Made by a program: the position numbers and the translations under genes
Shown here: piece by piece, positions 1 through 64,000 of the stretch
Layout: each line of letters begins with the position of its first letter
Numbering within the stretch: the first letter of the stretch is position 1
NCBI RefSeq assembly: GCF_038039215.1
Contig: NZ_JBBPCL010000001.1
Span: forward strand, 4,650,001-4,714,000
DNA length: 64,000 nt
Reading direction: 5' to 3'
Source of the DNA: Pseudonocardia sp. T1-2H
GTDB taxonomy: Bacteria > Actinomycetota > Actinomycetes > Mycobacteriales > Pseudonocardiaceae
Notes under the pieces: generated by a model
Told to the model about the DNA's origin: nothing
The model's input: the letters and a program-made list of their open reading frames with translations, nothing else
Database searches by the model: none

Positions 1-2
1 TC

Positions 3-587
3 CGGGTGGAACCACAGATCTCCTACGTGATCGACCGGCTGGACGATCTCGACGAGGTGTGGGGCGGCGTCGCGGGACGCACCCGGCGGGTGATCAAGAG
101 TGCCGGGAAGGTGGTCGAGGTCCACCGCGACGAGAATGCGGAGCGGCTCGTGCGGATGGTCGGATCCACCTACCGGCGCCAGGGGCTCGACGTGCCGTAC
201 GACCCGCGGGTGCTCGACCGTGCCGTGGAGGCGGCGCTCGGACGGGCCCGTGGCACGGTGCTCACCGCCGTCGACGAGGCCGGGAACGTGCACTCCTCGC
301 TGTTCTGCGTCTGGGACGACCGGCGGGCCTGGTACGTGGGCGGCGGCGGCGATCCCGAACTGCGGTCGAGCGGCGCCGGCAGCCTGCTGATGTGGGAGCT
401 GATCAAGGAGGCGGCGAAGCACGTCCCGCGGTTCGACTTCGAGGGGTCGATGGTGCCCGGCGTGGAGCGCTACTTCCGGAACTTCGGCGGGCGCCAGGAG
501 ACCTACCACATGGTCACGCGCACGAGCGCGCGGCTGGCGCCGCTGTGGGCGCTGCGCGGGCTCCGCGAGCGCAGGCGGGCGCGGTAA
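3..587 (+). CDS. FemAB/GNAT-like acyltransferase, C-terminal part (5' truncated by window edge)
   Basis: The reading frame is open to the left edge, so only the last ~194 residues are visible and the true start lies outside. The visible part resembles the C-terminal half of the BioF2/FemAB-like GNAT fold (Acetyltransf_6 type): a strand-rich core (VHSSLFCVWDDRRAWYVGGG), then a helix with SGAGSLLMWELIKEA, then the ending FDFEGSMVPGVERYFRNFG typical of that family. Such proteins transfer acyl or aminoacyl groups and often sit in exopolysaccharide clusters next to polysaccharide deacetylases, as here. The substrate cannot be read from the sequence. The gene is first in the visible part of the rightward glycan operon. 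Confidence 0.7.
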   Translation, partial: RVEPQISYVIDRLDDLDEVWGGVAGRTRRVIKSAGKVVEVHRDENAERLVRMVGSTYRRQGLDVPYDPRVLDRAVEAALGRARGTVLTAVDEAGNVHSSLFCVWDDRRAWYVGGGGDPELRSSGAGSLLMWELIKEAAKHVPRFDFEGSMVPGVERYFRNFGGRQETYHMVTRTSARLAPLWALRGLRERRRAR

Positions 588-705
588 CGCCCCGCGCGGC
601 CGGAACGATTCGGACATAGACGAGGTCGGCGGGCCTTCGAGCCGGCCTGCGTTCCCCGGACGCGGCTCCCCGCGCCGGTGCGGCACACGGGCGACGGAGC
701 TGCGC

Positions 706-2136
706 ATGGCGAACCCGGTCGACACCCTCGGGCACTGCCGGCCCACGGCGCGCCTGATCCTGTCCACACCGGACCCGCGTAGCGTCGCGCGGCTGCGCTA
801 TGCGTTCAGCGCCTACGCCGCCCTGCACGGTATCCGGGTCGTTGACGACGACTCGGCCGACGTGACCGTCGCGCACGGCGACGTCGACACGGCTGTGCAG
901 GTCAGGCTGCCCGCGGGGTACAGGCTGCGGCCCGACACGGAGCCCGCACCGCCCCCGGTGCAGGTCGACGGGATGCCCTGCTTCCACCTGGCCCCGAGCG
1001 GCGAACCGGACGTCCTGGGCGAGGTCTTCGAATGGCTCGCCGCCCCGCACGAGCGGGCCAGTACCGAGCTCGACGACATCGGCCGGATCCCTCCCGAGCA
1101 CACCCTCGCCGGCACCCACGGACTCGACCGGCGGGTGCCCTGGGCCAACCGCTGGCTCGCCCGGTTGCATCGGGCGGTCCGGACCGCCCTGCCCGGTCTG
1201 CCCGGATCCCCGCCCTCACCGTTCGGCGCGTCCCGCACCTTCGTCGCGAGCCACGACATGGACCATCTCTCGTCCCGGCGGCTCGTCAACGGTCACCGGG
1301 TGCTGAAGAACGTCGGAGTGGCGGTCGCGGGACGGCGCGACCTGCGAACCGGTGCCGCGATCCTGGGCGCGGCGGCCCGTCGGACGGTGCACGGACGGCC
1401 GACGATCGTCGGCGTGGCGGACCTGCTCGCGGGCGAGGCCGCGCGCGGCGTGCGGGCGACCTACACGGTCGTCGCCGAGTCGACGCACCGGCGCGACCCC
1501 GGCTACCGGCTCGACGACGACTTCGTCCGGCACACGCTCGCCGACATCGCCGAGGCCGGACACGAACTGGCGGTCCACGGCAGCTACCGCAGCCTCGAGG
1601 TGCCCGGCCAGCTCGAGCACGAGTACGCGCTGCTCGCCGACGCGGGCTTCCCCGCCACCGGCGGACGGCAGCACTGGCTCCGTCATCGCGGCGGCGAATT
1701 GTTCGCGGCGCTCGAACGGGCGGGAGCGGAATGGGACTCCACCTACGGACATCCGGACCTCGTCGGCTACCGGCACGGCGCCGCTTTCCCGTTCCTGCCG
1801 TACGACCTGGACCGCGAGCGGGCCCGCCCCGTCGTGGAGATCCCCATGGTCGTCATGGAGCGCGCCCTGTGCACGGCCGGGAGTCGTCCGGCGGACTGGG
1901 CCGCGACCGCGACCGAGGTGCTGCGCGCGGCCGGCGACGACGGCTGGGGCGGTACCGCCGTGCTGTGGCACGACTACGCCTTCCCGGGTGCCGCACTGCC
2001 CGCCGGGCTGGCCGAGACCTACTGGGCGGTCCTCGACGCCGGCGACCACTGGGTGACCGCGGCAGAGGTCGCGGCGGCCACCCGGACCCGGTGGGCGGAC
2101 GCGGGGGCCCTCACCGGGCTGCCCGGCCGGACCTGA
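706..2136 (+). CDS. Polysaccharide deacetylase-like protein
   Basis: 476 aa from ATG 706. The central part has the layout of the NodB/CE4 carbohydrate esterase fold. SHDMDH (about residues 182-187) would supply the metal-binding Asp/His, and HELAVHGSY (about 286-294) matches the second His motif with H-x-x-S spacing. A long N-terminal region without a recognisable motif precedes it, as in the DUF7033-type deacetylases of surface-polymer loci. No signal peptide is visible, suggesting a cytoplasmic or unconventionally located enzyme. It probably removes acetyl groups from an amino sugar of the polymer made by this locus. The next gene begins 10 bp downstream behind a GAGGAG ribosome binding site, so the genes are likely co-transcribed. 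Confidence 0.7.
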   Translation: MANPVDTLGHCRPTARLILSTPDPRSVARLRYAFSAYAALHGIRVVDDDSADVTVAHGDVDTAVQVRLPAGYRLRPDTEPAPPPVQVDGMPCFHLAPSGEPDVLGEVFEWLAAPHERASTELDDIGRIPPEHTLAGTHGLDRRVPWANRWLARLHRAVRTALPGLPGSPPSPFGASRTFVASHDMDHLSSRRLVNGHRVLKNVGVAVAGRRDLRTGAAILGAAARRTVHGRPTIVGVADLLAGEAARGVRATYTVVAESTHRRDPGYRLDDDFVRHTLADIAEAGHELAVHGSYRSLEVPGQLEHEYALLADAGFPATGGRQHWLRHRGGELFAALERAGAEWDSTYGHPDLVGYRHGAAFPFLPYDLDRERARPVVEIPMVVMERALCTAGSRPADWAATATEVLRAAGDDGWGGTAVLWHDYAFPGAALPAGLAETYWAVLDAGDHWVTAAEVAAATRTRWADAGALTGLPGRT

Positions 2137-2146
2137 GGAGGAGCGA

Positions 2147-3283
2147 ATGCCCGCGCCGAGATCATCCGGCCGCCCGTCCGTCGTCCACGTCTCGTCCGTG
2201 CACGCCTGGGACGACTCGCGGATCTTCCGCAGGATGTGCCTTTCTTTGGCGCGCAACGGGTACGACGTCACGCTCGTCGCGGTGGCCGACACCGAACGGA
2301 CAGTGGAGGGCGTCCAGATCGTGCCGGTGGAGCGGGCGTCGGGCCGGCTGGCCCGGCTCCTGGCGGTCCCCCGCGTCGCGCGCCGCGCCCGATCGATGCG
2401 GGCCCGCCTCTACCACCTGCACGACCCCGAGCTCATCCCGATGATCCCGGTCCTGCGGCGAGGGGGCGCCAGGGTCGTCTACGACGCGCACGAGGACCTG
2501 CCGCTGCAGGTCCTGGAGAAGGAGTACCTGTCGTCCCGGGTGCGGCCCGCGGTCGCGGCGGGCGCGCGGCTGCTCTGTGCCACCGCGGACCGGTCGGCGG
2601 ACCACGTGCTGGCGGCGTCGCCGGAGGTGGCCGACCGCTACCGTCCCGGCGGCTGCACGGTGATCCGCAACTATCCGGAACGGTCCGGGAACGGGGCCCC
2701 GGACACGGACTACGCCGCCCGGGAGCACCGGGTGGTGTACGCGGGCGGCCTGACCCGGGCCCGCGGCGTCGAACAGATGATCGACGCGATGGGGCACGCC
2801 GGGCTGCCCGACGACTGGCGCCTGCGGTTGGCCGGTCCGCACAGTCCGGACGACTTCCTCGACCGACTCCGTGCCCGTCCCGGCTGGGACCGCGTGGAGT
2901 TCCACGGGGAGGTCCCGCCGCCCGAGGCGCGGCGGCTGATGGCCGGCAGCCGCATCGGGCTCGCCGTGTTGCAGCCGATCGGGCAGAACGTCGACGTGCT
3001 GCCCACGAAACTGCTGGAGTACATGTCCGTGGGCATCCCGGTGGTGGCGGCCGACTACCCGCAGTGCCGCCGGATCGTCGAGAGCGCCGGGTGCGGCGTC
3101 GTCGTCGACCCGACCGATCCGCGCGCGATCGGCGAGGCGGTCGGCCGGCTGGCCGCACGTCCGGATCTCGCCGCCGAGATGGGTAGGCGCGGCCGGGCCG
3201 CGGTGGCGGAGCGCTACAGCTGGGAGGCCGAGGAGAAGCGTCTGCTCGCCGTCTACGCCGATCTGCTGGGCGCGGCCGTATGA
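2147..3283 (+). CDS. Glycosyltransferase family 4
   Basis: 378 aa from ATG 2147, with GAGGAG 4-9 bp upstream. The N-terminal Rossmann domain begins VVHVSSVHAWDDSRIF, a typical GT4 opening. The C-terminal nucleotide-sugar domain carries VVYAGGLTRARGVEQMIDA and KLLEYMSVGIPVVAADYP, whose Glu is the conserved GT4 donor-binding residue. It is a retaining GT-B enzyme that adds one sugar to a lipid-linked oligosaccharide on the cytoplasmic face of the membrane. Its stop overlaps the start of the polymerase gene by 4 bp (ATGA), indicating translational coupling. Donor and acceptor are unknown. Confidence 0.88.
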   Translation: MPAPRSSGRPSVVHVSSVHAWDDSRIFRRMCLSLARNGYDVTLVAVADTERTVEGVQIVPVERASGRLARLLAVPRVARRARSMRARLYHLHDPELIPMIPVLRRGGARVVYDAHEDLPLQVLEKEYLSSRVRPAVAAGARLLCATADRSADHVLAASPEVADRYRPGGCTVIRNYPERSGNGAPDTDYAAREHRVVYAGGLTRARGVEQMIDAMGHAGLPDDWRLRLAGPHSPDDFLDRLRARPGWDRVEFHGEVPPPEARRLMAGSRIGLAVLQPIGQNVDVLPTKLLEYMSVGIPVVAADYPQCRRIVESAGCGVVVDPTDPRAIGEAVGRLAARPDLAAEMGRRGRAAVAERYSWEAEEKRLLAVYADLLGAAV

Positions 3284-4629
3284 CCAGCCCGTCCCGGGCC
3301 GGGACCGTGCTCCACGGCGGTGTCCGCCCAGGCGGCCCGCTGAGCCGCGCCCCGCTGATCGCACTCGGCGTCCTCGCCTACGTCGCCGCCCTGCACGAGG
3401 TCCACCGGCTCAGCATCGCCCCGGCCTTCACCTACCTGCGCTACTCCTACCGCGAGCCCGGCACGGCGGCCGCGTTGATCGCCCTGGGGCTGGTCGTCGC
3501 CCTGGCCCTGGTCCTGCCGTCGCGGCTCTCCCGGCCCTCCCACCTCGTGGCGTGGACGTTGTTCGTGGTCGCGGTCGTCCCGAGCATCGTGGTGCCGCAG
3601 TTCTCGGACGTGCTGTCGGTCCCGGACGCGACCGAGCTAGGGCTCTGGGTGGCGGCGAGCTTCCTCCCGGTGGCGGTCCTGGGCACCCGTGGGGCGGTGC
3701 ACGGGCTGATACCGGACCTCCGGATGTCGCACGGAACGTTCTGGGCGGTCGTCACGGTCACCTCGGGCGCCGTCTACGCCTACATCATCGCCACCGTCGG
3801 GGTCAGCTGGGAGCTTCCGTCCCTCGCGGACGTCTACGGCGTGCGGGACGAGTTCGCGGCCGAGGAGACCGCCTCCGGTGCGCTCCGCTACCTCGTGCCG
3901 CTGCTCGTGAGCGTGCTGAACCCGCTGATCGTCGCTCGGGGCCTGTTCGAGCGGCGGTGGACGTGGCTCGTCGTGGGCCTCTTGGGGCAGGTGTTCGTGT
4001 ACTCGTTCACCGGGTACCGCTCCGCCGTCCTGTCGCCGATCGCGCTGCTCGGGGTGTACCTGCTGCTGCGGCGGGGCACGCGGTCGTCCGGATCGTTGCT
4101 GTTCGGCGCGGCCGGGCTGGTGGCCGCGATGTGGGTGCTGGACCGGCTGACGTCGTCGATCGAGTTCACGTCCCTGCTCGTCCGGCGCTTCCTCATCACG
4201 CCGGGCCTGCTCACGGCCGGCTACGTGTACGTGTTCGCCGACAGCGACAAGGTCGCACTGTCGCACTCGTTCCTCTCGGCCTTCTCCGCCTACCCGTACT
4301 CCCAGGAACCGCCGCTGCTCGTCGGAAGCCTGTTCTTCGGCGACCCCGGCACTAACGCGAACGCGAACCTGATGGCCGACGGGTTCGCGAACTTCGGCTA
4401 CCCCGGGGTGCTGCTCGAGTGCCTGGTCCTCATGGTGCTGCTGTGGATCGTCGACGATGCCGTCCGCGGTGTCCCGTGGCCCTTCGCCGGAATGGTCCTG
4501 ATCATGCCCACGCTCTCGCTGGCCGACTCGGGGATCTTCACCACGATGCTCACCCATGGTTTCCTCGCGGCGGTGCTGGCGTGCGCCTGCCTGCCCCGGA
4601 CCGAACCGGACGAGGTCGCGGTCCCGTGA
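3280..4629 (+). CDS. Wzy-like oligosaccharide repeat-unit polymerase (O-antigen polymerase family)
   Basis: 449 aa, highly hydrophobic, with roughly a dozen predicted membrane segments. A larger polar stretch around residues 170-215 and another around 320-370 look like the periplasmic loops of Wzy polymerases. There is no signature motif, as is usual for the family, so the call rests on topology, length and position between a glycosyltransferase and a flippase. The likely role is joining flipped repeat units into polymer on the outer face of the membrane. It overlaps the upstream gene by 4 bp and its stop overlaps the GTG start of the next gene. Confidence 0.75.
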   Translation: MTSPSRAGTVLHGGVRPGGPLSRAPLIALGVLAYVAALHEVHRLSIAPAFTYLRYSYREPGTAAALIALGLVVALALVLPSRLSRPSHLVAWTLFVVAVVPSIVVPQFSDVLSVPDATELGLWVAASFLPVAVLGTRGAVHGLIPDLRMSHGTFWAVVTVTSGAVYAYIIATVGVSWELPSLADVYGVRDEFAAEETASGALRYLVPLLVSVLNPLIVARGLFERRWTWLVVGLLGQVFVYSFTGYRSAVLSPIALLGVYLLLRRGTRSSGSLLFGAAGLVAAMWVLDRLTSSIEFTSLLVRRFLITPGLLTAGYVYVFADSDKVALSHSFLSAFSAYPYSQEPPLLVGSLFFGDPGTNANANLMADGFANFGYPGVLLECLVLMVLLWIVDDAVRGVPWPFAGMVLIMPTLSLADSGIFTTMLTHGFLAAVLACACLPRTEPDEVAVP

Positions 4630-5643
4630 GCGCGCCGAGCATCTCCTTCGTCGTGGCCACCCTGAACGAGGAGCGGGCGATCGAGGAGTGCGTGCGCAGC
4701 CTGCTGGCCCAGGACTACCCGGCGGACCGGGTCGAGGTCGCCGTGGTCGACGGGGGCTCGACGGACCGGACCCGCGAGATCGTGGCGGCACTCGCCGCGA
4801 CGGACGGGCGGGTGCAGCTGCTCGACAATCCCGGGCGGATCGCCCCGACGGCGTTCAACATCGGTGTCGCCGCCACGACCGGGTCCCTGATCAGCCTGGT
4901 GAGCGCCCACAGCGTCACGGCCCCCCGGTACGCCGCGCTGCTGGCGGAGGCGTTCGAGAAGCTCGGGCGCGTGGCTCGTGGGCGGGAGGATGGACGCGGC
5001 GGCAGGCCCCGGCGCGCCGCCGATGGCGGAGGCCATCGTACGGGCCACCTCGTCCCCGCTGGGCCTCGGCTCGGCTCGTTTCCACTACAGCGACCGACCC
5101 GGATGGGTGGACACCGCGTTCCCCGGGGCGTACCGGCGGGAACTGTTCGACCTCATCGGACCGTTCGACGAGACCCTCGTCCGGAACCAGGACGACGACC
5201 TGCATCTGCGGGCACGGCTCGCCGGCCGCACCATGTGGTTCGACCCGCGCCTCCGCTCGACCTACCGCCCCCGGGCGAGCCTGCGCGCGCTGTGGCGGCA
5301 GTACTACCAGTACGGCTGGTGGAGGGCCGTCACGGTGTGCAAGCACCGGCGGGTGGCCTCGGTCCGGCACCTCGCCCCCGCGGCGCTCGTCGCGGGGCTG
5401 GCGGGCGCCTCCACCGCGGTGGTGGCGACCCGCCACCGGTCCGCGCTCGGCGCACTCGGGAGTGGCGTCGCGGCGTGGGCAGGCGTGCTGGTCCTCGCCG
5501 GCAGGCGGGAACGCGGGGCGTCGAGCGGCGTCGCAGCGCGGGTGCCGGTGGCCGTGGGCTGCCTGCACCTCGCCTACGGGGCGGGCTTCTGGGCCGGTCT
5601 GCTCCGCAACGCGGTACACGGGCTCCCGGGCCGCTCGACGTGA
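4626..5643 (+). CDS. Glycosyltransferase family 2, ExoA-like (frameshifted)
   Basis: The GTG start overlaps the polymerase stop. The N-terminal half has the GT-A pattern: SFVVATLNEERAIEECV, then VVDGGSTDRTREIV near residues 41-54. The frame is lost at the GGG run 4965-4967. Removing one G gives KLGAWLVGGRM and continues without a break to 5643. That half carries VDTAFPGAYRRELFDLIG, RNQDDDLHLR and a C-terminal membrane region, as in succinoglycan ExoA-type transferases. Corrected length is 338 aa, normal for the family. Both halves are well conserved, so the extra base is either a sequencing error or a very recent mutation. Predicted role: adding one sugar to the growing repeat unit at the membrane. 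Confidence 0.85.
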
Positions 5644-5665
5644 GCGGGTACGCCGGACGTCGGCC

Positions 5666-6934
5666 GTGAAGCGGCCGCGCGCCCTCGGCGGGATCAGCCG
5701 GATCCTGGCGGGCTCCGCCGCGGGCCAGGGCCTGGTCCTCCTGGCCTACCCCGTCCTGGCGCGGCTGTACGACCCGACGGACTTCGGCGTGCTCGTGGTG
5801 TTCACGTCCGTGGTCGCCATGGTCGGCGTGCTCTCCACCCTCTCCCTCGAGGCGGCCGTCCTCATCCCGGCCGACGACCGCGAGGCCGCGACCGTGGCCT
5901 GGGCGAGCCTCGTCTCCGTGGCCGTCACCGCCGTCGTCACCGCCCTGGTCGGCCTGGCCTTCGGCCCGGCCATCGCGGCGTTCCTCGGGGTACCGGTGCT
6001 CGCCGAGCTCTGGTGGCTGGTCGCCCTGACGGTCCTGGCCCTCGGCGTGTACCTCGTCATGTCGGAGTGGATGGTGCGGGTCCGCCGCTACGGGGCGCTC
6101 GCCACCCGGAACCTGCTCCAGGGCGTCGGGCAGGTGACGGCGCAGATCGGGCTGGGGGTGGCCGGGGTGCGTCCGGCCGGCCTGCTCGTCGGGCTGGGGG
6201 TCGGCAGGCTGCTGGGAACAGGGGGCAGCATCTCGCGGGGCGGGCTGCTGCGGCAGCCCCGGCCGCGGCCGGCCGAGCTCGTCGCGGCCGTCCGCCGCTA
6301 CCGCCGGTTCCCCCTCGTCGCGTCCTGGTCGAAGCTGCTGAACACCGCGGGCCTGCAGGTCCCCCTGCTCGTCGTCAGCGCTGCCTACGGGGAGGTCGGG
6401 GCGGGCCTGCTCGGGCTCACCGTGCGGGTCGTCGGCGGCCCCGTAGCGGTGATCGGACAGGCCGTGTACCAGGTGTTCACCGGCGAGGCCAGCGCGCGGG
6501 TCCGGGGGCCGGGCACCGGGCTCGCGCCTTTCACGAGGACGGCTGTGCTGCGGCTGCTGGCGACCGGCGCGGTGCCCGCGGTGCTGCTGATCCTGCTCAG
6601 CCCGAGCGTCTTCGGGTTCGTCTTCGGTCCGGAGTGGACCGGATCCGGCCAATTCGCGCAGATCCTCGCGATCGCCTATCTCGCCGAGTTCGCCGTTACT
6701 CCGATCTCGCAGACGTTGTTCATCCTGGAGCGGCAGGGCGTACAACTGATATGGGACGCGTCACGCCTCGTGCTGACGGCCGGCGGGGTGGGCCTGTGCT
6801 GGGTCCTCGGCGCGCCGATCATCACCGCGGTGGCCGTGCTCGCGGCCGCCCACGTCGTCAGCTACGGAACGCTCTACGTCCTGTCGATGCGGGCGGCAAA
6901 AGGGTCCGACCGAGCCGCGGAGGCAGCACCTTGA
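5666..6934 (+). CDS. Wzx-like oligosaccharide flippase (polysaccharide biosynthesis protein)
   Basis: 422 aa from GTG 5666. The N-terminus (ILAGSAAGQGLVLLAYPVLARLYDPTDFG) is a typical opening of the MATE-like RfbX/Wzx superfamily, and about 12 hydrophobic segments follow. A cytoplasmic stretch around residues 200-220 (RRYRRFPLVASWSKLLN) matches the family's second-half opening. It is expected to flip lipid-linked repeat units across the cytoplasmic membrane before polymerisation by the Wzy-like protein. The gene lies 22 bp after the GT2 gene and overlaps the next reading frame by 4 bp (TTGA), so it belongs to the same operon. Confidence 0.87.
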   Translation: MKRPRALGGISRILAGSAAGQGLVLLAYPVLARLYDPTDFGVLVVFTSVVAMVGVLSTLSLEAAVLIPADDREAATVAWASLVSVAVTAVVTALVGLAFGPAIAAFLGVPVLAELWWLVALTVLALGVYLVMSEWMVRVRRYGALATRNLLQGVGQVTAQIGLGVAGVRPAGLLVGLGVGRLLGTGGSISRGGLLRQPRPRPAELVAAVRRYRRFPLVASWSKLLNTAGLQVPLLVVSAAYGEVGAGLLGLTVRVVGGPVAVIGQAVYQVFTGEASARVRGPGTGLAPFTRTAVLRLLATGAVPAVLLILLSPSVFGFVFGPEWTGSGQFAQILAIAYLAEFAVTPISQTLFILERQGVQLIWDASRLVLTAGGVGLCWVLGAPIITAVAVLAAAHVVSYGTLYVLSMRAAKGSDRAAEAAP

Positions 6935-8097
6935 CGCCGACGAGATCGCCGGGACGCGCGGTCGTCATCCTGTTCGTGGTCGTGCTCGCCCTCCTGGCCG
7001 CGTGCACCACGACCTCCGGGCCGGACACGGCGCCCGCGCAGCCCACCTATCCGGCCCCGGCGCCGGGACCGGCACCCGAGCCGTCCGGTCCGGTCCTGCA
7101 CGTCGACCCCGGCGGCACCGACGAGGGCCCGGGCACCGCCCAGCGGCCGTTCCGGACCATCGCCGCGGCCTCGAGAGCGGCCGGTCCCGGCACCACCGTG
7201 GTCGTCGCCGACGGCACGTACACCGGGGCCTTCTCGACCCGCGCGAGCGGCACCGCCGAGGCCCGCCTCACCTATGTGGCGGCGAACAAGTGGGGGGCCC
7301 GGCTGGTCGGCGACGGCGCCGTCGCCGACGACGGCGTGGACGCCGTCTGGCGCAACTACGGCGACTACGTCGACGTCAGGGGCTTCGACATCTCGGGAAC
7401 GACGACCGACGGGTACATCGAGACGGGATCCTGGTCCCGGATCCTGGAGAACCACGTCCACGGGTTCAGCGAGGGCACCTGCGTGTCGACCTACCGCAAG
7501 GAGTACACGCTGCACGACATCGACATCATCGGGAACGTGGTGCACGACTGCGGGAACTCCGCGCTCGACCACGGCATCTACCCCGGGCACCCCCGCGGGA
7601 CGATCAGCAACAACATCTCCTACGGCAACGCCGGCTTCGGGATCCATTGCTGGCACAACTGCAACGAGCTGGTGATCACCAACAACCTGGTGTTCCGCAA
7701 CGGGGAGGGCGGCATCCTCGTGGGCCAGGGCGACGGGCCCAACGACGGCGCCGTCCCCGCCGACAACATGGTGGTCGCCAACAACATCGCCTACGACAAC
7801 TCCGGGTTCGGGATCCGGGAGAGCGGGGCGACCGGCGGCGGCAACCTGTACCTCAACAACACCGTGGCCGCCAACGGTCAGGACGGCCTCGACCTCGCGG
7901 CCGGCAGCGAGAGCGGGACGCTCACCGTCGACCCCGGCTTCGTGGACTACGAGCAGGACGGGTCCGGCGACTACCGCGTGCTCCCGGTCAGCCCGATGGT
8001 GGACGCGGGCACGGAGGAGGGAGCGCCGCCGTTCGACATCGACGGAGTCAATCGGCCCCAGGGCGGGAACGTCGACATCGGAGTGTACGAGCGGTAG
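6931..8097 (+). CDS. Right-handed parallel beta-helix lipoprotein
   Basis: About 388 aa from a TTG start that overlaps the flippase stop. An N-terminal hydrophobic stretch ends in LLAAC, a lipobox, so the protein should be lipid-anchored outside the membrane. A Pro-rich linker follows, then a DUF1565-like start (VDPGGTDEGPGTAQRPFRTIAAA). Repeated NNI/NNL-type turns (SNNISYGNAGFGIH, ITNNLVFRNGEGG, VANNIAYDNSGFGI, YLNNTVAANGQDG) are diagnostic of parallel beta-helix proteins. Such proteins often bind, cleave or epimerise polysaccharides. A lyase or polymer-binding role for the glycan of this locus is plausible but not shown by any catalytic motif. It is the last gene of the operon and is followed by a strong hairpin. 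Confidence 0.8.
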   Translation: MTPTRSPGRAVVILFVVVLALLAACTTTSGPDTAPAQPTYPAPAPGPAPEPSGPVLHVDPGGTDEGPGTAQRPFRTIAAASRAAGPGTTVVVADGTYTGAFSTRASGTAEARLTYVAANKWGARLVGDGAVADDGVDAVWRNYGDYVDVRGFDISGTTTDGYIETGSWSRILENHVHGFSEGTCVSTYRKEYTLHDIDIIGNVVHDCGNSALDHGIYPGHPRGTISNNISYGNAGFGIHCWHNCNELVITNNLVFRNGEGGILVGQGDGPNDGAVPADNMVVANNIAYDNSGFGIRESGATGGGNLYLNNTVAANGQDGLDLAAGSESGTLTVDPGFVDYEQDGSGDYRVLPVSPMVDAGTEEGAPPFDIDGVNRPQGGNVDIGVYER

Positions 8098-8098
8098 C

Positions 8099-8124
8099 GC
8101 GGCGGCCGCGGTCACGGCCGCCGC
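8099..8124. terminator. Bidirectional hairpin between convergent glycan operons
   Basis: Perfect 10-bp arms GCGGCGGCCG (8099-8108) and CGGCCGCCGC (8115-8124) enclose a 6-nt loop. The hairpin starts 2 bp after the stop of the beta-helix gene and lies 42 bp beyond the stop of the convergent dehydrogenase gene. No T tract follows, which is common in actinobacteria. It is placed to end transcription from both sides. Confidence 0.55.
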
Positions 8125-8165
8125 ACGACTCGCTCGTGGCCACGCCCTCGTCCTGCGCGGCGCCT

Positions 8166-9481
8166 CTACGTGGCCCGGTTCCCCCGTCCGAGCGTGAGGA
8201 CGGACGTTCCCTCCCAGCGGGCGGGGTCGAGCACCCCGCGCCCGTCGAGCACGAGCCTGACGCCGGGCAGGTCGGTGGCTCCGAGTTCCCGGTATGCGGC
8301 GTGATCGGTCTGCACCATGGCGGCCGCCACCCGGGTACCCGGGAGGTAGGGCTCGAGCCCCAGGGCGGTGAGCTCGTCTGCGCTGTACAGCGGATCCTGC
8401 ACCAGCGGCAGGGCACCGTGCCGGCGGAGCGCCTCGACGGTGGCGAACACCCCGAGAACGCCGTCTCCTTGACCCCGCCCCGGTAACAGGCGCCGAGCAC
8501 CACGACCTGCGCGCCGGCCAGGTCCTCACCGGTCACCGCGGCGTACCGCTCGGCGAGCATCTCCACGCAGCGTGCGGGCATCGCGGCGTTGGCCTCCCGC
8601 GCCGTTCGCACGATGCTCGCCGACGGGTCCCCGCCGAGGTAGAGCCACGGGTACACGGGGATGCAGTGCCCGCCGACCGCGATGCCGGGCCGGTGCAGGT
8701 GGCTGAAGGGCTGGGAGTTGCAGGCCGCGGCGATCCGGGCGAAGTCGACGCCGATGCCGTCCGCGTAGAGCGCGAACTGGTTGGCCAGGCCGATGTTGAC
8801 GTCCCGGTAGGTGGTCTCGGCCAGCTTCGCCAGCTCCGCGGCCTCGGCCGAGTCGAGATCCCAGACCCCGTTCGGTTCGGGGAGGTCGGTGCGTTCGTCG
8901 AACCGCAACACGGCGGCGTAGAACTCCGTGGCCCGGCGGGTGCTGGCCGGGTCGATGCCGCCGACCAGCTTCGGGTAGCGGGCGAGATCAGCGAACACCC
9001 GCCCCGACGAGACCCTCTCCGGGCTGAAGGCGAGGCTGAAGTCCGTGCCCGCCCGCAACCCACTGGCCGCCTCGAGCCGGGGCCCGAGGCGGTTCCTGGT
9101 CGTGCCGACCGGCAGCGTCGTCTCGTAGCTGACGAGCGTGCCCGGCCGCAGGCCGCGGCCGACGGAGTCCGTGGCGGCGTCGAGCACCCGGAAGTCCGGT
9201 GTGCCTGCCCCGTCGACGTGCAGCGGGACGACCACCACGACGACGTCGCTGGCGGCGACCGCCTCCGCGGTGTCCATCGTGGCCTCGAAGGCGCCGGACG
9301 CGACGACCTCGCCGAGCCGCCGGTCGAGGTCCGCTTCACCGGGGAAGGGCGGACGTGCGGCGCGGACGGCGCTCAGGACCCGTTCGTCGACGTCGGCGCC
9401 GATGACGTGATGCCCGCGGCCGGCGAACTGCACCGCGAGCGGGAGACCGATCTTGCCCAGCCCGACGACCGTGATCTTCAC
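8166..9481 (-). CDS. Nucleotide-sugar (UDP-GlcNAc-type) 6-dehydrogenase, WbpA-like (frameshifted)
   Basis: GTG start at 9481 overlapping the upstream stop. The Rossmann motif is VVGLGKIGLPLAVQFAGRGH. SPERVSSGRVFADL, SAEAAELAKLAETTYRDVNI and PGIAVGGHCIPVYPWLY match the UDP-glucose/GDP-mannose dehydrogenase superfamily, closest in style to the WbpA/TviB branch. The expected catalytic Cys is in the GGHCIP segment. The frame breaks at the C run 8450-8453. One more G on the coding strand joins KETAFSG to VFATVEALRRHG and restores a 438-aa protein ending at 8166. Predicted reaction: NAD-dependent oxidation of C6 of a UDP-HexNAc to the uronic acid. The neighbouring oxidoreductase, aminotransferase and acetyltransferase support the UDP-GlcNAc branch. 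Confidence 0.87.
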
Positions 9482-10504
9482 AGGGCCACCTCGGGCGTCC
9501 GGGGGGAAGCGGCCACCTCCACCGTCCGGCCCGTCGCGGCCGACTCGCGCAGCGCCTCGGCCACTCGGACCGTCGCGAGCCCGTCCTCCATGGTGACCAG
9601 GCTGTGCTCCTCGCCGCGCACGGCCGCCGCGAAGTTCGACAGCTCCGTCATCAGCGGTTCCGGTTTCGGGATCGCGTACCGCGTCATGTTCCCCTCCGAG
9701 ACGCCGCGGAACGCCGCGACGCGGTCCCAGGCCATCTCCTCGGTCCCGTTCTGGTAGAAGGTCAGGTCCGCGGTCAGCGTGTCCGCGACGAAGCAGCCCA
9801 GCTCCCCCGTCACCGTGGTGACGCGTTCCTTGAGCGGGGAGAGCCAGTTCACCAGGTGCGTGACGACCACTCCGGTCGAGGCTCCCCACCGCGCTGACCA
9901 GGTCCTCGTGCGCGCGCCCGCTCCGGTGGGCGACCCTGGCGGACACCGACGTGTAGGCCGAGCCCGTGACCCACGCGGTCAGGTCGATGTCGTGCGTCGC
10001 CAGGTCCAGGACCACGCCCGCGTCCGCGATCCGCGCCGGGAACGGCCCCTGCCTCCGGGTGCTCACCTGGTAGATGGTGCCGAGCTCGCCGAGCGCGAGC
10101 CTGCGCCGCATGTCCTGCAGGGCAGGGTTGTAGCGCTCGATGTGCCCGACGCAGCCGATCACCCCGTTACGCGCGAACGCCTCGGCGATCGTCTGTGCCG
10201 CCTTCCCATCGTGCGCGAGCGGCTTCTCGACGAGCGTCGGGATTCCCGCCTCGGCGAGCTCGAGAGCGAGCGGCTCGTGGAAGGTGGTGGGTGCCGCGAT
10301 CACGCAGAGATCGATCCGGCGGTCGAGCAGCTCGCGGACCGTGCCCAGCACGTCGACCCGCATCGCGGGGTGCTGAGGCGCGTCGAACCCCCGCGGGTCC
10401 ACCGCGGCGACCAGATCGATGCCGTCCAGGGACTGCAGGGCCCGGGAGTGGTTGCGGCCCATGGCCCCGAGGCCGACCAGGCCCGCCCGCAGCCGGGCGC
10501 TCAT
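9478..10504 (-). CDS. Gfo/Idh/MocA oxidoreductase, WbpB-like (frameshifted)
   Basis: ATG start at 10504 overlaps the aminotransferase stop. The N-terminal NAD domain has GLVGLGAMGRNH, followed by the family EKP motif (Lys ~94) and VLDLATHDIDL with the likely catalytic His ~171. The GHIERYNPA stretch is typical of UDP-GlcNAcA 3-dehydrogenases. The frame breaks at the C run 9884-9887. Deleting one base gives SAVGASTGVVVTHLVNWLS and restores a 341-aa protein. Expected reaction: oxidation of C3 of UDP-GlcNAc uronic acid to the 3-keto sugar, the substrate of the adjacent aminotransferase. Overlapping starts on both sides indicate tight operon coupling. Confidence 0.83.
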
Positions 10505-11610
10505 TCCGCCACCGCCTGGGCCGTCGCGGCGACGATCCGCTCCAGGCCGTCCTGATCGAGCGCCGGGTGGACCGGTAGCGACAGCACCTCGCGGGCGGCG
10601 GCCGCCGTCACGGGGAGGTCCAGGTCGAGGTCGTACGCCGGCAGCCGGTGGATCGGCGTCGGGTAGTAGACGCCGGTCTGCACGCCCAGACCGGCGAGTG
10701 TCGCGACGAGCTCGTCGCGCCGTGGCGCCCGTAGGGTGTACTGATGCCAGACGGGCTCCGCCCCCTGGGCGATGGCGGGGAGCGTCAGACCGTGATCGGC
10801 CGCGACGTCGTCGAGGGCGGCGCTCAGGAACGTCGCGTTGGCGCGCCGCGTCCGCGTCCAGGCGGGCAACCTGCCCAGCTGGACCCGCCCGATCGCTGCG
10901 TGGATGTCGGTCATCCGGGCGTTGTAGCCGACGATCTCGTTGGCGTAGCGGCGCTCCATGCCCTGGTTGCGCAGCAACCGGACCCGCCGGGCGAGCGCGT
11001 CGTCGGCGCAGACCACGAGGCCGCCCTCGCCGCAGGTCATGTTCTTGGTCGGGTAGAAGCTGAACGCCGCGACCTGGCCGAGGGTGCCCACCGGCCGTCC
11101 GTCCAGCGCCGCCAGGTGTGCCTGCGCGGCGTCCTCGACCAGCGCCAGCCCGTGCCGTTCCGCGACTGCGGCCAGCTCGGCCGAGGCCGGATGCCCGTAG
11201 AGGTGCACGGGCATGACGGCCGCGGTGCGCGGTGTGAGGGCGGCGAGCACCGCGGCGGGATCGAGGCAGAAGTGTCTCGGCTCGATGTCCGCGAACACGG
11301 GCGTCGCCCCGGTGAGCGCCACGGCGTTGGCAGTGGCCGCGAAGCTGAACGAGGGCACGACGACCTCGTCGCCCCGGCCGATGCCGAGGGCCAGCAACCC
11401 GAGCAGCAACGCGCTCGTCCCGGAGTTCACCGCCACGCACGGCCTGTCGTGGACGTAGGCGGCGAACTCGGACTCGAACGTCGCGACCTCCGCGCCCTGC
11501 GCGAGCAGGCCCGACGACAGGACCCGGTCCACGGCCTCGCGTTCCTCCGCTCCGATGAGGACCCCGGTCGCCGGGACGAGCCCGACGGGCGTTCCGAGTT
11601 CAGATCTCAT
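10501..11610 (-). CDS. DegT/DnrJ/EryC1/StrS aminotransferase, WbpE-like
   Basis: 369 aa from ATG 11610. It shows the fold-type I PLP pattern: NSGTSALLLGLLALGIG for phosphate binding, LVEDAAQAH with the Asp ~160 that contacts the pyridine nitrogen, and SFYPTKNMTCGEGG with Lys ~189 as the Schiff-base residue. Sugar aminotransferases of this type convert keto sugars to amino sugars using glutamate. Placed between an acetyltransferase and a 3-oxidoreductase, the best reading is amination of the 3-keto group of UDP-GlcNAc uronic acid. Starts and stops overlap the neighbours (ATGA downstream, 11 bp upstream), as in a tightly packed biosynthetic operon. Confidence 0.88.
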   Translation of the reverse strand: MRSELGTPVGLVPATGVLIGAEEREAVDRVLSSGLLAQGAEVATFESEFAAYVHDRPCVAVNSGTSALLLGLLALGIGRGDEVVVPSFSFAATANAVALTGATPVFADIEPRHFCLDPAAVLAALTPRTAAVMPVHLYGHPASAELAAVAERHGLALVEDAAQAHLAALDGRPVGTLGQVAAFSFYPTKNMTCGEGGLVVCADDALARRVRLLRNQGMERRYANEIVGYNARMTDIHAAIGRVQLGRLPAWTRTRRANATFLSAALDDVAADHGLTLPAIAQGAEPVWHQYTLRAPRRDELVATLAGLGVQTGVYYPTPIHRLPAYDLDLDLPVTAAAAREVLSLPVHPALDQDGLERIVAATAQAVAE

Positions 11611-12202
11611 GCAACTCGCCTTCTTCCTCGACGTGGCCGCGGCCGGTCCGGGGACATCTCCAGATCGAGTCGTGGTCCTTCTCCAGCCGGACGCCGGCGC
11701 GTCCCACCCAGCCGACCCGCCGTGCCGGCGACCCCACGACGAGCGCGAAGTCCGGCACGTCGCCGAGCACGACGGCTCCGGCGCCGACCATCGCCCAGCG
11801 GCCGATCGTCACCGGGGCGACGCACACCGCGCGGGCGCCGATCGACGCGCCCTCCCGGACCAGCACACCCACCGGGGTCCACCCCTCGGCCCCCTTCGGC
11901 CGTCCGTCCGGGTCCACGGCCCGCGGGTTCAGGTCGTTCGTCAGGACCACCGCGGGTCCGATGAAGACGCCCGCCTCGAGCTCGGCGTGTTCGTACACGA
12001 GCGCGTAGTTCTGGATCTTGACGGCGTCGCCGACGCGGACCCTCGGTCCGATGTAGGCACCGCGCCCGACCGTGCAGGACGCCCCGAGCACCGCTCCGTC
12101 GCAGATCTGGGCGAGATGCCAGATCCGCGATCCGGCGCCGATCTCCGCCGACGCGGCCACGTCGGCCGAAGCGGCCGCCGCACAGGTTTCCGAGGTGGTC
12201 AT
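11600..12202 (-). CDS. Left-handed beta-helix N-acetyltransferase, WbpD-like
   Basis: 200 aa from ATG 12202. Hexapeptide-repeat sequence runs through most of the protein: VAASAEIGAGSRIWHLAQIC, VGRGAYIGPRVRVGD, VKIQNYALVYEHAELEAGVF, VREGASIGARAVCVAPVTIG. The segments FIGPAVVLTNDLNPRA and ALVVGSPARRVGWVGRAG are characteristic of the WbpD/WlbB family, which acetylates the 3-amino group of UDP-2-acetamido-3-amino-uronic acid with acetyl-CoA. The start overlaps the sugar transferase stop by 4 bp. A PglD-type 4-N-acetyltransferase is the main alternative, but the TND-NPR region fits WbpD better. Confidence 0.85.
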   Translation of the reverse strand: MTTSETCAAAASADVAASAEIGAGSRIWHLAQICDGAVLGASCTVGRGAYIGPRVRVGDAVKIQNYALVYEHAELEAGVFIGPAVVLTNDLNPRAVDPDGRPKGAEGWTPVGVLVREGASIGARAVCVAPVTIGRWAMVGAGAVVLGDVPDFALVVGSPARRVGWVGRAGVRLEKDHDSIWRCPRTGRGHVEEEGELHEI

Positions 12203-12786
12203 CCGAGCAGCCCTCCCACGGTGCGCGCGAGGATCCGGAGGTCCCCGCGCAAGGTCCACTGCTGGACGTAGCCCAGCTCGATGCGGAGCTTCTCGGGCAG
12301 GACCCGGTCGACGTAGAACGCCTCGGTGTCCGCCGGGCCCGCACGCTCGATGAACGCCTGCTCGTCGCCGAACCGCAGGAACGCCAGGCTGGTGACGCCG
12401 GGGCGCACCGACAGCACCTGGCGCTGCTCCGCGTCGTAGGTCGCGACGTAACGGGGGTCCTCGGGGCGCGGGCCCACAAGGCTCATCTCGCCGCGCAGCA
12501 CGTTGATCAGCTGCGGCAGCTCGTCGAGCTTGCTCGCCCGGAGCACCCGACCGAGAGGGGTGATCCGCGGGTCGCCCGCGCGAGTCACCGCCGGTCCTGC
12601 GCTGCCCTCCACCATCGTCCGGAACTTGAGAACGGCCAGCGGCCGCATGTCGCGGCCGACCCGATGAGCGCGGTAGAAGACAGGTCCCGGGCTGGTGAGG
12701 CGGACCGCGACGGCGATCGCCGCACCCAGCGGAAGCGTGACCGGCGCCGCGAGGAGGCAGAGGACGAGGTCGAGCGCGCGCTTCAC
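12199..12786 (-). CDS. Initiating sugar-phosphate transferase (PglC/WcaJ family bacterial sugar transferase)
   Basis: 195 aa from GTG 12786. It opens KRALDLVLCLLAAPVTLPLG, the re-entrant membrane helix of monotopic phosphoglycosyltransferases. RAHRVGRDMRPLAVLKFRTM, SKLDELPQLINVLRGEMSLV and the GPRPE motif follow. The catalytic Asp-Glu pair is in LDELPQL. The short length, without the extra membrane helices of WbaP/WcaJ, is that of PglC. It moves a sugar-1-phosphate from a UDP-sugar to polyprenyl phosphate, starting each repeat unit. The genes upstream make a UDP-4-amino-4,6-dideoxy sugar, the type of donor PglC homologues often use. Confidence 0.88.
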   Translation of the reverse strand: MKRALDLVLCLLAAPVTLPLGAAIAVAVRLTSPGPVFYRAHRVGRDMRPLAVLKFRTMVEGSAGPAVTRAGDPRITPLGRVLRASKLDELPQLINVLRGEMSLVGPRPEDPRYVATYDAEQRQVLSVRPGVTSLAFLRFGDEQAFIERAGPADTEAFYVDRVLPEKLRIELGYVQQWTLRGDLRILARTVGGLLG

Positions 12787-12818
12787 GACGGCGGACCGTC
12801 GCGACCCGCCCGGCCGCC

Positions 12819-14057
12819 TCACGATCGCCGCCGGTGAGCGGCGACGACCTGCCGCACGGCGGCGGCCACGTCCTCGACGTCCGCGGCCGACATCCGCGGG
12901 TAGATCGGCAGCGAGATCAGCCGCTCGAACTCGGCGGAGGCCACCGGCAGGTCCCCGGACCCGTGGCCGTACCGGTCGCGGTAGTAGGGCTGCTGGTGCA
13001 GCGGGATGAAGTGCACGCTGGTGCCGATGCCGAGCCGGCGCAGCTCGTCGATGAACTCGGCGCGGCCGATCGTCAGCTGCGGCAGACGCAGCCGCACCGG
13101 GAACAGGTGCCAGGCGTGGGTGACGTGCGGGCGGCACTCCGGTACCTGCACCTCGTCGAGGCCGTCGAAGAGCTCCGTGTAGCGCCGGGCGATCGCGGTT
13201 CGGCGCTCCTGAAGGGCCCGCCACCGCCGCAGCTGGGTGCGCGCCAGGGCCGCCTGCAGGTCGGACATGTTGTACTTGAATCCGGGCACCACGACCTCGT
13301 AGTCCCACGATCCGCGCGGTCCGTACCGCTGCCAGGAGTCCCGGCTCATGCCGTGCTGGCTCCACAGCCGCGCGGTGTCCACCACCGGCCGGGCGCCGGT
13401 CAGGACACCGCCCTCGCCACTGGTGATGTTCTTCGTCGCGTACAGGGAGAAACAGACCGCGCGGTGCTCGTCCTCGCCCGGCACGGCACCGATCGGCGTG
13501 CCCCGGAACGCGGCCCCGAAGGCGTGCGCGGCGTCCTCCACCACCGGCAGACCGTGCACCGCCGCGATCCCGAGGATCTCGTCGAGCTCGCACGGGTGGC
13601 CGCCGTAGTGCACCGGCAGGATCGCCGCGACATCGTGCCGGCCGTGCTCCAGCGCCGCCCGCACGGCGACCGGGTCGAGGTTCAACGTGCCCGGTTCGAC
13701 GTCGACGAACACGGGCCGGCAGCCGCTCTGCTCGATCACGTGCGCCGTCGAGCAGAAGGTCAGCGGCGTCGTGATCACCGACCGGCCCGGGGTGACACCG
13801 AGCGAGGTCAATGCGAGGTGCATCGCCGCGGTGCCGGAGCTCACCGCGAGCGCGGAGGCCGGGGTGACCTCGGCACCGAGCTCCTGCTCGAACGCCTTGA
13901 TCTCAGGTCCGGAGGTGAGCCAGCCCGAGCGCAGGACGCCGACGACTTCCTCGATGTCCTCCTCCTCGACGGTGGGAAGGGCGAAGGGCAGGAACCCGGC
14001 TCGGCGAGCGGTCTCCGTGAGCGGGGTCTCGGCCGGTGGGATCTCGGTCTCCGTCAT
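12819..14057 (-). CDS. DegT/DnrJ/EryC1/StrS aminotransferase, PglE-like
   Basis: 412 aa from ATG 14057, chosen because it overlaps the dehydratase stop by 4 bp. An in-frame ATG six codons upstream is possible. PLP signatures are AVSSGTAAMHLALTSLGV, VVEDAAHAFGA and SLYATKNITSGEGG with Lys ~209. The HFIPLHQQPYYRDRYG stretch is typical of the UDP-4-keto-6-deoxy-GlcNAc 4-aminotransferase branch (PglE, WecE, ArnB-like). Directly after a 4,6-dehydratase gene, it most likely aminates C4 of the 4-keto-6-deoxy intermediate. A 32-bp gap separates it from the phosphoglycosyltransferase gene. Confidence 0.87.
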   Translation of the reverse strand: MTETEIPPAETPLTETARRAGFLPFALPTVEEEDIEEVVGVLRSGWLTSGPEIKAFEQELGAEVTPASALAVSSGTAAMHLALTSLGVTPGRSVITTPLTFCSTAHVIEQSGCRPVFVDVEPGTLNLDPVAVRAALEHGRHDVAAILPVHYGGHPCELDEILGIAAVHGLPVVEDAAHAFGAAFRGTPIGAVPGEDEHRAVCFSLYATKNITSGEGGVLTGARPVVDTARLWSQHGMSRDSWQRYGPRGSWDYEVVVPGFKYNMSDLQAALARTQLRRWRALQERRTAIARRYTELFDGLDEVQVPECRPHVTHAWHLFPVRLRLPQLTIGRAEFIDELRRLGIGTSVHFIPLHQQPYYRDRYGHGSGDLPVASAEFERLISLPIYPRMSAADVEDVAAAVRQVVAAHRRRS

Positions 14058-15970
14058 GCCGGCTGCCACCTCCACCGGTCACCGGTCACCGCTGTGGGCC
14101 GGATCGTGGGCGCCGGCGACGTCAGGTCGACCAGCGCGGCCGACACCCCGACCGCCGCCGCGTGCCTCGCGGCGCGCTCGGGGTCGAGGCAGGGCACGTC
14201 GACGTGGGAGACGGCCGGATGAATCGGGGTACGGCCGACCTCGTCGTTGCCGAAGAGCTCCTCGTGCAGCTTCTCGCCGGATCGCAGTCCGGTGTAGACG
14301 ATCTCGGTCGTCCGGCCCGCGATCTCCATCAGCTGCCGGGCGACGTCGGCGATGCGGACCGCCTGCCCCATGTCGAGCACCAGCGCCTCTCCCGGCGCAC
14401 CGATCGCAGCGGCGTAGATGACCAGCTGGACGGCCTCGGGGATCGTCATGAAGAAGCGCGTGACATCGGGATGGGTCACCGTGATCGGGGCACCTGCCGC
14501 GATCTGTTCCGTGAACGTGGTGAGGACGGAACCGCGGCTGCCGAGCACGTTGCCGAAGCGCACCGAGAGGAAGGTCCCGGGCGCCTCCTCGGCGACATGC
14601 GCGACCAGGCGCTCGCCGATCCGCTTGGAGTACCCGAGCACGCTCGTCGGGTTGGCCGCCTTGTCCGTGCTGATGTTGACGAAACGGTCGACCTCGGCGG
14701 CGACCGCGGCGGCGAGGACGACACGGGTGCCGACGACGTTGGTCTTCCACGCCTCTTCCGGGTACTGCTGCAGCAACGGCAGGTGCTTCAGCGCGGCGGC
14801 GTGGAAGACGACCTCCGGACGCCGCTCGAGGAAGATCGCCTCGATCGCCTCGGCGTCCCGGATGTCCGCGAGGATTATGTCGGGCGAGTCGAGCAGCGCG
14901 GTCCCGTAGATCGAGAGCTGGGTGCCGTGCAGCGCGGACTCGTCCCGGTCGAGCATCAGCAGTTCCGCCGGCCCGAACCGATGGATCTGCCGGCACAGTT
15001 CGGAGCCGATCGAGCCGCCCGCGCCCGTGACCAGCACGCGCCGGTCGGCGAGGTACCCCGCGACGGCGGCGATGTCGATGTCCACGGGCCGCCGGCCGAG
15101 CAGGTCTGTGATGTCGAGGTCCCGCAGGTCCGCGACGCCGACCCACGGGCGCAGCAGCTCGGAGAGCGGTGGCAGCACCTTGATCCCGAGATCGGCCGCC
15201 GCGGCGTCGCGGGCGAGGCTCTGCACGATCTCGGGGTCCGTCCCACGGCTGGCGATGACGAGCAGCTCGGCGCGGGTGGCGGCCGCGACCGCGGCGACGT
15301 CGCGGTGCGTCCCGCGGACCGCGACTCCGGAGACCCGGCGGCAGCGCGCGTCCGGCTCGTCGTCGAGCAGCCCGACCGGCAGGTATCCGCTGTCCGCATC
15401 GGACAGCATCGACCGCACGAGCTGTTGCCCGTCGCGGCCCGCGCCGAAGATGAGGACGCGCTGGGCCGAGCGACCCGGCCTGGAGCTGTGTTCCCGGTGC
15501 AGCCGCACCACCACCCTGGCGCCCACGCAGAGCAGCAACGTGATGAAGGTCGCGATCAGTGGGACCGAGCGGGGCAGCAGCGGCGGGGAGCGGAGAGCGT
15601 TGACCGTGAAGATCAGGATTCCGACGACGGCCGCGGCCGTGCCGACGTTGATCGCGTCGCCGACGGTGCCGGTGTAGTGCCGTCCCTGATAGGCGCGCAG
15701 CGTGCTTCCGACCAGGAGCGCCCCGGAGACCGTGGCGGCGGCGAGAAGCCAGAAGCCGGTGGTGTCGATCTCGTCGAGGTCGAGTTCGAGGCGTAGTGCA
15801 GCGCCCAGGAACAGCGCGAACACCCATGCGACGCCGTCCCAACCCGCCAGCGCCGCCCGGCGCAGCCGGTACCCGGAGAAGGTCGGCTCCTCATGTGGTG
15901 GGACGTCACCGGGTGGTCCGTGGCGCCTCCGGGTCCACATACGACTCCACGCCCCCACGTTTCCAGACAT
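14054..15970 (-). CDS. Large membrane NDP-sugar 4,6-dehydratase (CapD/WbpM/PglF-like)
   Basis: 638 aa. I chose ATG 15970 because GGAGG lies 7-11 bp upstream; an upstream in-frame start would have no such site. Four hydrophobic segments occupy about residues 40-150. A CoA-binding-like Rossmann domain follows (RVLIFGAGRDGQQLV), then the catalytic SDR domain with VLVTGAGGSIGSELCRQI, NISTDKAANPTSVLGYSKR and SVRFGNVLGSRGSV. The residue four before the active-site Lys is Leu rather than the usual SDR Tyr; large dehydratases of this group commonly have Met there. Predicted reaction: UDP-GlcNAc to UDP-4-keto-6-deoxy-HexNAc. It is the first gene of the leftward operon. Confidence 0.88.
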   Translation of the reverse strand: MSGNVGAWSRMWTRRRHGPPGDVPPHEEPTFSGYRLRRAALAGWDGVAWVFALFLGAALRLELDLDEIDTTGFWLLAAATVSGALLVGSTLRAYQGRHYTGTVGDAINVGTAAAVVGILIFTVNALRSPPLLPRSVPLIATFITLLLCVGARVVVRLHREHSSRPGRSAQRVLIFGAGRDGQQLVRSMLSDADSGYLPVGLLDDEPDARCRRVSGVAVRGTHRDVAAVAAATRAELLVIASRGTDPEIVQSLARDAAAADLGIKVLPPLSELLRPWVGVADLRDLDITDLLGRRPVDIDIAAVAGYLADRRVLVTGAGGSIGSELCRQIHRFGPAELLMLDRDESALHGTQLSIYGTALLDSPDIILADIRDAEAIEAIFLERRPEVVFHAAALKHLPLLQQYPEEAWKTNVVGTRVVLAAAVAAEVDRFVNISTDKAANPTSVLGYSKRIGERLVAHVAEEAPGTFLSVRFGNVLGSRGSVLTTFTEQIAAGAPITVTHPDVTRFFMTIPEAVQLVIYAAAIGAPGEALVLDMGQAVRIADVARQLMEIAGRTTEIVYTGLRSGEKLHEELFGNDEVGRTPIHPAVSHVDVPCLDPERAARHAAAVGVSAALVDLTSPAPTIRPTAVTGDRWRWQPA

Positions 15971-16310
15971 AGATCCTCCGGACTCAGCGATCGCCGACCT
16001 CGTGCCGTCCTCTAGCGGGGGGAGCAATCGGATAATCGAGGATTAACTAGTCTTCGTTACACCGAGTTCACCAGTGGATAATCCAATTTCGAGTGATCGA
16101 GGACTGTCACCGTGAATACATGACGAAGCACGGAGTGTGATGTCATTCACCTAGAAAGCGGCGCCGCCTTGCAACGAATGCAGCAGTTCCGAAATGCGCG
16201 GACACTCGCTGCACCCCCTCACTTACGCTCTGCTTCCGCGGACCACCGGGTGCGACCGGAGGAAGATTCAGGGGTGATACCGGCGCCGATCTCTGGCATG
16301 CTCGCCGATC
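15971..16310. promoter_or_regulatory. AT-rich divergent promoter region of the glycan locus
   Basis: These 340 bp without a gene separate the leftward dehydratase operon from the rightward formyltransferase pair and are clearly richer in A+T than the coding DNA around them. GGATAATC occurs twice (16030-16037 and 16076-16083), and each copy is followed by TCGAGGA (16036-16042 and 16097-16103). This suggests a duplicated regulator or promoter element. Runs such as GATTAACTAG and GAATACATGA are candidate -10 regions, but I cannot assign transcription starts. Confidence 0.5.
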
Positions 16311-17288
16311 ATGCCGAGCATCGACGGAGCGACCGATGTAGAACGATCTTCGACGCCCCGGATCGTCTTCGTGGGCGCTGTCGCCGAGGGTCGCCGGTGC
16401 CTCGAATCCCTGCTCGAACGCGGTGAGCAGTTCGCAGGAATCGTCACCCTCGATCGAGACCTCGCGGAGGCGACGTCGGGGTGGGTCGCGTTCGACGACC
16501 TCGCGAAGGATCACGACATCCCGATGATCAGCGTGCGCGACCTCAACTCCGCGGAGAATGTCGACCGGGTCGCGGCACTCCACCCCGATCTGCTCCTGGT
16601 GATCGGCTGGACGCGACTACTGGGCGCCGAGCTGCTCCGGCTCCCTCCCCTCGGCGCCGTCGGTTTCCACGCAAGCCTGCTGCCGCGCTATCGGGGACGC
16701 GCGCCGGTGAACTGGGCATTGATCAACGGCGAGTCCGAGACCGGGAACACGATGTTCTTCCTCGACGAGGGCGTCGACACCGGCGCGGTGATCGACCAGC
16801 GCCGAATTTCGATCACCGATTCCGACGACTGCAACAGCATTTACGAGAAGGTGTCCACCTCCGCCCTCGACATGCTCACCGAGCACCTGCCCCGGTTGAA
16901 GGAGGGGACCGCGCCTCGTCACCCGCAGGACGAGGCCCTCGCCACCGTCATGCCGCGCCGCCGGCCGCAGGACGGGGTGATCGACTGGAGTCGCGGGTCG
17001 CGGCAGCTCTTCGACTGGGTCCGGGCGCTGACGCACCCCTATCCCGGGGCGTTCACGACGCACGGCGGGCGACAGCTGTTCGTCTGGCGCGCCACCGAGG
17101 TGGGGTCCGTGCCCCGGCCGCCCGGCGCGGTGCCCGGGCAGCTGCTGCCCGGGCCGGCGGGCCACGTCGTCACCGGGGACGGTGTGCTCCGGCTCGACCG
17201 CGTGCAGTGGGCCGGGCAGGACGAACAGCCCGGCCGGTGCCTCGCCGAGCTCGCCGGTGCCGTGCTCGGCGCCGAGGAGGCGGGGTGA
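16311..17288 (+). CDS. Sugar N-formyltransferase (methionyl-tRNA formyltransferase fold)
   Basis: 325 aa from ATG 16311. The formyltransferase core reads LLLVIGWTRLLGAELL, then GFHASLLPRYRGRAPVNWAL with catalytic His ~120, then FFLDEGVDTGAVIDQ with the Asp ~156. The His-to-Asp spacing equals that of E. coli Fmt. The third residue of the canonical Asn-x-His triad is Gly (118) here, as in some WbkC-like enzymes. RPQDGVIDWSRGSRQLFDWVRALTHPYPG marks the C-terminal OB-like domain. Context argues for formylation of an amino sugar with N10-formyl-THF rather than of Met-tRNA. The first ~15 residues are poorly conserved in style, so a later start is possible. Confidence 0.82.
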   Translation: MPSIDGATDVERSSTPRIVFVGAVAEGRRCLESLLERGEQFAGIVTLDRDLAEATSGWVAFDDLAKDHDIPMISVRDLNSAENVDRVAALHPDLLLVIGWTRLLGAELLRLPPLGAVGFHASLLPRYRGRAPVNWALINGESETGNTMFFLDEGVDTGAVIDQRRISITDSDDCNSIYEKVSTSALDMLTEHLPRLKEGTAPRHPQDEALATVMPRRRPQDGVIDWSRGSRQLFDWVRALTHPYPGAFTTHGGRQLFVWRATEVGSVPRPPGAVPGQLLPGPAGHVVTGDGVLRLDRVQWAGQDEQPGRCLAELAGAVLGAEEAG

Positions 17289-17944
17289 ACGTCCTGGTCG
17301 TGGCCGCGCACCCGGATGACGAGGTGCTCGGCCCCGGGGGCACGATCCTGCGTCACGTCGAAGCCGGCGACGCGGTGACGGCGCTCGTCGCGTGCACAGG
17401 CACGAATCTCCGGTACGACGACGCCGAGGCCGCCGCCCTCCTGGACGTCACCCGCGAGGTGGCCGGCCTGCTCGGGATCCGGCTGGTTCTCGGCGGGCTC
17501 CCGGACCAGGGCCTGGACACACTGTCCCTGCCGACCGTCGTCGACGTCGTCGCCCGGGAGATCGACGCCGCCGCGGCCGGCATGGTCTACGTGCACCACT
17601 GGGCGGACCTCAACCGCGACCACCGGATCCTGGGTGAGGCGACGGTGGTGGCGACCCGTCCGTACGCCGCCCCCGGCGTCCGTACCGTCCGCTGCTTCGA
17701 GACCCCGTCCTCCACCGAATGGGGCGCCCCGGCGGGCCTCGACCCGTTCGTCCCGGGCCTCTTCGTCGACATCTCCGGCACCCTCGAGAAGAAGATCGCC
17801 GCGTTCGAGCGCTATCGCAGTGAGGTCCGACCCGCTCCGCACCCCCGGTCCCTCGCCGCGCTCGCCGACCGCGGCCGCTTCTGGGGCTCGGTCTCGGGGT
17901 CGGACGCGGCGGAGGCCTTCGTCGTCGTCCGGGACCACTGGTGA
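17285..17944 (+). CDS. PIG-L family deacetylase
   Basis: 219 aa from GTG 17285, overlapping the formyltransferase stop by 4 bp (GTGA). The zinc motif AHPDDEVLG is at residues 8-16, and the second signature HHWADLNRDHR supplies the remaining metal and catalytic residues. PIG-L enzymes are Zn-dependent N-deacetylases of GlcNAc-containing substrates (GlcNAc-PI, GlcNAc-inositol, NDP-sugars). Translational coupling to the formyltransferase suggests that the two enzymes act in sequence on one amino sugar, deacetylation exposing the amine that is then formylated. That order is inference. Confidence 0.87.
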   Translation: MNVLVVAAHPDDEVLGPGGTILRHVEAGDAVTALVACTGTNLRYDDAEAAALLDVTREVAGLLGIRLVLGGLPDQGLDTLSLPTVVDVVAREIDAAAAGMVYVHHWADLNRDHRILGEATVVATRPYAAPGVRTVRCFETPSSTEWGAPAGLDPFVPGLFVDISGTLEKKIAAFERYRSEVRPAPHPRSLAALADRGRFWGSVSGSDAAEAFVVVRDHW

Positions 17945-17982
17945 GGACGGAATCCGGGGACCATCCGTGAGACACTCGGGCG

Positions 17983-18228
17983 GTGGCGGCATCTGAATCG
18001 GCGGGTGGCGATGCGCGGCTCGACGAGCCGGGCACGCCCGTCCGGGACCTGCCCTCCACTGTCGAGGGCGAACTCGGCGCCCGTATCCCGGGAACCTGGT
18101 GCAGCCTCTGCTGGCAGGAGCGGTTCGTCCGGCACGACGGGGTGTGGATGCTCGCCCATCGGGGTCCCCTCGACGAGTGCACCCACGGCTGTCACGACCA
18201 GGACGCCCTGCTGCCCTCCGTGAGCTGA
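17983..18228 (+). CDS. Small Cys/His-rich hypothetical protein
   Basis: 81 aa from GTG 17983. I do not recognise the family. The C-terminal half holds WCSLCWQERFVRHDGVW and ECTHGCHDQD, that is, two Cys pairs and His residues spaced as in a small zinc-binding fold. The N-terminal 30 residues are acidic and probably disordered. No strong ribosome binding site is visible, and an in-frame start further in is possible. It lies between the PIG-L gene and the PAC2 gene on the same strand. Confidence 0.5.
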   Translation: MAASESAGGDARLDEPGTPVRDLPSTVEGELGARIPGTWCSLCWQERFVRHDGVWMLAHRGPLDECTHGCHDQDALLPSVS

Positions 18229-18361
18229 GCTCGGCGGCCGGCGGTTCGCCTCGGCGACGATCCCGCCGTCGAAACAGGGATGCGGTACGGGCGGTCTCGC
18301 GTTGTCGGTGAAGATGGCGCCACACGTCGCGCATGCTGTCGGAGATTGTCGGAGGTATACG

Positions 18362-19291
18362 GTGCTGGATCCCGCGGAGCTGTACCGGATCGAGGAGGAC
18401 GTGCCGAGCCTCGACGGGCCGGTGCTCCTGGTGGTGCTCGACGGTTTCGTCGACGCCGGAAGCGCGGGCGGTCTCGCCGTCGACGCCCTCGTCGAGAACA
18501 AGGAGTCCCGCAAGGTCGTCGAGTTCGACGTCGACCAGCTCGTGGACTACCGCTCGCGGCGGCCGCCGCTGCGCTTCGACACGGACCACTGGGCGGGCTA
18601 CACACCGCCCCGGCTGGACGTCGTCGCGCTGACGGATTCGGCGGAGGCCCCGTACCTGCTGCTGTCCGGGCCGGAGCCGGACACCCAGTGGGAGCGGTTC
18701 GCCGCTGCCGTCGCGCAGATCGTCGAGAAGCTGGGCGTCCGGCTGGTGATCACACTGCACGGCATCCCGATGGCCGTGCCGCACACCCGCCCGATCGGGG
18801 TGACGGCGCACGCGACCCGGCGCGAGCTGACCGAGTCCCACGAGGCGTGGTTCGCCGAGGCCGAGGTGCCGGGCAGCGCGGCGGCGCTGATGGAGTTCCG
18901 GCTCGGCGAGGCCGGGGTCGACGCCATGGGCTTCGCCGTGCACGTCCCGCACTACCTCGCGCGCGCCGCGTACCCGCAGGCCGCGCGGACCCTGCTGGAC
19001 CACGCCGCGCTCGCGTCCGGGTTGTACCTGCCCACCGAGTCGCTGTCCCGGGCCGCCGAGCGGACCGAGGCGGAGATCGCCGAGCAGGTCCAGAATTCGG
19101 ACGAGGTGGCGCAGGTCGTGCGGGCGCTGGAGAAGCAGTACGACATGGTCGCGAGCGGGCGGGGCGAGCGCTCCGGCGCCGGGCTGGGCGGGCAGCTGCC
19201 GAGTGCGGACGAGCTGGCGGCCGAGGTCGAGCGGTTCCTCGCGGACCAGGACGACGCGGACGGCAAGGGCGAGAGCTGCTTCCCCGGCTGA
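18362..19291 (+). CDS. PAC2 family protein (proteasome assembly chaperone-like)
   Basis: 309 aa from GTG 18362. This start is chosen because GGAGG sits at 18351-18355, 6 bp upstream. The sequence runs LDGPVLLVVLDGFVDAGSAGGLAVDAL, then VVEFDVDQLVDYRSRRPPLRFD, then LLSGPEPDTQWERFAAAVAQ and HATRRELTESHEAW. These are hallmarks of the PAC2 family (also called the PAC2/COG2047 ATP-grasp-associated proteins), widespread in actinobacteria. Eukaryotic relatives help assemble the proteasome; the bacterial role is unproven. The C-terminal ~90 residues are charged and helical. The gene converges on the E1-like gene across a repeat-rich 501-bp spacer. Confidence 0.85.
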   Translation: MLDPAELYRIEEDVPSLDGPVLLVVLDGFVDAGSAGGLAVDALVENKESRKVVEFDVDQLVDYRSRRPPLRFDTDHWAGYTPPRLDVVALTDSAEAPYLLLSGPEPDTQWERFAAAVAQIVEKLGVRLVITLHGIPMAVPHTRPIGVTAHATRRELTESHEAWFAEAEVPGSAAALMEFRLGEAGVDAMGFAVHVPHYLARAAYPQAARTLLDHAALASGLYLPTESLSRAAERTEAEIAEQVQNSDEVAQVVRALEKQYDMVASGRGERSGAGLGGQLPSADELAAEVERFLADQDDADGKGESCFPG

Positions 19292-19325
19292 CTCCCCGGC
19301 TGAACTGCCGCGGGACCCGGCCCCG

Positions 19326-19394
19326 CGAGTCGCGATCTGACGCCGGGCGAGTCGCGCTCTCGGTCCGTCCGAGTGGCGGCATGGCGCTCGAGAC
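19326..19394 (+). repeat. 22-bp-period repeat array, left arm
   Basis: CGAGTC anchors lie at 19326 and 19348, with CGAGTG at 19370: three units exactly 22 bp apart, then a degenerate CGAGAC at 19389. Between anchors the unit reads like GCGCTCTCGGTCCG. The array starts about 35 bp after the stop of the PAC2 gene and reads in its sense direction. Confidence 0.75.
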
Positions 19395-19554
19395 TCGCGG
19401 CCTGGACGCGCACCGCGGCGTCGGGCGGCGGAACGCCGGAACCGAGCAGCTGCCGGCTCTCGTCGTCCTCACCCGGCTGTATCGCGCCCGGCTCCTGGGC
19501 GAACGTCACGATCCTGGAGCCCAGCGGCGCCCGACGGAGCTTCTCCGCGCCGGC

Positions 19555-19586
19555 CATGGCGTAGGTGCAGCATGGCGTAGGTGCAG
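19555..19586. repeat. Perfect 16-bp tandem duplication
   Basis: The unit CATGGCGTAGGTGCAG occurs at 19555-19570 and again, without a gap or mismatch, at 19571-19586. Identical copies suggest a recent slippage duplication. Confidence 0.85.
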
Positions 19587-19647
19587 CCCGGCGAGATCGA
19601 CGCGAGAGTGGTTCGATCATGACACCGGCCACGCGCCCGTCGAACTC

Positions 19648-19786
19648 GACTCGTCCGGCCCCGGAGCGAGACCCGGGCGGTCTGGAGAGCGCGACTCGTA
19701 CGGCCTGAGAGCGCGACTCGCGGGGGCTCGGACCCCGACTCGGGCGGTCTGGGAGCGCGACTCGCCTGGTCTGAGATACCGACTCG
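19648..19786 (-). repeat. 22-bp-period repeat array, right arm
   Basis: Read on the + strand, GACTCG anchors are at 19648, 19693, 19715, 19737, 19759 and 19781, with a variant GACCCG at 19670. Spacing is 22 bp throughout except one step of 23. The last five are exactly periodic. On the minus strand this is the same CGAGTC unit as in the left arm. The array begins 6 bp beyond the stop codon of the E1-like gene, reading in that gene's sense direction. Confidence 0.82.
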
Positions 19787-19792
19787 CGGGGT

Positions 19793-22087
19793 TTACAGCA
19801 GGTCGAGGGCGGCGGAGAGGATCGCGTCCGCGTCGAGGCCGTGGTGGCGGTAGACGGACTCGAGGTCGCCGGACTGGCCGAACTTCGTGACGCCCAGGTG
19901 GGTCGCGCGGACCTGGTTGATGCCGGCCAGGAACGCGAGGGTGTGCGGGTGGCCGTCGAGGACGGTGACCAATGGCGCCGCCCGGCGCCCGGGGAACGCC
20001 GCGTCGAGGATCCAGGTGTCGGCAGCACCCCTGCCCGCGCGGGCCTGCACGGCGTCGAACAGCAGGCCCGGGCTCGTCACGCACACGACGTCGACGGCCG
20101 TGCCCTGCGCCTCCAGCCGCTCCGCGGCCGCCAACGCCTCGGGCACCACCGCACCCATCGTCGCGATCGTCACGGCCGGAGCGTCCGATGACGACCGCCG
20201 GATCGGGTACGCGCCCGCCACCACCTGCTTGCGGCGGCGCTCCCGGGCGGCGGGATCGGCCGGCACCGCGGCGAGGGACTGGTCGATCGGGCGGGTCGAG
20301 AGCCGCAGGTAGGCCGAGGTCCCGTCCGGCTTGCCGAGCCGTCCGAGCGAGGCCAGCAGCGTCCACTCGGTGTCGATCGCGAACGCGGGCTCGTAGGCGA
20401 TGCAGCCCGGCTGCTCCAGGCCCACCGACGGGGTGGTGATCGACTGGTGCGCCCCGCCCTCCGGCGCGAGCGACACCCCGGACGGCGTCCCGACCAGGAT
20501 CGACTGCCCGCCGGCGTAGATCCCGAACGACCAGGGCTCGAGCGCGCGCTCGACGAACGGGTCGTAGAGCACCCCGATCGGCAGCAGCGGCCGGCCCCAC
20601 CGCGACCAGGTCGCGCCGAGCTCGCCGAGCGCCCCGACGAGGTTGCCCTCGGCGATCCCGAGCTCCAGGTGCTGCCCGGTCGGCTTCTCGCGCCAGTGCA
20701 GGATCGTCTCGGGGTCGTCGTCGAACCAGTCCCTGCGTTCCGCCGGCGACCAGACGCCCACCTTGTTCACCCAGCCGCCGAGGTTGGTCGAGGACGAGAC
20801 GTCCGGGCAGAGCGTCACCACCCGCCGGGCGGCCTCGGGCGCGGAGCGGGTCAGGTCCAGCAGCGCGCGGCCGAGCGCGGCCTGCGTGGTCGCCTTCCCC
20901 GACGGCGTCCGGCCGATGTCCGTGGGCAGTGCCGGGACCGGAACGGGCGCGGGTTCGGAGCGCCGCAGCCTCGTTGCGACCTCTCCGCAGAGCTTGCCCG
21001 CGGGCGTCGCCTCGTCGAACGCCACCCACGGCGCGTCGAGGCTCATGCCGACACGCTCCGCCAGCTCCCCCATCTGCTCGGCCGAGAGCAGTGACGAGTG
21101 GTTCTGCGGGTGCCCCTCCGACGCCAGCCCGTTGCCCTTCACCGTGTACGCGAAGATCACGGTCGGCCGGGTGTCGTCGATGGCCTCGAAGGCGTCCCCG
21201 ACGGCGCGCATGTCGTGCCCCCCGAGGTTCCGGACCGCCGCGTGCAGCGTCTCGTCGTCGAGGGAGTCCACGAGGGCCTGCAGCTCGTCGGAGTCCGGGA
21301 GACGGTCCCGGATCTGCTCGGGCGTGCAGCGCAGGAGCCGCTGGTACTCGGGGTTGGGCATCTCGTCGATCCGCCGGCGCAGCGCGTCGCCGCCGGGCCG
21401 TTCGAAGAGCTCGTGCAGCAGCCGGCCGTACTTGACGGTCAGCACCTGCCAGCCGGCCGCGGTGAACATGCCCTGCAGCCGCGTCGCGCCGATGTTCGGG
21501 ACGACCCGGTCCAGCGACTGGCGGTTCAGGTCGACGATCCAGCAGACCTCGCCCAGGTCATTGACCATCGGGTCCAGGATCGCCTCCCAGACCGCGCCCT
21601 CGTCCAGCTCCGCGTCCCCGACCAGCGAGTACTGCCGTCCGGTGCCGACGGGCTCGCCGAGCGTCGTCACGTAGCGCCGGGCCAGCGCGCCCCAGATCGG
21701 GGCGGTCGCCCCGATGCCGACCGAGCCCGTCGAGTAGTCGACGGGGTCGGGGTCCTTCGAGCGCGACGGGTAGCTCTGCAGCCCACCGAACTCGCGCAGC
21801 GTCGTCAGGTAGGACTCGTCCAGCTCGTCGAGCAGGTAGTTGATCGCGTGCAGGACGGGCGACGCGTGTGGCTTGACCGAGACGCGGTCCCCGGAGCGCA
21901 GGTGCTCGAACCACAGCGCGGTCATGATCGTGACCAGGGACGCGCTCGACGCCTGGTGCCCGCCGACCTTCAGCCCGGTCGGGTTCGGCCGGACCCGGTT
22001 CGCGTGGTCGACGATGGCGGTCGAAAGCCACAGCACGCGCTGCTCGATCTCCCGCAGCACGCCGAGCCGCTCGTCGTCGAGTCCCAT
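19793..22087 (-). CDS. Pyruvate-dehydrogenase E1-like / transketolase-like ThDP enzyme (AceE family)
   Basis: 764 aa from ATG 22087 (MGLDDERLGVLREIEQ). The N-terminal ThDP domain has VGGHQASSASLVTIMTALWF and GDAELDEGAVWEAI followed by VDLNRQSLD, the Mg-ThDP binding pattern of homodimeric AceE. The pyrimidine domain follows (DVSSSTNLGGWVNKVG, QHLELGIAEGNLVGALG), then a transketolase C domain. It is shorter than E. coli AceE (about 890 aa), and no E2 or E3 gene is nearby, so whether it feeds a pyruvate dehydrogenase complex or acts on another 2-keto acid is open. A divergent Lrp/AsnC gene 130 bp away is the probable regulator. Confidence 0.83.
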   Translation of the reverse strand: MGLDDERLGVLREIEQRVLWLSTAIVDHANRVRPNPTGLKVGGHQASSASLVTIMTALWFEHLRSGDRVSVKPHASPVLHAINYLLDELDESYLTTLREFGGLQSYPSRSKDPDPVDYSTGSVGIGATAPIWGALARRYVTTLGEPVGTGRQYSLVGDAELDEGAVWEAILDPMVNDLGEVCWIVDLNRQSLDRVVPNIGATRLQGMFTAAGWQVLTVKYGRLLHELFERPGGDALRRRIDEMPNPEYQRLLRCTPEQIRDRLPDSDELQALVDSLDDETLHAAVRNLGGHDMRAVGDAFEAIDDTRPTVIFAYTVKGNGLASEGHPQNHSSLLSAEQMGELAERVGMSLDAPWVAFDEATPAGKLCGEVATRLRRSEPAPVPVPALPTDIGRTPSGKATTQAALGRALLDLTRSAPEAARRVVTLCPDVSSSTNLGGWVNKVGVWSPAERRDWFDDDPETILHWREKPTGQHLELGIAEGNLVGALGELGATWSRWGRPLLPIGVLYDPFVERALEPWSFGIYAGGQSILVGTPSGVSLAPEGGAHQSITTPSVGLEQPGCIAYEPAFAIDTEWTLLASLGRLGKPDGTSAYLRLSTRPIDQSLAAVPADPAARERRRKQVVAGAYPIRRSSSDAPAVTIATMGAVVPEALAAAERLEAQGTAVDVVCVTSPGLLFDAVQARAGRGAADTWILDAAFPGRRAAPLVTVLDGHPHTLAFLAGINQVRATHLGVTKFGQSGDLESVYRHHGLDADAILSAALDLL

Positions 22088-22217
22088 CACGACCTCCCCG
22101 TCAGTGCGCAACCTGCCCGGACAGCCCACCACCGAGCGTACGAGTGCACAAGCGGGCGCCGAGCGACCGTGCAGAATGCTCACGAGACGCGATCGGGATC
22201 GGGAGAAGGCGGGCAGG
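22088..22217. promoter_or_regulatory. Divergent control region between E1-like and Lrp genes
   Basis: 130 bp separate the two start codons. An imperfect dyad GTGCAGAATGCTCAC lies at 22169-22183, a size and symmetry usual for Lrp-type sites. Divergent Lrp regulators commonly bind such spacers. The exact site is a guess. Confidence 0.35.
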
Positions 22218-22691
22218 ATGCGCACCACCATCGACGAGCTGGACGCCCGCCTGCTCCTGGCGCTCGGCGAGAACCCGCGCGCCACCGTGCTCGCGCTGGC
22301 CGAGCGGACGGGCCTGTCCCGCAACACCGTGCAGGCCCGGCTCGCCCGCCTCGAGGAGCGCGAGGTGCTCACGACCTTCGAGCGGCGCGTCTCCCCGGCC
22401 GCCCTCGGCTACCCGCTCACCGCCTACGTGACGGTGACCGTGCTCCAGCGGATGCTCACCCCGGTCGCGGACGCGCTGGCGGCCGTCCCCGAGGTGCTCG
22501 AGGTGCTCGGCATGACCGGGGAGGGCGATCTCCTCGTGCACTGCGTCGCGCAGGACGCCGACGAGCTGTACCGGATCGCGGGCCGGCTGCTGGCGATCGA
22601 CGGCGTGGAGCGGACGACGACCGCGCTCGTCATGCGGACCCTCGTCGAATACCGGATCGCCCCGCTGCTGAAGGGTCTCGCGGGTCCCTGA
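22218..22691 (+). CDS. Lrp/AsnC family transcriptional regulator
   Basis: 157 aa from ATG 22218. An N-terminal winged helix (TIDELDARLLLALGENPRAT, LAERTGLSRNTVQARLARLE) is followed by an alpha-beta ligand domain of RAM type (ALGYPLTAYVTVTVLQ, VLEVLGMTGEGDLLVHCVAQD). Length and domain order are normal for the family, which usually senses amino acids or related metabolites. It is divergent from the E1-like gene and probably controls it. The ligand is unknown. Confidence 0.92.
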   Translation: MRTTIDELDARLLLALGENPRATVLALAERTGLSRNTVQARLARLEEREVLTTFERRVSPAALGYPLTAYVTVTVLQRMLTPVADALAAVPEVLEVLGMTGEGDLLVHCVAQDADELYRIAGRLLAIDGVERTTTALVMRTLVEYRIAPLLKGLAGP

Positions 22692-22779
22692 CCGGCCGCG
22701 TTATGCTCCGCGCGCCGCCGTCCCGCACGGCGGACGGCGCTCGGGGGAGCCGCCTCGGTGCCGGCGTTCGGAGCCCTCC

Positions 22780-23331
22780 ATGAAGACCCTGATCGTCGTG
22801 CTGGTGCTCGTCGTGGTCGCGGTGGTGCTGCTCGTCTCCCTCTACAACAAGCTGGTCCGCGGCCGCAACGCCGTGGACAACGCCTGGGCGCAGATCGACG
22901 TCCAGCTGCGGCGCCGGCACGACCTCGTCCCGAACCTCGTCGAGACGGTCAAGGGGTACGCCGCGCACGAGCGCGGGACCTTCGAGTCCGTGGCCGCCGC
23001 CCGCACCGCGGCGATGACCGCGACCGGCCCGGCGCAGCAGGCCGCCGCCGAGAGCCGGCTGACCAACGCGCTGAAGAGCCTCTTCGCCGTGGCGGAGGCC
23101 TACCCGCAGCTGCAGGCGGGGCGGAACTTCGCCGAGCTGCAGGCGGAGCTGAGCGACACGGAGAACCGGATCGCGTACTCGCGGCAGTACTACAACGACG
23201 CCGTGCTGACCTACAACAACTCGGTCCAGACCGTGCCGACGAACATCGTCGCGGGCATGACCGGGTTCTCGACGCGGGAGTTCTTCACCGCGCCGGACGA
23301 GGAACGGGGCCCGGTCCAGGTCCGGTTCTGA
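22780..23331 (+). CDS. lemA: LemA family protein
   Basis: 183 aa from ATG 22780. One N-terminal membrane segment (LIVVLVLVVVAVVLLVSL) is followed by YNKLVRGRNAVDNAWAQIDV and RRRHDLVPNLVETVKGYAAH, the LemA signature, and by helical segments ending SRQYYNDAVLTYNN. The protein should be anchored in the membrane with the helical domain facing out. LemA proteins have no agreed function; in many bacteria the gene is followed by one for a DUF2207-like membrane protein, as here, the next start being 2 bp after this stop. Confidence 0.93.
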   Translation: MKTLIVVLVLVVVAVVLLVSLYNKLVRGRNAVDNAWAQIDVQLRRRHDLVPNLVETVKGYAAHERGTFESVAAARTAAMTATGPAQQAAAESRLTNALKSLFAVAEAYPQLQAGRNFAELQAELSDTENRIAYSRQYYNDAVLTYNNSVQTVPTNIVAGMTGFSTREFFTAPDEERGPVQVRF

Positions 23332-23333
23332 AG

Positions 23334-24728
23334 GTGCCGTCGATCCCGCTCGCGCTCGCCGTGGGCGTCGCCGTCTTCGCCGTCGCGGCCTGGTTCGGGC
23401 TGCTGGCCGTCCTGACGCTGGCCACCCGTACGCCGTCGATCCGGCCCGCGCCCCCGGTCGGCGCACTCGGGCCGGAGTCCCCGGCGCTGGTCGACCTGCT
23501 CACCAGCGGCTGGCAGCTGTGCGACGAGGCGGCGTCGGCGACCCTGCTCGATCTCGCGGCGCGCCGGGTCGTCACGATCGAGGAGGTCGGACCGGAGCTG
23601 TCGCTCGTGCGGCTCGGCCGCGGCCCGGTTCCCCCGCTGGCCCCCTACGAGCAGCTCGTGCTGGACCACGTGCGGCGGCTCGCCACCGCGGACCGGGTCG
23701 TCGCGACCGGCGCGCTGGCGGAGGGCGCCCGCAACCTCGGCAGCTGGTGGAGGTCCTTCACCAGGGCGGTGATCGTCGAGGCCCGAGCGGCCGGACTGTC
23801 CGAGCCGCGCTGGACAGCGGCGCACCGCACGGTCCTCGCGGGCGCGGGCGCGGGCGCGGGCGCGGGAGCGGTGCCGGCGGTGGTCGTCGGGGCGTGCCTG
23901 GCCGGTTACCTGCCGCGGGACGAGGGCGACGATCCGTTCGGCACGTTCGCGATCGGCGCTGTGCTCGTGTTCGCGCTGCTCAACGGCCTGGTGCAACGGA
24001 TGAGCGGGGAACGCGGCACCGCCGCGGGCGCGGCCGCGGCGGGGCGCTGGCTCGGCGTCCGGGAGCACCTGCGGACGGGGCGGTTCGCCGAGGCGCCCGC
24101 GGCCGCCGTCACGATCTGGGGGCGGCCGCTCGCCTACGCCGCAGTCCTCGGGCTCGCCGGCCGCGCCGTCGTCAGCCTGCCCGTGAGCATCCCGGCCGAC
24201 GACTCGCGCGCGTGGTCCGCCCAGGGCGGCATGTGGCACGTCGTGCGGGTGGACTACCGCGGGCCGGGGCCGTGGGGCCGGTTCTTCTGGGGCCGGGCGC
24301 CGTGGCCGGCCGTCGGGCGGGCCCTCATCGCGACGATCCCCTCGTTCGGGATCGCGTTCGTGCTCGGCATCCTCGGCCGGGCGCTGCTGGGCCTGCCGAC
24401 CGAGCCGGAGCCGGTCGGGCTGCTCGGGGCCGCGCTCGTCGCCGGGGTTCCGCTGGTGGGAGCGGTGCTGGACCTGGCCACCCGGCACACGGTCGAGGGG
24501 CAGGTGGTGCGCTTGCGCCGGTACGTGAAGTCCAGTTCGAACCACTCGACCACGTACCACTACTTCGTCGCTCTCGACGACGGCCGCTCCCGCTCCGTGC
24601 ACGCGTACGGCGTCGACGCGGAGCGCTGGGCCCGGCTCAGCGAGGGCGACATCGTGCGGGCGACCGTCGGGCGACGGCTCGGGTGGGTCCACGACGTCGA
24701 GATCCTGGAGCCGGTGCGGCGTCGCTAG
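23334..24728 (+). CDS. Multi-pass membrane protein (DUF2207-like), LemA partner
   Basis: 464 aa from GTG 23334. An N-terminal membrane helix (LALAVGVAVFAVAAWFGLLA) precedes a soluble, winged-helix-like region (SATLLDLAARRVVTIEEVG, APYEQLVLDHVRRLATADR), which resembles the cytoplasmic part of DUF2207 proteins. Further membrane segments occur around residues 165-220 and 335-385. The C-terminal ~80 residues are a beta-rich soluble domain (VEGQVVRLRRYVKSSSNHST). An Ala-Gly repeat around residues 167-178 is encoded by a GCGGGC run. Coupling to lemA suggests a shared membrane function, which is not known. Confidence 0.65.
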   Translation: MPSIPLALAVGVAVFAVAAWFGLLAVLTLATRTPSIRPAPPVGALGPESPALVDLLTSGWQLCDEAASATLLDLAARRVVTIEEVGPELSLVRLGRGPVPPLAPYEQLVLDHVRRLATADRVVATGALAEGARNLGSWWRSFTRAVIVEARAAGLSEPRWTAAHRTVLAGAGAGAGAGAVPAVVVGACLAGYLPRDEGDDPFGTFAIGAVLVFALLNGLVQRMSGERGTAAGAAAAGRWLGVREHLRTGRFAEAPAAAVTIWGRPLAYAAVLGLAGRAVVSLPVSIPADDSRAWSAQGGMWHVVRVDYRGPGPWGRFFWGRAPWPAVGRALIATIPSFGIAFVLGILGRALLGLPTEPEPVGLLGAALVAGVPLVGAVLDLATRHTVEGQVVRLRRYVKSSSNHSTTYHYFVALDDGRSRSVHAYGVDAERWARLSEGDIVRATVGRRLGWVHDVEILEPVRRR

Positions 24729-24760
24729 CTCGACCGTCGTGCTCCACGCTGACGCGCCTG

Positions 24761-24798
24761 TGCGCGGAAACCGTTGCCCTGGCGACGGTTTCCGCGCA
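24761..24798 (+). terminator. Strong hairpin behind the lemA operon
   Basis: Perfect 14-bp arms TGCGCGGAAACCGT (24761-24774) and ACGGTTTCCGCGCA (24785-24798) flank a 10-nt loop. It lies 32 bp after the stop of the membrane protein gene and before the serine hydrolase start at 24819. No T tract follows. Confidence 0.6.
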
Positions 24799-24818
24799 CG
24801 AGCCCTTACCGTTCCGGA

Positions 24819-26168
24819 ATGGCTCCCCTGCTGCCCTCGACCGAACGCACCCTGCTCGCCCGCGTCGCCCGCGCCCAGCGCGACGGGCGGTGCCCCTCGC
24901 TGGTCGCGGGGGTCGTACGGGACGGTGCGCTGGTCTGGTCGACGGGCCGGGGTGAGGTCGGCGAGCCGCACACGGACGTCCAGTACCGGCTGGGGTCCAT
25001 CTCCAAGACCGTCACGGCGATCACCGTGCTCCGGCTGCGGGACGAGGGCCTCCTCGACCTCGACGACCGGCTCGACCGGCACCTCCCCGGCACCCCGCTC
25101 GGCGAGCGCACCCTCGGGCAGCTGCTCTCCCACCTCGGCGGGGCCGGGTCCGAGAGCCCCGGCGCCTGGTGGGAGCGGACACCCGGCGGGTCGCTGGACG
25201 AGCTCGGCCTGACCGACGCCGACCGCGTGCTGCCCGCGGCACGCCGCTTCCACTACTCCAACCTCGGCTTCGGCCTGCTCGGCGAGCTGGTCGCGCGGGC
25301 CCGCGGCCGGTCCTGGGACGAGGTCGCGCGGGACGAGGTGCTCCTCCCCCTCGGCATGACCCGCACCACGCCTCGTCCGGACGGCCGCGCGGCCCAGGGC
25401 TACGCGGTGCACCCCTGGGCGGACGTGCTGCAGATCGAGCCGGAGCACCATGCGGGCGTCATGGCGCCGGCCGGGCAGCTCTGGGCGACCGCGACGGACC
25501 TCGGCCGGCTGGGCACGTTCCTGCTCGGCGACTCCGACGGCGTGCTCTCCCCGGACACCGTCGAGGAGATGACCCACCCGGCCGGGATCGACTTCTCGTC
25601 CCCCGGCTGGTCGTCGTACGGGCTGGGGGTCCAGGTCCAGCGTCCGAGCCAGGAAGGCCGGCCCGGCGTGACGCTGGTCGGGCACGGCGGCTCGATGCCG
25701 GGGTTCCTCGCCGGCCTCTGGGCGGACCGCGAGGAGGGCACCGCCGCCCTGGCCCTGGCCAACGTGACGTCCGGACTCGACAGCGCCCTGCCGTCGCAGC
25801 TCCTCGCGGACCTGCGGGACGCCGAGCCCCGCGTCGTCGACGCCTGGTCGCCGAGCGGGACCGCGGTCCCGCTGGAGCTCCTCGGGCCCTGGTACTGGGG
25901 CCCGTCACCCTACGTCCTGCGCGCGATCGCGGGCGGGCTGCTGCACCTCGGCGGTCTCGGCCGGCCGGGCCGCTCGTCGCGGTTCCGGGCGCGCCCGGAC
26001 GGCACGTGGGTGGGTCTCGACGGCTACTTCTCCGGCGAGACCCTGCGCCTCGGCGAGGACTCGCTGAACCTCGCGAGCTTCGTCTTCACGCGCACCCCGT
26101 ACGACCCCGCGGTACCCGTCCCGGGAGGGGTGGACGAGCGCGGTTGGCACGCCGTGACGTTCGGGTAA
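24819..26168 (+). CDS. Serine hydrolase (beta-lactamase class C / EstB family)
   Basis: 449 aa from ATG 24819. The catalytic SxxK motif is GSISKT with Ser ~60 and Lys ~63. HYSNLGFGLLGELV supplies the Tyr-x-Asn motif, and VGHGGSMPGF matches the third, KTG-like box. No signal peptide is seen, so a cytoplasmic esterase or peptidase is more likely than a true beta-lactamase. The C-terminal ~110 residues form an extra domain found in many actinobacterial members. It follows a strong hairpin and probably has its own promoter. Confidence 0.85.
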   Translation: MAPLLPSTERTLLARVARAQRDGRCPSLVAGVVRDGALVWSTGRGEVGEPHTDVQYRLGSISKTVTAITVLRLRDEGLLDLDDRLDRHLPGTPLGERTLGQLLSHLGGAGSESPGAWWERTPGGSLDELGLTDADRVLPAARRFHYSNLGFGLLGELVARARGRSWDEVARDEVLLPLGMTRTTPRPDGRAAQGYAVHPWADVLQIEPEHHAGVMAPAGQLWATATDLGRLGTFLLGDSDGVLSPDTVEEMTHPAGIDFSSPGWSSYGLGVQVQRPSQEGRPGVTLVGHGGSMPGFLAGLWADREEGTAALALANVTSGLDSALPSQLLADLRDAEPRVVDAWSPSGTAVPLELLGPWYWGPSPYVLRAIAGGLLHLGGLGRPGRSSRFRARPDGTWVGLDGYFSGETLRLGEDSLNLASFVFTRTPYDPAVPVPGGVDERGWHAVTFG

Positions 26169-26399
26169 CGATCCGGAGCCTGACCCAGCTCCCATCGGCG
26201 CAGGTCAGGCGGGTGTTTCTGCAGCTCGTCCCGTTGCGCAACCCGATGCGAGGTGCGAAACAAGCGGGGCCACTCGGTTGACGGCGCCCGGAACGGGGCC
26301 GAAGGTGACGGGGTCAACGGACAACCCGGTCCGACGTGCGTATTCGCCCGTAGGCCCCGATCGACGTGAGGGGGACGCCCGCTCCGGCGGGAACGCCGC

Positions 26400-28169
26400 A
26401 TGAGTCTCAAGGAACCCACCACCGGCCCGGCCCCGTCGGATCCACCGGAGCCGTCCGGCCCCGCCGAGGGGGCCGTGAGCGAGGCCGAGCAGCGCAAGCC
26501 GACCGACCGGATCGTCTTCGGCGTCGCCGCCGTGCTCGTCGTCGCGTTCATCGCCTGGGGCGTCTTCGGGACCGACTCGCTGAGCAACGCCTCCTCAGCC
26601 GCGCTCAGCGGCGTCATGAGCGGCGCGGGCTGGTTCTTCATCCTGACGGCCAGCGGCTTCGTGGTCTTCGCGCTGTGGCTGGCGGTCAGCCGCTACGGCA
26701 AGATCCCGCTGGGCCGTGACGACGAGCGGCCGGAGTTCCGGACCAGCTCCTGGGTCGCCATGATGTTCTCCGCGGGCATGGGCATCGGCCTGATGTTCTT
26801 CGGTGTCGCGGAGCCGTTGACGTTCTTCACCGATCCCCCGCCGGATACCGCGCTCCCGGGCACGTCGGCGGCCCTCGACACGGCCATGGCGACCACCCTG
26901 TTCCACTGGACGCTCCATCCCTGGGCGATCTATGCCGTCGTCGGACTGGCCATCGCCTACGGCACCTTCCGCAAGGGCCGTAGCCAGCTCATCTCCGCCG
27001 CGTTCGCCCCGCTGCTCGGCACCCGGCGCACGGAGGGCCCGTTCGGCAAGGCGATCGACGTCTTCGCGATCTTCGCGACCCTGTTCGGCTCGGCGGCGTC
27101 CCTCGGCCTCGGGGCACTGCAGATCGGCGGTGGGCTCAAGGCGGGCGGCTGGCTCGACAACCCCACCACCGGGCTGCTGGTCGCGATCATCGCCGTGCTG
27201 ACGGTGGCCTTCATCGCGTCGGCGGTCAGCGGTGTCGCCAAGGGCATCCAGTGGCTGTCGAACATCAACATGGTGCTCGCGGCCGTGCTGGCGTTCTTCG
27301 TCTTCGTCGCCGGTCCGACGGTCCTCATCCTCAACCTGGTGCCCGGCGCGATCGGTCACTACTTCGCCGACCTCGCGTCGATGGCCGCGCGCACCGGGGC
27401 CGACGGGGCGCCCACCGCGGAGTGGCTGCAGAGCTGGACGGTCTTCTACTGGGCCTGGTGGATCTCCTGGACGCCGTTCGTCGGCATGTTCATCGCCCGG
27501 ATCAGCAGGGGCCGCACGATCAAGCAGTTCATCACCGGCGTCATCCTGATCCCGAGCACGGTCAGCCTGATCTGGTTCGCGATCTTCGGCGGTGCGGCGA
27601 TCGCGCAGCAGCAGGCGGGCAACGACCTGGCGTCGGCCGGCACCGAGGAGCAGCTCTTCGGCCTCCTGCAGTCCTTCCCGCTCGGCTCGGTCCTCAGCGT
27701 CGTGGCGATGCTGCTCGTGGCGATCTTCTTCGTCTCGGGTGCCGACGCCGCCTCGGTCGTCATGGGCACGCTGTCGCAGAAGGGCTCGATCGCACCCAGC
27801 CGCGGCATCGTGGTCTTCTGGGGCACGGTCATGGGCGCGATCGCGGCGGTGATGCTGCTGATCGGCGGCAAGGACGCGCTGGCCGGCATCCAGAACATCA
27901 CGATCATCATGGCGCTGCCGTTCGTGGTCATCATGGTGCTGCTGTGCGTGGCCCTCTACAGGGACCTGCGCAACGACCCGCTGATCCGCCGCGACGACCG
28001 CTCGCAGGAGGCCATCGAGCAGGCCGTCGAGTACGGCATGAAGGAGCACGACGGGGACTTCGTCCTCAACGTGAAGCCGCTGACCATGGACGAGGGCGCG
28101 GACCAGGCGAACGCCCGCGGCCACACCGTCCTCCCGGGCGGCGGCGAACGAAACACGTCCCAGACGTAG
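26400..28169 (+). CDS. BCCT family betaine/carnitine/choline transporter
   Basis: 589 aa from ATG 26400, with about 12 membrane segments after a ~35-residue polar N-terminus. The BCCT signatures are complete: MMFSAGMGIGLMFFGVAEP in the substrate helix, LFHWTLHPWAIYAVVGL, and FYWAWWISWTPFVGMFIARI. The GMGIG form of the glycine-rich helix is that of glycine betaine transporters, with sodium as the usual coupling ion, though the specific substrate cannot be settled. The acidic, charged C-terminal tail could sense osmotic state, as in BetP. It stands alone with a strong hairpin downstream. The 231 bp upstream show no clear motif. Confidence 0.92.
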   Translation: MSLKEPTTGPAPSDPPEPSGPAEGAVSEAEQRKPTDRIVFGVAAVLVVAFIAWGVFGTDSLSNASSAALSGVMSGAGWFFILTASGFVVFALWLAVSRYGKIPLGRDDERPEFRTSSWVAMMFSAGMGIGLMFFGVAEPLTFFTDPPPDTALPGTSAALDTAMATTLFHWTLHPWAIYAVVGLAIAYGTFRKGRSQLISAAFAPLLGTRRTEGPFGKAIDVFAIFATLFGSAASLGLGALQIGGGLKAGGWLDNPTTGLLVAIIAVLTVAFIASAVSGVAKGIQWLSNINMVLAAVLAFFVFVAGPTVLILNLVPGAIGHYFADLASMAARTGADGAPTAEWLQSWTVFYWAWWISWTPFVGMFIARISRGRTIKQFITGVILIPSTVSLIWFAIFGGAAIAQQQAGNDLASAGTEEQLFGLLQSFPLGSVLSVVAMLLVAIFFVSGADAASVVMGTLSQKGSIAPSRGIVVFWGTVMGAIAAVMLLIGGKDALAGIQNITIIMALPFVVIMVLLCVALYRDLRNDPLIRRDDRSQEAIEQAVEYGMKEHDGDFVLNVKPLTMDEGADQANARGHTVLPGGGERNTSQT

Positions 28170-28179
28170 GACCCCGAGC

Positions 28180-28232
28180 GGCAGGAAAGCCACTCTCCCG
28201 TCGGATCCCGGCGGGAGAGTGGCTTTCCTGCC
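28180..28232 (+). terminator. Intrinsic-type hairpin after the BCCT gene
   Basis: Perfect 21-bp inverted repeat: the left arm at 28180-28200 begins GGCAGGAAAGCCACTC, the right arm is at 28212-28232, with an 11-nt loop. It starts 11 bp after the transporter stop. Its sequence resembles the hairpin behind ilvD (52307-52329). Confidence 0.75.
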
Positions 28233-28322
28233 ATCAGGGGCCGGATGATCGCATCCTCCGGTCCGCGGCGTTATGGGGCCCCCTTGCCCGCGCCCGGGAG
28301 GAGCCTGCCAAGGTGGACGACG

Positions 28323-30047
28323 ATGCGTCTCGTGTTCGCCCCAGGGGACGACCAGGGGTACGCCGGCGCGAGGGACCGCCTCCTGGAGGCCTTCCTCACC
28401 TGGGCCCGCCGTCAGCGGGTCGACGCCGACGTGTTCCTCGTCGCGGCCGCCCTGGACTACAAGTACGGCCTGGACCGCAGGCTGGGTCGATGGACCCGCG
28501 CCCACGTCGCGGACGCCCTCGGCATGTGGTTCCCCCGGCATGTCACCGTGCTGGACGCCGAGGAGGTCCCGGCGGCGTTCCACGCGCTGATCGACTTCCT
28601 CGCCGCCTGCGACGGGCTGGACAACCGCTCCGCGTCGCCGGCGGCCCTGCACGCCCAGGTCGTGGACAGCACCCCCGCGCTGCACGACGGGATCGCGGAC
28701 GAGCGGAACTACGACCTCGGCAAGTTCTGGGGCGTGCAGTTGCGCCGCCACGGCGTGGACCCCGCGGACCCGGGCGCGGTGCAGCGTTTCCTGGACCGCG
28801 CCCGCTCGGGCGAGGTGGACATCGACCACGACGCGCTCGCCGAGATCACCCGGCGCGAGGTGAGCTCCTCCCCCGAGCCCGAGCCGGCGCCCGAGCTGCC
28901 GCCGGTGCTGCTGCCCAGCGCCGCCTCGATGGTGGCGGCGGCGGAGGAGAGCGTCGCGCTGGACCTGCTGCGCCGGCTCACCCGCTGGGTGCGCGTGCAG
29001 CGCCGGCTCACCCGCGAGGGACGCCTGGTGCTCTCCGACGCCCTCTCCCTGGCCGACGAGCTCGGCCTGGACCAGCTCTACCGGGGCTCCGCGCGCACGA
29101 GTGACGACCTGCCCGAGACCTCGTTGATGCTGCACTGGGCGAAGGCGGCGCGGCTGGTCCGCACGGTGCACGGCCGCCTGGTCCCGGTGAAGAGCGCCGC
29201 ACCGGTCCTGAACCGGCCCATCGAGCTGTGGCGACGGGTGTTCGGCTCGGTCGGCCGCCTCGGGGACCACCTCGGCGGCACGGACGTGTTCGGTGCGCCG
29301 TCGCTGTTCGGCATGTCCCTGGCGGACGCGTTCCCGATCCTCTGGCTGGAGCTCTACGCGGCCGGCGGCGGCCCGGTCCCCGTCGAGCTGTTCCACCGCC
29401 TCGTCCGCGAGGCGGTCAACACGGAGTGCGGCTGCGTCGTCGACGACCTGGCCGGGGACGTCGAGCAGCGCCTCTGGCGCCGCGACGTGACGGCCCTGCT
29501 GGACGCCCTCGAGCTGCTGGGCGCGGTCGAGCTGGGCGAGACCCTGGACTCCGACGAGCTCGACGACCTGGTGGACCTGGCCGGGCGGGACGACCCGGAC
29601 CCGACGCTGGTCTCGCTCACCCCGATGGGCCTGTGGGCGGTGCACGAGACGCTCGTGGACCAGGGCCTGCACGCGCCCCTGCCGGGCGAGCTCGCGGACG
29701 AGGACATCGAGTACGTGTGCGTGCGGATGTCGACGGTCCGCGCGGCCGTCGCGGAGGCGGAGCTGGGCGCGTGGGTCGCCGCGCGCGAGGCCCCCGTCGC
29801 CGCCCGCGAGCTCACCCGCTTCCTCGCCCGGACCGACGACCCGGTGCACCGCCGGCTCGCGCTACACGCGCTGGCCCGCACCGGTTCCGTCGGGCTGACC
29901 GCGGCGAAGCGGCTCCGGGCCCGGGGCGGCGACCTCGGCCGGGCGGCCGCCGCGTGGCTCGCCGCACCGCACCGGATCCCGGCGGTGCCGCAGGCGGGCC
30001 CGCCCGTCCCGGACGAGGAACCGCAGCCGGACCTCCAGCCCAGCTAG
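28323..30047 (+). CDS. Hypothetical protein with helical, winged-helix-like regions
   Basis: 574 aa from ATG 28323. I do not recognise the family. Three parts can be seen. Residues ~1-180 are compact and mixed (FLTWARRQRVDADVFLVAAA, KYGLDRRLGRWTRAHVADAL). A Pro/Glu-rich linker (PEPEPAPELPPVLLPS) lies near 190. A long helical C-terminal part has stretches such as LTREGRLVLSDALSLADELG and LVSLTPMGLWAVHETLVDQG, which look like winged-helix modules of DNA- or RNA-binding proteins. No membrane segment or catalytic motif is evident. Its stop shares the palindrome CTAG with the stop of the convergent NlpC/P60 gene. Confidence 0.6.
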   Translation: MRLVFAPGDDQGYAGARDRLLEAFLTWARRQRVDADVFLVAAALDYKYGLDRRLGRWTRAHVADALGMWFPRHVTVLDAEEVPAAFHALIDFLAACDGLDNRSASPAALHAQVVDSTPALHDGIADERNYDLGKFWGVQLRRHGVDPADPGAVQRFLDRARSGEVDIDHDALAEITRREVSSSPEPEPAPELPPVLLPSAASMVAAAEESVALDLLRRLTRWVRVQRRLTREGRLVLSDALSLADELGLDQLYRGSARTSDDLPETSLMLHWAKAARLVRTVHGRLVPVKSAAPVLNRPIELWRRVFGSVGRLGDHLGGTDVFGAPSLFGMSLADAFPILWLELYAAGGGPVPVELFHRLVREAVNTECGCVVDDLAGDVEQRLWRRDVTALLDALELLGAVELGETLDSDELDDLVDLAGRDDPDPTLVSLTPMGLWAVHETLVDQGLHAPLPGELADEDIEYVCVRMSTVRAAVAEAELGAWVAAREAPVAARELTRFLARTDDPVHRRLALHALARTGSVGLTAAKRLRARGGDLGRAAAAWLAAPHRIPAVPQAGPPVPDEEPQPDLQPS

Positions 30048-31054
30048 GGCAGGTAGCGCACCGCTCCCCAGTACTCGGCGTCGAACCGGGCCGGGGTGAT
30101 CCGGACCGGCGTCAGGTGGTCGTACGCCTCGATCATCATGCCGTCGCCGGTGTACATCGCCACGTGGTGGATCGAGCCGGTGCCGTTGTCCCGCGCGTAG
30201 AACAGCAGGTCCCCGGGCTGTAGGTCCGCCCGGTCGACCTTGTGCGCGGCCGGGGAGGCGGACTGCGGGCCGGAGTCCCGCGGGATCGTGATGCCGTGGA
30301 CCTGGTAGATCGTCGAGGTGAACCCGGAGCAGTCCACGCCGAAGCCGGAGCGCCCGGCCCACAGGTAGTCCGTGCCGACGAACAGCGAGGCGAACCGGAC
30401 CAGGTCGGCGCCGGTCGGAGCGGGTATCGCGGCGTCGGAGGCGTAGACCTCGGCGACGTCGTCCGACAGCCACCGCGGACCGTCCGGCGTCCCCAGCAGG
30501 AGGGCGCCCGGCGTGCGGGCCAGGAGCGGCAACCGGGTGTTCACGCTGATCTCCAGGGCCGGGCGGTGCAGCGCCTGGTCCGCGTAGAGCCGGGCGGTGA
30601 CGGCCTTGTCCACCAGGGCGAACGGACGCGACGCCACCAGCGCGCCGAACGCCGGGTCCGTCCGGACCTGGCTGCGCGGGATCCAGCCCGGATACCCCAG
30701 CGGGTTCTTCGGGTTCGGCTGCCCCGGCACCGCGACCTCGTACCAGTCCCCCTGCGTGCCCAGGATCTCCACGCGCTGCCCGTAGAGGGCCTGGGTCTGG
30801 GTCAGGTTGTCGTCGGTGAGGCCCTCCTGCTCGTGCGGTGTCATGTCCGCCAGCCAGCCGGGGATGTCGACGGGATCGGTCAGCGCCTTCTGGTCGACGG
30901 GCCGGGGGCTCGTCGGGGAGGTCCAGACGGTGGCGACGGAGACGCCGACGTACCCGCTCGACGGCTGCGGGGCGGCCTCGGCGACGCCCGCCGTGGCCAG
31001 GAGGAGCACGGCGACCAGCAGGCCGGCCGGCGCGGGGAGCCGTAGGCGGGACAT
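30044..31054 (-). CDS. Secreted NlpC/P60 cell-wall peptidase with SH3-like domains
   Basis: 336 aa from ATG 31054; the signal peptide fits this start and a likely cleavage is after AEA (residue ~28). SH3b-like sequence fills the middle (YGQRVEILGTQGDWYEVAVP, YPGWIPRSQV). The C-terminal NlpC/P60 domain has FGVDCSGFTSTIYQ with catalytic Cys ~242, QPGDLLFYARDNGTGSIHHV with His ~297, and a final EAYDH. Layout matches D,L-endopeptidases that cut peptidoglycan stem peptides outside the cell. Its stop overlaps that of the convergent hypothetical gene within CTAG. Confidence 0.9.
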   Translation of the reverse strand: MSRLRLPAPAGLLVAVLLLATAGVAEAAPQPSSGYVGVSVATVWTSPTSPRPVDQKALTDPVDIPGWLADMTPHEQEGLTDDNLTQTQALYGQRVEILGTQGDWYEVAVPGQPNPKNPLGYPGWIPRSQVRTDPAFGALVASRPFALVDKAVTARLYADQALHRPALEISVNTRLPLLARTPGALLLGTPDGPRWLSDDVAEVYASDAAIPAPTGADLVRFASLFVGTDYLWAGRSGFGVDCSGFTSTIYQVHGITIPRDSGPQSASPAAHKVDRADLQPGDLLFYARDNGTGSIHHVAMYTGDGMMIEAYDHLTPVRITPARFDAEYWGAVRYLP

Positions 31055-31090
31055 CCGGTCATTCTGCGGCGACCGGTGTCCCGCCACCAA

Positions 31091-31119
31091 GGGCCCGTGA
31101 CCGATCGAGGTACGGGCCC
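31091..31119 (-). terminator. Hairpin after the quinone oxidoreductase gene
   Basis: Arms GGGCCCGT (31091-31098) and ACGGGCCC (31112-31119) pair perfectly around a 13-nt loop. It lies about 10 bp beyond the stop of the leftward oxidoreductase gene. Confidence 0.5.
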
Positions 31120-31129
31120 GCAGCCCGGG

Positions 31130-32095
31130 TCAGGGCGTGACGACGACCTTGCCCAGCACCGTCCGGGTGTCCAGCTGCGCGACGGCCTCACCCGCCCGCT
31201 CCAGCGGGAAGGTTCCGCTCACCGGCGGGTTCACCGAGCCCGCCTCGAGGAACGGGATCAGCCGGTCCCACTGGGCGCGGGTGTAGCCCGGGCGAGGCAT
31301 CGCGTAGGCGCCCCAGCCGACGCCCCGGACGTCGATGTTGTTGAGCAGCAGGCGGTTGACCTTGACCGTCGGGATGTCCCCGGCGGTGAAGCCGACCACG
31401 AGCAGCCGCCCGAGCGGGGCGAGGGAGCGCAACGAGTCGGTGAAGCGGTCCCCGCCGACCGGGTCCACGACCATGTCGACGCCCTTGCCGCCTGTCAGCT
31501 CCTTGACGGCGTCCTTGAACCCGTCCGCGAGGACGGCCTCGTGCGAGCCGACCGACTTCACGAACTCGGCCTTCTCGGGCGTCGAGACGACGGAGATGAC
31601 CCGGGCGCCCAGGGCCGCGGCGAGCTCGATGGTCGCCGTGCCGATCCCGCCCGCGGCGCCCTGCACCAGGACGGTCTCGTCCTTCTGCAGCTGGCCGCGG
31701 GTGGTCAGCGCGAACGTCATCGTCAGGTAGTTCATCGGCAGGCACGCGCCCGCCTCGAAGGAAACGTTGTCCGGCAGCGGGAACACGTTCCCCTGGTCCA
31801 CGGCGACGAGCCCGGCGAACGCGCCGATCGCGCTGCTGAATGCCACCCGGTCTCCGGCCGTGAACTCCGAGCCGTCCGGGGCCTCGCGCACCACGCCCGC
31901 GCCCTCGCCGCCGAGGACGAACGGCGGCTCCGGCTTGTACTGGTACAGGCCCTTGGTGAGCAGCAGGTCCGGGAAGTTCACCCCGGCCGCCTTCACCTCG
32001 ACGAGCACCTGTCCGTCACCGCGGACCGGGTCCGCGACCTCGCCGACCTCCACCGCACCCGGACCCTCGAGCCGGACCACCTGGACTGCGCGCAC
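31130..32095 (-). CDS. NADPH:quinone oxidoreductase (zinc-independent MDR family)
   Basis: 321 aa from ATG 32095. The medium-chain reductase fold is clear: VLVEVKAAGVNFPDLLLTKG, FVLGGEGAGVVREAPDG, VLVQGAAGGIGTATIELAAA for NADP binding, and VDMVVDPVGGDRF. The zinc-binding Cys/His residues of alcohol dehydrogenases are absent, placing it in the quinone oxidoreductase (QOR) branch. A role in quinone or enone detoxification is usual for the family; the substrate is unknown. It lies downstream of the frameshifted MFS gene on the same strand. Confidence 0.9.
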   Translation of the reverse strand: MRAVQVVRLEGPGAVEVGEVADPVRGDGQVLVEVKAAGVNFPDLLLTKGLYQYKPEPPFVLGGEGAGVVREAPDGSEFTAGDRVAFSSAIGAFAGLVAVDQGNVFPLPDNVSFEAGACLPMNYLTMTFALTTRGQLQKDETVLVQGAAGGIGTATIELAAALGARVISVVSTPEKAEFVKSVGSHEAVLADGFKDAVKELTGGKGVDMVVDPVGGDRFTDSLRSLAPLGRLLVVGFTAGDIPTVKVNRLLLNNIDVRGVGWGAYAMPRPGYTRAQWDRLIPFLEAGSVNPPVSGTFPLERAGEAVAQLDTRTVLGKVVVTP

Positions 32096-32174
32096 TGCGG
32101 GACTCCCTCGTCGTCGTCGACCACGTCATGCACCCGCATCGAATCACGGAACCGCACACGCGTGGACGTGACGT

Positions 32175-33366
32175 CTACACCGAAACGGTCTCCGCCGGCA
32201 GGTGCGCGCGCGAGTGCCGGACGATCACGGCTGTCCCGGCGAGCGCGACGAGCGCCAGACAGCCGAGCAGGACCGGGTAGCTCGCGACCCCGCTGAGCAC
32301 CGCGAGCAAGGAAGGGACGAGGAAGCCGACGTACGCGAGCGCGTAGTAGGCGCCCGTCAGCCCGGCGAGCTCGTCCGGGCGCGCGAGGCGCTGCAGCTCC
32401 AGCAACCCCGAGACGACGGCGATCCCGTAGGCGGCGCCGAGCACGGTCGCGGCGCCGAGCGCGAGCCAGGGCGAGCGGACCTCCGCGGCCACCGCGCTCA
32501 CCGCGAGCCCCGCGGACATCACGACCATGGAGACGACGACGGCGCGGGCGCTCGTCGTCCGGTCCAGCCGTTTGGCCAGCGGCTGGACCAGCGCGCCGGC
32601 CCCGAGCGTGCAGACCGTCACCAACGTCGAGTAGGCCAGCCCCCACGTCCCGAGCCGGTCCCCCACCAGCTGCGGCAGGATCGCGTAGGCGACCCCCGAG
32701 GCACCGAAGATCCACGGCGCCATGGGCATGATCACCCGACGGAACCGCGGGTGCCGGACGCCGGTGAGGCGACCGCCGCCGGCGGCGGAGGCGCGGGTCT
32801 CCGGAGCCCGCGTCAGGAAGGGGAGCGCGACGGCCGTCAGCACGACGTGGACGAGGTAGGGGAACGCCATCGGCCCGCCGGCCCACACCCGTGGGCCCCA
32901 CTGAGCCAGCACCCCGGCGACGCCCGCACCGAGCGCGAACCCGAGCGTCAGCCACAGCGCCGCCCGGCGGGCACCGGCGCCCGGGCCGGCGTCCGCGTCG
33001 TTCTCGGAGAAGCTCCTTCACCCAGGTCGAGCCGACGGCCATCGCGACCGCCACCCCGACGCCGGTCACGAAGCGGCCCACCGCGATCCACCCCGCGCCG
33101 AGCGCGCCGAGCGCCAGCAGCAGGCTGGCGACCAGCGACAACACCGTGCCGACGAGCATGACGGGCTTGCGGCCGTGGCGGTCGGAGAGGCCACCCGCCA
33201 GCAGCAGACCCGGGACGAGCCCGAGGACGTAGGCACCGAGCAGCGCGTCGACGGTGAGGACGGACCAGCCCGCCTCCCGGTACATCACCAGCAGCGGGGT
33301 GAACTGGTTGCCGCCCCAGCCGCAGCAGAACATCGCCGCGGCGACGCCCTTCCACCTGCCGCTCAC
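32175..33366 (-). CDS. MFS transporter (frameshifted)
   Basis: GTG start at 33366 overlaps the GntR stop. The first part has MFS features: GLVPGLLLAGGLSDRHGRKP with the loop 2-3 motif DRHGRK. The frame breaks at 33010-33011, where one extra A on the + strand changes KELSENDADAG to KELLRERRGRR. Deleting it joins the N-terminal half to the C-terminal half (VLAQWGPRVWAGG onward) and gives a 396-aa, 12-segment transporter. Both halves are otherwise intact, so a sequencing error is likely. It is probably an exporter controlled by the GntR regulator encoded upstream in the same operon. Confidence 0.85.
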
Positions 33367-34007
33367 CGCCGGTGGGTCCCGTCCAGGTGGGCGCGCAGGG
33401 CGAAGGCGAACGCGGCCTCGTCGCCCTGCTCGACGATCCCGATCAGCTCCGCGTGCTCGCGCAGCACCACGGGGATCTGACCGGGGATCGGGCCGAGCGC
33501 GTGGACGCTCATCCGCCGCTGCCGGTCCGCGAGAGTGGCGTAGAAGCGCGTGGTCAGCGCGTTGCGCCCGGCTTCGACGAGCGTGCGGTGGAAGGCCTCG
33601 TCGGCCTCGGCGAAACCGTGCAGGTCCGCCGCGTCCGCCCGCTCCTGCTGCACGCGCAGCGCCTCTCGCAGCGCCTCGACGGCGGCCGGGACGAGTTCCG
33701 GACGGCGCAGCAGCCGACGGACGGCGCCGATCTCGACGGCCTCCCGGGCGTCGAGCACGTCCTCGGCCTCGCCGGGCGGCACCGGCACCACGACCGCGCC
33801 CCGCTTCGGGATCAGTCGCAGCAGGTCCTCGGCCTGCAGCCGCAGGAACGCCTCGCGCACCGGGGTCCGGCTCACGCCGAGCCGGTCCGCGATCTCGCCC
33901 TCGCTGAAGAGGTGCCCGCCGGGCAGCGCCCCGGTGAGCACGAGCTCCTTGGTCAGCGCGTACGCCCGGTCCGCAGCCGGGGGTGCCTTTTCCTCCGCAT
34001 CGGTCAC
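33363..34007 (-). CDS. GntR family regulator, FadR/FCD subfamily
   Basis: 214 aa from ATG 34007. N-terminal winged helix: GHLFSEGEIADRLGVSRTPVREAFLRLQAEDLL (two overlapping GntR signatures), LLRLIPKRGAVVV as the wing. The C-terminal all-helical FCD domain includes VLDAREAVEIGAVRRLLRR and ADEAFHRTLVEAGRN, with the Asp and His positions that bind a metal or organic acid. It is translationally coupled to the MFS gene (GTGA overlap). A near-perfect 18-bp palindrome 20 bp upstream is the likely autoregulatory operator. Confidence 0.93.
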   Translation of the reverse strand: MTDAEEKAPPAADRAYALTKELVLTGALPGGHLFSEGEIADRLGVSRTPVREAFLRLQAEDLLRLIPKRGAVVVPVPPGEAEDVLDAREAVEIGAVRRLLRRPELVPAAVEALREALRVQQERADAADLHGFAEADEAFHRTLVEAGRNALTTRFYATLADRQRRMSVHALGPIPGQIPVVLREHAELIGIVEQGDEAAFAFALRAHLDGTHRR

Positions 34008-34026
34008 ACGGTCAGGCTACAACCTG

Positions 34027-34044
34027 AGATGCAAGCTTGTATCT
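34027..34044. promoter_or_regulatory. Probable GntR operator
   Basis: AGATGCAAGCTTGTATCT is an 18-bp palindrome with one mismatched pair. Its CTTGTAT half-site is of the type bound by FCD-class GntR proteins. It lies 20 bp before the start of the GntR gene, where autoregulation would act. Confidence 0.6.
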
Positions 34045-34051
34045 AAGGGCG

Positions 34052-34360
34052 TCAGAGGGGTGCGGCGTCTCCGTACCGGACGACGGGTGCGCCGCCGGAG
34101 AGCTCGTCGCAGAGGTCGGAGAGCCGGCTGTCGATGCGCTGCTGGACCCGTTCGAGGGCGTCCAGCTCGCACATGACCTCCAAGGCCGTGCGCGGGCCGT
34201 CGAGGCCGCTCAGCACTCGTCGGAGCTCGGTGCGCAGCTCTCCGATGCGGGCGCGGCACTCCTCGGCGGTGTGCCGGTGGGCGTCGAGCCGGGCCTGCTG
34301 GGAGGCGTCGAGGGACGAGGCGAGGGAGTCGATGCGGTCCTGCAACCGGTGGGGGTTCAC
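34052..34360 (-). CDS. Small coiled-coil hypothetical protein
   Basis: 102 aa from GTG 34360; an in-frame start 19 codons further upstream (34417) is also possible. The protein is almost entirely helical with heptad character (LQDRIDSLASSLDASQQARLD, ECRARIGELRTELRRVL, LDALERVQQRIDSRLSDLCD). No membrane segment or enzyme motif is present. I do not recognise the family. It stands between the GntR operator and a second small hypothetical gene, both on the minus strand. Confidence 0.55.
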   Translation of the reverse strand: MNPHRLQDRIDSLASSLDASQQARLDAHRHTAEECRARIGELRTELRRVLSGLDGPRTALEVMCELDALERVQQRIDSRLSDLCDELSGGAPVVRYGDAAPL

Positions 34361-34500
34361 GGGCGGGGGTTCTCCTCGGAGCTTGACGAGGGTCCGTGCG
34401 GCCGTGATGGCCGTCACGTGACGACGGACACAGCGACCGTAACCGATCGGCCGGACGCCCGACAGCGGGAAGCCGGAAAAGGACCCGTCGGAGACGACGA

Positions 34501-34531
34501 CGCCCCCGCCCGCGAGAGGCGTGCGGGGGCG
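34501..34531 (-). terminator. Hairpin after the gene ending at 34556
   Basis: Arms CGCCCCCGC (34501-34509) and GCGGGGGCG (34523-34531) pair perfectly around a 13-nt loop, 25 bp beyond the stop of the leftward hypothetical gene. Confidence 0.5.
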
Positions 34532-34555
34532 GGACGGAGTCGTCGCGGCAGTGGA

Positions 34556-35086
34556 TCAGGCGGAGCGGCGGTCCCGCTGCTCGGGGATCGCCGGGCGGAC
34601 GCCGCGCTGCTGCGGGATCGCGGTCGGCAGGGTGCGCGTCGCGGGGTTCTGCTGGCGCGGGATACGCGATTCGAGGTACGCGCGGTGACGCTCGGCGACG
34701 AGGTCCGTCGTCAGGTGGAAGTGGCCGTGCCGTGAACGCTTGCAGACGTAGGCGCGCTGCGGACGGGCACCGAGCTCCTCGAGCTCGCGGGCGGCGGCCT
34801 CGGCGGCCTCCCGGTCCGAGTAGATGACCTTGCCGTCGGCTCCGCGGCCCTGCCGGCGCGGGGCGGCGCCCTCCAGCTCGGCGCGGCTCGGCTTGCAGAA
34901 GACCGGCCGGCCGGCCGGCAGCAGACGGGCGTACTTGAGCAGCACCTTCGCCCGGGCGACGTCCCGGACCCCCGCGTCCACGCGGCGCACGACGCCGTTG
35001 GAGTCCACGACACCCTCGGGTCCGATCGGGCCGGGCGAGACGTCGTCCGCCGGTCCTGCGTAGCTCTCGTCCACTGTCGCCTCCAC
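34556..35086 (-). CDS. Hypothetical actinobacterial protein
   Basis: 176 aa from ATG 35086. The N-terminal ~25 residues are acidic and probably disordered. A core follows with VVRRVDAGVRDVARAKVLLKY, GADGKVIYSDREAAEAAARE and AYVCKRSRHGHFHLTT, the last having a Cys and several His that could bind a metal. The C-terminus is Arg/Gln/Pro-rich with IPQQRG/IPEQRD repeats. I know no function. It is divergent from the DinB2-type polymerase gene, 151 bp away. Confidence 0.6.
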   Translation of the reverse strand: MEATVDESYAGPADDVSPGPIGPEGVVDSNGVVRRVDAGVRDVARAKVLLKYARLLPAGRPVFCKPSRAELEGAAPRRQGRGADGKVIYSDREAAEAAARELEELGARPQRAYVCKRSRHGHFHLTTDLVAERHRAYLESRIPRQQNPATRTLPTAIPQQRGVRPAIPEQRDRRSA

Positions 35087-35237
35087 GAGTCCGTTGCCTG
35101 TGGATCGTCCGGACGATCCTCTCCTGTTACGGCTGGGCGTGGGGGTCCCACGATCGTGTCATTGTCGACTCCAAGAACACGCAGAGTCACGTTTCCGAGG
35201 CCCCACATGGCCGTGCGTGAGCAGGGAGACTGTCCGC

Positions 35238-36272
35238 GTGTCCCGCTGGGTGCTCCACGTCGATCTCGACCAGTTCCTCGCGGCGGTCGAGCAGCTCCGG
35301 CACCCGGAGCTCGCCGGCCGCCCGGTGATCGTCGGCGGCTCCGCGGACCCGACGGACCGGGCGGTCGTGGCGACGGCGAGCTACGAGGCGCGGGAGTACG
35401 GCGTGCGATCGGGTATGCCGCTGCGGCTGGCCGTGCGCAGGTGCCCGGACGCGGTCCTGCTGCCCGCGGACAACCCGACCTACGAGGCCGCGTCCGCCGA
35501 GGTGATGGCCGTGCTGCGGGAGTTCCCGGTGGTCGTCGAGGTGATCGGCTGGGACGAGGCGTTCCTGGGCTGGGACGGCGCGGGGTACGCCTCGCCGGAG
35601 GAGCTGGCGTTCGCGGTCCGGGCCGAGGTGAAGGAGCGGACCCGGCTGTCCTGCGCGGTCGGGATCGGCGACAACACCCTGCGCGCCAAGATGGCCACGG
35701 GATTCGCCAAGCCGGGCGGGATCCACCGGCTGACCGCGCACAACTGGTTCTCGACGCTCGGCGGCTCCCCCACCGAGGCGCTGTCCGGGATCGGCGCCAA
35801 GACGGCCCGCAAGCTCGCCGACCTGGGGTTGCACACCGTCAGCCAGCTCGCCGAGGCCTCCCCCACGGCCGTCGGGCGGACCCTCGGGCCGCGGATGGGG
35901 CCCTACTACGTCTCGCTCGGCCGCGGCATGGGCCGGACCGAGGTCGAGGGCACGCCGTACGTCCCCCGCTCCCGCAGTCGCGAGACGACCTTCCGGAAGA
36001 ACCTCGACGACTGGTCGCGGGTCCGGGAGGAGATCTCCGCCCTGGCCCTGCGCGTGGCGGACGACGTCGTCGAGGAGGGCCGGGACGTGGCCCGGGTGGG
36101 GGTGAAGGTGCGCTACGCCCCGTTCCTGACCAGGACCCGCAGCATCACGCTGCCGGAGGCGACCCGGGACGCGGCCGTCCTGGAGGCGGCGGCCGCGGAG
36201 GTGCTGGGGTGGTTCGACCCGGCGAAGCCGGTGCGGCTGCTGGGGGTGCGGGCGGAGTTCGTGGAGCCCTGA
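35238..36272 (+). CDS. dinB: Y-family DNA polymerase IV, DinB2 type
   Basis: 344 aa from GTG 35238, with AGGGAG upstream. The opening SRWVLHVDLDQFLAAVE closely matches mycobacterial DinB2, with the first catalytic Asp (residue 9) and Asp 11. GWDEAFLGWDG carries the second acidic pair. Finger and thumb motifs follow (YEAREYGVRSGMPLR, GIGDNTLRAKMATGFAKPGG, LSGIGAKTARKLADLGLHT helix-hairpin-helix). Residue 14 is Leu, where most DinB enzymes have a Phe/Tyr steric gate; M. smegmatis DinB2 also has Leu 14 and inserts ribonucleotides. No C-terminal clamp-binding motif is obvious, as in DinB2. No LexA-type site is visible upstream. Confidence 0.92.
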   Translation: MSRWVLHVDLDQFLAAVEQLRHPELAGRPVIVGGSADPTDRAVVATASYEAREYGVRSGMPLRLAVRRCPDAVLLPADNPTYEAASAEVMAVLREFPVVVEVIGWDEAFLGWDGAGYASPEELAFAVRAEVKERTRLSCAVGIGDNTLRAKMATGFAKPGGIHRLTAHNWFSTLGGSPTEALSGIGAKTARKLADLGLHTVSQLAEASPTAVGRTLGPRMGPYYVSLGRGMGRTEVEGTPYVPRSRSRETTFRKNLDDWSRVREEISALALRVADDVVEEGRDVARVGVKVRYAPFLTRTRSITLPEATRDAAVLEAAAAEVLGWFDPAKPVRLLGVRAEFVEP

Positions 36273-36377
36273 AGGGCGGGGTGATCAGACCGGCCACCGA
36301 TCGGCCGCAGATTTCTGTCGGGGGTCGGTGCCACTCTCGTCGCACCATCACCCGAGTCGTCCACTGCGGAGGCCGCG

Positions 36378-37154
36378 ATGCCCTTCCACGACACGCCCTG
36401 GCCCACCGGAACGCCCTGCTGGGTGGACCTGGCCGTCCCCGATCTGGCCACGGCCACGGAGTTCTACGGCGCCGTCGTCGGCTGGTCGTTCGTCGACAGC
36501 GGCGAGGAGTTCGGACACTTCCAGGTCTGCCAGCGCAACGGCCGGGCCGCGGCGGGGATCGGCCCCGTCATGCAGGAGGGCCAACCGAGCGTCTGGACGC
36601 TCTACCTGGCGACCGAGGACGCGGATGCCGCCACGAAGCTCGCCGCGGACAACGGGGGCACCGTCCTCGCCCGTCCGATGGACATCCCCGGCAACGGCCG
36701 GATGGCGGTCGTCCTGGACCCGACGGGCTGTGCCTTCGGCCTGTGGCAGGCGCAGGGCCAGAACGGTGTCGAGATCTACAACGAGCCGGGGTCGCTGGTC
36801 TGGGAGGACGCCCGGGTGCAGGACGTCGTCCGGGCCCGCGAGTTCTACACCGCGCTCTTCGGCTACACCTACGAGCCGGTGCCCGGCCTGCCGCTCGAGG
36901 AGTACGGCACGTTCCACCGGGGCGGGGATCCGCTCGGCGGGATGGGCGGGATGATGGGCGCGCCCGAGGGAACGCCCGGGCACTGGATCGTCTACTTCGG
37001 GGTCGAGAGTGTCGACGCGGCCGTCGCGGCGGCGCAGGAGCGCGGCGGGCAGGTGATGATGGCCCCGGAGGACACGCCCTTCGGTCGGATGAGCGTCGTC
37101 GTGGACCCGTTCGGGGCGCCGTTCGCGCTGCACCAGCCATCCGAGGGCGGCTGA
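36378..37154 (+). CDS. Two-domain VOC (glyoxalase-like) protein, Cfp30B type
   Basis: 258 aa from ATG 36378. Two VOC modules are arranged in tandem. The first starts TPCWVDLAVPDLATATEFYG and ends MAVVLDPTGCAFGLWQ. The second starts VVRAREFYTALFGYTYEP and ends MSVVVDPFGAPFALHQ. This is the layout of mycobacterial Cfp30B, a 27-30 kDa antigen of unknown activity. Metal-ligand positions are not convincing in either half, so an enzymatic role is uncertain. It stands alone and converges on the EcsC-like gene. Confidence 0.88.
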   Translation: MPFHDTPWPTGTPCWVDLAVPDLATATEFYGAVVGWSFVDSGEEFGHFQVCQRNGRAAAGIGPVMQEGQPSVWTLYLATEDADAATKLAADNGGTVLARPMDIPGNGRMAVVLDPTGCAFGLWQAQGQNGVEIYNEPGSLVWEDARVQDVVRAREFYTALFGYTYEPVPGLPLEEYGTFHRGGDPLGGMGGMMGAPEGTPGHWIVYFGVESVDAAVAAAQERGGQVMMAPEDTPFGRMSVVVDPFGAPFALHQPSEGG

Positions 37155-37187
37155 GCGGGCGGTCGCGGCGGTCGCCCGGTCCGGGCG

Positions 37188-37901
37188 TCACCGCGGGTCG
37201 ACGTCGACGCGGAGCACCTCGGCGTCGATCGCGTCCGGAGCGTCGACCACGAACCCCGCCCGCGCGGGCAACGGCGGGAAGAGGCGCACCGCGTAGGCGG
37301 CGATCGTGCGGCAGCCGATGCCGTCGACCGCCGCGCCGACGGGGCCGCCGACCAGGGGGACGAGCTTGCCCAGGTTGATCACGCCTCGCTGCCCGGCCTT
37401 GGTGACGAGCCGGAAGCCGACCCGTTTGTTGATCTCGATCAGGGCCCGTCCGGGGATGCGCGCGAACGCCGCCGTCGTCGACTGCCGGCCGATCTCGATG
37501 CCGGCCTTCTTCAGCACCTCGGTGCCGCTGCTGCCGAGCAGCGACACGAGGACGGCACTGCGGACCTCCTCGGAGTCCACGTCGTACCCGCGCAGGTGCG
37601 CGATGCCGGCGGCCATCCGGCCGGAGAGGATGTAGAGCCCGGCGAGGGCGGCGGGGATGGCGACGGGCAGGGTCGCGACGCCACCGAGGCCCGTCACGAA
37701 CCCGGACGCCGCGGCGAGCCGGGTGTGGGTCGCGATCAGCCGCCGGATCGCACGCTCGGGATCGTCCGGCGAGGTGGCGAGGTGTTCCTCGGCGACCTCG
37801 ACCGCGCCCTTGAACAACCCCGCGCCGTTGATCCCGAGCTTCACGACCTGGCTGATCAGGTTCTCGCCGAGCGCGACGAGCGTCTCGTTCTCCACCGCCA
37901 T
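37188..37901 (-). CDS. EcsC family protein
   Basis: 237 aa from ATG 37901. The middle holds two hydrophobic stretches (GFVTGLGGVATLPVAIPAAL, AGLYILSGRMAAGIAHL) and VINLGKLVPLVGGPVGAAVDG, which are the conserved core of EcsC-type proteins. The name comes from a B. subtilis ABC-transporter-linked gene, but most members, like this one, stand apart from any transporter and have no known role. It probably associates with the membrane. Confidence 0.85.
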   Translation of the reverse strand: MAVENETLVALGENLISQVVKLGINGAGLFKGAVEVAEEHLATSPDDPERAIRRLIATHTRLAAASGFVTGLGGVATLPVAIPAALAGLYILSGRMAAGIAHLRGYDVDSEEVRSAVLVSLLGSSGTEVLKKAGIEIGRQSTTAAFARIPGRALIEINKRVGFRLVTKAGQRGVINLGKLVPLVGGPVGAAVDGIGCRTIAAYAVRLFPPLPARAGFVVDAPDAIDAEVLRVDVDPR

Positions 37902-37944
37902 GGGGTGATCGTGCCAGCGGTCCGGTCGTGCGGCACGGAGGCGG

Positions 37945-40900
37945 TCAGGAAGCGACGACGCTCGCGACCCGGAACGTCTCGCCCGGCATCTCCCGGCGGA
38001 GCTTCCAGGTGATGGCGATCGGCCTCTCCCCCTCGTGCTCCACGTAGTCGCAGAGCCCCAGGCAGAGGAACGGCGCCGGGCCGAGATCGTCCGTGGGCGC
38101 CTCCCGCACGAACAGCGCCACGTGCGTACCCATCGCGCGGTGGTTCAGGTACCGACGGCCCGTCTCGGAGGCCAGGGAGGTGGCGTTCTGCGATTCCCAG
38201 TGGAAGAGATCCGGGCCGAGGGCGAAGTCCCGGTACATCGTGCTCGGTGAGAAGTCCCGTTCCGTCTTGCGGAGGTTCACCAGGAGCGCGTCCGTCCGCA
38301 CCTCCGGTGCCCACGCCACGCCCTGCGCGTGGCCGTAGGCCTTGCGCGTCATCGACGCCCAGCCCAGCCCCGCCAGGATCTCCTCGCGCCGGTAGTGGGC
38401 GTGGCTGCGCAGCGGCACGTGCTGCAGCCCCTCGCCCAGCGGCTTGGGCACGTGCCGGGCCTGATCCAGCGAGTACGCCGTCAGCTCCCGGATCTCCGCG
38501 CAGACCGCGGGGTGGAGCCTGAGGTGGGCGAACCCGTCGTCGTAGGACGCGAAGCCCCCGCGATCGGGCCAGAGCTGGAAGAAGAGCATCCGGGCGATCC
38601 ACTGCTCGCGCTCGGTCAGCTCCGGGTAGGCGGACCCGTGCGGGTCGGCCAGTGCCGCGTAGACCGCGGCCCGCTCGGGATCGTCGACGTGGGCGAGCGT
38701 CCCGACCCGCTTGAGCAGCGCGGTCTCGGACGGCCCGGACGCCGCAGCGGGCAGGCCGGCGTCGCGGCGCAGGCCCGTCCAGGACCCGAGCCTGCGGTAG
38801 ACCTCGGACAGCTCCCGTCCGGACTCGCCCAGGTAGCCGGCCAGCGAGAGGTCGCCGTGGGACCGGACGTCGTGGATCAGCTCCTTGCGGGTCAGGTTGA
38901 GCTGCTGGCGGACGTTGTCCAGCACGATCCGCCGGGCGACGCGGTCCAGGACCAGCGCGGATCCGGACGGGAGGAACGGGAAGCCCTGGGCGACGTCGTC
39001 GAGGAGGCCCTTGCGGGTGCTGCCGGTCAGGGCGCGGTACCGGAGGTCGAAGCGGAACTCCCGGCGGTGCTGGCCGATGAAGTCGAGCGCGGTCAGGACC
39101 GCCTTGCCCTCGGCCCGGCGCAGGCCGCGGCCGAGCTGCTGGAGGAAGACCGTCGAGCTCTGGGTCGGGCGGAGCAGGAGCACGGTGTCGACCTGCGGGA
39201 GGTCAAGGCCCTCGTTGAACAGGTCGACGGCGAAGAGGCAGTTGACCTCGCGCTTCTCGAGCCGGCGCAACGCGGCCTCGCGCTGCTCGCGGGGCGTCTG
39301 CCCGGACACGGCGAGGCTGGGGATGCCGGCGCGCGTGAAGACCTCGGCCATGTAGTGCGCGTGCGCCACGGAGACGCAGAAGCCGAGAGCCCGCATCTGC
39401 CGGACGTCGGTGACCTTGTCCTTGGTCTCGCGGACGATCTTGGCCGCCCGGGCGTCGTTGCCGGTGTAGACCGCGTCGAGCGAGGCGATGTCGTAGGCGC
39501 CGCGCTTCCACTCGACGCCGCTGAGGTCGACGTCGTCCGCGATGCCGAAGTAGTGGAACGGCACGAGCAGGTCGGCGCTCAGGGCATCCCACAGCCGCAG
39601 CTCGAAGGCACTCCGGCCGTCGAACTGGGCGCGCACGTCGACGCCGTCGCTGCGCTCGGGGGTGGCGGTGAGGCCGAGCAGCTCGCGGGGCTTCAGGTGG
39701 TCCAGCAGCCGCCGGTAGGTCGCGGCCTCGGCGTGGTGGAACTCGTCGACGACCACCACGTCGAAGTGGTCGGCCGGGATCCTGTCCACGCCGTACGCGG
39801 CGAGGGACTGGACGCCGGCGAAGACGTGGGTCCACCGCTCCGGACGGTCGCCGCCGACATAGGTCTCACCGAAGGTGCCGTCGGCGAGGACCGCCCGGTA
39901 GGTGCGGCGGGACTGTTCGAGGATCTCCTTGCGGTGCGCGACGAAGAGCAGCCGGCTGCTCGGCAGCGTCTCCCGCAGCCGGGCGTAGTCCAGCGCGGCG
40001 ACGACGGTCTTGCCGGTGCCGGTCGCCGCCACGACGAGGTTCCGGTGCCGGTCGTGGACGGTTCGTTCGGCTTCGAGCGCTTCGAGGATCTGCGCCTGGT
40101 GCGGGAACGGCTGGACCTCGACCCCGGTGCCCGTGGGGACGCCTCCGGCCGGCGGGAACGACCCGGGCATCGCGCTCTTCTCGAGAGCCTTGCGCAGGCG
40201 CGCGGCGTCGACCTCGTCGTCCGGGTCGTAGGACACGAACCCGGGTTCGGCCCAGTAGCTGTCGAAGGTGCTGACGAACTTGCGGATCAGGTCCGGCGTC
40301 GCCACCGACGACAGCCGCACGTTCCACTCCAGCCCCTCGACCAGCGCGGACCTGGACAGGTTACTGCTGCCGACGAACGCGGTGTGGAAGCCGGACCGGC
40401 GGCGGAACAGCCAGGCCTTCGCGTGCACGGGTCGACCGGCTCGCATAACTGATCTTCATCTCGGCGCCGTAGCGGCGGACGAGCTCGTCGATCGCGCGCT
40501 GCTCGGTCGCGCCCATGTAGGTCGTGGTGATCACCCGGAACGGGACGCCCCGCGCGTGCAGGAGATCCAGCTCGTCGGCCAGCACCCGGATCCCGTGCCA
40601 GCGGATGAACGCGCACAGCAGGTCCACGCTGTCCGCGGACATCAGCTCGGAGCGCAGCTCCGCCGAGAGCGAGGGTTCGCCCCCGGTGTTGGTGAGCAGC
40701 GCCGCCGAGGACAGCGGGGTGACGGGCCGCTTCAGCTCGTGCACCCCGGGCGCGATCTCCCGGCTGAGCACCACGAGATGCTCGATCTCCCCCGCCAGCT
40801 GCTCGTCGTGCGCGGCGACGCCGGCCAGCAGGTCGTTGACCAGCGCCTGCCGGCTGTCCGCATCCGGCTGGTCGAGCAGCGCCCGCCGCACCACGGCCGC

Positions 40901-41044
40901 GACGTGCCGGGCCAGCACGTGCGCCTGGTCGGCGTCCTCGACCTTCGCGAAGCGCGGCACCAGCTCGGCGACCTGCTCGAGCTGCCGCTCCAACCGCGGT
41001 GTCCGCAAGGTCTCGTAGACACCGGATTCGAGAGGTTCGGTCAC
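37945..41044 (-). CDS. PLD-domain / SF2 helicase / DUF3427 fusion protein (frameshifted)
   Basis: GTG start at 41044. The N-terminal ~330 residues hold a phospholipase D-like domain with VHAKAWLFRRRSG and FVGSSNLSRSA. An SF2 helicase follows: LVVAATGTGKTVVAALDYA (Walker A), VVVDEFHHAEA (DExH box), LLGLTATPERSDG and FLQQLGRGLRRAEG (motif VI). The C-terminus is DUF3427-like (FSPSTMYRDFALGPDLFHWE). The frame breaks at the GGG 40429-40431. Removing one base joins SYASRSTVHAKAW and gives 1032 aa, normal for such fusions; a two-base loss is an alternative. Family members are standalone nucleic-acid enzymes, suspected but not shown to act in DNA processing or phage defence. No partner gene is recognised. 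Confidence 0.85.
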
Positions 41045-41236
41045 GCCGGAATGGATACCGCACGGCACGGGGGCGGCCGACACCGCGCCGGATCGGCGGC
41101 CGCGGCCGAGCGATAAGAGCACATCTGAGACTGCAGAAGGACACCTTCCGCCGCCGGATGCTCGGGGCCCTGCGGGAGACCGGGGCGTCGAGCAGCGGCT
41201 CCGGCGGGAAACCCGCGCGGCTGTTCACCCACGGCC

Positions 41237-42229
41237 TCACCGGGTGGCCGCGCGCTCCGCGCGCACCGCCTCGTCGAACGACTCCCGCGCGATGTCGATC
41301 CAGCGGCCCTCGCCCGTGTCGGGGAACCGGTCCGGGGCCAGGTGCTCGGAGTAGACGACGAAGCAGGCCTGGATCCCCTTGATCACCGACTCGAGCAGCG
41401 AGCGGGCCGGCCGCACCGGGTCGACGAGGGTGAACCGCGGCTCGTCGTGGGAGTGGGCGTCCACGAGCAGCATTCCCCGCCCGGCCAGGACGGCGGGACC
41501 GGCGAGCTTCCCGGGCCACCGCCACCGGGCTCATCTCCTCGACCATCTCGAGCACGTGGACGGCCGTCGTCACGTCGCCTCCCTGGGTCCGTTCGGCCTC
41601 CTCCAGGACGCCGACGGGGTCCAGGCCGCTCAGGGCGGCGGTCACGTCCGCGGCCGCGTGCAGCCACGGGATGGCGGCGGTGGCGGCCGCCATCCCGTCG
41701 ACCTGCGTGAACAGTTCCTCGCTCCCCATCGGCACGTCCCGGAGGAACCCGTCCGCGACGGCGATCTGCGACGGGGACGCGTCGAGCCTGGTCAGAAGCA
41801 CGGCCTGCCGCCCGCGGCCGGAGAGGTCGCCCCGCACCGCGCGCTCCACGGCCTCGCACTCGGCCTCGACCTCCTGCGCGACGGACCGGGCCAGGCCCGC
41901 GCTCCCGCTTCGCCCACCGCGCGCCCGACCTCGTGGGCGGAGTCCACGAGCGGGTCCCCCCGCCGCATCAGCACCCCGTCGAGCGGGAGATCGGGATGTC
42001 GCAGCCCGCGGAGTGCGAGCCGGGCGGAGGGCGGCCCGACGAGGTGCGGGTCCGTGTAGGCGTGCCACAGGATCGAGGACAAGCCGGTCATCGCCTTCGC
42101 GAGGCGCAGGACCGGCGGCTCCGTGGCGCGGGACGGGACGCGCGCGACCCGCTTCGCCACCGCGCCCGCGCCGGTCTCCCACACGGCGATGATCGACGAG
42201 GCGGTGCGGTCGTAGGCGTAGGTCGTCAT
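41237..42229 (-). CDS. Hypothetical protein with two compensating frameshifts
   Basis: ATG start at 42229. I do not recognise the product. The frame shifts near 41896-41902 (one base missing) and returns at the CCC 41510-41512 (one base too many). Corrected, the 330-aa protein reads VGEAGAAGLARSVAQEVE across the first joint and VAVARKLAGPAVLAGRGMLL across the second. Visible segments include LRLAKAMTGLSSILWHAYTD, a helical middle, and LLVDAHSHDEPRFTLVDPV near the C-terminus. No membrane segment or catalytic motif is clear. It lies 192 bp upstream of the helicase on the same strand; a functional link is unproven. Confidence 0.55.
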
Positions 42230-42438
42230 GGCCGGGAGGATGCGCGGAGACGGGCCGCGCGCGGGGGCGAACGGGGATTCGGGAACCGGCAGCCGCGCTC
42301 AGCGCGGCTCTCGGCACCGTGCGGGCGAGGTCGAGAGCAGGCTCGACGAGGTGCTGGCCCTCCTGCGCTCCGTCCACCCCGCCGGGACCGATGTCACGGC
42401 TCGTGGCCGCGCGGCCCCGTTCCGGGGCAGGATGTGGC

Positions 42439-44435
42439 ATGACCCTCTCGCCCCAGGCCGAGACAGCCACGTCCGAGCCCAGACCCTCCGGCCTCGACCT
42501 CCAGTGGGTCGACCCGGGGGTGCGCCCGCAGGACGACCTGTTCACCCACGTCAACGGCGCCTGGCTGCGCACCCACGAGATCCCCGACGACCGCTCCCAG
42601 GACGGCGCCTTCCGCGTCCTGCGCGACCGCGCGGAGGACGACGTCCGCGCCATCATCGAGCGCGCCGCCGAGACCGAGGCCGCCCCCGGCAGCGACGCGC
42701 AGAAGATCGGCGACCTCTACGCCTCGTTCATGGACGTCGAGCGGGTGGAGGCGCTCGGCGTCTCCCCCCTGCGTCCCCTTCTCGACGACGTGGCCGCCGC
42801 CCCGGACCGGGCCGCGCTCGCGTCGATCCTCGGGCTGCGTCAGCGCGAAGGTCGCGTCTCCCTGTTCGGCGCGTTCGTCAGCACCGACGCCAAGGACTCC
42901 ACGCGCTACCTCGTGCACCTCTCGCAGTCCGGGCTCGGCCTGCCGGACGAGTCGTACTACCGCGACGAGGCCTCCGCCGGGATCCGCGCGGCGTACGTCG
43001 AGCATCTGGAGAAGCTCGCCGGGCTCGTCGGCCTGCCGGACCCCGCCGGCCTCGCCGCGACGGTGATGGACCTGGAGACCGCGCTCGCCGCCGCGTCCTG
43101 GGACCGCGTCACGAACCGGGACGCCGAGAAGACCTACACCCTGATGGCGCTTCCCGAACTGCGCGAGCTCGCGCCGGGGTTCGACTGGGACCGGTGGCTG
43201 GCGGCGCTCGGCGCCCCGGCCGGCTCGTTCGACGAGGTCGTGGTCCGGCAGCCGAGCTTCGTCGCGGCGGCCGCGAAGCTCTGGGCCGAGCGCCCGATCG
43301 AGCAGTGGCGGGCCTGGCTGGCGATCCGCACCGCGTCGGCCACCGCGGACTACCTGAACGCGGCGGTCGTCGAGGAGGACTTCGCGTTCTACGGCCGCAC
43401 CCTCTCCGGGACACCGTCGCTGCGGGACCGCTGGAAGCGCGGGGTCGAGTCGTCGAGGGCGCGGTGGGCGAGGCGGTCGGGCGGCTCTACGTCGAGCGGC
43501 ACTTCCCGGCGTCGTCGAAGGAGCGCATGGTCACCCTCGTCGCGAACCTCGTCGAGGCCTACCGGCAGAGCATCTCCTCGCTGGACTGGATGGGCCCGGA
43601 GACCCGGGACCGGGCGCTCGCCAAGCTGGACCGGTTCACCCCGAAGATCGGCTACCCGGACGTCTGGAAGGACTACTCCGCCCTCGACGTCCGCGCGGAC
43701 GACCTGCTCGGCAACGTCCTGCGCGCCGGTGTCTGGCGGACGGACTTCGAGTTCGCCAAGATCGGCAGGCCGGTCGACCGCGACGAGTGGCTGATGACCC
43801 CGCAGACGGTCAACGCCTACTACCACCCGCGGATGAACGAGATCGTCTTCCCGGCCGCGATCCTGCAGCCGCCGTTCTTCGACCCGGAGGCGGACGACGC
43901 CGCCAACTACGGGGGGATCGGCGCGGTGATCGGGCACGAGATCGGCCACGGCTTCGACGACCAGGGCTCGCGCTACGACGGCGACGGCAACCTCACGGAC
44001 TGGTGGGACGCCGAGGACCGGGCCGAGTTCGACCGCCGCTCGAAGGCCCTGATCGCCCAGTACGACGCGCTGTCGCCGGCCGGCCTGCCGGACCACAAGG
44101 TCAACGGCGCGCTCACGGTCGGCGAGAACATCGGTGACCTGGGCGGCCTGACGATCGCGCTCAAGGCCTACACGATCGCGACCGCCGACGAGGAGCCGCC
44201 GGTGATCGACGGTCTCACCGGGCTGCAGCGGGTGTTCTTCGGCTGGGCACAGGTGTGGCGCGCGGTCACCCGGGACGCCGAGGCGATCCGCCGGCTCGCG
44301 ATCGACCCGCACTCGCCGCCGGACCTGCGCTGCAACGCCGTCGTCACGAACCTCGACGCCTTCCACGAGGCCTTCGGCGTCGAGGAGACGGACGCCCTGT
44401 TCACGGACCCGGGCGCCCGCGTCCGCATCTGGTAG
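42439..44435 (+). CDS. M13 family metallopeptidase (neprilysin/PepO-like, frameshifted)
   Basis: ATG start at 42439. The N-terminal helical domain opens QDDLFTHVNGAWLRTHEIPD, typical of M13. The frame breaks near 43449, where GAGTCG should be GAGGTCG. Adding one G joins RGVE to VVEGAVGEAVGRLYVERHFP and restores 665 aa. The catalytic domain then has VNAYYHPRMNEIVFPAAIL, GHEIGHGFDDQG (HExxH zinc motif) and ENIGDLGG with the third zinc ligand. No signal peptide is seen, so it is probably a cytoplasmic oligopeptidase. The conservation of both halves favours a sequencing error. Confidence 0.88.
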
Positions 44436-44456
44436 TCGCCGACGCCCACGCTCGCG

Positions 44457-44492
44457 GGCCGACGCGCACGTTCCGGCGTGTGCGTCGGCCCG
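44457..44492. terminator. Bidirectional hairpin between convergent genes
   Basis: Fifteen-base arms at 44457-44471 (GGGCCGACGCGCACG) and 44478-44492 (CGTGTGCGTCGGCCC) pair with one G-T wobble around a 6-nt loop. It lies 22 bp after the M13 peptidase stop and 33 bp beyond the stop of the convergent gene. Confidence 0.65.
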
Positions 44493-44524
44493 TGCACCCG
44501 TTCCTGAGCGGGAGGGCCTGGGCG

Positions 44525-46333
44525 TCAGCGGGAGCGGAACTCGCGCAGGTTCCCGGCCAGCAGCATGAGGGCGGTCAGGGTGAGGACCCCGGCGAGCACC
44601 CACTGCGCGTTCCGGACGAGCCCGAAGAAGACCACCGCGACCACCACCGCCGCGAGGACCAGCACCGTCAGCCCGGCCAGGTAGGCGAGCACCCGGCGGC
44701 GCAGCACGGCCTCCACGCCGACGAACAGCGCGAGGAACCCGGCGAACCCGAGCAGCAGGACCGGCGCCGGCCGGGTGAGCACCACGCCGGTCGCGAGGAT
44801 GAGCAACGGCGCGCTGATCGCGGCCCACACCCGCAGCAACCTGGTGCGCCGGTCCTGGGCGACGACGTAGGGCACCGGCTTGTGCCGCAGGTGCGCGTCG
44901 GGCGGGGTGGGCGGGCCGGGGTTGCCGAGGAACTCGCGGTGCGCCGCGCGTTCCTCGGCGAGCCGGGCCCGGTCCGCGGTGGCCGCCGCGAGCTCCCGCT
45001 GCCGTCGCTCCAGCTCGCCGGCCCGTTCACGGCCCAGCGCCCGGGTGTCCTGGCGCGCGTTCAGCGACCGGACCTGTGCGTGCAGGCCGCGCAGCGCATC
45101 GCGTCCGGTCTCGACGTCCCGGTCGATCTCGGCGAGGCGCTCGGTGAGCTCCTCGACCCGCTCGGCGAGCATCGCCCGTTCCTCGCCCTCGGTCGGCGGG
45201 ACCTTCTGCAGCCCGGCCCAGCCGAGGGGATCCGCCCAGGACGACCGGACGGTCCCGTTGCGCTCGTAGCGCGGCCCCGCCGGGGCGCGCTCCCCGCCGA
45301 AGCTGTCCCGGGTGTCCAGGCCCCACAGGCCCCGGAAGTCCCGCACCCATCCGGTGTCGTCGTCGACGAGCACGGGCCGCCACGTCCGCGGATGCCCGGG
45401 TCCGACGATCTGCCCGTCGCCGCGGGCGTAGTCGACGTACGGGATGCCGAACCCACCGGTCGCGGGCTCGGGCGCCCACGGTGCGAGCCGCCGGCGCACC
45501 CGTTCCAGAAGGTGGGTCACCCGGCGCAGCGCGGGAAACTGGACGGACACGACGTAGTCCCCGGGGATGAACGCGCCGGAGTGCGAGCCCGCGCCCGCGA
45601 AGACCACGGGATGATCGCCCTCGCGCCGCAGGTCCGGGTCGTCCCAGCGGCGGCGGAGGTCGTCGCCCGCGTAGTCGTGCGAGGAGAAGGCCACCCAGGC
45701 GGGCCGGTCGGACCCGTCGGGCCCGGGCGCGAGGTAGACCGACACCATCTCCCAGTCCGCCTCGTGGTCGTTGACGCCGTGGAACGTCGTGCGCCAGTCG
45801 TTGCAGGCGTAGAAGTACCAGTACTGCAGGACGGTGTAGCCGCCCTCACGCACCACCCGGCCGTAGTAGGGGCACCGTCCGTCGTCGAGGTGCTCGCGGG
45901 TCGTCCGCTCGGCCGCGGCGACCAGCCCGCCGGGCACCTTGCCGCGCACGAGCAGCGAGATCCGCAGCAGCGCGTCGATCAGCCGGGCGAGGACGCCGAC
46001 CGTCGCGAAGCGGGCGGTGCCGCGCAGCCGCGGGCGCTCCTCCGCGTGCCATCTCCGCAGCTCACGCGCGCGCATCGGCTCCTGCACGAAACGCAGGTGG
46101 AGCGGCCGTTCGCGGTAGCGCCGGCCGGCCTCGCACAGGCCGTCGAGGGTCAGCTCGCCGGCCGGGACCAGCGGTGTGTCGCCGGTGGACCACAGGCTGC
46201 ACTGCGCCACGTAGGGCTCGACGGCGATCGGCAGGAACAGCTCGCCCTCGGTGTGGCGGACGACCGGTTCGTACGCCTGCAGGAGAGCCAGGTCGCTCCG
46301 CTCCCGGCGCGGGGTCTCCGGAGTCGGCGTCAC
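44525..46333 (-). CDS. Vps62/NPP1-like protein with coiled coil and C-terminal membrane segments
   Basis: 602 aa from GTG 46333. The N-terminal ~380 residues contain LQYWYFYACNDWRTTFHG, VNDHEADWEMVSVYLA and FSSHDYAG, with DHPVVFAGAGSHSGAF further on. These recall Vps62-related and necrosis-inducing (NPP1) proteins, whose GHRHDWE motif corresponds to NDHEADWE here. A coiled coil follows at ~400-480 (MLAERVEELTERLAEIDRDV and after). Four hydrophobic segments fill the last ~110 residues. I infer a membrane-anchored protein with a large soluble head, orientation unknown and function unknown. It is followed on the same strand by no close gene and converges on the M13 gene. Confidence 0.6.
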   Translation of the reverse strand: MTPTPETPRRERSDLALLQAYEPVVRHTEGELFLPIAVEPYVAQCSLWSTGDTPLVPAGELTLDGLCEAGRRYRERPLHLRFVQEPMRARELRRWHAEERPRLRGTARFATVGVLARLIDALLRISLLVRGKVPGGLVAAAERTTREHLDDGRCPYYGRVVREGGYTVLQYWYFYACNDWRTTFHGVNDHEADWEMVSVYLAPGPDGSDRPAWVAFSSHDYAGDDLRRRWDDPDLRREGDHPVVFAGAGSHSGAFIPGDYVVSVQFPALRRVTHLLERVRRRLAPWAPEPATGGFGIPYVDYARGDGQIVGPGHPRTWRPVLVDDDTGWVRDFRGLWGLDTRDSFGGERAPAGPRYERNGTVRSSWADPLGWAGLQKVPPTEGEERAMLAERVEELTERLAEIDRDVETGRDALRGLHAQVRSLNARQDTRALGRERAGELERRQRELAAATADRARLAEERAAHREFLGNPGPPTPPDAHLRHKPVPYVVAQDRRTRLLRVWAAISAPLLILATGVVLTRPAPVLLLGFAGFLALFVGVEAVLRRRVLAYLAGLTVLVLAAVVVAVVFFGLVRNAQWVLAGVLTLTALMLLAGNLREFRSR

Positions 46334-46356
46334 ACCCCCGAGAGTAGGCGTCGCCG

Positions 46357-47949
46357 CTAGAAGACAGGGCCCACGTCCTGTGTGACCACGGCGTCCATGT
46401 TGCGTTCGGCCAGTGCGGCGATCGTCAGTGACGGATTGCAGGCGCCGGTGGAGCCGGGGATCAGGGCCCCGTCGGTGACGTAGAGGCCGCGCTGGCCGAG
46501 CACCCGGCCGTAGGGGTCGCAGACGTCGCCGATGGTCGCCCCGCCCAGCGGGTGGTAGGTCGTGGTGTCGAACGCGGTCGTGTCCAGCGTCGGGTTCAGC
46601 ACGCCCCCGGTGAGGGTCCCGCCGCCCACGATGCTGCGGATCCGCTCCTGGATCGCGGCGGTGAGCGTCGCGTCGTAGGCCTGGGACCAGTGCAGCACCG
46701 CGTCGTCCTGCACCGGGTCGTAACGGAACTCCCCGCGCGGCTCGACGAGCCCGAACCCGATGACACTGGTGGTACCGAGGTCCACCGGGAACGGCACACC
46801 ACCCTGGATGACCGTCAACGGCGCGGCCGGGTTCGCCCAGTCCTTCACCCCGACGCACGCGGGCCCGCCCTGCAGCGCACCCGGGCTGTCCCCGATCGGC
46901 GTCCAGGAGTAGATGCGGTCCCCGTTGTTGCCCCATCGGGAGCCGACGCCGTCCGGCAGGTCCGGCACGAGTTCCTTCGCCTTCGCCTTGACCAGCAGCC
47001 GGGTGGTGCCCGCGGACCCGGCGCCGAGGAACAGCGCATCGGTGACGATCCGCTTCCGTTCCTGCACGGCCCCGTCGGTGTCGATCCGATCGACGTGCAC
47101 GACCCAGCGCCCGCTGCCGTCCCGCTCGATGTCCCGGACGACGTGCAGGACCGCCAGCTCGACGTGCCCGGTGGCCTCGGCGGCGGCCACGTAGGTGACG
47201 TCGACGGAGCGCTTGCCGCCGTTGTTGGCGCCGTAGATGACGTCTCCGGTGGTGTAGGAGCGCGCGGCCTCGCCGCGCAGCTCCTTGCGGGCGAACTCCC
47301 AGTCGAGCGGCAGCGGGACGCGGAAGCCCTCCAGCCCCGCCGCGGCGACGCGCCCGAGGAACTGCCGCGACGAGCGGTACTCCGGCGCGGCAAGCACGTC
47401 ATCGGGGATCGGAGCGGGCTGCAGCACCGCGGCGACCCGCCGGTAGTAGTCGCGGTCGAACGCGTCGTGGTCCAGGACCGACGGCAGCGACCGGGCGAAG
47501 TTCTCGGCGTTCGGCTGGATTGTCATGCCGTGGTAGACGAGTGATCCGCCGCCGACGCCCGCGCCGCAGAGGATGTCCATGCCCCGGCCGCGGACCCGGT
47601 CGAGCACCCCGGTGTAGGGCTTCCAGAGCCCGGGCGGGGAGCCGGTGAGGACGGGGGTCGCGCTCAGCCAGGCGGCGCGTCGGTCCGGGGTGAACATCCG
47701 CGGGAACGTGTCCGCGTTCGGGCCGGTCGGCCAGCGGATGCCGCGTTCGAGCAGCAGCGTCGGGACACCGGCCCGGCCGAGCCGGAGCGCGGTGATCGCG
47801 CCACCGAAACCCGTCCCGACGACGACGGCCCGACGGCGGTCCTCGACGACCGCGGGCGCGGCGACCGCCCGGCCCGCGGCGCCGACACCGAGCGCCGCGG
47901 CGCCGGCGAGACCGCCGAGGAACGTTCGCCTCTTCATGATCCGACCCAT
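46357..47949 (-). CDS. GMC-type FAD oxidoreductase, cholesterol-oxidase-like, Tat-exported
   Basis: 530 aa from ATG 47949; a second ATG four codons on is equally possible. The twin-arginine signal MKRRTFLGGLAGAAALG precedes a hydrophobic stretch ending AVAAPA. The FAD motif is VVVGTGFGGAITALRLG. GAGVGGGSLVYHGMTIQPN and the C-terminal STGACNPSLTIAALAERNM match class I cholesterol oxidases (BCO1), including the Asn of the PLGGA-to-NPS region. Such enzymes oxidise the 3-beta-hydroxyl of sterols to 4-en-3-one with release of hydrogen peroxide, outside the cell. A sterol substrate is likely but other alcohols are possible. The TetR gene is 30 bp upstream on the same strand. Confidence 0.87.
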   Translation of the reverse strand: MGRIMKRRTFLGGLAGAAALGVGAAGRAVAAPAVVEDRRRAVVVGTGFGGAITALRLGRAGVPTLLLERGIRWPTGPNADTFPRMFTPDRRAAWLSATPVLTGSPPGLWKPYTGVLDRVRGRGMDILCGAGVGGGSLVYHGMTIQPNAENFARSLPSVLDHDAFDRDYYRRVAAVLQPAPIPDDVLAAPEYRSSRQFLGRVAAAGLEGFRVPLPLDWEFARKELRGEAARSYTTGDVIYGANNGGKRSVDVTYVAAAEATGHVELAVLHVVRDIERDGSGRWVVHVDRIDTDGAVQERKRIVTDALFLGAGSAGTTRLLVKAKAKELVPDLPDGVGSRWGNNGDRIYSWTPIGDSPGALQGGPACVGVKDWANPAAPLTVIQGGVPFPVDLGTTSVIGFGLVEPRGEFRYDPVQDDAVLHWSQAYDATLTAAIQERIRSIVGGGTLTGGVLNPTLDTTAFDTTTYHPLGGATIGDVCDPYGRVLGQRGLYVTDGALIPGSTGACNPSLTIAALAERNMDAVVTQDVGPVF

Positions 47950-47979
47950 GTGACGATCTTTACACAATGCGTCAGACTG

Positions 47980-48540
47980 TCAGCGGCCGGCCCGCGGCGC
48001 CAGCGCCGGGACGAGTCTGCGGTGCAGGTAGGCGCGCAACCGCTCGTCGGAGGCGGACAGGTCGCTCTCGAACATCGCGAGCGAGAGCGTCCACCGGATC
48101 AGCGTCTCCGCGATCTCGTCGATCTCCTCGGCCAGCGACGGCTCGTACTCCAGCAGCGGCGTCAGCACCGCCCGCGCCATCGCCATCGCCTCAGGTCCGA
48201 TCGCCTCGTGGCCCAGGCTCGGGGAGCTGCGCTCCGGGAACGCCAACGGTGCGAGGGCGGGGCGGCTGCGGAACTCGGCGCGGACCGCGATGGTCGCCTC
48301 GACCACGAAGTCCGCAGCCGTGCTCGCCCGTCGCGCCTGAGCCGTGACCCGCTCGACCACCTCCCCCGCCTCCTGCCTCAGCGCCTGGGAGACCAGCTGC
48401 TCGCGGGTCCCGAAGTGCGCGTAGACCGAGGGTCGGGACAGCCCCGCCAGCCTGGCGACCGCAGTGATCGTCGTCCCGGCGTAGCCTCCGCGACCGAGAC
48501 ACTCGACAGCCGCCTCGAGAATCCTCTCCCGGGCATCCAC
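47980..48540 (-). CDS. TetR family transcriptional regulator
   Basis: 186 aa from GTG 48540. N-terminal HTH: RERILEAAVECLGRGGYAGT, TITAVARLAGLSRPSVYAHF, GTREQLVSQAL. The helical C-terminal domain is typical in length. It lies 30 bp upstream of the oxidase gene and very probably forms a two-gene operon with it, so it likely controls sterol or alcohol oxidation. A perfect 17-bp palindrome stands 22 bp before its start. Confidence 0.92.
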   Translation of the reverse strand: MDARERILEAAVECLGRGGYAGTTITAVARLAGLSRPSVYAHFGTREQLVSQALRQEAGEVVERVTAQARRASTAADFVVEATIAVRAEFRSRPALAPLAFPERSSPSLGHEAIGPEAMAMARAVLTPLLEYEPSLAEEIDEIAETLIRWTLSLAMFESDLSASDERLRAYLHRRLVPALAPRAGR

Positions 48541-48561
48541 CGGATCAGTATCGCCACCGCG

Positions 48562-48578
48562 CCTGCCGGCCCGGCAGG
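48562..48578. promoter_or_regulatory. Probable TetR operator
   Basis: CCTGCCGGCCCGGCAGG is a perfect palindrome of 8-bp arms around one central base. It lies in the 105-bp space between the TetR gene and the divergent HTH gene, 22 bp before the TetR start. Confidence 0.55.
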
Positions 48579-48645
48579 TACCTCGATCGTCCCCGGCCCT
48601 GCTCACGTCCGCGGCCTGCCCGCCGCCGTGTGCGAGAGTGCGGCT

Positions 48646-49038
48646 GTGGGTGAGGTGTCGCAGGGCGAGGTCTGGACGAGTGCGCAGTGCGCCGAGGCGT
48701 GGGGCGTGAAGCCGACGACGTGGCTCGGCTACGTGTCCCGCGGTCAGGCGCCGAAGCCGCTCCCGGACGTCGACGCGCAGCGTCGCAGGCTCTGGGACGC
48801 CGACGAGGTCCGGGCGTTCCCGCGGCCCGGCGCCGGTCGCTCCCGCGCGGGTTCCACGCCGGAGGCCGAGGCGCTGCTCGGCGAGATGACCGACGTCGCC
48901 ACCCGGATCGACGAGCTGCGCGCCCGCCAACGCGCGCTGCTCACCGCCGGCCGGGAGCAGGGCCTGGAGATCCGGGCCATGGCCCGCGCGCTCGGGATCT
49001 CCCCGCAGACGGCGTACGGCTGGCTCGGCGAACGCTGA
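48646..49038 (+). CDS. Small HTH DNA-binding protein
   Basis: 130 aa from GTG 48646; an in-frame GTG at 48655 is possible. Two DNA-binding-like modules can be seen. The N-terminal one (TSAQCAEAWGVKPTTWLGYV, then DVDAQRRRLWDADEVRAFPR) resembles excisionase/MerR-type winged helices. The C-terminal one (GLEIRAMARALGISPQTAYGWL) is a classical HTH. A helix between them (RIDELRARQRALLTAGREQG) may mediate dimerisation. No phage gene is nearby, so this is more likely a chromosomal regulator than an excisionase. Confidence 0.7.
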   Translation: MGEVSQGEVWTSAQCAEAWGVKPTTWLGYVSRGQAPKPLPDVDAQRRRLWDADEVRAFPRPGAGRSRAGSTPEAEALLGEMTDVATRIDELRARQRALLTAGREQGLEIRAMARALGISPQTAYGWLGER

Positions 49039-49062
49039 CCGGGCTCGGCTCCGCGTTCCGGG

Positions 49063-49620
49063 CTACTCGACGGCGAAGAGCCGCATCTGCAGCGCGAGGG
49101 TGGCGTAGTAGCCGATCACGGTGGCGATCTCGAACAGCTCCGCCTCGGACAGCGCCCCGCGGAGCTCCCCGTAGGTCTCGTCCGGGAGCCGTCCGCCGGC
49201 GAGCAGCAGGTCCGCCGCACGGGCCACCGCGGCCTCCGCCGGATCGTCGAGCGCGGGGACCCCGCCTTCCGCGAGGGTGCGCAGCTCGGCCTCGGTGAAC
49301 CCCGCCCGCGCGGCGATCAGCTCGTGCGACCGCTGCTCGAAGCCGCTCTCCCAGTGCGCGGCGACCTGCAGGATCACCAGCTCCCGGCAGCGGTCGGTGA
49401 GGATCCCCCGGTACCGGACGGCCGTGCCGAGCCGCTGCAGCGCGTCGCCCAGGGCGGGCTGCAGCAGCATCGCGCCGAACGGTCCGCGCAGGGCGCCGTC
49501 GTCGTCGGTGATCGGGAAGAGCTGCGGTCCGGCGGCGCGCGGGCCCCCGGCGATGGCGTCGTACACCGCCCGCTCGTCGGGGTCCAGCTCGTCGGGCCTG
49601 CGGCCCGGGATCCTGCTCAC
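49063..49620 (-). CDS. Carboxymuconolactone decarboxylase / AhpD-like protein
   Basis: 185 aa from GTG 49620. The core FGAMLLQPALGDALQRLGTA, LTDRCRELVILQVAAHWESG and YELAAARA-like segment (RSHELIAARAGFTEAELRTL) match the CMD family. The AhpD CxxC pair is absent: the place is taken by AAHWESGFEQRSH. It is therefore probably not a peroxiredoxin reductase but a member of the CMD branch of uncertain activity. It stands alone, convergent with the small HTH gene. Confidence 0.85.
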   Translation of the reverse strand: MSRIPGRRPDELDPDERAVYDAIAGGPRAAGPQLFPITDDDGALRGPFGAMLLQPALGDALQRLGTAVRYRGILTDRCRELVILQVAAHWESGFEQRSHELIAARAGFTEAELRTLAEGGVPALDDPAEAAVARAADLLLAGGRLPDETYGELRGALSEAELFEIATVIGYYATLALQMRLFAVE

Positions 49621-49671
49621 GTTCGCTCCAGGGGCTCCTCGGTGTCGACGCGGCGAGCCTAAGGTCGCGGG

Positions 49672-50646
49672 GTGCGATACGTGGTGATCGGTGCGGGTGC
49701 CGTCGGCGGCACGATCGGGGTCCGGCTGCACGAGGCCGGCCGGGACGTGGTGCTGGTCGCCCGCGGTGCGCATCTCGCGGCGATCCGGGAGCGCGGCCTG
49801 CGCCTGGACGAGCCGGAGCGCTCCCGGGCCGTGCGGGTTCCGGCGGTCGCGACGGTCACCGAGGTGGGCTGGCGCGAGGGCGACGTCGCCCTGCTCTGCA
49901 CCAAGACCCAGGACACCCCGCCGCTGCTCGACGAGCTGCAGCACGCGGCGCCGGACGTCCCGGTGGTGTGCGTGCAGAACGGCGTGGAGAACGAGCGGCT
50001 CGCGTCCGAGCGCTTCGCGCACGTCCTGGGCGTGTGCGTGATGATGCCGACCGAGCACCTCGAGCCGGGCCGCGTCGTCGCCCACTCCGGCCCGGTCCCC
50101 GGGCGCCTCGACATCGGCGTGTACCCCGAGGGCACGGACGAGCTGAGCGCCGCGGTCGCCGCGGACCTCACCGCCGCCGGGTTCGCCTCCCGCCCGGACG
50201 CCGCGATCATGCGGTGGAAGTGGTGGAAGCTCGTGGTCAACCTGGAGAACGTGCCCGAGGCGGTCTGCGGGCTCGCCGACCCGGACCTCCGCGCCCTGGT
50301 CAAGGCCGCCCGCGCCGAGGGCCGTGCCTGTCTGGACGCGGCCGGCGTCGCGTACGTGTCCACCGAGGAGGCCCGCGAGCGGCGGGTGGCGGGGATGACG
50401 GTCCAGGCCGTCGACGGGCACGAACGGACCGGCGGCTCGACGTGGCAGAGCCTGCAACGCGGCGCCGGCTCGGTCGAGGCGGAGTACATCAACGGGGAGT
50501 TCGTGGCGCTCGGCGAGAAGTACGGCGTCCCCACCCCGCTGAACCGCCTCCTGCTCGAGACCATCACCACGATGGCCGCGGCCGGGGAACGCCCGGGGGC
50601 GCACACGGCGTCGGAGCTGCTGGCCGCCGCGGGGCTGCCCGGCTGA
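49672..50646 (+). CDS. Ketopantoate reductase-like (PanE/ApbA family) protein
   Basis: 324 aa from GTG 49672. The NADP motif is YVVIGAGAVGGTIGVRLHEA, followed by ALLCTKTQDTPPLLDEL and VVCVQNGVENERL, as in 2-dehydropantoate 2-reductases. The catalytic Lys is in MRWKWWKLVVNLENVPEA. The C-terminal helical domain ends with EAEYINGEFVALGEKYGVPT, a good PanE match. The actinobacterial chromosome may hold other paralogues and no pantothenate gene is adjacent, so the substrate may be another 2-keto or hydroxy acid. Confidence 0.85.
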   Translation: MRYVVIGAGAVGGTIGVRLHEAGRDVVLVARGAHLAAIRERGLRLDEPERSRAVRVPAVATVTEVGWREGDVALLCTKTQDTPPLLDELQHAAPDVPVVCVQNGVENERLASERFAHVLGVCVMMPTEHLEPGRVVAHSGPVPGRLDIGVYPEGTDELSAAVAADLTAAGFASRPDAAIMRWKWWKLVVNLENVPEAVCGLADPDLRALVKAARAEGRACLDAAGVAYVSTEEARERRVAGMTVQAVDGHERTGGSTWQSLQRGAGSVEAEYINGEFVALGEKYGVPTPLNRLLLETITTMAAAGERPGAHTASELLAAAGLPG

Positions 50647-50650
50647 CCCG

Positions 50651-52132
50651 TCAGGTCCGCGAGCGCTCCTCGACCTCGCCCCGCTCTCGGGCGAGCTCGC
50701 GACGCAGAGCGTCGAGGATCCGTGCCGCGCTGTCCCCTTCGCCGAACAGCCGCTGCACGATGTCCCGCTGCCGCGACCGCAGCGGGTCGGGTTCGCCGCC
50801 GAGGAACTTCTCCGCCAGCCGGCGCACCTCGTCGACGCCCGCCACCGGGTGGACCCCGGCGACGACCTGCTCGCCGACGGCGTTGAACGGCCGATGGCCC
50901 TCGCGCTCGAGGAAGAGGACCGGCTTCTCGAACAACTGGTACTCCACCAGCATCGACAGGCCGTCGGTCACCATCAGGTCCGACGCCGCGAGTGTCGGGC
51001 CGTAGTCCGCCTCCGTCAGCACGGCGGTGTTCGGCAGTTCCCGCCACGTCCGCATCCACCGGTCGAACTGCGCGCGGCTGATCGGGGAGACGTCGGAGTC
51101 CGGCAGCGGCAGCAGCGCCGGATGGGGCATGAACACGAACTCGGTGTCGTCCGACTCCCGGGCCCAGGCGAGCATCTCGTCCGCGACGAGGTGGAAGAGG
51201 CCGAAGTCCGTCCAGCCCTGCGCGATCGTGTGGTGGGCGGACCAGACGACCCGACCCGGCCGGTCGTCGTCGGGCGCCGAGCCGACCGGCCACCGCGGTA
51301 CCGCGGACCGGAGGTGGTCCGCCTTCGGATGCCCGACCACGCGGAACTGGCCCCCGTTGCGGGCGCCGTCCCGGACGGCGGTCTCGAGGACCGCCTCGTT
51401 GGCGCAGAACACCAGCCACGCCGCCCGGTGGTAGGCGCTGTCGACGGCGGTGTTGCGCGTCCTCGCGTCCGGCACGTTCTCGACGATGTTCATCGTCTCG
51501 TACGGGACGAGGCAGGTCCGGGCGAAACCGAGCCGTTCGGTGGCGAGCTCGTCGGGGAGGTCGGCGTCCCACTGCGACTGGCGGAAGATCACGTCGGGCT
51601 CTATGGCCTTGATCAACTGCAGGATGTCGCCGTCGTCGCCGCCCGTGAAGCGCAGATGCGCAACGCCCTCCTCGAGCAGGCCCCGGTGCACGTCCTCCTC
51701 GCCGACGAGGCCGGCGGAGCCCCGGAACCGGTGCGGGATCGACGCGACGATCGGGTCGAAGTCCGCGCTGGCGGCCATCGCGTCCACCACCGCGCGGCAC
51801 GAGCTCCACGAGCCCAGCACGTGGACCAGGAACAGGACCCGGGTACGGCTGCGCCGCAACGCCGTCCGGCGGGCCACGAGATGCACGGAGTCCTGCAGCT
51901 CCGCGGTCCGGGCGCGGGTCGCGTCGACCGTCGCCGCCACCGCGTCGAGGCGGGACCGCAGGTCGTCCACGTCCTCGTGCGCGGCCCGCACCACCGAGCC
52001 GATCGCCGTCAGATGCCGATCGAGCGCTTCGACCTGAGCGGGAAGCTCCAGCGCGCGGTGGATGCGGACACGAGTCCTCCCGACCCTCTCGCGGAGGCGC
52101 CGGGCGCGACGCCCGACGTTCACCGTGGCCAT
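50651..52132 (-). CDS. CDP-glycerol glycerophosphotransferase-like glycosyltransferase with N-terminal coiled coil
   Basis: 493 aa from ATG 52132. A helical N-terminus (RARRLRERVGRTRVRIHRAL, DVDDLRSRLDAVAATVDATR) forms a probable coiled coil. The rest is GT-B-like: RVLFLVHVLGSWSSCRAVVD opens the first domain. FVFMPHPALLPLPDSD and LMVTDGLSMLVEYQLFEKPV, followed by FLEREGHRPFNAVGE, resemble the C-terminal active-site region of CDP-glycerol/polyol-phosphate polymerases and related capsule transferases. It may add polyol- or sugar-phosphate to a surface polymer. It lies apart from the main glycan locus. Confidence 0.7.
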   Translation of the reverse strand: MATVNVGRRARRLRERVGRTRVRIHRALELPAQVEALDRHLTAIGSVVRAAHEDVDDLRSRLDAVAATVDATRARTAELQDSVHLVARRTALRRSRTRVLFLVHVLGSWSSCRAVVDAMAASADFDPIVASIPHRFRGSAGLVGEEDVHRGLLEEGVAHLRFTGGDDGDILQLIKAIEPDVIFRQSQWDADLPDELATERLGFARTCLVPYETMNIVENVPDARTRNTAVDSAYHRAAWLVFCANEAVLETAVRDGARNGGQFRVVGHPKADHLRSAVPRWPVGSAPDDDRPGRVVWSAHHTIAQGWTDFGLFHLVADEMLAWARESDDTEFVFMPHPALLPLPDSDVSPISRAQFDRWMRTWRELPNTAVLTEADYGPTLAASDLMVTDGLSMLVEYQLFEKPVLFLEREGHRPFNAVGEQVVAGVHPVAGVDEVRRLAEKFLGGEPDPLRSRQRDIVQRLFGEGDSAARILDALRRELARERGEVEERSRT

Positions 52133-52306
52133 CCGGTGAACGGGAGGTGGACGGACACCGGACCCCCGCCGACGGGAACGCGAACGCTCATGGCGCCGCA
52201 CGCTAGTTCGATCTCGGCCGCACCGTTGCATCGACGAACGGTTGATCGGTCTCGGGCACTCGTGTGCGGTGAACGGCGCCCTGGGCCCTGCCGGCGGGCC
52301 ACCGAC

Positions 52307-52329
52307 CGGCAGGAAGGCCACTCCTGCCG
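52307..52329 (-). terminator. Hairpin after ilvD
   Basis: Arms CGGCAGGA (52307-52314) and TCCTGCCG (52322-52329) pair perfectly around a 7-nt loop, 10 bp beyond the ilvD stop. The sequence GGCAGGAAGGCCACTC resembles the arm of the hairpin behind the BCCT gene. Confidence 0.65.
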
Positions 52330-52338
52330 AAGGCAGGA

Positions 52339-54027
52339 TCAGCCGCAGACCGCTCCCACACTGGCCGAGCGGACGAGCTTGGCGTACTTCGCCAGCACGC
52401 CGCGGGTGTACCCGTGCTGCTTAGGGGCCCAGCCCTCGCGGCGGGCCTCGAGCTCGGCCGGGTCCACGAGCACGTCGAGCAGGCCCTGGGAGACGTCCAG
52501 GCGGATCCGGTCGCCGTCCTGGACGAACGCGACCGGGCCGCCGTCCACCGCCTCCGGGGCGACGTGGCCGACACACAGCCCGGTCGTCCCGCCGGAGAAC
52601 CGGCCGTCGGTCAGCAGCAGGACGTCCTTGCCCAGGCCTGCGCCCTTGATCGCGCCCGTGATGGCCAGCATCTCGCGCATCCCCGGGCCGCCCTTGGGGC
52701 CCTCGTAGCGGATGACGACGACGTCCCCGGCGGTGATCGTGCCGTCTTCCAGGGCATCCATCGCGAGCCGCTCGCCGTCGAACACGCGGGCCGTGCCCTC
52801 GAAGACGGCCTCGTCGAACCCGGCGGACTTCACGACCGCGCCCTCGGGCGCCAGGGAACCGCGCAGGATGGTGATGCCCCCGGTGGGGTGGATCGGGTCG
52901 GAGAGCGCGCGGATCACGGCGCCGTCCGGGGCGGGCGCGTTCAGCTCGGCCAGGTTCTCGGCCATGGTCCGGCCGGTGACGGTCATGGTGTCGCCGTGCA
53001 TGAGACCGGCGTCCAGCAGCAGCTTCATGACGACCGGGATGCCGCCGATCCGGTCCACGTCGTACATGACGTGCCGGCCGAACGGCTTGAGGTCGCCGAG
53101 GTGCGGGACCTTCGCGCCGACCCGGACGAAGTCCTCCAGCGTCAGCTCCACCTCGGCCTCGTGCGCGATGGCCAGCAGGTGCAGCACCGCGTTCGTCGAG
53201 CCGCCGAGGGCCATGACGACCGCGATCGCGTTCTCGAACGCCTTCTTCGTCATGATGTCGCGCGCCGTGATGCCCAGCCGCAGCAGCTCGACGACGGCCT
53301 CGCCGGAGCGGCGCGCGTACCCGTCGCGGCGGCGGTCGACGGCCGGGGGCGCGGCCGAACCCGGCAGCGACATCCCCAGCGCCTCGGCCGCGCTGGCCAT
53401 CGTGTTGGCGGTGTACATCCCGCCGCACGCGCCCTCGGTCGGGCAGACGGCCCGCTCGATGGAGTCCACGTCCTCGCGGCTCATCAGGCCGCGGGCGCAC
53501 GCCCCGACCGCCTCGAACGCGTCGATCAGCGTGACCTCACGCTCGGTGCCGTCGGACAGCGTGGCCTTGCCCGGCATGATCGAGCCCGCGTAGAGGAACA
53601 CCGACGCGAGATCGAGGCGGGCGGCGGCCATCAGCATCCCGGGCAGCGACTTGTCACAGCCCGCCAGCAGTACGGATCCGTCGAGGCGTTCCGCGCCCAT
53701 CACCGTCTCGACGGAGTCCGCGATCACCTCGCGCGAGACCAGCGAGAAGTGCATGCCCTCGTGACCCATCGAGATCCCGTCGGACACCGAGATCGTCCCG
53801 AACTGCAGCGGGAACCCCTCCGCGGCGTGCACGCCCTCCTTGACCGCGGACGCGAGCCGGTCCAGGGAGAGGTTGCACGGGGTGATCTCGTTCCAGGACG
53901 ACGCCACGCCGATCTGGGGCTTCGCCCAGTCGGAGTCGGAGAGGCCGACCGCCCGGAGCATCCCGCGTGCCGCGGTGGCCTCCAGGCCCTCGGTGACGTC
54001 CTTGCTGCGCGGTTTCAGATCGGCCAC
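52339..54027 (-). CDS. ilvD: Dihydroxy-acid dehydratase
   Basis: 562 aa from ATG 54027, normal length. IlvD dehydrates 2,3-dihydroxy-3-methyl-carboxylates to the 2-keto acids of valine, leucine and isoleucine synthesis, using an Fe-S cluster and Mg. Cluster Cys ligands are visible in [15 protein letters not shown] and [17 protein letters not shown], with a further one in [36 protein letters not shown] near the N-terminus holds the first. [16 protein letters not shown] and [16 protein letters not shown] are family hallmarks. No other ilv or leu gene lies in the window. Confidence 0.96.
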
Positions 54028-54045
54028 TCCGGGACCGTACCGCGA

Positions 54046-54801
54046 TCAGGGGTACGGCCACGGGTTCTGCGTGCACCCGTTCAGCCCCAGCGTCTGCTGC
54101 TGCATCACCGGCGCGGGCATGCCGGCGCCGGGGCACGGCTCGTGACGGTGCCCGAGCACGTGCCCGACCTCGTGGTTGACCAGGTAGCGCCGGTAGCCGG
54201 TGGGGTTGCCGGCGTAGTCCTCCTGTCCGTTCACCCAGCGGTAGAAGTTGAGGACCGCGCGATTGCCGGAGCGGCAGGAGAGCTCGCCGGTGGTGTCGAT
54301 CGGGCTGCAGAGCCGGTCCGACGTGCCCGGGCTGGCGAGGAGCACCTGGACCATCGCGTCGTCGGCGCCGGTCCGTACGAAGGTCATCCGGCCGCCCGCG
54401 CCCCAGCCGCGCGGATCATCGAGCGTGTCCATGACGAACCCGGCGAAGCGCTGCGCATCCACGGGAAGGCCCTGCTCGGTCTCCACCCGGACCGTCGTCA
54501 CCGGGCCGGCGCCGGGCGCGGGGACGGTGCCCGGGACGACGTCGAAGGCGCCGGTCAGGGTCTGCGGGACGTCCCGGCTCGTCAGCCCGGCGAGCGCGTC
54601 GGGCGTGGGCCCGGAAGGCGTGGGCCCGGAAGGAGTCGCCCGGGCAGGGGGTAGGGCGTAGGCGGGCATGGCCGCAGCCTGCACGAGGACCGAGGGCGGG
54701 GCCTGGGGCACGTCACGCCGCGTCACGGCCACCGCGGGCCCGCACGCCGCGAGCAGCACGAGGGCGGCCAGGGCCCGGCGGGCCCCCGATCGTCGATGCA
54801 T
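54046..54801 (-). CDS. DUF3152 lipoprotein with metzincin-type zinc motif
   Basis: 251 aa from ATG 54801. The N-terminal segment RRALAALVLLAACGP is a lipoprotein signal with a lipobox Cys ~20. A Pro-rich region follows, including a tandem SGPTP repeat near residue 60. The conserved DUF3152 domain then runs VRVETEQGLPVDAQRFAGFV to LVNHEVGHVLGHRHEPCPG. The HEVGHVLGHRH pattern (HExxHxxGxxH) suggests a zinc protease. DUF3152 proteins are common in actinobacteria and are secreted or surface-anchored; no substrate is established. It lies 18 bp behind ilvD on the same strand, with no obvious functional link. Confidence 0.85.
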   Translation of the reverse strand: MHRRSGARRALAALVLLAACGPAVAVTRRDVPQAPPSVLVQAAAMPAYALPPARATPSGPTPSGPTPDALAGLTSRDVPQTLTGAFDVVPGTVPAPGAGPVTTVRVETEQGLPVDAQRFAGFVMDTLDDPRGWGAGGRMTFVRTGADDAMVQVLLASPGTSDRLCSPIDTTGELSCRSGNRAVLNFYRWVNGQEDYAGNPTGYRRYLVNHEVGHVLGHRHEPCPGAGMPAPVMQQQTLGLNGCTQNPWPYP

Positions 54802-55120
54802 GCCCGACCCCCGTCCCGGACCCGGGAACCGACCGTGACCGCGGGCACCTCACCGGCGGCTGCACCGCGCGGGTTCCCTGCCCGGGAGACCCGTACGGGG
54901 CCGCGACCGCAGCGCGTGACCGGCGTGGGTCAACCGGTGCCATCCTCCTACCGGACCGGTCTCCCCCACAGGGGTCTGTTCACCCTCTTGTGGCGTCCGC
55001 GCATCCAGCAGGTTGAACGTTCTTGTCCGAACCTCGCCTATCGGGCGATGATGGATGAGCACCGTCCGGATGTCACCGGTCACGGAGCGTGTTTCTGTCG
55101 GGGTACACGTGAAGGAGACG
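54802..55120. promoter_or_regulatory. Upstream region of the 61-aa small protein and DUF3152 gene
   Basis: 319 bp without a gene lie between divergent starts. A GAAGGAGA ribosome binding site (55111-55118) ends it, for the small protein. TTGAACGTTCTTGTCCGAAC around 55013-55032 contains the palindrome GAACGTTC and an inverted-repeat-like pair of GAAC/GTTC elements, a candidate regulator site. I cannot place promoters with confidence and see no riboswitch-like fold. Confidence 0.35.
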
Positions 55121-55306
55121 ATGATGTCGATGGATCAGGACGTCAGCGGTGACTACGGATACGACCTCGCCCACGAGATGAAGATCGCCCTGGGCACGCC
55201 GATGACCACGCGTCGGCGCCGTACGGTCTCCGTACCTGCACAGATCCTGCGTCGTGAGCTCGACCCGGACGCGGACTTCGGCTACGACAGCGCACACGAG
55301 ATCTGA
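55121..55306 (+). CDS. 61-aa small protein with duplicated GYDxAHE motif
   Basis: ATG 55121 follows a strong GAAGGAGA ribosome binding site; in-frame ATGs at 55124 and 55130 are alternatives. The protein has two similar segments: DYGYDLAHEM near residues 12-21 and DFGYDSAHEI at the very C-terminus. Between them is a basic stretch (TTRRRRTVSVPAQILRREL). It has no membrane segment, signal peptide or Cys. I do not recognise it. The duplicated motif, one copy forming the exact end, suggests a binding tag or a leader-like peptide. No modifying enzyme lies next to it; the neighbours are a DUF3152 gene and a CoA-transferase gene. Confidence 0.7.
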   Translation: MMSMDQDVSGDYGYDLAHEMKIALGTPMTTRRRRTVSVPAQILRRELDPDADFGYDSAHEI

Positions 55307-55438
55307 CCTTCCACCCCGTCCCGAACTCGACGGGCCGGTGGTGCGGCGCCCTTCCCCCAGCGCCCCACCAGCGGCCCGTCGTGGCATGTCGGGGACCTCC
55401 GGGCGTGACGGGCGCGAGGCGCCGGCCTGCTTCCCCGC

Positions 55439-56665
55439 TCAGGACGTCGCGATGACCCCGCGTTGCCGCAGCCCGCCGATCTCCGCCTGCCCGAGCCCGA
55501 GGATCTCCGCGAGGACCTCCTCGGTGTCCCTGCCGAGCAACGGCACCCGGCCCGCCGGCCCGTGCTCGCCGTCGAAGCGCAGGGGTGAGCGCGCGGTGAT
55601 CGCGGCGGCCCCGGAGCCGGGCAGCGCCATGTCCGCGAGGATTGGGTGCGTTCCGGTCCGATGTGCGGCGACGACGTCGGTCATCCCCTGGTAGCGGCCC
55701 CACAGCACCCGGGCGGCGTCGAGCTCGTCGCTGACCTGCTTGAGGTCCCGCGCCGAGAACCACGGCCGCAGGATCGCCGCGATCGTCTCCCGCAGCCGGT
55801 AGCGCTCGGACTCCTGGGTGAAGTCGGCGTCCAGCGCCGCCTCCAGCGCCGCGAAGACCTCCTCGGTGCCGGTGACCTTCCGCAGCGCGGACCACTGGCC
55901 CTCCGTCAGCGCGACGACCATGACCCGCTGCCCGTCGGAGGTCGCGAAGTCCACCCCGAAGCTGCCGTACACGTGGTTGCCGTGCCGCGGCCGCTCGTGC
56001 CCGCGCTCCTCCGCCTCGGACAGCCAGCCGAGGTTGGCGACGCCGGCGAGCGCGACGTCGGACAGGGCCAGCTCGATGAACGCGCCCTCGCCCGTCCGCG
56101 CCCGCTTGTGCAGGGCCGCGAGCACGCCCGTCGAGACGCTCAGGCCGGTGACCAGGTCCCAGGCCGGCAGCACGTGGTTGACCGGCGCGCCGCCCTCCTC
56201 GGTGCCCGTGATCTGCGGGATCCCGACCTCCGCGTTCACCGTGTAGTCGACGGCCGGGCGCCCGTCCGGGTATCCCTGCACCCGCAGGTGGATCAGGTCC
56301 GGACGCTTCGCCTCGAGCGCCTCGTGGGACATCCAGCGCCGCCCGACGACGTTGTCGATCAGCACGCCGCGGTCCTCGCCCGGGGCGGCGATCAGTGCGG
56401 TGACCAGCTCGCGGCCCTCGTCGGAGCGCATGTCGACGGCGACGGAACGCTTGCCCTTGTTCAGCGACGCCCAGTAGTAGCTCTCCCCGTCCCGGGCCAC
56501 CGGCCAGCGCAGATGATCGCTGCCGCCGCCCACCGGGTCGATCCGCACGACGTCCGCACCGAGCTGCGCGAGCGTCATCCCGCCCGTCGGTCCGGCGACG
56601 AAGCTCGCGCACTCCACCACGTGCATGCCCTCGAGGGGCCGGTCGGTCCCCGGCATCGAACTCAC
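55439..56665 (-). CDS. Type III CoA-transferase, 2-methylfumaryl-CoA isomerase (Mct)-like
   Basis: 408 aa from ATG 56665. The family III CoA-transferase fold (CaiB/BaiF) shows in GMTLAQLGADVVRIDPVGGG, SLNKGKRSVAVDMRSDEG and the catalytic Asp within NHVLPAWDLVTG. AVDYTVNAEVGIPQITG together with that motif closely resembles mesaconyl-CoA C1-C4 transferase (Mct) of the 3-hydroxypropionate bicycle, which moves CoA within one molecule. No other bicycle gene is in the window, so another C4-C5 acyl-CoA role, for example in methylaspartate- or itaconate-like metabolism, is possible. It stands alone. Confidence 0.85.
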   Translation of the reverse strand: MSSMPGTDRPLEGMHVVECASFVAGPTGGMTLAQLGADVVRIDPVGGGSDHLRWPVARDGESYYWASLNKGKRSVAVDMRSDEGRELVTALIAAPGEDRGVLIDNVVGRRWMSHEALEAKRPDLIHLRVQGYPDGRPAVDYTVNAEVGIPQITGTEEGGAPVNHVLPAWDLVTGLSVSTGVLAALHKRARTGEGAFIELALSDVALAGVANLGWLSEAEERGHERPRHGNHVYGSFGVDFATSDGQRVMVVALTEGQWSALRKVTGTEEVFAALEAALDADFTQESERYRLRETIAAILRPWFSARDLKQVSDELDAARVLWGRYQGMTDVVAAHRTGTHPILADMALPGSGAAAITARSPLRFDGEHGPAGRVPLLGRDTEEVLAEILGLGQAEIGGLRQRGVIATS

Positions 56666-56898
56666 GCTCCTCCTGATCGACTCCCTCCATCCTGCTCCCG
56701 GGGCGGGGATCCGGCGCGCGCGGCCGAGCCTTCGCCGGCGGATCAGCGGGCCGGAGGGTCGACGAGCTCGCGGCGCACCGGGACGCGGCCGAGCTCGCGG
56801 GCAGGCTGGATGCGGGCTGACCGACGCGGTGTTAACGCCCCGGCCGGCCGAGGCGAATCACCGGGTATGGCGGACGCAGACCTCCGCCGGGACCGGCG

Positions 56899-58809
56899 AT
56901 GAGGCGCCGGCGCCCGGCCCCCGCCCGACACCTGCACCCGCTCACGGCGGGCGGCGCAGTGGTCGCCGTGGTGGGCCTGACGGTTCTCACCGCGTCCTCC
57001 GGCCCGAGCGCCGCCGTCCACGGCGGGCGAGCCGGGGAGTTCGGCCTGCCGCAGCCTGCCGTGACCGTCGCGGACACCACGACCGCCGGCTCCGTCCTTC
57101 CGGCGAGCACCCAGCCGCAGCCGCCGGCATCGGTCGTCGATCCGGTGCCGGTCTCGTTCACGACCGGGCTGCCGGACCGTCGCGCCGCCACGGCCATCGC
57201 CGCGGCGATGGCCCAGATCGGCCTGCCGTACGTGTGGGGCGGTAACGGGCCCACGGAGGGCGACGCCGGGTTCGACTGCTCGGGGCTGACCCACTTCGCC
57301 TACGGCGTCGCCGGGATCGACCTCCCCCGCACCGCCCACACCCAGTACTACGAGGGCCCGCACGTGCCCGCCACCGCGGGCCTGCAGCCCGGCGACCTGG
57401 TGTTCTACGGTGTTCCGGCCATGGTGCACCACGTCGGCATGTACATCGGGAACGGCAAGATGGTGAACGCGCCGACCTTCGGGGAGCCGGTGCAGGTCGC
57501 CTACTACCGCTGGACGGGCGACGACTACCTGGGCGCCACCCGGCCCGCCACCAGCGGCGTACCCGACACCGGACTGCTGTCCGTGGCGCCCGAGCCCCGC
57601 CCCGCCGCGCCGCCGGCTCCGGAGATCTTCGAGGCGCCGGTCGCGCCCGTGCCGACCGAGGTGCCGGACCCGAGGGTTCCGGAGCCGCCGCAGTCGGAGA
57701 CCGCCGCGCTGTCGATCGCACAGTCGGCGACGAGCCCGGCCACGTCACCCGTCTCGCCCAGGGCCGCTGCGGTCGCACCCAGTTCCTCGGGCACGGCGCA
57801 CGAGGCCCCGGCGGCGTCCTCGTCGGATCCGGGCTCCTCCTCGGCCGTGCCCGGTTCGTCGGCCGCGGCAGCCCCGTCATCGCAGGCACGGTCGACATCC
57901 GCCGAATCGGCGCCCCCGACCTCCACGAGCACGACCTCCCCGACCACGACCTCCCCGACCACGACCTCGCCCGCTCCCGCCGCGGCGCCCGCGGCCGTCG
58001 TCCCGACGACACCACCGTCGGTCACTCCTCAGACCCCCACGCCTCCGCCCACGACGCCCTCCCCAGCCACGAGCTCGGCGCCACCCACGAGCTCGGCGCC
58101 ACCCACGAGCTCGGCGCCACCCACGAGCTCGGCGCCACCCACGAGCTCGGCGCCACCCACGAGCTCGGCGCCACCCACGAGCTCGGCGCCACCCACGAGC
58201 TCGGCGCCACCCACGAGCTCGGCGCCACCCACGAGCTCGGCGCCACCCACGAGCTCGGCGCCACCCACGAGCTCGGCGCCACCCACGAGCTCGGCGCCAC
58301 CCACGAGCTCGGCGCCACCCACGAGCTCGGCGCCACCCACGAGCTCGGCGCCACCCACGAGCTCGGCGCCACCCACGAGCTCGGCGCCACCCACGAGCTC
58401 GGCGCCACCCACGAGCTCGGCGCCACCCGTCTCGTCCGCCACACCGACGCCGTCGAGCAGCACGACGAGCGCGTCACCCGCTCGCCCGAAGACCGTCACG
58501 TTGCCCGGCGGCGCCGTCACCGTCACGTCGGCCCGCACGGGTGCGGACGGCCTGCCGGTGCCCGGCGGTCTGGCGGCGACCAACGGCCGCAAGGTCCTCC
58601 GGCTCGCCACCGCCGCGCCCGCGGAGGGGGCGGCCGAGGGTAGCGCCGTGACGGTGACCGACACCGCCGGGGCGACGACATCCTTCACGGTCGCCACCTC
58701 CACCGCAGTGACCGATGCGCAGGCCGCGGTACAGGCTGCGCCGGCCGGGAGCCTCGTCGTTCTCATACCCGAGGCGGGGGGCGGTTGGACGGTCCTCGTC
58801 GCTTCGTGA
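56899..58809 (+). CDS. NlpC/P60 peptidase with long Ser-Pro-Thr repeat stalk
   Basis: 636 aa from ATG 56899. A hydrophobic N-terminal segment ([18 protein letters not shown]) exports or anchors it. The NlpC/P60 domain at ~95-205 has [16 protein letters not shown] with Cys ~127, [10 protein letters not shown] with His ~178, and NAPTFG with Asn ~190 as the third residue. A Ser/Thr/Pro-rich region follows, ending in 20 copies of SSAPPT (58071-58430). The C-terminal ~120 residues form a small beta-rich domain. The enzyme likely trims peptidoglycan while the stalk spans the wall. I expect O-mannosylation of the stalk, as in other actinobacterial secreted proteins. Confidence 0.88.
58071..58430 (+). 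repeat. 20 tandem copies of an 18-bp unit
   Basis: The unit GAGCTCGGCGCCACCCAC repeats 20 times with no visible base change until the final copy, which ends CCGT. It encodes SSAPPT hexapeptides in the NlpC/P60 gene. Absence of synonymous changes indicates recent expansion or ongoing homogenisation. It also opens long artefactual frames on the other strand. Confidence 0.95.
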
Positions 58810-58920
58810 GGCCCGTTCGGAGGGTTCCGGATGTTCTTCGCGATGGACGAGGGGTAGCACGGGACGAGAGTGCCGCCGCACCCAAGCCATCGTCCGAGAA
58901 AGGCCATAGAGTCCCACCCC

Positions 58921-59562
58921 GTGGACCGCACCGAGATCACCTCCCTGGACGAGCTCGTCGAGGTCGTGGGCGTCCCGATCCCCCACGTCGCCAAGAAGCA
59001 ACGCCCTCGGCTGGACCCCGTGGACGTGCAGTGGATCTCCCACTCCCCGTTCCTGCTGATCTCGACGAGCGCGGCCGACGGCAGCTGCGACGTCTCGCCC
59101 AAGGGAGACCCCCGCGGGTTCGTCCAGGTCCTGGACGACCGCACGCTGGCGGTCCCGGAGCGCCCCGGCAACCGCCGTGTCGACGGCTACCGCAACGTCC
59201 TGTCGAACCCGCACGTGGGCCTGATCTTCCTGGTACCCGGTCGCAACGACACCCTGCGCGTCAACGGCACCGCCCGGCTCGTCCGCGACGCGCCCTACTT
59301 CGACGACATGGTCGTCAAGGGACACCGGCCGGTGCTCGCGCTGGAGGTCGACGTCGCCGAGGTCTTCTACCACTGCGCGAAGGCGTTCCTGCGCTCCGAT
59401 CTGTGGAAGCCCGAGACATGGGAACCCGACGCGCTACCCCCGCGCGCGGCGATCGCCGCCGCCCTGGAGCGCCCGGACATGACCCGTGCCGAGCTCGACC
59501 GGTACTACGGCCCGGAGTACGCCACCCGGCTCTACCAGGACTCCATGCCCCAGCCCTCGTGA
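58921..59562 (+). CDS. Pyridoxamine-5'-phosphate oxidase-like FMN protein, MSMEG_1061 type
   Basis: 213 aa from GTG 58921. The split-barrel core includes VQWISHSPFLLISTSAADGS, CDVSPKGDPRGFVQVLDD, NRRVDGYRNVLSNPHVGLIF and LRVNGTARLVRDAPYFD, typical of the MSMEG_1061 subgroup of PPOX-fold flavoproteins. They bind FMN or F420; the subgroup's activity is not established. C-terminal KAFLRSDLWKPETW is another subgroup feature. It converges on the GT4 gene with only 1 bp between stops. Confidence 0.88.
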   Translation: MDRTEITSLDELVEVVGVPIPHVAKKQRPRLDPVDVQWISHSPFLLISTSAADGSCDVSPKGDPRGFVQVLDDRTLAVPERPGNRRVDGYRNVLSNPHVGLIFLVPGRNDTLRVNGTARLVRDAPYFDDMVVKGHRPVLALEVDVAEVFYHCAKAFLRSDLWKPETWEPDALPPRAAIAAALERPDMTRAELDRYYGPEYATRLYQDSMPQPS

Positions 59563-59563
59563 G

Positions 59564-60796
59564 TCACGGGCTCCGCGGCCCCGCCATGGCCTGGCCGCTC
59601 GCGGCGGCCGCTTCCGTGTGCCCCTCCACCACCTGGCAGTAGGCGGCAGCCGTGGCCGTCGCGATCCGGGGCCAGGCGTAGCGGGCCAGGATGCGGTCCC
59701 GGCCGGCGATGCCGTAGGCCTCGGGCATCGTGGCCTCGGACAGCACCGCGCGCAGGGTCCGGGCCAGCTCGTCCGGGCGTCGCGGCGGCACCAGCAGCCC
59801 GGTGATCTGGTCGGCGACGATGTCGCGGACCCCGCCGACCGCCGTCGCGACCACCGGACGCCGGCACGCCATCGCCTCCAGCAGCACCGATCCGAACGCG
59901 GTGAACCACGGCGCGTCGACGACCGTGTCCGCCGAGCGCAGCAGCGCGGGCATGGTCGAACGCTGTACCGGTCCCAGGAGCCGGACCCGCGCACCCACCC
60001 CGACCCGGCGGGCCAGGTGGTACAGCCGGACCAGGTCGGGATCCGGGCCGCCCCCGGCGGGTGGGCGGCCGCCGGCCACGAGCAGCTCGGCGTCGGGAAC
60101 CGAGGGCAGGGCGCGGATCACGTCGTCGACGCCACCGGCCCGGCGCAGGGAGCCCGCGGTGACCAGCCGCGGCCGGAGGCTGCGCCGGCGCAGGGCCGGG
60201 CCGTCCGGGTCGAACGCGTCGACGTCGACGCCCCGAGGCACCACGGACACCGACCCCCGCGGCACCCCCAACCGGACGAGCTCGAACGCGTCGGCCTCGC
60301 TCGCCGCGAGCACCCGGTCCGCCCGGAGCGCGACGACCTGTTCGGCGGAGACCCGGCCGCGGGTGGCGGCGGCCCGGCCCACCTGGTCGCGCTCGAGCCG
60401 GCCCAGCCCGAGGAACGTCTGGACGAGCGGCAGTCCCCGCTCGCGGACCGCGGCGACGGAGGCGAGCCCCGACATCCAGCCGTGGGAGTGCACGACGTCC
60501 GGCGCGTCCGACCGCCAGAGCTGCGTGAGGTAGTGGGCCAGCTGGGGCATCACGGCGACGGCCCGGGATCCCTCCAGCGGCTCGGCCGGACCCGCGGCGA
60601 GATACCGGATCCACAACCCGGGCCGCGGGGTGGCGACCTCCGGCACGTTGCGGGCCGTCCGCCGGGCCAGGATCGTCACTCCGTGGCCCGCCTCGGTGAG
60701 GGCGACGGCCAGGTCTCCCACACAGGACGCGGGCCCGCACGGCGAGTCGGACACGGTGATCGGGTCGGCGTCGAAGGAGACGAGGGCGATGCGCAC
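59564..60796 (-). CDS. Glycosyltransferase family 4
   Basis: 410 aa from GTG 60796. Domain one opens RIALVSFDADPITVSDSPCG and contains DVVHSHGWMSGLASVAAVRE, a GT4 acceptor-side motif. Domain two has PRLVTAGSLRRAGGVDDVIR and AFGSVLLEAMACRRPVVATA with the conserved Glu. It looks like the branch that includes sucrose-phosphate synthase-like and mycothiol-like (MshA) transferases, but the substrate is not readable. It is not adjacent to the main glycan locus. Confidence 0.88.
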   Translation of the reverse strand: MRIALVSFDADPITVSDSPCGPASCVGDLAVALTEAGHGVTILARRTARNVPEVATPRPGLWIRYLAAGPAEPLEGSRAVAVMPQLAHYLTQLWRSDAPDVVHSHGWMSGLASVAAVRERGLPLVQTFLGLGRLERDQVGRAAATRGRVSAEQVVALRADRVLAASEADAFELVRLGVPRGSVSVVPRGVDVDAFDPDGPALRRRSLRPRLVTAGSLRRAGGVDDVIRALPSVPDAELLVAGGRPPAGGGPDPDLVRLYHLARRVGVGARVRLLGPVQRSTMPALLRSADTVVDAPWFTAFGSVLLEAMACRRPVVATAVGGVRDIVADQITGLLVPPRRPDELARTLRAVLSEATMPEAYGIAGRDRILARYAWPRIATATAAAYCQVVEGHTEAAAASGQAMAGPRSP

Positions 60797-61063
60797 GAAC
60801 CTGCTCCCTACCCGGCGGCCGCCGAGGTGACGGGCCGCTGTCCCAGACGTTCAGAGGTGACCGTGGGGCGTGACCGTGCTGCACGGTTCTAAACCTCCTG
60901 GCTCGTACGACTTCGCCCCGACGCGCGGGCCGGGCGGTGTACCGCGCGAGGGCTGGTCGAACGGGCCTGTACGGCACGGCCGAACGGCGCATCTTCCGGT
61001 CCTGATGCGTGGACGATCGCGCGGCGGGTAGCCGCGACCTCATCGAGACGAAGGAGCCGCCCC

Positions 61064-61303
61064 ATGGACTGGCGCGAGCGGGGAGCCTGCCGCACCGAGG
61101 ACCCCGACCTGTTCTTCCCGCTGGGCACCACCCGGCCGGCGCAGGCGCAGGAGGCGCGGGCCCTCGCCGTCTGCGCACGGTGCCCCGTGGTGGATCCGTG
61201 TCTCGCGTGGGCGATGGCCCGCGAGGACGAGGGGGTGTGGGGCGGGACCACCGCGCTGCAGCGGCGACTGACCCGGCACCGGAAGCCCGATCGGGTCGCG
61301 TGA
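61064..61303 (+). CDS. WhiB family iron-sulfur transcriptional regulator
   Basis: 79 aa from ATG 61064, with AAGGAG upstream. The four Cys that bind the [4Fe-4S] cluster are present as C9, C37, C40 and C46 (AVCARCPVVDPC). GVWGG at ~57-61 is the conserved sigma-contact turn, followed by a basic tail LQRRLTRHRK for DNA binding. Length is on the short side for a WhiB protein. Such proteins act with the principal sigma factor and respond to oxygen or NO. The LysR gene starts 10 bp further on, so co-transcription is likely. Confidence 0.93.
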   Translation: MDWRERGACRTEDPDLFFPLGTTRPAQAQEARALAVCARCPVVDPCLAWAMAREDEGVWGGTTALQRRLTRHRKPDRVA

Positions 61304-61313
61304 GGCGCCTGCC

Positions 61314-62216
61314 GTGGAGCTGAGGCAGCTGCGCTCCTTCGTCGTCACCGCCGAACGGCAGCATTTCGGGCGCGCCGCCCACGCGCTGCACCTGACGACG
61401 TCCTCGCTCTCGCAGCAGATGCGCACGCTCGAGCGGGACCTGCAGGTGGCGCTGTTCGACCGGGGACCGCACGGCACGTCCCTCACCCCGGCGGGACAGG
61501 TCCTGCTCGTGCAGGCGCGGATCCTGCTCGCCCGGGCCGAACGGACCCGCGACGCGGTGCGGGACACCCAGCCGCCACTCCCGCTGGTCATGGTGCGGCT
61601 CGGCACCGGCCTGCCGGCCGTCCTCGCACCCGCGCTCGTCCTCCTGCGCGAGCGGACCGGGTTGGTGGTCGACGGGGCGGAGGCGCCGGAGTGCGATGCG
61701 GTCGCCGCGGTGGCCCAGGAACGGGCCGACGCCGCCGTCGTCTGGGCGGGAGCGGACGCCGACGGGCTCGAGCGCAGCCCGCTCGGGACGGTCGGCCTGC
61801 TACTGGTGGTCCCGCACGGGCACCCGCTCGACCGGCCGGGCGGCTGCCCGCGGGCGAGCCTCGCCGGGCACCGGATCCTCACCACCCCTCCCCTGCACCG
61901 GGCACTGCACCGAGCCGGCTCCGATGTGGACACCGCCTGCGTCACCGACCCGGCGGGGCGGCCCACCGGCGAGCTCCGGCGGCAGGTCCTCAACCGTCAG
62001 GGGCTCGGGCTGGTGGTCGATCCCGGAGGCGGGCGGGCCGAGGGCCTGGCGCTGTCTGCGCTGACGCCTCCCGTCCGGCTGCGGACGGAGATCCTCTTCC
62101 GCGGCCCCGCGGACGCGATCGTGCGCGAGCTGGCCGAGGCCCTTCGCCACCCGGTCCCGCCGGCGCCCGGCGGGTTCGAGCCGGTCCGCGCGGCCGCCGC
62201 CGCTGTCCACCGCTGA
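61314..62216 (+). CDS. LysR family transcriptional regulator
   Basis: 300 aa from GTG 61314. The HTH region reads ELRQLRSFVVTAERQHFGRA, then AHALHLTTSSLSQQMRTLER, a standard LysR winged helix and linker. The substrate-binding domain follows (VRLGTGLPAVLAPALVLLRE, GLLLVVPHGHPLD) and ends slightly early but completely. Ligand and target are not indicated by neighbours, since LysR genes are usually divergent from their targets and this one is downstream of the WhiB gene on the same strand. Confidence 0.9.
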   Translation: MELRQLRSFVVTAERQHFGRAAHALHLTTSSLSQQMRTLERDLQVALFDRGPHGTSLTPAGQVLLVQARILLARAERTRDAVRDTQPPLPLVMVRLGTGLPAVLAPALVLLRERTGLVVDGAEAPECDAVAAVAQERADAAVVWAGADADGLERSPLGTVGLLLVVPHGHPLDRPGGCPRASLAGHRILTTPPLHRALHRAGSDVDTACVTDPAGRPTGELRRQVLNRQGLGLVVDPGGGRAEGLALSALTPPVRLRTEILFRGPADAIVRELAEALRHPVPPAPGGFEPVRAAAAAVHR

Positions 62217-62232
62217 CGGGACGGGAGCCCGG

Positions 62233-62523
62233 ATGGCCTACGCGGTCGCGGCGTCCAGCCGTTGGGTCGACCCGGACGGTGTCCGCCGTCCCGGCGGGGA
62301 GGTCCACGCATGGGAGCCGGGCACGAACCAGACCCTCTGCGGACTGCCGCTGAGCCGGTCCCGGCTGGACCGGTACCCGCACGTCGACTGGGCGGACGTG
62401 CAGCCGGAGTCCGGGCGGCACGCCGACGCCGTCAGACGTGTCTGCCCGCGGTGCTCGGCGGCGGCCCGGCCGCGGCGTGCCCGACACACCCGACGCGAGG
62501 ACCCCCCGCCCTGGCAACGGTAG
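62233..62523 (+). CDS. Small hypothetical protein with CxxC
   Basis: 96 aa from ATG 62233. The middle NQTLCGLPLSRSRLDRYPHV and the later RRVCPRCSAAARPRR contain three Cys, two as CxxC, plus His residues, suggesting a small zinc-binding fold. The C-terminus is Arg-rich. Small proteins with the CGLPL...CPxC pattern are common in actinobacteria but have no assigned function. It is 16 bp behind the LysR gene and may be part of the WhiB-LysR transcript. Confidence 0.6.
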   Translation: MAYAVAASSRWVDPDGVRRPGGEVHAWEPGTNQTLCGLPLSRSRLDRYPHVDWADVQPESGRHADAVRRVCPRCSAAARPRRARHTRREDPPPWQR

Positions 62524-62694
62524 GGCCGCGCTACCGCCGCGGTTCGTGCTTGACCGATTCCGGGGAGGTCCGAAGGCGAACGCGGGGTTAGACCGAAGGT
62601 TTCGGGCTACACGACCACGGCGTGCGTCGCCTCCCCTGAACGGGCGACGTCGAGTGGCCCAGCCAGTCCGACGAGCACGGATCGAGGAGGCACG

Positions 62695-63843
62695 ATGCGA
62701 GCGATGGTCTACCGGGGACCGTACAAGATCCGGGCCGAGGAGAAGGACGTCCCGGCGATCGAGCACCCGAACGACGCGATCGTGCGCGTTCAGCTCGCGG
62801 CGATCTGCGGCTCCGATCTGCACCTCTACCACGGGATGTTGCCGGACACCCGGGTCGGCATGACCTTCGGTCACGAGTTCATCGGCGTGGTCGACGAGGT
62901 GGGCTCGTCGGTGCGGAACTTGCAGCGGGGCGACCGGGTGATGGTGCCGTTCAACATCTTCTGCGGGACGTGCTGGTACTGCGCACGAGGGCTGTACTCC
63001 AACTGTCACAACGTGAATCCCAACGCCACGGCCGTCGGCGGCATCTACGGCTACTCGCACACCTGCGGCGGCTACGACGGCGGGCAGGCCGAGTACGTGC
63101 GGGTGCCGTTCGCCGACGTCGGCCCCAGCCGCATCCCGGACTGGATGGAGGACGAGGACGCGGTCCTCTGCACCGACGCGCTCGCCACCGGGTACTTCGG
63201 TGCACAGCTCGGTGACATCGTCGAGGGCGACGTGGTGGTGGTGTTCGGTGCCGGCCCGGTGGGGCTCTACGCCGCCAAGTGCGCGTGGTTGATGGGCGCG
63301 GGCCGGGTCATCGTCATCGACCACCTCGAGTACCGGCTGGAGAAGGCGCGCACGTTCGCGCAGGCCGAGACGTACAACTTCACCGAGTACGACGACATCG
63401 TGGTGCACCTGAAGAAGCTCACCGATTTCCTCGGTGCCGACGTGGCCATCGACGCGGTCGGCGCCGAGGCCGACGGCAACTTCACCCAGCACGTCACCTC
63501 CGCCAAGCTCAAGATGCAGGGCGGTTCACCCGTGGCGCTGAACTGGGCCATCGACTCCGTGCGCAAGGGCGCGACCATCTCCGTGATGGGCGCGTACGGC
63601 CCGATCTTCAGCGCGATCAAGTTCGGGGACGCCATGAACAAGGGGCTGACCCTGCGGATGAACCAGTGCCCGGTGAAACGGCAGTGGCCGCGGCTGTTCG
63701 AGCACATCCGCAACGGCTACCTCAAGCCGAGCGAGATCGTGACCCACCGGATTCCGCTCGAGCACATCTCCGAGGGCTACCACATCTTCTCGGCGAAGCT
63801 TGACGGCTGCATCAAACCGCTCGTGGTCCCGACCGCCGGCTGA
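62695..63843 (+). CDS. Zinc-dependent alcohol dehydrogenase (FDH-like MDR)
   Basis: 382 aa from ATG 62695, with GAGGAG upstream. Catalytic zinc ligands lie in AICGSDLHLYHG (Cys) and GMTFGHEFIG (His-Glu). The structural-zinc loop is CGTCWYCARGLYSNC with four Cys. The NAD domain reads VVVVFGAGPVGLYAAKCAWL followed by an acidic residue after the second strand (VIVIDH). The extended middle (NPNATAVGGIYGYSHTCGGY) is typical of the glutathione-independent formaldehyde-dehydrogenase-like branch. Substrate is unknown. The gene at 63864 follows at 20 bp and is likely co-transcribed. Confidence 0.92.
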   Translation: MRAMVYRGPYKIRAEEKDVPAIEHPNDAIVRVQLAAICGSDLHLYHGMLPDTRVGMTFGHEFIGVVDEVGSSVRNLQRGDRVMVPFNIFCGTCWYCARGLYSNCHNVNPNATAVGGIYGYSHTCGGYDGGQAEYVRVPFADVGPSRIPDWMEDEDAVLCTDALATGYFGAQLGDIVEGDVVVVFGAGPVGLYAAKCAWLMGAGRVIVIDHLEYRLEKARTFAQAETYNFTEYDDIVVHLKKLTDFLGADVAIDAVGAEADGNFTQHVTSAKLKMQGGSPVALNWAIDSVRKGATISVMGAYGPIFSAIKFGDAMNKGLTLRMNQCPVKRQWPRLFEHIRNGYLKPSEIVTHRIPLEHISEGYHIFSAKLDGCIKPLVVPTAG

Positions 63844-63863
63844 GAGAGAAGAGGAGACCCGCC

Positions 63864-64000
63864 ATGACCTACACGCCGCAGAGGCCCCCGATCTCGGAGT
63901 CGAGCGACCAGTTGCGCGCCCGAATCCCCGGCTGGGGGGTGGACCTGGACCCGAAGAACCGGCCGTCGGTGCCGAAGCTGCAGTACCAGGAGGACCTGAC
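63864..64000 (+). CDS. Start of an unidentified gene, truncated at the window edge
   Basis: ATG 63864 stands 7 bp behind GAGGAG and the frame is open to the end of the window. The 45 visible residues (YTPQRPPISESSDQLRARIP, then GWGVDLDPKNRPSVPKLQ) do not reveal a domain. Actinobacterial zinc alcohol dehydrogenases of the type upstream are often followed by a gene with a similar start, so the two probably form an operon. Confidence 0.7.
   Translation, partial: MTYTPQRPPISESSDQLRARIPGWGVDLDPKNRPSVPKLQYQEDL

Follow-up and report, generated by a model that had tools for sequence, protein, structure and literature searches.

The two arrays of 22-bp repeats lying between a PAC2-family gene and a convergent E1-like gene of Pseudonocardia sp. 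T1-2H are members of a Pseudonocardiaceae tandem-repeat family, found directly behind stop codons and most frequently between convergent genes. The arrays were analysed in a DNA stretch of 64,000 nucleotides, referred to as the window. The gap that hosts them is 501 bp long, and separates the called PAC2 gene (18362..19291, + strand; Pfam PF09754, E 5e-67) from the called transketolase / pyruvate dehydrogenase E1-like gene (19793..22087, - strand; Pfam PF00456, PF22613 and PF17831). The sense array behind PAC2 (19326..19375, + strand) begins 34 nt past the stop at 19291, and features exact CGAGTC anchors at 19326 and 19348 and the variant CGAGTG at 19370. The main - array (19693..19786), which is sense for the E1-like gene, carries exact GACTCG anchors at 19693, 19715, 19737, 19759 and 19781, and ends 6 nt from the E1-like stop at 19793. 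Outlying - units (19648..19675) include an exact anchor at 19648 and GACCCG, with one mismatch, at 19670. These two are 22 bp apart, and 23 bp separate 19670 from 19693, so that the outliers are shifted by one base relative to the register of the main array. All these anchors had been listed in an earlier note on this DNA, and were found again by direct reading. Absent from that list is a lone inverted anchor, an exact GACTCG at 19392..19397 (- strand) located just 3' of the + array. It forms a pair with the first + unit by arms of 13 nt (19323-19335 and 19388-19400) that are 92% complementary.

The gap contains five exact anchor pairs at 22 bp. In 2,000 dinucleotide shuffles of its sequence, such pairs averaged 0.0005 and never exceeded 1. 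In the whole window, one mismatch being allowed, 7 matches to the pattern were found versus a mean of 2.42 and a maximum of 6 in 100 shuffles, and 7/7 are inside the PAC2/E1-like gap. Two other repeats are found in the window. An exact 16-bp tandem duplication, CATGGCGTAGGTGCAG, is located between the two arrays (19555-19586). An 18-bp repeat occurs in twenty copies (99% matches) at 58063-58428 within the called ORF 58029-58703 (- strand), and gives a GGAELV repeat in the encoded protein.

The repeat unit is made of a fixed core, a fixed period and a free spacer. Where two exact anchors are spaced by 44 bp, the hexamer halfway between them matches exactly in 154/159 instances in the genome of the window (7.0 Mb, denoted G000; other G and L numbers indicate genomes and loci, respectively) and in 77/82 in G009. 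Anchor pairs at 22, 21 and 23 bp are 227, 4 and 0 in G000, and 127, 4 and 1 in G009. Spacers of adjacent units are 74% (G000) and 79% (G009) identical, and spacers from different arrays 63% and 66%. The spacer sequence is species-specific, and the same core and period recur in many species in association with other spacers. In G000 the core is surrounded by the odd palindrome CGCGAGTCGCG. The palindrome is lost where the core is CGAGTCC or CGTGTC, and the site has therefore been taken as polar. Covariation within the unit was not detected, the mutual information of columns reaching at most 0.16 bit in 240 distinct G000 units and 0.28 bit in 123 G009 units, and the top ten column pairs lacked a pairing pattern in both genomes. 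A CRISPR-like nature of the arrays has been discarded, because spacers within one species have a common consensus. GANTC methylation is unlikely to be the purpose of the core, given that the core is CGTGTC in other genera.

In some species the unit is able to fold on itself, as in P. asaccharolytica (G145), where CGAGTCGCGGTATTTCCGCGAC can give a hairpin of 7 bp closed by a loop of five bases. In the array-rich G000, hairpins containing GGCACTTTCG or CGAACGGCACCTTCG are found at the end of the gap 9697-10392 of L134 and at 5013-5056 of L066, and resemble both P. acidicola array spacers and the hairpin found at the PAC2/E1 gap of P. endophytica. Array spacers may derive from terminator stems.

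The pattern CGAGTC-N16-CGAGTC is present 260 times in G000 (127 forward and 133 reverse), and the same pattern read backwards, used as control, 2 + 0 times. All the cross-genome searches were carried out with the period set at 22 and the backwards control. Free spacing counts were made in G000, G009 and G210, and in the latter CGWGTC pairs are most often 22 bp apart (18 pairs; the next distance is 44, with 6). At least 13 pairs, and up to 374, were found in 39 of the 62 Pseudonocardia genomes searched, and 9 or fewer in the other 23. P. autotrophica hosts 295 pairs, P. bannensis 208 and P. acidicola 115; array-free or array-poor species include P. dioxanivorans CB1190, P. humida and P. endophytica, which have none, and P. 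ammonioxydans, which has one. In array-free G001, the top lags do not include 22 in a small sample of 80 kb (10.6 kb intergenic), and no 12-mer is common to at least 4 of 43 gaps, again a small sample; the tandem-repeat scan of this genome covered one of four stretches. In a PAC2 tree with 31 rows (the window plus 30 of the 32 Pseudonocardia loci searched, L089 and L117 being omitted), the label "12 pairs or more", assigned to 22 rows, requires three changes, a number compatible with ancient presence plus some losses.

In other Pseudonocardiaceae genera the distribution is patchy, and some have a CGTGTC core. At least 12 CGAGTC pairs were found in 23 of 328 non-Pseudonocardia genomes, belonging to eight genera, and at least 12 CGTGTC pairs in 27 genomes of the same set, belonging to nine genera, with some genomes in both groups. 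The backwards control was positive in one other genus, where the places matched look like a 22-bp relative that has diverged and carries GCTCAG in its spacer. Outside the family, 48 genomes from 15 other families of the order had at most three pairs each.

Position and orientation of the copies were monitored in a pooled set of 137 stretches from five genomes, holding 221 arrays, in which gaps of at least 30 bp were considered, and genes were called by a simple purpose-built codon model, not by an established gene finder. Only 11 of the 221 arrays fall inside called genes. Arrays were found in 63/196 convergent, 84/695 co-directional and 9/313 divergent gaps; the stretches were picked for holding arrays, hence gap types are comparable but the rates are not genome-wide. 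In co-directional gaps the median distance is 15.5 nt from the stop to the array start and 72.5 nt from the array end to the next start, and 68 of 84 arrays are nearer to the stop. The arrays are thus a dispersed intergenic family, as the earlier note had suggested they could be, and the family is tied to gene 3' ends.

The same note had claimed that both arrays are in sense orientation relative to the gene they follow. In the family at large this orientation is favoured but is not a rule; the five genomes do show a link to gene 3' ends and to orientation, the lack of which the note had named as refuting its view. The first array within 60 nt from a stop is sense at 113 ends and antisense at 47 (113/160, 71%; p 1.9e-7), ends that are not all independent, since a single array located in a short convergent gap is counted for both genes. 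The figures are 98 and 41 when G120, the sister genome of G000, is left out. Co-directional gaps with arrays in a single orientation are sense in 43 cases and antisense in 21, and in convergent gaps of this type the array is nearer to its own-sense stop in 34 cases and to the other stop in 12. In four genomes from two other genera (29 arrays on 20 stretches, with a single array inside a called gene), arrays were found in 5/20 convergent, 14/94 co-directional and 2/38 divergent gaps; 11 were sense and 8 antisense, and the sense bias is not seen in this small sample. Two called ORFs, at 9260-9378 of L064 and 8746-8853 of L142, extend across an antisense array located at the 3' end, and the arrays would code for C-terminal tails if the ORF calls are right. 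A replichore polarity of the KOPS or Ter type has been rejected, as + and - arrays alternate along the G000 chromosome among the matches listed; a run of + places in one G009 listing was not borne out by further search.

The PAC2/E1 gaps of relatives were read by eye. Arrays are present at this position in P. acidicola (L086) and in the MAG OFTM178 (L118). The sister locus L084 features a three-unit - array behind PAC2, and the E1-like gene is not seen to follow in the stretch viewed. Arrays are missing at the gap of L091 and L094 despite array-rich genomes, at the gap of the array-poor L096, L100, L103, L104, L106 and L107, and within 8.9 kb in L085. In P. endophytica (L100), P. parietis (L107) and TRM90224 (L094) a hairpin is found in place of the array. 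In L118, after position 4939, an opposed pair makes a long, nearly perfect stem of GACTCG/CGAGTC units.

The nearest genome found is the MAG RYN_114 (G120), which is 96.5% identical to G000 in flanking coding DNA. Among 70 orthologous gaps, 20 have an array in G000, and 19 of these have one in G120 also; none has an array in G120 alone, and 50, of which 17 divergent, are array-less in both. A second method, based on neighbouring reciprocal best hits and applied to non-divergent gaps in part of the stretches, gave 10 gaps with arrays in both genomes, 2 in G000 only, none in G120 only and 52 in neither. The stretches used in both methods were selected for arrays, which favours shared positions, and the array-less gaps of the same stretches serve as control. 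Positions common to the sister species could result from simple inheritance.

Array content changes at a faster pace. Exact anchors at one gap may number 14 in one sister versus 4 in the other, or 19 versus 5, and other spacer subfamilies may be found at the same gap. In 38 ungapped unit pairs from the 20 array gaps, 217/228 anchor positions (95.2%) and 467/608 spacer positions (76.8%) are identical, and anchors are exact in 30 of the 38 pairs; array-less intergenic DNA from 49 gaps is identical at 9724/10313 positions (94.3%). The difference is significant between anchors and spacers (p 2e-11), but not between anchors and ordinary intergenic DNA (p 0.67). In gaps of similar length, a coarser count gave 398/434 (91.7%) for anchors and 695/876 (79.3%) for spacers. 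Anchors withstand spacer turnover, but their conservation does not exceed that of array-less intergenic DNA, and gives no sign of additional purifying selection. In the comparison of non-divergent gaps of G000 and P. acidicola, arrays were found in both at 3 gaps, in G000 only at 3, in P. acidicola only at 2, and in neither at 40 (p 0.010). G000 has few gaps in common with G009 and G068: arrays were present in both genomes at none, in one only at 3 and 1, and in neither at 8 and 4, respectively. In G120 the arrays combine spacers of several subfamilies, similar to the ones found in G000, P. acidicola and P. asaccharolytica, which may denote exchange between lineages or a mixed bin.

A protein-binding array, one of the options put forward in the earlier note, fits these data best, because core and spacing are fixed and the spacer sequence is not. 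The most likely reading, to which we assign a probability of about 0.4, is that a protein binds the core as a polar site, and that the array serves as a transcript boundary. The core would be recognised by a putative sequence-specific DNA-binding protein, several copies of which could load along the DNA at sites spaced about every two helical turns. The bound array would mark the end of the transcription unit, either impeding RNA polymerase or separating convergent transcription. Several observations count against a boundary role. First arrays are antisense at 47 of 160 ends, and sense arrays outnumber antisense ones by just 11 to 8 in the two other genera; anchors are not conserved above array-less intergenic DNA; nearly array-free Pseudonocardia genomes (23/62) live without arrays; and L091 and L094 come from array-rich genomes, and yet lack an array at the PAC2/E1 gap. 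The broader proposal, that a bacterial family ends or insulates many transcription units by arrays of polar sites for a dedicated protein, a roadblock-type equivalent of hairpin terminators, and that the sites co-evolve as a satellite in which the core follows the protein and the spacers drift, appears unlikely.

The strongest competing reading, a serious though tentative possibility, takes the arrays as a selfish or neutral satellite. Arrays would arise by slippage and by exchange between dispersed copies, and would survive only behind genes, coding and promoter DNA being intolerant; the fixed core would be a signature of how copies are made or exchanged, and would be of no use to the cell. 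The fast turnover agrees well with such an origin, ungapped spacers being much less conserved between the sisters than array-less intergenic DNA, and so do the unequal anchor counts and differing spacer subfamilies at a same gap, and the 23/62 Pseudonocardia genomes that have few or no pairs. The paucity of arrays in divergent gaps would be similarly expected from purging at promoters. Plain slippage, however, would not keep the core exact in 154/159 instances while adjacent spacers differ by 26%. This would take a core-specific machinery, and none is known. Both the sense bias and the recurrence of arrays at the same gaps in P. acidicola, though the gaps are few, are unexpected from passive tolerance.

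Arrays might alternatively be RNA elements, either bidirectional hairpin terminators or 3' stabilisers, the stems of which grew by 22-nt duplications and have the arrays as arms. Gaps with arrays in both orientations do fold strongly in two genomes, the mean z, calculated on the first 140 nt past the stop and on one strand per gap, being -2.52 in G000 (n=28) and -5.70 in G009 (n=13), and hairpins replace the array at the PAC2/E1 gap in the three loci mentioned above. The two G068 gaps of this type have a mean z of -0.9, and in each of the three genomes the folding of single-orientation gaps does not exceed that of array-less ones: -0.73 (20) versus -1.22 (70) in G000, -1.15 (16) versus -1.28 (70) in G009, -0.88 (11) versus -1.13 (70) in G068. 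Arrays alone, folded as sense strand, have z values of -1.04 (58), -1.69 (42) and +0.19 (16) in the same order. In the window, a scan of the region 19200-19900 revealed no G+C stem followed by a T run, and the one Rfam match in 19250-19850 (E 4.9, 14.7 bits versus a gathering score of 42.5) does not identify a family. The earlier statement that the arrays are not palindrome-based holds for single-orientation gaps, and fails for the G000 and G009 gaps with both orientations, which form strong hairpins. Structure accounts for some gaps only; the feature shared by all is a linear core at 22-bp steps, which would fit a protein bound to double-stranded DNA, and the RNA reading seems rather improbable. 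Sites for topoisomerases or nucleoid proteins relieving positive supercoils between convergent genes, as BIME-2 and gyrase in E. coli, are improbable as well, since arrays are found also in 84/695 co-directional gaps, even if the rate is highest in convergent ones, the spacing is regular, and gyrase binding is reported for BIME-2 in the sections of PMC2817692 consulted.

Array-rich and array-free species coexist within one genus, and the reading of the arrays as protein-bound boundaries can be directly tested. Many Pseudonocardiaceae are antibiotic producers. If a protein reads the core, the family uses a gene-end device of which no description was found in print. Even if selfish, the arrays make up a bacterial satellite that has kept its core and period in several genera, and offer a clean system for learning what preserves the core of a repeat while the spacer scrambles.

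Intrinsic terminators are located at gene 3' ends, and consist of a G+C stem followed by a T run. The arrays have the same location, and form hairpins when opposed, but no stem with a T run is found in the PAC2/E1-like gap, and single-orientation arrays have no excess structure. REP and BIME elements are positioned downstream of genes. Similarly to those of enterobacteria and pseudomonads, the arrays are short extragenic repeats, dispersed in many copies (260 pairs in G000; 11/221 arrays in called genes) and found also as opposed pairs. REPs are described as 20-40-bp palindromes in the consulted sections of PMC3733652; the arrays are in contrast direct tandem 22-bp repeats with a fixed hexamer and a free spacer. 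BIMEs bind several proteins, and BIME-2 and atypical BIMEs bind DNA gyrase strongly, according to the portion of PMC2817692 available. RAYT (Y1) transposases, monitored as PF01797, were found in 5 of the 62 Pseudonocardia genomes and not in G000. The five genomes host 13 (G008), 55 (G020), 113 (G022), 0 (G015) and 4 (G003) pairs. Mobilisation of the arrays by RAYTs has been rejected, because a Y1 transposase is missing from 57/62 genomes of the genus.

As in the bacterial intergenic satellites described in the sections seen of PMC6749651, related tandem arrays of one family are scattered between genes over the genome; unlike those satellites, period and core are kept over many species and genera, and there is a 3'-end bias. 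The same sections of that survey do not mention the 22-bp family. No account of it was found by term search in the text available of the Pseudonocardiaceae genome papers PMC3469384 and PMC4210621, and of the REP surveys PMC3733652 and PMC12306157. Among the matches listed from the open-access literature of PMC, neither titles nor the opening lines of abstracts describe a 22-bp CGAGTC repeat. A phage or plasmid origin may still apply, though it draws no support from the IMG/VR and plasmid matches. In IMG/VR, 17 stretches match the three-unit pattern; most are almost perfect repeats, have spacers of 5 or 16 nt and differ from this family, the nearest in look being L257, L268 and L270; a single query against plasmids gave one 36-base match. 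Roadblock terminators such as the Sal boxes bound by TTF-I and the Reb1 sites are known in eukaryotic rDNA. Should a protein bind the core in a polar fashion behind genes, the arrays would be akin to these terminators, by functional analogy only, with the difference that they are placed at scattered gene ends and not in rDNA.
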